Virus record (IMG/VR): IMGVR_UViG_3300034120_000242
Coordinates: 1-27,065 of that record
From: a virus
Direction: 5' to 3' (one strand)
Length of the DNA: 27,065 nt
The notes beneath the pieces were generated by a model. The model worked only from the letters and a program-made list of their open reading frames with translations. It made no database searches and had not been told where the DNA came from. Positions 1 through 27,065 of the stretch are shown here, piece by piece. The position numbers and the translations under genes were made by a program. How positions within the stretch are numbered: the stretch's first letter is position 1; the number at the start of each line of letters is the position of its first letter.

Positions 1-200
1 TGAAGGACGCTACACAAGAGCGTCCAATGTTCATCGCTCACGAAGTCCCTGCCTACGCACACACGGGTGAAAAAGACGCAGTAGACAAAGACGGCAAGCC
101 TGTGTATCAACAGATGGATGTCGCTGCCCTTATCCCTGTGATGTGGGCTGAACTCCAATCCCTTCGCGCCCGTGTGGCACAACTTGAAAGCAAACCATGA
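1..200 (+). CDS. Tail fibre/tail spike, C-terminal end with S74-type intramolecular chaperone (5' cut off)
   Basis: The reading frame enters from outside the window (first complete codon at base 3) and stops at TGA 198-200; only about 65 C-terminal residues are present. They contain an AHEVPAYAHTGEKDAVD stretch, a VDVAALIP-like segment (here MDVAALIPVMWAEL) and a terminal coiled-coil helix ending ARVAQLESKP. This order (GEKDAVD, then a short strand, then an L/V-rich helix and a heptad coiled coil) is typical of the C-terminal chaperone of endosialidase-type tail spikes and fibres (peptidase S74 fold). That domain trimerises the fibre and usually cleaves itself off. The Ser/Lys dyad that would show autocleavage lies upstream of the window, so cleavage cannot be judged. 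The stop overlaps the next start (ATGA), implying translational coupling. The fibre would act at the host surface. Confidence 0.8.
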   Translation, partial: KDATQERPMFIAHEVPAYAHTGEKDAVDKDGKPVYQQMDVAALIPVMWAELQSLRARVAQLESKP

Positions 201-508
201 TCACTTGGACAATCACCGCAATGAACTGCTCAACCACTGAGCAGAACCCCGACACCGTAATTGTTTGCCACTGGACTTGCTCTGGCACTGACGGCACCTA
301 CTCCAGCAGCATCTACTCCACCTGCTCTGTGCCTACACCTACCGGCACTTTCACCCCCTACGATCAACTGACGCAAGAGCAAGTGCTTGGCTGGATTTGG
401 GACAACGGCGTGGACAAAGACGCTACCGAAGCCGCTGTGCAGCAGCAGCTTGACAACCAGATCAACCCACCCGTGGTGACCCCGCCACTGCCTTGGGCCG
501 CAGCGTGA
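197..508 (+). CDS. Small conserved phage protein of unknown function (103 aa)
   Basis: ATG at 197 overlaps the tail-fibre stop in an ATGA arrangement. The protein opens with MITWTITAMNC and continues through a Cys/Ser/Thr-rich half (about residues 11-55, including VIVCHWTCSGTDG). A helical segment follows (LTQEQVLGWIWDNGVDK, about residues 58-74), then a short Gln-rich helix and a Pro-rich tail. Proteins with this 'TWT(V/I)..M.C ... V.HWTCSGTDG ... L.(Q/E)..V..W...G' plan are common just after tail fibres in phages of Proteobacteria. I know of no experimentally assigned role. The position suggests a virion or assembly accessory protein (inference). No signal peptide or membrane segment is visible. 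Confidence 0.75.
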   Translation: MITWTITAMNCSTTEQNPDTVIVCHWTCSGTDGTYSSSIYSTCSVPTPTGTFTPYDQLTQEQVLGWIWDNGVDKDATEAAVQQQLDNQINPPVVTPPLPWAAA

Positions 509-831
509 ATAAAGAAGAAATTGTTGAGTTGGCAAAACTGGCGGGTATTTATCATGCCCATGATTCCGAAGGCCAATGGAATGGGTTGACCAATGTGCAA
601 TTGTTGGGCGAACCCAGTACTTTTGATGCTTACGCTGAAAAAAGAATATTTGAAATTCTTGAGCCGCTTGTCAAACTTGTTGTAATACGTGAACGTGCAG
701 CAGAGGCTAAAAAAACTGCCGCTAGTATTGAAACGCTACACGCCCTGTATGAACAAGCAAGCCAACAACGTGATCAGTTAATGGACGAACAACGAGCGCA
801 GGTTGCAGCCATGCGCGGAAGAATTCAGTAG
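505..831 (+). CDS. Hypothetical phage protein, C-terminal coiled coil (108 aa)
   Basis: I chose the GTG at 505, which overlaps the preceding stop as GTGA, over an upstream in-frame TTG at 493. The junctions either side use the same 4-base overlap, and the product then starts cleanly MNKEEIVELAKLAGIY. The first 40 residues look globular and helical; residues about 55-108 are a long charged helix (KLVVIRERAAEAKKTAAS, then a Gln/Glu-rich stretch) likely to form a coiled coil. I recognise no family with a known function. No strong Shine-Dalgarno is visible, so it probably depends on coupling to the upstream gene. It could be a tail-fibre assembly factor or an unrelated cargo gene; position is the only clue. 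Confidence 0.65.
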   Translation: MNKEEIVELAKLAGIYHAHDSEGQWNGLTNVQLLGEPSTFDAYAEKRIFEILEPLVKLVVIRERAAEAKKTAASIETLHALYEQASQQRDQLMDEQRAQVAAMRGRIQ

Positions 832-840
832 TAACGGGAC

Positions 841-862
841 GCTGCCACCCGCTTCTGGCAGC
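841..862 (+). other. Intergenic hairpin without U-tract
   Basis: A perfect 7-bp inverted repeat (GCTGCCA at 841-847, TGGCAGC at 856-862) with an 8-nt loop sits in the 49-bp gap between two small genes, just before the AAAGGA ribosome-binding site. It is followed by ACATTGAAAGG rather than a T-run, so it is not an intrinsic terminator. It could protect or punctuate the message; this is inference. Confidence 0.45.
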
Positions 863-880
863 ACATTGAAAGGACACGAA

Positions 881-1105
881 ATGGAAAACAAAAAGCCCCA
901 GATCGTCACGATAGACGGTGTTGAGCATGACGCCAATACCTTTACTGAGCAGCAAATTTTGTTGCTGAATCACACCATCGACTTAGATCGCAAGATCGGC
1001 TCGACGCAGTTTCAGCTTCAGCAACTCCAAGTGGGCAAAGATTCGTTCTTCAAGCTGCTCAAAGAGGCGCTGGAAACCCCTGAAAAACCCGGCCTTAACG
1101 ACTGA
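881..1105 (+). CDS. Small phage protein resembling the DUF6447 family (74 aa)
   Basis: The start at ATG 881 follows an AAAGGA ribosome-binding site at 869-874; the longer frame beginning at 803 would read through the upstream gene's end and the hairpin. The protein has a short beta opening (VTIDGVEHDANTF, residues about 9-21) followed by one long amphipathic helix (TEQQILLLNHTIDLDRKIG, then a Gln-rich run ending in FFKLLKEAL). The pattern 'TIDG.E+....LS.E....L..I...D..I..L+..L.+....R..+...L' is the layout of the small phage family annotated DUF6447, as I recall it. Function unknown. The TGA stop shares its last A with the next ATG (TGATG), so the genes are coupled. Confidence 0.75.
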   Translation: MENKKPQIVTIDGVEHDANTFTEQQILLLNHTIDLDRKIGSTQFQLQQLQVGKDSFFKLLKEALETPEKPGLND

Positions 1106-1365
1106 TGAAACCTGCCCCGTTCCCCGTTCTGCTTTTCCTGAAAGCCAGCAACTCGTTGGCAATCACGATGCCGTGGAAGACCGTCTACTGCCGACCCGGA
1201 CAGGAGGACAACTACGCACTCGCCGCTCACGAGGCGGTGCATGTGGCACAGATCGAACGGGACGGGGCTTTTCGGTGGACGGTCAAGATTTTCTGGTACC
1301 TGCTGCGCTACGGCTACATCAACAGCCCCTACGAGGTAGAGGCACGAACAAAAGCGGGATATTGA
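1105..1365 (+). CDS. Small HExxH zincin-like protein (86 aa)
   Basis: Residues 42-46 read HEAVH, a complete HExxH zinc-protease motif, and SPYEVEA at 74-80 gives a candidate third ligand (Glu79), the arrangement expected of a minimal gluzincin core. Similar tiny phage proteins with H-E-(S/L/A)-V-H-(V/x)-x-Q followed by an N/S-P-x-E-x-E-A segment are common near lysis or tail genes. The 86 residues are far shorter than typical metallopeptidases, so catalysis is unproven. The gene is coupled by TGATG to the one before and lies one base before the next start, at the head of the lysis group. It could help lysis or virion maturation, or could be a catalytically dead zinc-binding fold. Start: the ATG at 1105; a later Met (residue 22) also remains upstream of the motif and cannot be excluded. 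Confidence 0.7.
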   Translation: MKPAPFPVLLFLKASNSLAITMPWKTVYCRPGQEDNYALAAHEAVHVAQIERDGAFRWTVKIFWYLLRYGYINSPYEVEARTKAGY

Positions 1366-1366
1366 T

Positions 1367-1591
1367 ATGAAAGCCAAGCTCACTTTTGCCGTCACGCTGA
1401 TGGTCAGCTTTACCCTGTGCATTGTCGTTATGGGTATGGTAGCGGTGCTGATGACTGGCTTGTTCGACGAGAAAGTGGACAACTCGGAAATCTTCAAACT
1501 TATCTCCCCGGCATTTCAGACCATTGTTGGCGGCTTTATCGGTTTGCTTGCAGGTGTAAAACTGTCTCACGACGAAGAGGAAACCAAATAA
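1367..1591 (+). CDS. Two-helix membrane protein, putative holin or holin partner (74 aa)
   Basis: Two hydrophobic segments are clear: residues about 7-31 (FAVTLMVSFTLCIVVMGM...) and about 46-65 (ISPAFQTIVGGFIGLLAGV), followed by a highly charged tail (HDEEETK). Small size, two membrane helices, a charged C-terminus and a position directly before a 3-TM holin and an M15 peptidase fit a class II-like holin, antiholin or holin accessory protein. Membrane topology alone cannot decide which. The TAA stop overlaps the next ATG (TAATG), so it would be made in step with the next gene. I recognise the general plan from other environmental phages but not a characterised homologue. Confidence 0.7.
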   Translation: MKAKLTFAVTLMVSFTLCIVVMGMVAVLMTGLFDEKVDNSEIFKLISPAFQTIVGGFIGLLAGVKLSHDEEETK

Positions 1592-2094
1592 TGGATCAAC
1601 TGTTTAACCTACTTAAAGGCTTCGCCCCTGCCATTGCTACTGCGGTAGCTGGCCCCCTTGGTGGCGCAGCGGTGTCAATGATTGCCAAGAAGTTTGGTGT
1701 CGAGGACTCGGTGGCTGCTGTAGCACAGGCTATTGCCGGTGACCCCAAGGCAGAAGAAAAGCTGCGGGAACTAGACCTTGAGTACGCCAAGCTGCACCTT
1801 GAGAACGTCAAGGGTGCGCGGGATATGCAGACTGCCGCTTTAGCTCAGTCGGATGTGTTCTCCAAGCGGTTCATCTACTACTTTGCTGCCTTCTGGTCAG
1901 TGTGCGCTGTTGTTTACATTGGCTTCATCACCTTCGCCACCATCCCAGAGCAGAACGTCCGCTTTGCCGACACCATCCTTGGGTTCCTGCTGGGCACAAT
2001 CGTCGCCACGTTCATGAACTTCTTCTACGGCACCAGCAAGAGCAGCCAAGACAAGACCGACAAGATGGCTGAGATGGCAAAGGAAATGCGGTGA
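1591..2094 (+). CDS. Holin, 3-TM gene-transfer-agent type (167 aa)
   Basis: I start at ATG 1591, which overlaps the previous stop (TAATG); the longer frame from 1417 is a shadow of the upstream gene. The protein has an N-terminal hydrophobic Ala/Gly-rich helix (about 10-33), an acidic helical region (about 50-90, EEKLRELDLEYAKLHLENV) and two strong membrane helices (about 94-116, IYYFAAFWSVCAVVYIGF; about 125-147, ADTILGFLLGTIVATFMNFF). A polar tail ends it. This layout, including the RDMQ.A..QSD.FSKRF linker before the second helix, matches the 3-TM holin family found in phages and gene transfer agents. It would form lesions in the inner membrane at lysis time. It is followed at once (GTGA overlap) by the M15 peptidase, completing a lysis cassette. 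Confidence 0.82.
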   Translation: MDQLFNLLKGFAPAIATAVAGPLGGAAVSMIAKKFGVEDSVAAVAQAIAGDPKAEEKLRELDLEYAKLHLENVKGARDMQTAALAQSDVFSKRFIYYFAAFWSVCAVVYIGFITFATIPEQNVRFADTILGFLLGTIVATFMNFFYGTSKSSQDKTDKMAEMAKEMR

Positions 2095-2519
2095 ACCTCA
2101 CGCCCCATTTCACGCTGGAAGAGCTTACGGCGACAAGCCACCGGCAGTTTGACAACACACCCAACGCCGACGAGATTGCCAACCTGACCCGGCTGGCACA
2201 GTTTCTGGAGTTGGTCAAGACCACGCTTGACGGCAAGCCGATCATGGTGAACTCAGCCTTCAGGTCTAAGCAAGTAAATGACTCAGTGGGCAGTCGAGAT
2301 TCCAGCCAGCACCGGCTAGGCTGCGCTGCGGACATCCGTGTTCCCGGCATGGCCCCTGACCAAGTTGTACGGGCTATCATGGGCCACGGGCTGTACTTCG
2401 ATCAGATCATCCGTGAGTTCGACGCTTGGACGCACATCAGCATCCCCAACACCGCAGCAGCACTTCCACGCCGACAGGCGCTTATCATTGACAAAGCAGG
2501 CACTCGACCATTTGCCTGA
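2091..2519 (+). CDS. Peptidase M15-family endolysin (142 aa)
   Basis: The GTG start at 2091 overlaps the holin stop (GTGA). Zinc-ligand motifs of the M15 D-Ala-D-Ala carboxypeptidase/L-Ala-D-Glu endopeptidase fold are all present: SAFRS at 55-59, H74-x6-D81 (SSQHRLGCAADIRV), and the W-x-H motif with H115 (EFDAWTHIS). Glu109 is the likely catalytic residue. FTLEELTATSHR at the N-terminus is the usual opening of phage M15 proteins. At 142 aa it is the normal length of a single-domain phage endolysin without a cell-wall-binding module. It would cleave the peptide part of peptidoglycan after holin action. No signal peptide or SAR helix is seen, so release should depend on the holin. Confidence 0.9.
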   Translation: MNLTPHFTLEELTATSHRQFDNTPNADEIANLTRLAQFLELVKTTLDGKPIMVNSAFRSKQVNDSVGSRDSSQHRLGCAADIRVPGMAPDQVVRAIMGHGLYFDQIIREFDAWTHISIPNTAAALPRRQALIIDKAGTRPFA

Positions 2520-2537
2520 TTCGTGGGAAAATGAGCC

Positions 2538-4640
2538 ATGCCGTTACAGAAAATTCAACTCAAGCCCGGTGTAAACAGGGAAGGAACCCGTTACAGCACT
2601 GAGGGCGGGTTTTACGAGTCGGATAACGTCCGGTTTCGGCAAGGCACACCTGAAAAGATAGGCGGCTGGTTACGCATCTCCGCCTACACATTCTTAGGTG
2701 TTTGCCGCTCCCTTTGGAACTGGGTCACGCTGGGCTATCAAAACCTCATTGGGGTTGGTACGAACCTCAAGTTCTATGTGTCTAACGGCGGTGCGTATTA
2801 CGACATCACGCCCACCCAGACCGTCCATACACTGACCAACCCGTTTGCCACAGTTAACGGCTCCGCTACGGTCACAGTCACAGACGCCACCGGCGGCTAC
2901 ATCAACAACGGCTATGTGACGTTTACAGGCGGCACTGCGGTGGGTGGTCTGACCATACTGGGAGAGTTTCAGATAACGTACTCAGCCGGTTCCACCTACA
3001 CCATCACGTTTACATCCGCTGCAATATCCACGACTACAGGCGGCGGGACGGTCTATGCTGTGTACCAAGTTAACCCCGGCCCAAGCTACGCTTCGCCGTT
3101 GGCTGGATGGGGTTCTGGGCCTTGGGCTTCTGGCACTTGGGGCAACAGTGCAAGTTCTGCGGAAGCTCTGCGGATTTGGAATCAATTTAACTTTGGTGAA
3201 GACCTGTTGTATGGCCCAAGGGGTGGGCCTCTGTACTACTGGGATGCCACTATCGGCTACGTAGCGCCCACCGTCACCATGACGATTGCTAACCCGTGCG
3301 TTGTCACCACCACACTGAATCTGCCTGATCTGACCCCAATCGTCTTTGAAACTTCTGATGCATTGCCCACAGGCTTGCTGGTAGGCACAATCTACTACAC
3401 CCGGTATGTATCGGCTACCACCTTCAACCTTTCTTTGACCCCCGCAGGGGCGCTCATTATTACTTCGGGCAGTCAGTCTGGTACACACAAAATATCTCAA
3501 AGAGGTGTTTTGTTGTCGGCGTTGCCATCCGCAAGCAATGTCCCGCTAAGTCAAATCTTCTTCCTTGTTTCCGATGCCAGCAGGTTTGTAATCTGTATGG
3601 GGACAAATGATATCGGTTCTTCTGTGGTAAACCCAATGCTGGTTCGGTGGTCAGACCAAGAAGACCCGTCTATGTGGACGCCTTCCATCACCAATCAGTC
3701 GGGCAGTATTACCCTGTCCCACGGCTCTACCATTGTCACTGCCATCCAAAGCAAACAAGAGATTGTGATTTTTACGGATTCTGCGCTGTATTCACTCCAG
3801 TACCTTGGCCCACCTTATGTTTGGGGATCACAGCTACTTGGCGACAACACCTCGCTTGCTGGTCCCAATGCGGTGACTCTGGCGGCAGGAACCATTTACT
3901 GGATGGGCGTAGACAAGTTCTACAAGTACGATGGACGACTCCAAGCCCTTCCCTGTGACTTACTTCGGTACGTCTACAACGACATTGACCGGGTGCAGTT
4001 TTCACAGGTTTACGCTTCTACCAATGAAGGTTTTAATGAGGTGTGGTGGTTCTACCCCAGTGATGGTTCTACAACCAACGACAGCTATGTGATCTACAAC
4101 TACGTAGAAAACATCTGGTATTACGGCTCTATGGCACGTACTGCATGGCTGGACAGTGGCCTTCAAGACTACCCAATTGCAGCTACCTACAGCAACAACC
4201 TTGTCAGCCATGAACTAGGTGTGGACGACGGTGTGACCGCTACCCTTGCGCCAATTACCGCATTCATCACCTCATCCCAGTTCGACATTGGCGACGGCCA
4301 CAACTTTGCTTTTGTCTGGAGGATGCTGCCTGACCTGACCTTCAACGGCTCCACGAACGGAGCGACACCCAGCCTGACCATGCAGCTTCTGCCTTTGCAA
4401 AACTCTGGCTCTGGATACAACAGCCCCAAATCAGTCGGCGGCGACAGCAGCAGCGCAGAAGGAACAGTCACAGCCACCCAGAGCTACCCCATTGACCTAG
4501 ACACCTACAACGGGCAGTTGAACATCCGGGTCAGGGCACGGCAGATGTCGATGAAGATCAGTTCAAACACCCTTGGCACACAGTGGCAGATGGGCGCTCC
4601 AAGAATTGACATCAGGCCTGATGGTCGAAGGGGTGGTTGA
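2538..4640 (+). CDS. Tail nozzle/hub-like structural protein (700 aa)
   Basis: The protein opens with MPLQKIQLKPGVNREGTRY and a DNVRFRQGTPEKIGGW segment, a recurrent N-terminus of podovirus tail-completion proteins. Residues about 95-175 and 250-325 are Thr/Ser/Gly-rich beta domains; the second (ALPTGLLVGTIYYTRYVS.TTFNLS) resembles small beta modules repeated in many tail proteins. The C-terminal half (about 365-640) has propeller-like motifs: RWSDQEDPSMWTP, IVIFTDSALYSLQYLG, IYWMGVDKFYKYDGR, EVWWFYPSDG, NIWYYGSMARTAWLDSG. I read this as the P22 gp10/T7 gp12-type nozzle fold, a remote assignment. There is no strong ribosome-binding site; the 18-bp gap holds GGGAAAATGAGCC. The stop overlaps the next start. 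Alternative: a generic virion-surface beta protein. Confidence 0.6.
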   Translation: MPLQKIQLKPGVNREGTRYSTEGGFYESDNVRFRQGTPEKIGGWLRISAYTFLGVCRSLWNWVTLGYQNLIGVGTNLKFYVSNGGAYYDITPTQTVHTLTNPFATVNGSATVTVTDATGGYINNGYVTFTGGTAVGGLTILGEFQITYSAGSTYTITFTSAAISTTTGGGTVYAVYQVNPGPSYASPLAGWGSGPWASGTWGNSASSAEALRIWNQFNFGEDLLYGPRGGPLYYWDATIGYVAPTVTMTIANPCVVTTTLNLPDLTPIVFETSDALPTGLLVGTIYYTRYVSATTFNLSLTPAGALIITSGSQSGTHKISQRGVLLSALPSASNVPLSQIFFLVSDASRFVICMGTNDIGSSVVNPMLVRWSDQEDPSMWTPSITNQSGSITLSHGSTIVTAIQSKQEIVIFTDSALYSLQYLGPPYVWGSQLLGDNTSLAGPNAVTLAAGTIYWMGVDKFYKYDGRLQALPCDLLRYVYNDIDRVQFSQVYASTNEGFNEVWWFYPSDGSTTNDSYVIYNYVENIWYYGSMARTAWLDSGLQDYPIAATYSNNLVSHELGVDDGVTATLAPITAFITSSQFDIGDGHNFAFVWRMLPDLTFNGSTNGATPSLTMQLLPLQNSGSGYNSPKSVGGDSSSAEGTVTATQSYPIDLDTYNGQLNIRVRARQMSMKISSNTLGTQWQMGAPRIDIRPDGRRGG

Positions 4641-4957
4641 TGGCACAAAAGAACGTAGTAGCCCCCCGGCTACCTAGCCCCCCACAGGAGTACGACCCTG
4701 TTTACATGAACCAACTGTTGAGTTTGTTGCGTCTGTACTTCAACCAACTGGACAACGCAGGGCCGATGGCAGGTTCTACACAGATCAACGGAACCACTGT
4801 AGTATCGGGTTTGAGTTTCTTCCCTACGTCTGGCACAGACCCCAGCTTGCCCACAGACGCTGACTTTGCCAATTTGAGGATTGGTGACGTTTACCGAGAC
4901 ACCACCACTGGCGCAACAAGCACGAGCCAAGTGCTTAGAATAAAGACTGCGGTGTAG
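4640..4957 (+). CDS. Small conserved phage protein of unknown function (105 aa)
   Basis: ATG 4640 overlaps the preceding stop (TGATG); an in-frame TTG one codon earlier is less likely. The product has a Pro-rich opening (RLPSPPQEYDPVYMN), an amphipathic helix (QLLSLLRLYFNQLDNAGPM, about residues 22-42) and a beta-rich C-terminal half with DFANLRIGDVYRDTT. Small proteins with 'YD..Y.n.L.r.LR.YFn.LDN' and 'LR.GDvY.D' are frequent next to podovirus tail genes, but I know no tested function. It could be a minor structural or fibre-adaptor protein. Translational coupling to the 700-aa protein suggests a shared tail role. Confidence 0.7.
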   Translation: MAQKNVVAPRLPSPPQEYDPVYMNQLLSLLRLYFNQLDNAGPMAGSTQINGTTVVSGLSFFPTSGTDPSLPTDADFANLRIGDVYRDTTTGATSTSQVLRIKTAV

Positions 4958-4966
4958 GATACCACT

Positions 4967-7900
4967 ATGAACATTGCAGAAGCACAATCAAACTACAACG
5001 CAGCCGTTCAAGCGCTAAATTCTGCTTCAGGCGAGGACTACGGACCGGCATACGCCAACTACTCGGCAGCTAAAAATGCGCTTAATGCGGCTAATAATGC
5101 CCCCGCCCCTGTTGCCCCCGCTCCTGCTCCTGCCCCCGCTCCTGCTCCCGCTCCTGCTCCTAGGGAAACTCCCACTCCTACCGCCTTTGTAGATGACGGC
5201 CCCTATAGGGATAGTGTTGATCCCGAAAGATTTACTGACTTTACTCCGGAACCTGTTACATCGCCCGTAGCACCTGCGTCTGCCGCCCCAACCAGCCCTT
5301 GGGAAATTGACGCAAAGCAATTTAATGACGCAATTGCAGGCAAACTGCAATACAACAATGTCCCGGCAGGCTCAGTATCGTTAAAACTCGCCAACGGTAG
5401 AGTGTGGACCCCCAGTGGCGCAGGGGGCGGGATTACCTACCACCCTGCTGATCCGGGCGGCTGGATTGCATCTGAGGGCGCAGAGGGCGGAACAACCTAT
5501 TCTTATAAAGCTCCGATTCCCGTAGCCTACTACGAAGTCAGCGGTGACCTTAGCGCAATGCTTGGGACACCCGGCTCGGATAAACACGCCAATGTCAAGT
5601 ACATAGAACAAAACGGCAAGATGGTTCCGCTGGAGGAGCCAAAGTATTGGAACTGGGAACCAGACACAGCGTTTCAAAAAGCTCTGCTTGTGTTTGGCGC
5701 TGCGGTACTTGGTGCGGGTGTTATTGCCGAGTTAGTTAGCACCGCAGGGGCTGCTTCTACTGCTACAGCCTTAGAAGGTTTAGGCGTTGCTGATTTGGCC
5801 GGTGGGTTGTCTTCTACAGTCCTTTCCTCTGCTGGTTCTGAATTAGTTGCCGCTGGCGCTCTGGCAGGAGGAGAGGCCGCAGCAGCCACAACCCTTGCCG
5901 GTGAATTAGCTACTTCAGCGGCTGCTGGTACGGGGTCTAGTTTTACCATATCCGGTGTTCTTACTTCCCCCGGTGCCGCCATCGGTAAAGCGCTTGGGAT
6001 TACCAATCCTACCCTTGCTCAGATGGTAGGAAACACCATCATTGAAACTGCCAAAAATGGCGGTGATGTAGGCAAGGCAATACAAAACGCGGCCATATCC
6101 ACGGGGTTAAGTCTTGTTGGCTCTAGTATCTCCAGTGATGTAACCAAAGCACTTAAAGATATACCCACAGATGTATTGCCAAACATTGTTAAGTCAGGAA
6201 TAGCACAAGGAGTTAGCGGTGCGGTTACCGCAACAGTTACGGGAGGAAGCCCACTCAGCGCGTTAGCTGGCGCAGCAATAGGCACCGCAGTAAATGGCGT
6301 TATTGGCGAGATTCCGGAACTTAGTGACCTACCCAAAGAAGCACAAAGTGTAGCTAGGGCAGCTATTACAGCTTCGCTAACGGGTAAAGATATTACTGAT
6401 GCGGCTTTAGCTGCTGCTCTTGCGGAGGGTAAAAAAGCTATTACGGGTTACGTTGGTACAGCAACAGGGCTAGTCCCTGAAGAGAAAGACCCCATCCTTG
6501 ATTTAGACCCCATCCTTGATGTAGACCAGCTAGATACAAATACGGAAGCCGCTAGGTTGGAGGCTGAGCGGGTGGAGGCTGAAAAAGCTGCAGCAGATAA
6601 ACTAATTTCAGATAACTTAGCAGACCAAGCCACTACAGATGTAGAAGAGGCTAGGGAGATATTCGAATCAGTTTATGGTCGTGATCCAACGGAGGGTGAA
6701 TTAGCTGATTACACTGGTCAGTCTGAAGCAGAGGTTAAGAAACTACTTGAGGATGCAAATACTGCTAGGGTTGAAACTGAACGAGTTGCGGCTGAGCAGG
6801 TCGAAGCTGAAAGAGTTGAAGCGGCTAGGTTGGAGGCTGAACGAGTTTTGGCCGAGCAAACAGAAGCCCAAAGGATTGAGGCTGAGCGGGTTGAAAATGA
6901 AAGACTAAAAGCTGAGCAAGTCGAAGCGGAAAGACTAAAAGCTGAGCAAGTTGAGGCTGCTAGGGTTGAAGCCGAAAGGATGGAGGCTGAAAGAGTCGAA
7001 GCTGCTAGGGTCGAAGCTGCTAGGGTCGAAGCTGCTAGGGTCGAAGCTGAAAAAGTTGCAGCAGATAAACTAATTTCAGATAACTTAGCAGACTTAGCCT
7101 CCACTGACCCAGATGAAGCTGCTGCTATATTTAAATCAGTTTATGGTCGTGATCCAACAGATGGTGAGTTGGCTGACTACATGGGTCAATCCGAGGCGGA
7201 GGTTAGAACGTCACTAGAGAGTGCAAATGCTGCAAGAATTGAGGCTGAAAGGATTGAGGCTGAAAGGATTGAGGCTGAGCAGGTCGAAGCTGAAAGGGTC
7301 AAAGCTGAGCAAGCAGAAGCTGAAAGAGTTGAGGCTGAAAGACTAGAAGCCGCTAGGGTCGAAGCTGAGCGAATTGAAGCTGAGCGAGTCACAGCAGATT
7401 TAGCCTCCACTGACCCAACGGAAGCTGCTGCTATATTTAAATCAGTTTATGGGAGAGACCCTACAGATGGTGAGTTGGCTGACTACATGGGTCAGTCTGA
7501 AGCAGAAGTTAAAAGGTTGCTAGATGAACGCTATGCTTTAGATATAGTTGACGAACCCATTGATAAGCCAGACCCATTACCAGACCCATTTGTAAGTCCA
7601 CCACCTGAACCAGACCCATTTGTAAGTCCACCACCTGAACCAGAACCTGAACCAGAACCTGAAGTAGAACTTGAACCTGAAGTAGAACCAGAAGTATTAC
7701 CACGACCTGAACCTGAACCAGAACCTGAACCAGAAGTATTACCACGACCTGAACCTGAACCAGAACCTGAACCAGAAGTATTACCACGACCTGAACCTGA
7801 AGGGTGTGGTGAAGGTTTCCATGAAGACCCAGTTACTGGCTTGTGCGTACCAGACGATGATGAGCCACCTGTTGTAGAGCCAGAACCTGAAGTAGACCCA

Positions 7901-8620
7901 CCTATAGAAGAGCCAGAAGGCTGTGCTGAGGGTTTTCACGAAGACCCGGTAACTGGCTTGTGTGTTCCCGATGATGATGAACCACTTGTTGTAGAGCCAG
8001 AGCCTGAAGAGCCTGAAGAGCCTGTTGTAGAGCCACCTATAGACGAACCTGAAGGGTGTGGTGAAGGTTTCCATGAAGACCCAGTTACGGGTCTATGTGT
8101 TCCAGACGATGATGAAGAACCAGAGCCAGAACCAGAAGGCTGTGCGGAGGGTTTTCACGAAGACCCCGTTACTGGGCTATGTGTGCCAGATGAGGACCAA
8201 GAAGAGGAAGAGTGTCCCGAAGGTCAAGTGCGAAACCTCACTACAGGATTGTGTGAAATTGGGGGTACTAGACCGATTGTCATCAAACCCGTTGTCCCTA
8301 AGCCCGTTGTCCCTACGCCTGTTGTCCCTACGCCTGTTGTCCAGCCTAATACCAAAACTAAACAAGCTGATCAATTGCGCGGCCAAATGCAATTTGGTTT
8401 ACAAGGGCTAATAGGCGGTTTACAGCAACAAGCTACACAAATGGCAGCACCTGTACCAGTGGAAACAGTAAAAGCAACGCCGGGGTTTAGCTTGGATTCC
8501 CCTTTAAACGTTAAAGCCTTTGGGGATTACGAGTCTCAGAAAGTAAACCCGAAGGACAAAGAGTCACTTAAAATCGCTACAGGTGGGTACCTTGATGACC
8601 TACTTAAAGCAATACGCTAA
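4967..8620 (+). CDS. Giant repeat-mosaic virion-type protein (1217 aa)
   Basis: No single known family covers this protein; it is a chain of low-complexity modules. Residues 1-45 form a short helical repeat (NYNAAV / NYSAAK). About 46-66 is an Ala-Pro repeat. About 95-225 is a compact domain with [11 protein letters not shown]. About 235-510 is hydrophobic, Ala/Gly/Ser-rich and helical, like membrane-active DNA-ejection proteins. About 525-850 is a TolA-like Glu/Ala/Arg coiled coil ([16 protein letters not shown]) interrupted by three copies of a [23 protein letters not shown] module. About 865-945 is Pro-Glu-rich. About 947-1096 holds five Cys-x12-Cys repeats. The C-terminus (about 1110-1217) is non-repetitive, Gln-rich and ends [14 protein letters not shown] near 4957 serves the ATG. 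A structural or ejected internal protein is the best inference from its position between tail and ejection genes. Confidence 0.6.
5110..5160 (+). repeat. Ala-Pro-coding short tandem repeat
   Basis: A run of GCTCCT/GCCCCC-type hexamers encodes about ten Ala-Pro pairs (residues about 46-65 of the 1217-aa protein). It would form a stiff extended linker between the N-terminal helical repeat and the next domain. Hexamer repeats of this kind are prone to slippage, so copy number may vary between relatives. Confidence 0.8.
6541..7560 (+). repeat. Coiled-coil array (AERVEAE) with three YGRDPT modules
   Basis: DNA of the GCTGAAAGAGTTGAA type repeats with a 15-bp (5-residue) step for hundreds of bases, giving an Ala/Glu/Arg/Val helix. 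Three near-identical longer modules punctuate it at about 6581-6770, 7048-7240 and 7386-7560. Each contains SVYGRDPT(E/D)GELADY and QSEAEV; the first two begin with [14 protein letters not shown] and the third is shortened at its front. The array looks like successive in-frame duplications of a helix-plus-module unit. Confidence 0.85.
7581..7640 (+). repeat. 30-bp tandem repeat, two copies
   Basis: Two directly adjacent, identical 30-bp units (7581-7610 and 7611-7640) encode a repeated ten-residue [10 protein letters not shown] segment at the start of the Pro-Glu region of the 1217-aa protein. Confidence 0.85.
7691..7800 (+). repeat. 42-bp tandem repeat, 2.6 copies
   Basis: Units begin at 7691, 7733 and 7775 (step exactly 42 bp, 14 codons); the third is cut off by the first Cys module. 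Each unit encodes [14 protein letters not shown]. The units are identical by eye, so the expansion is recent or kept homogeneous by recombination. Confidence 0.88.
7793..8254 (+). repeat. Five Cys-x12-Cys modules in an A-B-A-B-C array
   Basis: Modules begin with a Cys codon at 7805, 7922, 8057, 8141 and 8213. The first four read C(G/A)[14 protein letters not shown] followed by acidic residues; the fifth is degenerate ([14 protein letters not shown]). At DNA level modules 1 and 3 share 44 identical bases (7793-7836 and 8045-8088), while modules 2 and 4 share a different version, so a two-module unit was probably duplicated. Each module could be closed by one disulfide or could bind a metal. 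Confidence 0.85.
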
Positions 8621-8631
8621 AGAGGTTTGAT

Positions 8632-11070
8632 ATGGCATACGATGCTGAAGGCAACTACATTGATGATTCCGCCGATACTTTTGGTGACGTTGCTATTTCT
8701 AACGATACTGGTGAAAACTGGTGGAATAGTTGGTCTGGAGGAATGGCAGATAGCGAAGAAATTACTCTAAGCGATGGGTCAACAGTCAGCGTTTCTGACA
8801 TTTATGCAGACCCAAGCCGGGCAAAAGATATTATTAAGACTTCAGCAGATGCAAATATTTTTGTATCTTCGGTAAAAAAGTTGTTTGGCGAAGGTGCTGC
8901 AAATGTTGTAAAAAAAGCAATTTACAACAAAGATGAAACTACTTTTAATCCCGCAGGCATTGCAACAGGTATTGCTGGCATCTACGGCTTAATGGGTGGC
9001 AACCAAGTCCAAACAGGTGGCTACAACAAACCCATTCCCAAGCTAACCGCTACGCGAGAGCAAATACCCTACGCCGCTGATCCAAACCGCAGGCCCGGTG
9101 AAGCTGGTCGTTCGTACTTCACAGATACCCAATTTACCGCCCCCGCTGACGCTGCTGCCGCTCAAGCTGCTGCAAAAGTTCAAGCACAAGGGATAGCTTC
9201 AGCAGTACCCCAAAGGGCTGCACAGGTAAACCCATATGAGGGACAATATAAACCTGCGTGGAATTCCCCAGCACCCACTGCCCAAGCTCAAACTGCCCCT
9301 GCTTCCGGTGTAGCTCAACTTCTTCCCGTACCACGAGCTAGAGGGTTTAGGGATTACGAAGAAACGCCTGTGCAACAGCCACTGGAGACCGATCCGCAGC
9401 CCCCATTCACTCCTACAAGTGGCCTTGCAACGCTTGCTCAAGAACCCAGTCAACAACCGCCACCGCAGGCACCACAGCCATTCCGTGATCCGGAACTTGC
9501 TCGGCGTTATTTTGATCAAGCACCAATGCACCATTATGTGCCGGGGACTTCCTTGGCACGAATAAAAGAATTAGAGGAGAATGATTATCAAAATTGGTTA
9601 AGTCGGCAATCGATAAATAATCCTCCTAATATGCCCCTGCCTTACGATCCGACCACCGGCAAAGGTGACTATCCCTACTTTCCTGCCGGTTTAAATGCTG
9701 ACGGCGCTGTTACTGGCGGGAACTTAGGAATGCAACAACCGCAAGCAACGCCGCCCCCACCCACTCCTACAAGTGGCCTTGCAACGCTTGCGCATGGTGG
9801 TTTAGCTGCCGGTGGTTTTGTTGTACCTGCGGACGTAGTGGCTCACTTGGGCAACGGTAGCTCTAGTGCTGGCCTAGCCCTATTGGCAAAAAAGCTAAAC
9901 GCAAAAGCGATTAAGGGGAAAGGCGATGGCATGAGTGATTCCATCCCCACTCACATTGACGGTAAGGAGAAAGCCTTGGTTGCAAACGACGAAGCCTACA
10001 TTGACCCCAATATGGTTAAACGCATTGGCGGCGGGAACACTAAATCTGGGGCAGATAAACTGCTCGCCATGATGGAACGTATCCGTAAAGCACGTACAGG
10101 TAACCCTAAACAAGGCAAACGGATTAACCCTGAAAAATTCATGCCCGGTGGCATTGCTCAATTGGCTGGTGGTGGAGAGATTCAGAGGTTTAACGTTGGC
10201 GCTGGAGGAGCGACACCTACTGTAACTCCGGGTCCACTGTCCACCCCTGCGGCTACACCGCTGGGTACATCTACCTCATCTAGCCTGTCCCCTTGGGCTG
10301 GTGATTACGTAACCAACTACTTAGGTAAAGGGCAAGCCCTTGCTGAGGCACCGTATCAATCCTATGGTGGGCCATTGACTGCCGGGGCTTCTAATTTACA
10401 GAACCAAGCCTTTGCTGGAATTGGCGCTGCGGCACAGGAGGGGTATAAACCTACAACCTACCAAGGCGGTACGTTTGACGCAACGCAAGCGCAGAACTAC
10501 ATGAACCCGTACCTATCGGCTTCTCTTAATCCACAACTGGATGAGATGCGCCGACAAGCTGATATTACCCGTACTAACGACGCTGGGAGAATGACCCGCG
10601 CTGGTGCTTACGGTGGTAGCCGCCAAGGTGTTTTGGAAGCAGCGGGGAATGAGGCAATGGCTAGGCAGCAAAACCAAGCTATTGGAACTGGTTACCAGAC
10701 AGCCTATGACAAGGCAATGCAACAGTTCAACACTGAGCAAGATCGTCGTTTGGGTGCTGAGAAATCTACAGAGGCATCACGCCAGTACAGTGCTGACTAC
10801 GGTCTTAAATCCCTTGGTGAAGCTGCTAGTTTGGGTGCGGTACAACGTGGCATTGCTACTGAAGGCATTAACGCTGATAGGCAGCAGTTTGAAGAGCAGC
10901 GCGACTACCCTCTTAAAATGGTCCAGTACCAAAAAGACCTGTTGCAAGGGCTACCGATTACATCTGCGGCAACAACAGCTAACACAAGCGGGATGAGCCA
11001 GATTACAGGCGGTATCGCAGACCTTATGTCTCTGTATAAAACTCTTGCTGGCCTCGGGCAACCAAAGTAA
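8632..11070 (+). CDS. Large internal virion-type protein with Gly-rich anchor motifs (812 aa)
   Basis: ATG 8632 follows AGAGG at a good distance. The N-terminal 130 residues are acidic and globular. About 165-380 is Pro/Gln/Ala-rich and disordered, with two TPTSGLATLA copies. About 385-530 holds HGGLAAGGFVVPADVVAHLGNG, SIPTHIDGKEKALVANDEAYIDP and PGGIAQLAGGGEIQRFNVG, motifs I recognise from large unannotated proteins of aquatic podoviruses. The C-terminal region (about 615-790) is helical, with NYMNPYLSASLNPQLDEMRR and RAGAYGGSRQGVLEAAGNE, a signature seen in putative internal or ejection proteins. No enzyme motif is seen. Its place between the mosaic protein and two further large proteins suggests an internal virion complex, delivered with DNA or lining the tail (inference). 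It is probably not a classical tape measure, as the disordered centre is too long. Confidence 0.65.
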   Translation: MAYDAEGNYIDDSADTFGDVAISNDTGENWWNSWSGGMADSEEITLSDGSTVSVSDIYADPSRAKDIIKTSADANIFVSSVKKLFGEGAANVVKKAIYNKDETTFNPAGIATGIAGIYGLMGGNQVQTGGYNKPIPKLTATREQIPYAADPNRRPGEAGRSYFTDTQFTAPADAAAAQAAAKVQAQGIASAVPQRAAQVNPYEGQYKPAWNSPAPTAQAQTAPASGVAQLLPVPRARGFRDYEETPVQQPLETDPQPPFTPTSGLATLAQEPSQQPPPQAPQPFRDPELARRYFDQAPMHHYVPGTSLARIKELEENDYQNWLSRQSINNPPNMPLPYDPTTGKGDYPYFPAGLNADGAVTGGNLGMQQPQATPPPPTPTSGLATLAHGGLAAGGFVVPADVVAHLGNGSSSAGLALLAKKLNAKAIKGKGDGMSDSIPTHIDGKEKALVANDEAYIDPNMVKRIGGGNTKSGADKLLAMMERIRKARTGNPKQGKRINPEKFMPGGIAQLAGGGEIQRFNVGAGGATPTVTPGPLSTPAATPLGTSTSSSLSPWAGDYVTNYLGKGQALAEAPYQSYGGPLTAGASNLQNQAFAGIGAAAQEGYKPTTYQGGTFDATQAQNYMNPYLSASLNPQLDEMRRQADITRTNDAGRMTRAGAYGGSRQGVLEAAGNEAMARQQNQAIGTGYQTAYDKAMQQFNTEQDRRLGAEKSTEASRQYSADYGLKSLGEAASLGAVQRGIATEGINADRQQFEEQRDYPLKMVQYQKDLLQGLPITSAATTANTSGMSQITGGIADLMSLYKTLAGLGQPK
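9408..9791 (+). repeat. Perfect 30-bp direct repeat pair, 354 bp apart
   Basis: Identical 30-bp copies lie at 9408-9437 and 9762-9791 inside the 812-aa gene, both encoding TPTSGLATLA. The step is 354 bp, exactly 118 codons, so recombination between the copies would delete or duplicate 118 residues without breaking the frame. Confidence 0.9.
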
Positions 11071-11079
11071 GGAAAAACC

Positions 11080-12789
11080 ATGAATTTACTACAGTCACAA
11101 GACGCCTTGAAGGGTGAAAACGTAGCCATGCTTCGGGCTAGGAAGAGCGGACAAATACCCCCAACCCCAGACGCTCCTATGTGGTTGGTTGATGCAGTTT
11201 TGGCGGACAAAATAGATAGTTTAAAAAAAGCAGAACTAGCACAAGGAGCCGCCCAAGGAGCGTTGCCTAGCATTACCGAACAGATTAGCCAAAAAGCTGA
11301 AGGGCTTATGGCTTTGCAAGCTAAAACGCAACAAGCTCAACAGCAGATGGCGCAACAGATGGCACAGGCACCACAACCTGCCCCAGAGGGAGTTCCCCAG
11401 CCTGAGCCTCAACCACAACCAGAACCGCCAATGATGGCGCACGGTGGACTAGCTAGGTTGCCTGTAGATTCCCGCATGTTTGACTACCGGGAAGGTGGGA
11501 TCATTGGGTTTGCTGAACCAGAAGGTGCTGTACCTGCATCTGAACGTTGGCAGGATATGGTTAAGCGGCCCAATGAATCTGGAGAAGATTTTGCTCGTAG
11601 AGTTGCGTTGGCTCGGCAAGCGTCTTATCAGTCGCAGATGGCCCCAGCAACAGAAGATCAGGTCTTAGCTAAACGTCGCGCTGCATTAGAGGCAGAACGC
11701 GCCAAAAATATGGCGCAAGTAGATAAAGTGGATAGCATGGAGTTTCCATCACGGCCTAACATGCAAAATGATCCACGTTATGGTTTGGCTAATATTGCTT
11801 CGCCTGAACCTGTTGTTGCACCTCGGCCTGTTCCTGCCGCCCCACGCCCTCGCCCCCCGGCGCAGACCCCTGCGGTTACATCAAACGCGACTGCAACACC
11901 TCTTCCTGCTGCGGCACCGGGCTTGTCATCAGTTGCTCCGCCGTCTGGACTTCAAACAGCGCTGCTTGAGGCGCTTAAAGTTCGCCCGGATAGAACAATA
12001 GCCGATGCAAAAGCAGACCGCGAAGCTGCAACACCTGCCCTATTGAATGAGCCTGCGGGATTAGCTCAGCTTGCACGACTGAAACAGCAGCAAGAGCAAT
12101 ACACCAAGAGCCAAGAAGATCGCCCATACGAACGGCTAATGGCGGTCCTTGGTGCTGGTGGTCGAGGTGGTATTGGTAGTATGGGTGCTGGATACCTTGG
12201 CGCAATGCAAGGGGAACGTGCTGCCGATGCGGCCCAAGCTAAATACCAAAATGAAGTAAATAATGCCGTTGATGCCATGCGTCGAGGCGAAGCTACAACG
12301 ACCCAAACAGCGCTTCTTGACGACCTGAAAAACTCTCAAACAACCCAAGCAGAGAACGCACGAAATCGGCTGACAACCCTAGGCTCTGCAAGGGGGAACG
12401 AGTTAACAGCGGAAACAGCCGCAGCACAAAATGCTTCGCAAGAAAGGATAGGCGCAGCGCGAGACGCAGCATCAATCAACGTTGCAAAAATTCAAGCTGC
12501 GGCTCAACGGTTTTCAGCGGAAGGGCGTCTTGATAGTAACGACGCTAAACTAGCCCTTACGGCTGCAAGAGCCCAAATGGATAATGTTCAAAAAGAAATT
12601 TTGGAGCTTTCTAAAAATCCGTTTCTTGCCGCCAACCAAGCGCGTATTGCGGAACTACGCCCACAGCTAGATACGCTACGTCGATCTATTGCAACACTGG
12701 AAGGTGGTGGAAGTACAATGCCCCCTAGCCCCGGCGCAGCCCCAGCCCCGGCGTTGAAATACAACCCCAAAACGGGGAAAATCGAATGA
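11080..12789 (+). CDS. Internal virion-type protein, coiled coil and Gly-rich anchor (569 aa)
   Basis: TAAGGA lies just upstream of ATG 11080. The N-terminus (MNLLQSQDALKGENVAML, then PDAPMWLVDAVLADKI) is followed by a helical Gln-rich stretch (about 70-100) and a Pro-Glu-Gln linker. Next come MMAHGGLARLPVDSRMFDYREGGIIGFAEPEG (about residues 116-148), a motif group shared with the preceding protein and with large unannotated proteins of other aquatic phages, and a long Pro/Ala disordered segment (about 240-310). A mainly helical C-terminal half follows (about 330-540), with a GAGGRGGIGSMGAGYLGAMQG Gly hinge within it (broken here by its helices). No catalytic motif is visible. Ten-base gaps to its neighbours indicate one operon, so it is probably a partner of the 812- and 1949-aa proteins inside the virion (inference). 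Confidence 0.62.
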   Translation: MNLLQSQDALKGENVAMLRARKSGQIPPTPDAPMWLVDAVLADKIDSLKKAELAQGAAQGALPSITEQISQKAEGLMALQAKTQQAQQQMAQQMAQAPQPAPEGVPQPEPQPQPEPPMMAHGGLARLPVDSRMFDYREGGIIGFAEPEGAVPASERWQDMVKRPNESGEDFARRVALARQASYQSQMAPATEDQVLAKRRAALEAERAKNMAQVDKVDSMEFPSRPNMQNDPRYGLANIASPEPVVAPRPVPAAPRPRPPAQTPAVTSNATATPLPAAAPGLSSVAPPSGLQTALLEALKVRPDRTIADAKADREAATPALLNEPAGLAQLARLKQQQEQYTKSQEDRPYERLMAVLGAGGRGGIGSMGAGYLGAMQGERAADAAQAKYQNEVNNAVDAMRRGEATTTQTALLDDLKNSQTTQAENARNRLTTLGSARGNELTAETAAAQNASQERIGAARDAASINVAKIQAAAQRFSAEGRLDSNDAKLALTAARAQMDNVQKEILELSKNPFLAANQARIAELRPQLDTLRRSIATLEGGGSTMPPSPGAAPAPALKYNPKTGKIE

Positions 12790-12797
12790 GGTAAGTT

Positions 12798-15700
12798 ATG
12801 CCGTATACCGTTGCTTTGCCCGATGGGCGAACAGTCGAGTTCCCTGACGAAGTACCACAAGACAAAGCAGCGGGGATAATTCAGCGGCAATTCCCAGAGT
12901 TTGCCCCAAAACCCCCGCCCACCACCGCCTTCGGGCAGGCCAAAGAGTTTCTAAAAGGTATCCCGGCGGGGGCGGTAGGTTTGCTGGAGAGTGCCGCTAC
13001 CGGTGCCTCTGCGCTGCTGCCAGAGGACATGGAGAAATCCGCCCGGGAAAAAATTAAGAGTGTTGCCACTGCGGCTAAATCGCCGTTCACTGCGGCTCCG
13101 GGGTACGAAGAGGGAATTCCGCGCAAACTAGGCGAAGCCGTTGGCTCAACCGGACCGTTCTTTGTTGCGGGGCCGCTAGGCATAGCGGGTAGGGTTGGCG
13201 CAACTGCGCTGGGTGTTGGCGCTGGGGCCGGGGAAGCTCGGGTTCGTGCGGAAGAGGGCAAGGCAGAGACTGGGGATCGCGGGACTGCAACAGCGTTTGG
13301 TGCCGTGGTTGGCGCTACTGAAATGCTACCCGTGTTCTCGTTCATCAAGAACCTTGGCAAACCCCTAACTGACGGGATTACTAGCCAAATCCGTCGCGCT
13401 TTTGCAACAGGGGGTGCAGAGGCAGCGCAGGAGGCCGCCGCACAAGCCGCCCAGAACCTGATTGCCAAAGGTATCTACAAACCCGAGCAGGCCATCATTG
13501 AGGGTACTGGCGAAGCTGCGGCCTACGGTGGCGCTACTGGTGCGTTAATCCAAGGGCTTACCGATATGGCACTGGGCCGACGCGCAAAGGGCGCAGCCAC
13601 TACAACCCAGCCTCCCGTGCAAGAGCCCCCGGCTCAAGAACCGATCCCCGTACCTCCGACGCCGCTTGCGGAGCGCCCGTACCCAGAGCTTGCCAAAGAA
13701 GTTGCTCGTATCTCGGCGCTGGCTGATACCAAAGATGCGACCCCAGAGGAGATGGGCCAGCTTAAAGCCATTCGGGCTGAGTTGCAACGGCGGGGGGTTG
13801 CGGAGGTTGAGGGTCAACGTGCAGCGGTAACAGCGGACAAAGAGGGGGCCGAGAAGTTCCCCGGGCTTGCAGGGGAAACCCCTACCCAGATGGAGATACG
13901 TGGTGCAATCCCTGAAGGCCCCTTGCCGCCCGAGACTGATCTTTTTGGGAACCCCGTACTGCCGAAGGCGGCACAACCTGAAGGTCTTGCGGACGTTATT
14001 GGGGCTGAATTGCCTGCGACCAGCGAGGTTATGCGGGATGCGGGCCTAGCACCCACTACATCAGAGCTTGAGGCTGCGGGGCAGCAACGCCTACCGTTAC
14101 GACGCAGCCCAGCGGGCCAGCCAACAACCGCGCCGCCAGCAGCCGCCCCGACCCCACCCCCGGCACCACCCCCGGCACCACCCCCGGCACCACCCCCGGC
14201 ACCACCCGCCCCGGCTAAACCCGGCGCAATTACGGCAACGGAAGTAAAGCAGTTTGGCACTATGTCAAAGGTTAACCGCCAGTGGTTAGTTGACAACGTA
14301 GAAGGTAAGACGCCTGATGAAGTGCGGGCTATGGTTGAGGCTGACCCTACCATCCTGACTCGTGTACCCGGCGTTGCCAAAGCGGTTAGAGAGATCATTG
14401 CCCAAGCTACGCCCAAGGAGGCCCCAAGTGTCCCATCGTCCGCCCCAACTCCCGCCGTTCCTCCGGTTCAGCCACGATCTGAGCCCCGAGGAAGTGAGCC
14501 AAGCGTGGGAGTTCCTGTACAACCTACCGGAGCCGACACAGTTGCACCCGGAGCCACCGGAACCCCCAGAGGAGTTACACCACCTGTCAGCCGTGGACTG
14601 GTTCCTCCTAAACAACCTGCTGCACCGGGAGTTGAACCTGCGGGACAGCCAGCCCCAGCACTGACAGCCGAGACTGCGGTTTCCGAATTACAAGCCTTGG
14701 TTAATACCGCAGGCACTGCGCTTGCTAAGAAACGTGCGGCAGTTACCGCGTTGGCTGCGCTCCAAGACCCCAAGTTAAACGAAACCGCAGAGGATAAAGC
14801 GGGTAATCTTCGGCTTGCTGCTGGTGTTCTTGGTCGAACGATAGCGCCCGCTGCCCCGGTAGTAGCAAAACCACCCAAGCCCGCTAAACCCGCAGCTACT
14901 CCGCCAGCCCCAGCCGGGGGTATGTTTGGGCAACTCGTTAAGCCCGGGGCTACTAATATTGTTGAGGACGAAGCACCGCCGCCAGCAACGCCTGCTAAAC
15001 CTGCAAGCCCCTTTGCTGTATCTGGTCCGTCTATTGGAGCCCAGTTAGCGCCTACTAGCGAGGAAACTAAAGCCGCTGCCGCCGTGGCACAAAAGCCCGC
15101 TAAACCTGCCGCACCGTCCACGATCAGCACCACACCCCCAGCACAGGAAGCTGCAAAGCCAACCGAGCCTAAGAAGCCACGCGCTCCAAAAACCGTTAAG
15201 CCTGCGGAAGCCGCCAAGCCTACCGGCCCACGCACGGAGCTAGAAACTGTTGATGCAATCAACGGCAGAAACTTGCTAGAAGTAGCCCAGTGGGGGGCTG
15301 CAAACTTTACCAGCCCAGACTTCCGTTTGATTGCGCAACGCGTTGCCGATACCTTGCAGATACTCAAGAACGTCGGTCTGCAAATTGGAAACATCACCGT
15401 TACGGACCCGGGCAACCGCATGACAAGCGGCGCACGGGGGGCAACCCACTATTCGTATAACCGCGTGGGGGCAAAAGCCTCTACTGTCAGCATCATGCTG
15501 AACCATCCTGACAACGGAGCGCAGTCGGGTACGTCGGACACTACGATTCTGCATGAGCTAATTCATGCAGCAACCGTTGGCGCAACGCGAGTTGGAAACT
15601 TGCAACGGGCGCAGGGGACCAGAGTTAGCAAAGCGGTTACTGCACTATACGATGTGGGCAACGCAGTGACTGCGCATATTGAAGCCAAACAAGCTGCGGG

Positions 15701-18647
15701 GAAAACGCTTTCTAAGATTGAGCAAACGCTCCTTACAAATTACCGGCGCAATGTCGATGAAGTTCTTGCATGGACGCTCACTGACCGGGACACGCAAGCC
15801 TACATGGAAACTGTGCCGTACAAAGGCACAAACGCATGGGACAAGTTTGTTACCCTAGTCCGCGATATGCTGGGCTTAACCCCCAAGGCGGACACTGCCC
15901 TTAGCGAGATTCTGCGTATCGGCGGGGAGCTAACTTCCTTGACCGAAGCTGACCTTAAAGATGCGATGAAGGTAACCGGAAGGCAGTTCTCGCTATCCCC
16001 CACATCCGAAGCGCTTATTGCAGGTTCTGGTGCCGTAGACCCGGTGGAAGTAGGTGCGCTCAAGCGCATGATAAATATTGCCAAGGCCGACCCGGGGGTT
16101 AGCTACGTCACAAAGGTCCGCACGCAATTAGCTGACATTGGCGCAACGATTGAGTCTAGGTTGACCGCGCAGTTCGACGGTGCGGTAAAAGATGCACTGG
16201 GAAACCTCAACCCAATGGGCCTGTACCGGCAAGCACAGGACTACACCAAGATGCTGCTGGAGTTCTTTCAGCAAGGCTCACTCATGAAGAACCCAGCTAC
16301 GGGGCTGTGGGAAGTGTCCAAGGTAAAGGGCGTGCGGCCCCCTGCGGAGGTGTACAAGCTAATCGACGATTGGGGCAAGTCAAACGGGTGGACTCGTGAG
16401 GAAGCTACCCAGAAAGCCAGTCGTATCTTGGAAGCTGTGCGTCTTGACGGTCTGCGGACTGCTAACAATACGCAGGGTGCCTCGTTCACGTTGCACAAGA
16501 TTGACGAGTCCTCGCCGCTCTCCATAGACCAGCAGATCAACGCATTGCTGGCGGACTACCGTGCAGACCCGGCGCTCAAAGAAATGAACAAGCTGATGGA
16601 CGAGTCGCGCAATGCCTTGGTAGATCACTTGGTTACCGTGGGGCGACTTACTCCCGATCAAGGTAAAGATTGGAAAGACGTAATTGGCTACGTGCCGTTT
16701 GACCGCCTGAGCCCGGAGTCACTAGAGAAGTTCAGCAAGATCAAGCGCGTCAGCGGCAAGGGGCTGGCACAGGTGGGCAAACTGCCAGAACTCAAAGGCA
16801 CCACACGCCTTGCCGTCGGCAACGTGTTCAACAGCTACATTGACACGATGGGCTGGATGGTTGGGCAGGTAATCAAGACCGATGGCACGGTGCAGACCCT
16901 CCGTAGTCTGGAGAAGGTTACTGCGGCTAAAGCCCTTGGGCTATCCACTCAAAACGAACCCAACGTGGTTGGGATGTACGTCGATGGGGTTATGAACTAC
17001 TGGAGCCTGCCGTCCAAATACGATGTGATGGCGTTCAAAGACTTGAACCCACCCAAAGCTGGTTGGCTGCTGCAAATGGGCGCGTTCTCAAACGTGCTTC
17101 GCAAAACTATCACCGCACTTCCGCCGTTTGCACTGAAGCAGGTAACCGACGACGTTCAGCGGGCTATCATGACCTCCGGTGTGCGGAACCCCGGGGCGTT
17201 GCTACGCATGACGTTGACTAACTTCCCCAAGCTGGCCCTTGCAGAGCTACGCGGTATCCAGCACCCCACGGTGCGAGAGTTTGGTGCGCTTGGGCTCACA
17301 GGCGAGTATGACTTTCAATCGGGTAAGCCCGCTATGTCGCTGCTGAAGGATATGGGAATCGTTAAGCGCGGTAAGTTTGAAACGCTCTTGCATCGGCTTG
17401 ACGGGGTTACCCGGGCGTCTGACTTGGCGGTACGCAAGGCCATCTATGACCAGACCTTGAAAGAGGGCGGCGACAAGCTGTTGGCGCAAACCCGGGCACG
17501 AGAGTTCATCAACTTCCGCAGGCGCGGAGCCAGTGAGTTTGTCGGGGCGATGGTTACCACCATCCCGTTCTTTAACGCGTACATTCAAGGTATGGATGTG
17601 CTGTACCGGGCTGCTTCTGGCAAGGACTCTAGTTCTTCCGTGGGCCGCGCACAGGCTCGCCAAATGTTCTGGGGGCGTGCGGCTATTGTGACAATGCTAA
17701 GTTCGCTCTATGCGCTTGGCAAAGATGACGAGGATGAAGACTATAAGAATATGGACTTGCGAACTCGGGACAGCAACTGGATTTTGCCGGGTGGGTACAA
17801 GCTCCCGGTTCCGGGCGAGTTGGGTGCCATCTTCAAGGTAATTCCGGAGCGTGTTGTTGAGTACATGCGTCGGCAAGGCACCCCAGAGGAGCAGGAAGCG
17901 TTCGAGGCGGTGCGGACTACCCTGACTTACATGTTCGAGCAGTATCTGGGCCGTGCCGTGCCAGTGCCACAAGCAATCAAACCTGTTCTGGAAGCGTGGG
18001 CTAATAAGTCGTTTCTTACGGGACGTCCGTTAGAAGGCTTTCACCAGCGGATGATGGACCCTAGTATGCGGGTTACGGATCAGACTTCGGAGCTTGCCAA
18101 AGCCATTGCAAACTTCAGCCGCGACGAGATAAAAGTCGAAATCTCCCCCATCATGATTGACAACGCGTTGCGTGGGTACTTTGGATCAACGGCAGCGTTG
18201 CTGACGGCTATGACTGACAGTTTGCTAAACCCCACACGAGTAGACCGCCCCCTGCATAAATGGGCGCTGCTAAGTACCTACCTGTACGACCCGGTGGGCA
18301 CGCGCTTGATGACGGAGTTCTACGAAGAGCGCGAGAAGCTGGGCAAGGCAAACAACACGCTTAACCAGCTTGCAAAAACCGATATGGATCGGGCGGAGAA
18401 ATACGCGGAAACTCATCGGGACGAGCTAGTGTTTGAGTCCGCTATCAACTCGACGCTGGAGCAGCTTGAACGCACCCGGGCGTACCGCACGTTCTTAAAC
18501 AGCCCAGACGGGGCTAAAGAGATGCCTACTGAGGAACGGGAAGCCGCTTTGAAAGAAATCAAGCAGTACGAAACTGAGATGGTAAAGTGGCTGCGAGAAG
18601 CCAAAACGGAGTACGCTAAGTCCAAACCCTACCTTGTCCCAATCTAA
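12798..18647 (+). CDS. Giant polyvalent-type internal protein with HExxH metallopeptidase motif and LPD38-like C-terminus (1949 aa)
   Basis: GAGGT precedes ATG 12798. Residues 2-35 (YTVALPDGRTVEFPDEVP, then QRQFPEF) are a common N-terminal tag of phage ejection proteins. About 50-260 is Ala/Gly-rich with possible membrane-active helices. About 270-810 is a Pro/Ala-rich disordered linker with a (PPPA)n run. About 820-1010 is a metallopeptidase-like domain: ILHELIHAAT with HExxH at 919-923 and a candidate third ligand Glu988 in NVDEVLAW. About 1130-1430 is helical and unassigned. About 1440-1660 (FINFRRRGASEFVGAMVTT, IPFFNAYIQGMDVLYRA, GRAAIVTMLSSLYALGKD) fits my memory of the LPD38 domain of phage polyvalent proteins. 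Proteins of this plan are thought to be packaged and injected with DNA. The peptidase could mature virion proteins or act on the envelope or host proteins. The gene ends the late operon, overlapping the minus block by 4 bp. Confidence 0.75.
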   Translation: MPYTVALPDGRTVEFPDEVPQDKAAGIIQRQFPEFAPKPPPTTAFGQAKEFLKGIPAGAVGLLESAATGASALLPEDMEKSAREKIKSVATAAKSPFTAAPGYEEGIPRKLGEAVGSTGPFFVAGPLGIAGRVGATALGVGAGAGEARVRAEEGKAETGDRGTATAFGAVVGATEMLPVFSFIKNLGKPLTDGITSQIRRAFATGGAEAAQEAAAQAAQNLIAKGIYKPEQAIIEGTGEAAAYGGATGALIQGLTDMALGRRAKGAATTTQPPVQEPPAQEPIPVPPTPLAERPYPELAKEVARISALADTKDATPEEMGQLKAIRAELQRRGVAEVEGQRAAVTADKEGAEKFPGLAGETPTQMEIRGAIPEGPLPPETDLFGNPVLPKAAQPEGLADVIGAELPATSEVMRDAGLAPTTSELEAAGQQRLPLRRSPAGQPTTAPPAAAPTPPPAPPPAPPPAPPPAPPAPAKPGAITATEVKQFGTMSKVNRQWLVDNVEGKTPDEVRAMVEADPTILTRVPGVAKAVREIIAQATPKEAPSVPSSAPTPAVPPVQPRSEPRGSEPSVGVPVQPTGADTVAPGATGTPRGVTPPVSRGLVPPKQPAAPGVEPAGQPAPALTAETAVSELQALVNTAGTALAKKRAAVTALAALQDPKLNETAEDKAGNLRLAAGVLGRTIAPAAPVVAKPPKPAKPAATPPAPAGGMFGQLVKPGATNIVEDEAPPPATPAKPASPFAVSGPSIGAQLAPTSEETKAAAAVAQKPAKPAAPSTISTTPPAQEAAKPTEPKKPRAPKTVKPAEAAKPTGPRTELETVDAINGRNLLEVAQWGAANFTSPDFRLIAQRVADTLQILKNVGLQIGNITVTDPGNRMTSGARGATHYSYNRVGAKASTVSIMLNHPDNGAQSGTSDTTILHELIHAATVGATRVGNLQRAQGTRVSKAVTALYDVGNAVTAHIEAKQAAGKTLSKIEQTLLTNYRRNVDEVLAWTLTDRDTQAYMETVPYKGTNAWDKFVTLVRDMLGLTPKADTALSEILRIGGELTSLTEADLKDAMKVTGRQFSLSPTSEALIAGSGAVDPVEVGALKRMINIAKADPGVSYVTKVRTQLADIGATIESRLTAQFDGAVKDALGNLNPMGLYRQAQDYTKMLLEFFQQGSLMKNPATGLWEVSKVKGVRPPAEVYKLIDDWGKSNGWTREEATQKASRILEAVRLDGLRTANNTQGASFTLHKIDESSPLSIDQQINALLADYRADPALKEMNKLMDESRNALVDHLVTVGRLTPDQGKDWKDVIGYVPFDRLSPESLEKFSKIKRVSGKGLAQVGKLPELKGTTRLAVGNVFNSYIDTMGWMVGQVIKTDGTVQTLRSLEKVTAAKALGLSTQNEPNVVGMYVDGVMNYWSLPSKYDVMAFKDLNPPKAGWLLQMGAFSNVLRKTITALPPFALKQVTDDVQRAIMTSGVRNPGALLRMTLTNFPKLALAELRGIQHPTVREFGALGLTGEYDFQSGKPAMSLLKDMGIVKRGKFETLLHRLDGVTRASDLAVRKAIYDQTLKEGGDKLLAQTRAREFINFRRRGASEFVGAMVTTIPFFNAYIQGMDVLYRAASGKDSSSSVGRAQARQMFWGRAAIVTMLSSLYALGKDDEDEDYKNMDLRTRDSNWILPGGYKLPVPGELGAIFKVIPERVVEYMRRQGTPEEQEAFEAVRTTLTYMFEQYLGRAVPVPQAIKPVLEAWANKSFLTGRPLEGFHQRMMDPSMRVTDQTSELAKAIANFSRDEIKVEISPIMIDNALRGYFGSTAALLTAMTDSLLNPTRVDRPLHKWALLSTYLYDPVGTRLMTEFYEEREKLGKANNTLNQLAKTDMDRAEKYAETHRDELVFESAINSTLEQLERTRAYRTFLNSPDGAKEMPTEEREAALKEIKQYETEMVKWLREAKTEYAKSKPYLVPI
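14161..14208 (+). repeat. 12-bp tandem repeat, four copies (PPPA-coding)
   Basis: Four consecutive 12-bp units (three CGGCACCACCCC, the last ending in G) encode a Pro-Pro-Pro-Ala run inside the disordered linker of the 1949-aa protein. A polyproline spacer is the likely result; unit number is likely to vary by slippage. Confidence 0.9.
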
Positions 18648-18877
18648 GCTATGCGCCAAACCCGCACACCGTAGAACCCAAATTCACAACGGTTGTGGGC
18701 GCGTAGCGTCATGAGAAAATACTTCTCGGCTTTGCGCAAACGCTTGGCTACCTCGGTGGCGCTTGCGGTGGTTTTGAGGAAGAACGAGTGCCCCGGCATA
18801 AGGCGCTCCCACTGAATAAAGTATGGCACTCCGTAGATGTTGAGGTGCCGTATCTCGTCAGGTACTCGGCGTGCCAT
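18644..18877 (-). CDS. Hypothetical phage protein (77 aa)
   Basis: Last gene of the minus-strand block. ATG at 18877 lies 20 nt inside the end of the primase-helicase gene, and the TAG stop at 18644-18646 overlaps the opposing late operon's TAA, so the coding blocks touch with no spacer. The protein is basic with a beta-like opening (RHLNIYGVPYFIQWERLMPG), a helix (TEVAKRLRKAEKYFLM) and a C-terminal strand ending FYGVRVWRIA. I recognise no family. The ribosome-binding site is poor, consistent with coupled translation. The compact alpha/beta look and high Arg/Lys content would suit a small nucleic-acid-binding protein, but that is a guess. Confidence 0.6.
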   Translation of the reverse strand: MARRVPDEIRHLNIYGVPYFIQWERLMPGHSFFLKTTASATEVAKRLRKAEKYFLMTLRAHNRCEFGFYGVRVWRIA

Positions 18878-21728
18878 TGGCTGTGAATGCGTCGTTATCT
18901 ACGCCTACTACGGCACCGTCGATGCAGTAACAGCGGACCCCCATAGACTCAAAGCTGCCTACCGCACCAGCCCCAATCCGCTTCGTCACCGCTGCCCCGT
19001 TGTGCTTCAAAATACTCCTGCTGGTAAGCTCCTTGATCGCCAGTTGGAAGTCCACTTGCCGAGACACAAAGACATCGCGCAGCGCCGACGCTGGTATCCA
19101 TAGCTCCCGGGTATCAGGCTCGTACCGAATACGAAGCGGGCCGTGGGGCATCTTGATCGGAGCATGTGGAATCCCATTGAGCTTGAGGCCGTTGATGACC
19201 AGCGCGTTGTTCATGTTCTCGTTGATGTACGTAGTCAGGGTTTCCTGTGCAGCAAGCTCTGTGTCTGCCGCAGGTTGCACCACGTTGCGGCGGATGTCCC
19301 CAATGGTGCCTAGTGCGTACTGATAGACCCGCTGCACGTTAATGCTATGCAGGCCAAGCCGAGCCGCAATGGTGCCTGCTGCAAAGGCACAGGCCAGCAC
19401 GATAGAGTAGAACCGGTCTGACTGATCCAAAGCTAAATCACGGTCTAGCTTTCGTTGAATCTTCCTCGCCAAGGCTTCCACTTCGGGCAGGTTCTTTAGT
19501 ACGTACTGCATGAACACCGGGCCTGCAACACCGTAGTTACTAGCAAGAGCGCCAAACACCGCATCAGATTCCTGCTTCGTAACCTCCACCGGGCGGGTGA
19601 TGCGTAGCTCAATGAGGCGGCGTAGCTCCCCGTCGGATGTACTCTTAAGTCGGCGCAGTTTGTCGTACAGCGATGAGTTGCTAGACATGATTACAAAGGT
19701 AGCCCATGACACTACGTTTGCCCGCAGCTTGTTACTGCTGGCTTCCATACGGTGCTTGCCCCGCCCTTGCGGGATGTCATAAATCATCTCGGACAACTCA
19801 TCGTCATCCAGATTTGTTACCTCATCCATCGTCGCCGCTATGCTGTTGAGCATCCCCATCCACTGTACCTTGGACATGGTGGTGTCAGACTTCTTCATAA
19901 GCAATTCGCTAGGGTGCCCGAAGATCGAGTTCACCACCATCTGTGCGGTAGTCTTCCCTGTGCCTGACTTGTTGGACATCAGGTTTATTGCTGCACCACG
20001 TACTTCCACGCCCCCAATCAACCGCAGGAGCGGAGCCCCGAAGCCAAAGAACACGGCGAGCGCGTGGGCTTCCATCCCAGCACGGTCATAAAAGTTGACC
20101 ATCTTCGACCATTCGGTCAGGTTGCCTTTCGGCACCATCATGGGGGCCATGAGCTTCGTGCTGCTTGAGGCCGGGGCGAGCCGCGCACCGTGCGCTGTGT
20201 ACTCAAGCTCGCCAACAACAAACCCCGAGTTGTCTGGGGTCCAGCCCATCTGACTGCGCGTGCGGTCAGAGGCAAACATTTTTTGCAAGTTACGGATAGA
20301 AGATGCGAAGTACGCCATGATGAGGTCCAAGTCTTTGTTGATTGCGATTACGCCGTGCCGCAGGAGCGAGTCCCGCATCTTTTCTTTTGTGAGCAACGTA
20401 GCTACGGGGGCCACGATGCGCCGAATGCCGTCGTGCGGAGTGTGCAAGTTAACCCCAACCATCTCGCCGTCACCTTCCCCCTGCTCGTTAACGTCGTAGA
20501 ACCGCGATGTCAAGTACAGGTCGTGCTTGTAGATTTCAAGCTCAATGGGGTCGCCATCCGCGTCTTTCGCTTTGAGGTACACCCCGCCGTGGATGCCACG
20601 AAAATACGGAAACGGGTAAGCCGGGATAGATACCTGCACGGTCTGGGGAACCGCAGCCACTGAGTTGTCGGCCTCTAGTTGCTGCTCAACTACGTACGCA
20701 TCCCCGACGATCTGCGCCTCCTCCATCTTGCGCCCGATAGCAATAGGGCTAGTGCAACGTTGGGTACAGCCTGTGCAAAGAGCGCTGTAATTGGCTCTGT
20801 ACCAATCGCAAGTGAACGGACCGGCTGTTGCTTCAGCCTTCTGCAACGTGTTCTCAAAAGTGTAGTCAGGGTGCGCCCGTGACAACGTGTGGATGGAAGT
20901 CTCGGCGTCGGTACAGCGCCATGCAATAGACAGAGCAGCCCGCCACAAGGGCTCTTCCAAGGTAGCCGCGTTCTGCACGGCGTTGGCGATCTGCGCACAC
21001 CCCTTACCCTTGAGACTCTTGCGGACGATACGGGAGAACTCCGTGGGTGGGAAGTCGCCCCCCGCCAGCGCCCGGGTCATGTCGTCTGTGCCGTACTCGC
21101 GGGCTACGCTAAAGTCCATCTCCATCGAGACAGGCAGCAGGCTAATAAGAACCGCAAGGTCAGACACAACGCCATCCGTCATTACCTGCACGGGCAAGGG
21201 CGGGTCTTGCTTAAAGTTACCCGTGTCCACCATGCGCAGGATACGAGCCGCATCAGCGGTTACCGACGGGTCAATCTGAAGGCGGTGTTCTCCGCAAAGC
21301 TGCTTGAACCTGCGGGCCAGTGGTCGCCATGTTGTGAGATTCAGCACCTCGTGGAACGGCCAGTATGCGTGTAACCCGCGCCCTGAGTTGACAACGAACG
21401 GCTCTGGTAGCTTGGTAGCTTGCAGGAACACACGTAAGGCAGCAGCACCTGCCGCTTGGTCTGCGTAGGGTTTACCCGCACCGCAGTCAATGTCCACAAA
21501 GAAGGACTTAAATTCTTTAGCGTTCTCAGCCTTACGGCCTAGCGCCGGGTCAACGTAGCTTGCTACTGCAAAGTACGCATCGAGTCCTTGCTGGTATAGG
21601 ATATCGCCGTGGGCGATAAGGTCCGCAAGGGTAGTGTGGAAACTTGGAACTATCTTGCCGGGGGAGATACCAACCGCGCAATAGGGACCGTTTGGAGGAA
21701 GGACGGCTGTATAGAAGGAGTAATTCAC
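18858..21728 (-). CDS. PrimPol-type primase fused to a DUF927-like helicase (956 aa)
   Basis: GTG start at 21728 with GAGG about 7 nt upstream. The N-terminal domain is an archaeo-eukaryotic primase: FFVDIDCG supplies the metal-binding D79-x-D81, SGRGLH (S115, H120) is motif II, and IDPSVTADAARILRM with D153 and R162 is motif III. A Cys cluster follows (C307, C318, C321, C325; CDWYRANYSALCTGC), probably zinc-binding. The C-terminal half is an ATPase: Walker A NKSGTGKT (G589-K592), a Walker B-like AATMDEVT about 50 residues later, and a sensor-like VIMSSNSSLYDK. Together it should prime and unwind phage DNA at the fork. The order AEP-zinc-ATPase is known in plasmid and phage replicases. It lies downstream of a small HTH gene across a 99-bp gap holding an inverted repeat. 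Confidence 0.88.
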   Translation of the reverse strand: MNYSFYTAVLPPNGPYCAVGISPGKIVPSFHTTLADLIAHGDILYQQGLDAYFAVASYVDPALGRKAENAKEFKSFFVDIDCGAGKPYADQAAGAAALRVFLQATKLPEPFVVNSGRGLHAYWPFHEVLNLTTWRPLARRFKQLCGEHRLQIDPSVTADAARILRMVDTGNFKQDPPLPVQVMTDGVVSDLAVLISLLPVSMEMDFSVAREYGTDDMTRALAGGDFPPTEFSRIVRKSLKGKGCAQIANAVQNAATLEEPLWRAALSIAWRCTDAETSIHTLSRAHPDYTFENTLQKAEATAGPFTCDWYRANYSALCTGCTQRCTSPIAIGRKMEEAQIVGDAYVVEQQLEADNSVAAVPQTVQVSIPAYPFPYFRGIHGGVYLKAKDADGDPIELEIYKHDLYLTSRFYDVNEQGEGDGEMVGVNLHTPHDGIRRIVAPVATLLTKEKMRDSLLRHGVIAINKDLDLIMAYFASSIRNLQKMFASDRTRSQMGWTPDNSGFVVGELEYTAHGARLAPASSSTKLMAPMMVPKGNLTEWSKMVNFYDRAGMEAHALAVFFGFGAPLLRLIGGVEVRGAAINLMSNKSGTGKTTAQMVVNSIFGHPSELLMKKSDTTMSKVQWMGMLNSIAATMDEVTNLDDDELSEMIYDIPQGRGKHRMEASSNKLRANVVSWATFVIMSSNSSLYDKLRRLKSTSDGELRRLIELRITRPVEVTKQESDAVFGALASNYGVAGPVFMQYVLKNLPEVEALARKIQRKLDRDLALDQSDRFYSIVLACAFAAGTIAARLGLHSINVQRVYQYALGTIGDIRRNVVQPAADTELAAQETLTTYINENMNNALVINGLKLNGIPHAPIKMPHGPLRIRYEPDTRELWIPASALRDVFVSRQVDFQLAIKELTSRSILKHNGAAVTKRIGAGAVGSFESMGVRCYCIDGAVVGVDNDAFTANGTPST

Positions 21729-21790
21729 GAGTCCTCACGGGCGGAAATTACGGGGAATAAGGTGGGGCAGCGGCCCGTGTTCCGCTTTGT

Positions 21791-21819
21791 CGGGGAGGGA
21801 TCAATTCCCCCAAGCCCCG
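21791..21819. promoter_or_regulatory. Imperfect inverted repeat between HTH gene and primase, possible operator
   Basis: The 99-bp gap between the HTH gene and the primase start holds nested arms: CGGGG (21791-21795) with CCCCG (21815-21819), and GGGA (21797-21800) with TCCC (21806-21809) around a TCAAT centre. No T-run follows on the minus strand and no clear promoter elements flank it. It could be a binding site for the adjacent HTH protein or an mRNA hairpin. Both are inference. Confidence 0.3.
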
Positions 21820-21827
21820 GACCGAGA

Positions 21828-22076
21828 CTATACCCGGTCTTTCTCGTACTCTTCGAGTATTTCTGTGAGCATGTCGGTAAAGCTGGGCTTCGGCTTAAAG
21901 ACCCCAGTGAACCACCAATACACGGTTTGCCGCGTCACGTTACACCGAGTGGCAACTGTAGATACAGGTACACCCTTTGCAACGCATACTCGGCCTAGCC
22001 GCACCCCCAACAACTTAGGGTCTGCGGCCTCGATGGCTTTCACTAGGGCGTATGAATAGCCCCGTGCATCACTCAT
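21828..22076 (-). CDS. Small helix-turn-helix DNA-binding protein (82 aa)
   Basis: ATG at 22076 overlaps the SSB-like gene's end by 8 nt. Residues about 24-60 carry a helix-turn-helix: GVRLGRVCVAKGVP, then VSTVATRCNVTRQTVYWWFTG, where VSTVATRCNVT is the first helix and turn and RQTVYWWFTG the recognition helix. The C-terminal helix is acidic (FTDMLTEILEEYEKDRV). This is the size and plan of phage Cro-like regulators. It sits inside the replication operon rather than at a divergent control region, so it may limit early or replication expression late in infection rather than govern lysogeny; no integrase or CI-like repressor is in view. It could act on the inverted repeat downstream or on the 23440-23467 promoter (inference). 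Confidence 0.75.
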   Translation of the reverse strand: MSDARGYSYALVKAIEAADPKLLGVRLGRVCVAKGVPVSTVATRCNVTRQTVYWWFTGVFKPKPSFTDMLTEILEEYEKDRV

Positions 22077-22953
22077 CGTCTGAGCCCCACTCGTCTAACA
22101 CTGCGGCAACATCCTTGGTTGGGGCCACTACAGGGTCAGGCTTCTTGGCGGTACGCTTGATCGGCGGAGCAGCTTCGGCGGGAGCTTCCTCTGCGACGGG
22201 CTTTGCGAATGCAGCGGGGAGTGCGGGGACTGACTGCTCTTTCGGAGGGGCCAGCTTGAACTCGATGGCTTGCGTCGCGTCATCCGACGCACCCTGCGCC
22301 CGTGCGGCAGCAAGCTCATCACGAGTCAACGGGCGCACTGCACGGAACTTCAAGACTGCCACAGAGGCCGACGTATCGAACCGGGCTTCAGTAACGATAC
22401 CGGACAGCGGGACACCGTGGCCCGACAGAAAACGCGCATAGGCTTGCATGGGCATCTTGTCCCCTTCGGCTTTGCCAAAGAGCGATGTAGCCGGTAACTG
22501 CAACCGGTACACGTTACCGCTGAGGTCGTTCTCCAACACCACAGCAAACCGCTGGTTGAAGCGGCACGCCCGGGATTCGCCAACTTGACCGGACCCAGCG
22601 ATGTTCTGGGGGCAGGTAGCACACGACGCGCTTTGCGGGGCCACACTGGCTGGGTCTGGAACCTTGCCGTTGCCAGAAGCGCAGAGAGGGCTAGAGGCTT
22701 CGCCCTTCACGTATTGGCCTTCGTAGTAAGCACGGGCCACATCAGCCGCAGCGTTGACAAACACCATGTTCATGGCGCGGTCTTCGTTCTTGGCAATTTC
22801 GTCGCCGCCTACGATCATGCGGAACACGCCGCCTTCCGTAGAGATAGACTTGCCAGCGGAGCCGCCAGCAAGGCGTTTGGTCATTTCATCAGGCTCCGAG
22901 CGCAGGTAGTCGGGGAGCGTAGCACCAGATTTAAAAAGTGTGAGTTCGGACAT
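22069..22953 (-). CDS. Probable phage single-stranded DNA-binding protein, Cys-cluster type (294 aa)
   Basis: The sequence follows a conserved phage pattern I recognise: LPDYLRSEPDEMTKRLAGG, STEGGVFRMIVGGDEIAKNE, then a four-Cys cluster (C91, C111, C114, C130 in CATCPQNIAGSG...RACRFNQRF). Next come YRLQLPATSLFG, MPMQAYARFLSG and VTEARFDTS. The C-terminal 75 residues are a disordered Ala/Pro/Lys linker ending in an acidic tip, DEWGSDDE, the hallmark partner-binding tail of SSBs. Single-strand binding is inferred from the tail, the possible zinc cluster (as in T4 gp32) and a position among replication genes; the family is often left as hypothetical. It is expressed from the strong promoter upstream of the 134-aa gene, fitting a protein needed in large amounts. 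Confidence 0.7.
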   Translation of the reverse strand: MSELTLFKSGATLPDYLRSEPDEMTKRLAGGSAGKSISTEGGVFRMIVGGDEIAKNEDRAMNMVFVNAAADVARAYYEGQYVKGEASSPLCASGNGKVPDPASVAPQSASCATCPQNIAGSGQVGESRACRFNQRFAVVLENDLSGNVYRLQLPATSLFGKAEGDKMPMQAYARFLSGHGVPLSGIVTEARFDTSASVAVLKFRAVRPLTRDELAAARAQGASDDATQAIEFKLAPPKEQSVPALPAAFAKPVAEEAPAEAAPPIKRTAKKPDPVVAPTKDVAAVLDEWGSDDE

Positions 22954-23005
22954 ATAAGTGGGTAAGTTTCTAACGGTTAGATGGGATGAGGGTACGGGAC
23001 GGGGT

Positions 23006-23410
23006 TTACTTCGTGGCTCTCCTTACGGTGATGGAATATTTGGAATCTACGTTAAGACCTTCAGGCAGCAGCCCGGGGTTCTCTTGCAGGAATGTCTTCA
23101 TGTTGAGTTGGGCTACACGGCGCTCCAGCAGTTCAACGGCATCATGGTCTTTGATGAAACGATACATGGAGTCCCAGTCGGTCGTCCAGTAGCGGGTCTT
23201 TACAGTGCGCGTGAATGAGCCGTGGGCAGTCTTGCCGCCGTCTTGCCCGGTTGTCTTGCAAATATCCAAAAGCTCATGTTCGACAAGCGCCATCTTCTCT
23301 TCAAGCTCAAGCACTTTAGCGTCATGTTCCGCCACCATATGCGCTTTGGCGTCGCGCATTTTGATGTAAACCCTGACGAGCTTGTCGGCGTCGATTATTT
23401 TTTCAGTCAT
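23006..23410 (-). CDS. Conserved phage protein, helical (134 aa)
   Basis: ATG 23410 has an excellent AAGGAA site (23417-23422) 6 nt upstream and is the first gene after the consensus promoter at 23440-23467. The N-terminal half is a charged helix or coiled coil (MRDAKAHMVAEHDAKVLELEEKMALVEHELL, in two parts about 19-49). A GKTAHGSFTRTVKTRYWTTDW strand region follows, then DHDAVELLERRVAQLNMKTF, and it ends with a beta strand, KYSITVRRATK. This plan recurs beside replication and recombination genes in many phages. It loosely recalls Gam-type DNA-end proteins (coiled coil then small alpha/beta domain), but I do not assign that. The strong promoter and ribosome-binding site predict high expression together with the SSB-like gene. 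Confidence 0.72.
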   Translation of the reverse strand: MTEKIIDADKLVRVYIKMRDAKAHMVAEHDAKVLELEEKMALVEHELLDICKTTGQDGGKTAHGSFTRTVKTRYWTTDWDSMYRFIKDHDAVELLERRVAQLNMKTFLQENPGLLPEGLNVDSKYSITVRRATK

Positions 23411-23439
23411 GTTTGTTTCCTTAGTTGGTTGGAGTCTTT

Positions 23440-23467
23440 ATTATACACAGTCAATTACCAGAGTCAA
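23440..23467 (-). promoter_or_regulatory. Sigma-70-type promoter for the 134-aa/SSB genes
   Basis: On the minus strand the -35 box TTGACT (23462-23467) is separated by 16 bp from a perfect -10 box TATAAT (23440-23445). The expected start point near 23433 leaves a leader of about 23 nt to the ATG at 23410, with AAGGAA in it. The -35 box overlaps the last codons and stop (23464) of the SNF2 helicase gene. Confidence 0.75.
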
Positions 23468-25014
23468 GCTATTTCTTGTTTATAAAGGTCTACCAGCCCT
23501 TGATGTAAGTCGATCTTCCCGTCGAGCAGGGCGTATATGCGGGCTTCCACCGGGCTCCCTTGCAGTCGCACGACGGTGACTTTGTTGGTCTGCCCCGCAC
23601 GGTGAGCGCGAGAGTTGCCTTGGATGTACAGTTCTGCGGATGGCACAGGCCCCCACCACACTACGGTGTCTGCCCGGGTAAGGGTAATCCCATGTGCAGC
23701 GGCTTGCGGAATCAGTAGGATAACTTTGGGATCGTCCTCCGTCTGAAACTGCTTGATGGACTCAGAGCGTTGCGAAGCGGGTGTACCGCCGTGGATTGAC
23801 CGGAACGACACACTAGCCTTGGCTAACTGCTGCTCCAGCATCTCCAGCGCGTGCCTGAAGGGAACAAACACAATGACCTTGTGCGCGGTCTGGTCGATTA
23901 CGTCAAGGAGTTCGTTAACCCGGTTGCTGACATCGAACTCAACGACATCCCGGTCTGTTGTGTACGCACACCCCGCGCTCACTTGGAGTAGCTTGTTGAG
24001 TAACCCTGCGGCGTTGACCGCCGTAATCTCCGCGCCTGCGGCCTGTGCAATCATCGACTTTTTGATTACGTCATAGTAGTGTTTTTGTTGTTTGGTCAGC
24101 GGTACATCCCGAGTGGTGTACAGCATGTCGGGCAAGTCTAAGCACTCCTCTTTGGTAAACCGGATAGCGGGTTGCAGCACGCGGTAGACCGTATCCTGAG
24201 CCGTACGTTTTGCAGCCCATTTGAACTGCGTGACTTTGTACATCACCATGTCGCGGAACGCCCCTGCAAAGCGAGGCACTGACCCGGGGTTCACGAGCTT
24301 GGCAAGACCATAGGCATCTACCGGTGACTGCGATGCGGGCGTGCCCGTCATAAGCCAAAGCCGCGTAGCGGGAGAGACAAGCGTGTTTAGCGCTTTCCAG
24401 CGGTCCGTGCCAGTAGACTTGATGGCCGATGCCTCATCCACGATAACAAGGTCAAACTTAGCGGCTTCCAACTCGGCGCGGACAACCTTCACACCATCAA
24501 AGTTGATGACGACAAACTCGTAGTCCCCGTCAATGATCTTGATGCGCCTGTCGCGGGAGCCTGTGGCAATAGCCACCGTGCGGTGCATAACCGTTTTGAA
24601 CAAGTCAGACCGCCATGCAGTGTCCATGATAGACACCGGGCATACGATTAACACCCGGCGAATTTCCCCATGCCGCATGAGGTAGTCCGCAGCCCACGCT
24701 GCTGCGCTTGTTTTGCCTGTCCCCGCCTCCGATAGCACAAGGCACTTGGGATGCGTTGCCAAGAACGCGGCTGTCTCTCGCTGATGCGAAAACGGGGTAT
24801 AGACCCCGGGCCACTTGTACCTGCCCGTGATGGGGTGCGGTACGTCCTTGATCTGAAGGTTACGAAGCAGCTTGGCTTCGTTGTGCCCCCAATTTACGAT
24901 GATCTTTGCTTGGTCGCCCTTGCGGGCAATGACCTTGCTTTTGGGTATCAGGGCGGTGATCTGGTCCGCCTTTCGTGTCACAAACTGCAAGGCCCGGTTG
25001 TCAATTATTTCCAC
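23464..25014 (-). CDS. SNF2-family (superfamily 2) DNA helicase/translocase (516 aa)
   Basis: I place the start at GTG 25014 with GGAAGG 7-12 nt upstream; the longer frame from a TTG at 25086 would translate the terminator hairpin. Motifs in order: Q-like YTPFSHQRE (72-80), I SEAGTGKT (95-102), Ia VCPVSIM, II VDEAS (D193, E194), III MTGTP (222-226), a C-terminal RecA lobe from about 375 (VIVFVPF, SIHGGTPASQR), V AAHGITLTRAD, and VI SRAHRAGQ (468-475). DEAS replaces the common DEAH. The RAHRAGQ arginine motif is diagnostic of SNF2/Rad54-type double-strand translocases. Phage members are thought to act in recombination-linked replication or branch migration. It sits in the replication block after the Cas4-like nuclease and HNH genes but behind a terminator, so its expression may need read-through. 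Confidence 0.9.
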   Translation of the reverse strand: MEIIDNRALQFVTRKADQITALIPKSKVIARKGDQAKIIVNWGHNEAKLLRNLQIKDVPHPITGRYKWPGVYTPFSHQRETAAFLATHPKCLVLSEAGTGKTSAAAWAADYLMRHGEIRRVLIVCPVSIMDTAWRSDLFKTVMHRTVAIATGSRDRRIKIIDGDYEFVVINFDGVKVVRAELEAAKFDLVIVDEASAIKSTGTDRWKALNTLVSPATRLWLMTGTPASQSPVDAYGLAKLVNPGSVPRFAGAFRDMVMYKVTQFKWAAKRTAQDTVYRVLQPAIRFTKEECLDLPDMLYTTRDVPLTKQQKHYYDVIKKSMIAQAAGAEITAVNAAGLLNKLLQVSAGCAYTTDRDVVEFDVSNRVNELLDVIDQTAHKVIVFVPFRHALEMLEQQLAKASVSFRSIHGGTPASQRSESIKQFQTEDDPKVILLIPQAAAHGITLTRADTVVWWGPVPSAELYIQGNSRAHRAGQTNKVTVVRLQGSPVEARIYALLDGKIDLHQGLVDLYKQEIA

Positions 25015-25033
25015 GGGTTTCCTTCCACAGACG

Positions 25034-25063
25034 AAAAAAGCACGGTAGGGTGAACTACCGTGC
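25034..25063 (-). terminator. Rho-independent terminator upstream of the SNF2 helicase
   Basis: On the minus strand a perfect 9-bp stem (GCACGGTAG / CTACCGTGC, 25040-25048 and 25055-25063) with a 6-nt loop is followed at once by six T residues (25034-25039). On the plus strand the stem is followed by GAACC, so it is one-directional. It lies 61 bp after the HNH gene's stop and only about 20 bp before the helicase start codon. Confidence 0.88.
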
Positions 25064-25124
25064 GAACCAACTTGAACTAACAGCAACCAAAAACACCAGC
25101 CTTCGCTAGTGCGGGAATCTTACC

Positions 25125-25403
25125 CTACTTTGCGGCTTCCCGTTTGCTTGTTTGCGACTTCATCGCGCCCGCTTTGGTACGGGCAAAACTTCGATTTGCA
25201 GCCCGAGAAGCTGCCTGCAAGTTGCCTACCTTGGACGAGCCCCCCTTGGATAGGGCCTTCTTGTGGTCTACGTCCACATTATCTGGCAGGGTGCCGTTGG
25301 TTTTCTCGTAAGCCCGCCGCGCCTTATGCCGCTCGGATTGAGCCGCAAGTTGCTTCGGGGTGCCTTGGTACTTTTTGTATTCTTCGGCGTAGTTGCGGGG
25401 CAT
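25125..25403 (-). CDS. HNH-type endonuclease-like protein (92 aa)
   Basis: ATG 25403 has a strong AGGAG site (25410-25414) that overlaps the stop of the nuclease gene before it. After a basic N-terminus (MPRNYAEEYKKYQGTPKQ, then RHKARRAYEK), residues 44-75 read DVDHKKALSKGG...VGNLQAASRAANRSFAR. D46-H47 is the HNH metal/general-base site, N61 the central Asn, and N70-R71-S72 the region where the last H/N falls. Small proteins of this 'VDH..pLSKGG...NL.....NRS..R' type are frequent in phage replication regions. The zinc-knuckle Cys pairs of larger HNH enzymes are absent. It may nick or cleave DNA during replication, recombination or packaging, or be a free-standing homing-type gene. It is the last gene before the terminator. 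Confidence 0.78.
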   Translation of the reverse strand: MPRNYAEEYKKYQGTPKQLAAQSERHKARRAYEKTNGTLPDNVDVDHKKALSKGGSSKVGNLQAASRAANRSFARTKAGAMKSQTSKREAAK

Positions 25404-25412
25404 GTCTAACTC

Positions 25413-26072
25413 CTACTTGTGGTGTTCGCACGTAGTGACGGGGCAGAACCCGCACAGGCCGCTAGGCCGCGCATTCCAAACCCCACCGTCAAGCGCGGAC
25501 TCAATCATACTCGCGTGGCCCGCCCACTTGGAGAAAATCTCTGGTAGCTGCGCCCGGGTGTACTCGGCCTTCACGACATCGTTCGCAACGACGAACAGCA
25601 GTGCCCCCTTGACGATATTAACCTTGGGGTAGTGCGACATTACCATCGCGGCCATAAGCTCAAGCTGCTCTGTATCTGCAAACCGACTCGACTTGCCTGT
25701 CTTGTAATCCCCAACCCGAGCGATACCCTTAGCGTGGTTAAGCGCTAGGTAGTCTGGGACACCCCGGAACCATACGTCCTTTGCAAAGAACTCGCAGGGC
25801 GAGAAGTCCCGGCGAATGCCGAGCTTGAGTTCGCACTTGAGTTCACCTGCAACTTTGGCAAGAGGCTCCACGAAACGCTCGTAGTGCTTAAGATTTTCTG
25901 GAAGTAGGGTTCCGTTTTGGATGTAGAGTTCAAAGGCTTTGTGTACACGCTCTCCGTAGAGCGTTGCTTCCGTTGGTGACGATTTAAAATGCTTGAGGAT
26001 GCGAACCTCGTGATACCTCCGCTGACATCCAAGGTAGTCTTTAATAGAGCTATATGAATGTGCAAGTGCCAT
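25413..26072 (-). CDS. Cas4/RecB-like PD-(D/E)XK exonuclease with Fe-S cluster cysteines (219 aa)
   Basis: I start at ATG 26072 (MALAHSYSSIKDYLGC); the longer frame from 26195 would overlap the polymerase. An N-terminal Cys16 plus three C-terminal Cys (C207-x2-C210-x4-C215) match the [4Fe-4S] clasp of Cas4 and AddB-type nucleases. The catalytic set is present: H44 (LYGERVHKAFE), D107 (RGVPDYLAL), D122-x-K124 (VGDYKTGK) and Q136 (QLELMAAM). The family degrades single-strand DNA ends. There is no cas1, cas2 or repeat array here, so a role in phage DNA end processing or recombination is more likely than CRISPR adaptation. It is located 38 bp after polA and 9 bp before the HNH gene. Its ribosome-binding site is weak (AAAAAACCT), consistent with read-through expression from the polymerase message. 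Confidence 0.87.
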   Translation of the reverse strand: MALAHSYSSIKDYLGCQRRYHEVRILKHFKSSPTEATLYGERVHKAFELYIQNGTLLPENLKHYERFVEPLAKVAGELKCELKLGIRRDFSPCEFFAKDVWFRGVPDYLALNHAKGIARVGDYKTGKSSRFADTEQLELMAAMVMSHYPKVNIVKGALLFVVANDVVKAEYTRAQLPEIFSKWAGHASMIESALDGGVWNARPSGLCGFCPVTTCEHHK

Positions 26073-26110
26073 AGGTTTTTTCTGCGTTGAGTGGGCACTG
26101 ATTGTACTTG

Positions 26111-27065
26111 TTAGCAGTCCCCATAAGAATACCCGACGCCCGACTCGCAAGCTAGTGGCAACCCCGTTGCCCACTTTGGATTCCATGACATGCACTCCTC
26201 GACATAGGCTTGCGCCTCTTTGGATTCTGATTCTTTGGCGATGATGGCAGCCGCGTCATGCACGGTCAGCACCACCTTGTAGCGCTTGGCTATACGCAGC
26301 ATCTGCTCTGCGACAACGCACCGGGCAACGGCTTGGCAGAAGTTCTCCACAACCTTGCCGCCGTAGATGTACACCGGAACGCCCTTGGACATGTAACGCC
26401 ACTGGTTCTTCTCCTCGCCCTCTACGGTCTTCATGACCACCCGCATCAACTCAGGGTACTGGATGAACAACCCGCTTGGCAGCGTAAGCCCCTTGCCCGG
26501 TACGACGTTGATGATGCCCGGTTCACCCACCCGCATGGCATTGCCCATAGCCAGCGCCCGCAGTGCAGCGTCGCCTTGCTTCCACAACAGGGGGATGTTT
26601 GGGTACGTAGCGCGGTACTTGTCCACGATGCGCTTGGCCTCTTCCTCGGATACGTCCACCGTGGCTTGCATCTTCAGGAACGCCCGCAGCTTCTTATGCC
26701 CGACGCCGTAGCCCGCCCCAAGAATCACGGTCTTGCCTACCTGCCGCTGTGCGCGTGTGACTTCCTCAATCGGGGTGCCGTAGATAGAGCTTGCCATGAT
26801 CTTGTAGACATCTTGCTTCTTTGCAAACGCTTCTATCAAGTCATGCTGCCCAGCCAGCCACGCCAGCACCCGCGCTTCAATCTGCGAGGAGTCGCAGTCA
26901 ATGACAACGTAGCCCGGGGGTGCCTTCATAGCCCGCTTAATCTTGCCTGCGTTAGCCCCACGCGCCGGTAAATTCTGGAGGTTCACAGAGTCTTGCCCTG
27001 ACCAACGCCCTGAGTGTGCGCCGTAGTACCGCAGGGGAATAGGCATGGCCCCTCGGTCTGCCATA
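26111..27065 (-). CDS. polA: Family A DNA polymerase, C-terminal part (5' end outside window)
   Basis: At least 317 C-terminal residues are visible; the reading frame continues off the edge, and the first visible ATG (27064) is an internal residue because YYGAHSGRWSG...NLQNLP is a mid-polymerase motif. Numbering from that Met, motif A is DSSQIEAR (catalytic D58), motif B is R107-x3-K111-x3-L115-x3-Y119 (RQVGKTVILGAGYG), and motif C is VHDA (H269, D270). The position equivalent to E. coli Pol I Phe762 is Leu115, a variant known from viral PolA clades, and the usual Glu after the motif C Asp is Ala271. The product should replicate phage DNA together with the primase-helicase. Any 3'-5' exonuclease domain would lie outside the window. 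Confidence 0.93.
   Translation of the reverse strand, partial: MADRGAMPIPLRYYGAHSGRWSGQDSVNLQNLPARGANAGKIKRAMKAPPGYVVIDCDSSQIEARVLAWLAGQHDLIEAFAKKQDVYKIMASSIYGTPIEEVTRAQRQVGKTVILGAGYGVGHKKLRAFLKMQATVDVSEEEAKRIVDKYRATYPNIPLLWKQGDAALRALAMGNAMRVGEPGIINVVPGKGLTLPSGLFIQYPELMRVVMKTVEGEEKNQWRYMSKGVPVYIYGGKVVENFCQAVARCVVAEQMLRIAKRYKVVLTVHDAAAIIAKESESKEAQAYVEECMSWNPKWATGLPLACESGVGYSYGDC

Follow-up and report, generated by a model that had tools for sequence, protein, structure and literature searches.

Double-hairpin anti-Shine-Dalgarno RNAs are widespread in Burkholderiales. Described examples are the RF02278 RNAs of Burkholderia cenocepacia, which fold into double hairpins with CU-rich stretches complementary to ribosome-binding sites and of which one, ncS27, slows growth when overexpressed (PMC5688073). 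RF02278 is named for toxicity in Escherichia coli (PMC4603805, citing Kimelman 2012). Knowledge of phage small RNAs comes largely from prophages and a small number of cultured phages. Here, we examine a hairpin in the gap between an HNH-type gene and an SNF2 helicase gene in a clade of uncultured phages, and we conclude from sequence comparison that it is probably (at roughly three chances in four) the intrinsic terminator of an independent, predicted small-RNA gene that resembles these bacterial RNAs in layout.

The DNA analyzed (the window) is a virus record of 27,065 nucleotides, in which the minus strand carries, in this order, genes for polymerase A, a PD-(D/E)XK exonuclease, an HNH-type protein, and an SNF2 helicase. 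The DNA polymerase A gene (26111..27064; PF00476), of which the C-terminal part is present, runs off the window, and the exonuclease gene (25413..26195; PF12705) has an uncertain start codon; both are also assigned by conserved synteny. The small HNH-type protein (25125..25403; 92 amino acids), encoded directly upstream of the predicted RNA, belongs to phrog_4590, a group of unknown function, and has no Pfam match; its putative HNH label derives from the preliminary description and from a DVDHKKALSKGG...N motif. The SNF2-family helicase gene (23464..25014; 516 amino acids; PF00176 and PF00271; phrog_62, E 4e-106) has the Shine-Dalgarno sequence GGAAGG at 25021..25026 and a GTG start codon at 25014-25012, which has the support of the relatives, nearly all of which align from residue 1 onward. 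We note that, among the sigma-70-like promoters in the scanned region, the strongest (TTGACT-16-TATAAT, 11/12; window positions 23467-23440, minus strand) sits at the end of the helicase gene, ahead of a gene for 134 amino acids.

The preliminary description of this DNA had pointed to a perfect 9-bp stem with six T's facing the helicase gene, and we recovered it at 25063-25034 of the minus strand. The hairpin, hereafter SL2, reads GCACGGTAG-TTCACC-CTACCGTGC (25040..25063), has six G-C pairs and a folding energy of -14.6 kcal/mol, and leads directly into a TTTTTT run (25034..25039), where the RNA is predicted to end; every relative likewise has a T-rich tail behind SL2. A GC-rich stem-loop with a T-run directly behind it is the arrangement of an intrinsic (Rho-independent) terminator, and this one is unidirectional, as the plus strand has no T-run after the hairpin. 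On both strands of the 27 kb, this is the single site that combines a perfect 9-bp stem with five or more T's in a row, and such a site arises in 1 of 300 dinucleotide shuffles. A looser terminator scan gave 17 sites against 14.2 ± 3.7 expected, which is no excess over chance. Between the T-run, which ends at 25034, and the helicase GTG lie the 19 nt CGTCTGTGGAAGGAAACCC, and it holds for the window, as had been proposed, that the interval from the T-run to the start codon has no room for a promoter. Expression of the helicase probably depends on read-through of the terminator.

What the first reading had overlooked is a perfect 8-bp hairpin (25112-25093) and a TAAGAT box (25122-25117) that belong to the same conserved unit as SL2. 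To follow this unit in relatives, we used 80 IMG/VR loci found through the helicase and 80 found through the HNH protein, with contigs partly shared. Both genes, in the order polymerase-exonuclease-HNH-helicase, were present in 150 IMG/VR loci, which represent 86 distinct elements, and the HNH-helicase gap held one unit in each of the 150 (all 86 distinct cases). The unit consists of a TAnnnT box (in most cases right after the stop codon of the HNH gene), a 5' hairpin (SL1), a linker, the SL2 terminator, and the T-rich tail, and the RNA predicted from it is 65-95 nt long across relatives. In the window, the predicted small RNA of about 78 nt occupies 25034..25111 of the minus strand, where it is matched by the covariance model described below. 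Its SL1, GCACTAGC-GAAG-GCTGGTGT (25093..25112), has an 8-bp stem with a folding energy of -11.7 kcal/mol and is likewise a hairpin in relatives, and SL1 and SL2 are joined by a single-stranded linker (25064..25092). One locus (L244) has seemingly lost the unit. We also observed that the polymerase A reading in several relatives (L005, L009, L013, L038, L011, L014, L016, and L061) is split at several points by inserts of ~700-1000 nt that resemble inteins, introns, or homing genes and that matches to the helicase (L092 and L145) or the exonuclease (L024, L034, and L061) are interrupted by insertions that range from several hundred to ~1000 nt.

Covariation argues that both hairpins are kept as RNA structures. 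The preliminary description had suggested aligning relatives to see whether the terminator hairpin is kept; it is, and in 39 aligned sequences 99.7% of SL2 cells were paired and 8 of the 9 pairs had changes on both sides. Compensatory changes occurred in 64 cells of this alignment, compared with 18.5 after shuffling and at most 7 when the pairing was slid, and the covariation score was 0.527, compared with 0.158 (shuffled) and at most 0.142 (slid). An alignment of all elements together misaligned SL1 between subclades and was excluded from the SL1 statistics, and SL1 was tested in two alignable groups. In the group of 22 sequences, 90.6% of SL1 was paired, with compensatory changes, and in the group of 19 sequences 4 of the 5 main pairs had changes on both sides; the folding energy of the SL1 region was only weakly below that of shuffles (median z -1.16). 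A covariance model, R1, built from the 19-sequence group with the window left out, matched the window at 25124-25031 (minus strand) with 38.2 bits (E 8e-7 over 417 kb). It also recovered most other clade members tested and gave one proper match in each of five long phage contigs. A coding reading of the region, in which a frame is open from the TTG at 25086, was dropped because the hairpins covary and the lengths differ between relatives.

The unit was absent at the HNH-helicase position in sister clades, whose helicases are 53-58% identical, and R1 found no match in these sister clades or in Rhizobium phage RHph_TM3_14A, Pseudomonas phage Rollin, or HMO-2011. In cultured relatives the helicase is at best 37% identical, and inspection by eye of the gap behind the HNH gene of RHph_TM3_14A revealed no such unit. 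An HMO-2011-type identity, considered as a candidate, was ruled out: HMO-2011 has primase, DnaB-like helicase, and polymerase genes in a row, and its annotation contains no SNF2/HNH pair. A search for the host through bacterial genomes returned only two distant helicase relatives, both in metagenome-assembled genomes (MAGs). We note that in the sister clades (L254, L256, L262, L263, L264, L265, and L302) the HNH-helicase gap is conserved in a different form: it measures about 220-280 nt, contains a segment resembling ACC.TATCAGTTGGGG together with CU-rich stretches that look like hairpins, and may encode another RNA.

A predicted promoter precedes the RNA. In the window, the -10-like box TAAGAT (25117..25122, minus strand) lies 2 nt after the HNH stop codon. 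A TA...T pattern was aligned ahead of SL1 in 77 of 77 distinct flanks, a constancy that is partly by construction because TA...T was the search rule, and position 5 of the hexamer was A in 58 of the 77. Near-consensus promoters of the form TTGAC[AGT]-17 nt-TAnnnT, with a spacer of exactly 17 nt, were found in eight loci (L014, L015, L016, L019, L024, L052, L061, and L062; hereafter the L014-L062 subclade). The spacers differ between the members, and coding constraint does not explain these promoters because the HNH gene is there shortened or far away. It is this subclade that constitutes the independent evidence for the predicted promoter. A recognizable -35 element is missing in most copies; outside the subclade the -35 region falls in the coding end of the HNH gene and is poor, and the window copy, in which the hexamer at 17 nt is AAACGG and lies within the HNH gene, has no good -35. 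The start point of the window RNA would be at about 25111. Seven of the eight loci (L014, L016, L019, L024, L052, L061, and L062) have, in addition, a second conserved hairpin, GCCGAGTGCAGACCGCAC(C/T)TCGGCTATT, in the interval between the terminator and the helicase start.

Insertions near the unit show how it relates to its neighbors. In L016 and L024, where the HNH-helicase gap is 943 and 422 nt, the insert precedes the promoter, and promoter and RNA remain together; in L071, with a gap of 582 nt, RNA and terminator are intact directly behind the HNH gene, and the insert, which we read as a putative HNH-like reading frame, lies ahead of the helicase. Insertions on either side thus leave the unit intact, indicating that it depends on neither neighbor and behaves as an independent small-RNA gene. 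These cases bear on the leading alternative, control of the helicase in cis, by which the unit would be a leader whose attenuator or antitermination site determines the number of transcripts that extend into the helicase. In favor of this, almost all of the phages have the unit immediately ahead of the helicase gene, the terminator is strong, and no other promoter serves the helicase in the window. However, the unit persists in L071 behind a gene-sized insert, where it is not adjacent to a helicase leader, and the terminator-to-helicase distance varies widely across relatives (about 18-60 nt). Further, the 5' part of the RNA pairs with the 5' arm of SL2 no better than shuffles do (mean z 0.19), which gives no conserved antiterminator pairing, and the RNA shows no preference for pairing with the leader of its own helicase (mean rank 0.53). 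In L014 and L019, complementary stretches had hinted at such leader pairing but proved no better than swapped pairs. We therefore regard cis control as unlikely. Of the earlier interpretation as a whole, a strong, conserved terminator facing the helicase stands, but its proposed role as a dosage switch for the helicase is not supported, given that the whole small-RNA gene is conserved and stays intact despite the inserts. Read-through remains necessary for the helicase, whose dose could be influenced as a side effect and may well be set by partial read-through. We note that the helicase has no Shine-Dalgarno sequence in one large group of relatives (L022-L067), in which a leader TTCTATTCAAATTTAT is found just before the ATG.

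A second alternative is that SL2 is an ordinary intergenic terminator that insulates the polymerase-exonuclease-HNH transcript, with SL1 and the -10 box devoid of function. Intrinsic terminators are common in phage genomes, and the stem and T-run are typical of them. This reading nevertheless leaves unexplained the conserved TAnnnT, the covarying SL1, the UCUCCU motif described below, and the consensus promoters of the L014-L062 subclade, as well as why such a terminator would sit inside a single replication operon, and we consider it very unlikely. Most improbable of all is a replication element, whose short transcript would serve as a primer for DNA synthesis or open an origin next to the replication genes, since the location among polymerase, exonuclease, and helicase genes and a likeness of promoter plus terminated RNA to RNA-primed origins are set against a conserved RNA structure and an anti-Shine-Dalgarno motif that point to an RNA function.

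If the unit is an independent small-RNA gene, a possible mode of action is suggested by a short motif. UCUCCU is present in 55 of 73 distinct 5' parts, compared with 3.3 in shuffles (maximum 7), a count that is inflated by relatedness; in most relatives it lies in the linker. As the complement of AGGAGA, UCUCCU mimics the core of the anti-Shine-Dalgarno sequence. We propose that transcription would run from just past the TAnnnT box, which follows the stop codon of the HNH gene, to the T-run, yielding a two-hairpin RNA whose linker or 5' loop would, in most of the clade, expose UCUCCU for pairing with Shine-Dalgarno sequences. Since UCUCCU can pair with such sequences, the RNA would most likely act in trans and mask the ribosome-binding sites on messages of the host or the phage, in the way of the Burkholderia double-hairpin RNAs, and the helicase would be expressed from transcripts that read through the RNA terminator. 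The window copy and its near-identical relatives have no CUCC, and neither do roughly a dozen further distinct copies (L008, L010, L043, L089, L102, L141, L144, and others), so anti-Shine-Dalgarno action cannot be universal. Further, CUCC is predicted to be paired, at least partly, in several folds (e.g. that of L009), and a crude search, which took no account of accessibility, found no target recurring among phage translation starts. Anti-Shine-Dalgarno action in the clade is, in our view, possible at slightly less than even odds, and for the window copy we rate it lower. The idea that these phages avoid Shine-Dalgarno sequences to spare themselves was unsupported; their genes have such sequences, although the way in which start codons were chosen for this count favored them.

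If our reading is right, a structured RNA gene has been kept in one place in well over 100 uncultured phage contigs, with a plausible action, the masking of ribosome-binding sites, that is common to growth-inhibiting bacterial RNAs. A bolder and rather doubtful extension is that this environmental phage clade carries its own counterpart of the Burkholderiales double-hairpin anti-Shine-Dalgarno RNAs, which would hold down host translation in infected cells during expression of the replication genes, and that the branch to which the window belongs has been retuned to another target. The covariation and promoter evidence make the RNA gene directly testable. The locus also advises caution, in that a terminator just ahead of a gene may be the end of an RNA gene and not a switch for the next gene. 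We found no description of such a phage RNA in the open-access literature searched; the family is apparently undescribed, and its novelty is provisional.

Compared with known families, the window gave no Rfam match over any cut-off, and the best sub-threshold matches land exactly on the unit. RF02278 scored 17-27 bits in 7 of 20 phages, the best (27.1) being below the cut-off of 50 and thus outside the family. RF02837 (anti-hemB; Burkholderia RNA 7), a hairpin with a UUCUCCUCC loop, a linker, and a terminator, matched L040 end to end with 28.4 bits, again below its cut-off (49.5), and no other phage element matched it convincingly. In 100 genomes from the order of the Gallionella MAG, RF02278 was present in 67, whereas R1 gave one weak match (E 1e-3), indicating that the phage family is no simple copy of the bacterial one. 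The sibling small RNAs NmsR of Neisseria meningitidis, as described in PMC5688073, have two CU-rich unpaired stretches complementary to ribosome-binding sites but form a bacterial tandem pair. DicF, IpeX, c4, and IsrK are, like the proposed RNA, phage or prophage small RNAs acting on host or phage messages (PMC12197685), but they are known from a few cultured phages. As for RF02278 itself, the Burkholderia members ncS03, ncS05, ncS27, and ncS62 are 57-92 nt long and consist almost entirely of two hairpins, of which the second is an intrinsic terminator (PMC5688073), as in the phage unit. The CU-rich unpaired stretches of these bacterial RNAs, complementary to ribosome-binding sites, may have a counterpart in the UCUCCU motif of most phage copies, which is partly paired in some of them and absent from the window copy. 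The two kinds differ in that the bacterial RNAs have UGUCUCCUC 5' of SL1 and a second CU stretch in the SL1 loop, whereas in the phage RNAs, which are located in phages, the CU motif sits in that loop or, more often, in the linker on the 3' side of SL1. By analogy, the phage unit may work as the RF02278 RNAs do while standing outside that family.
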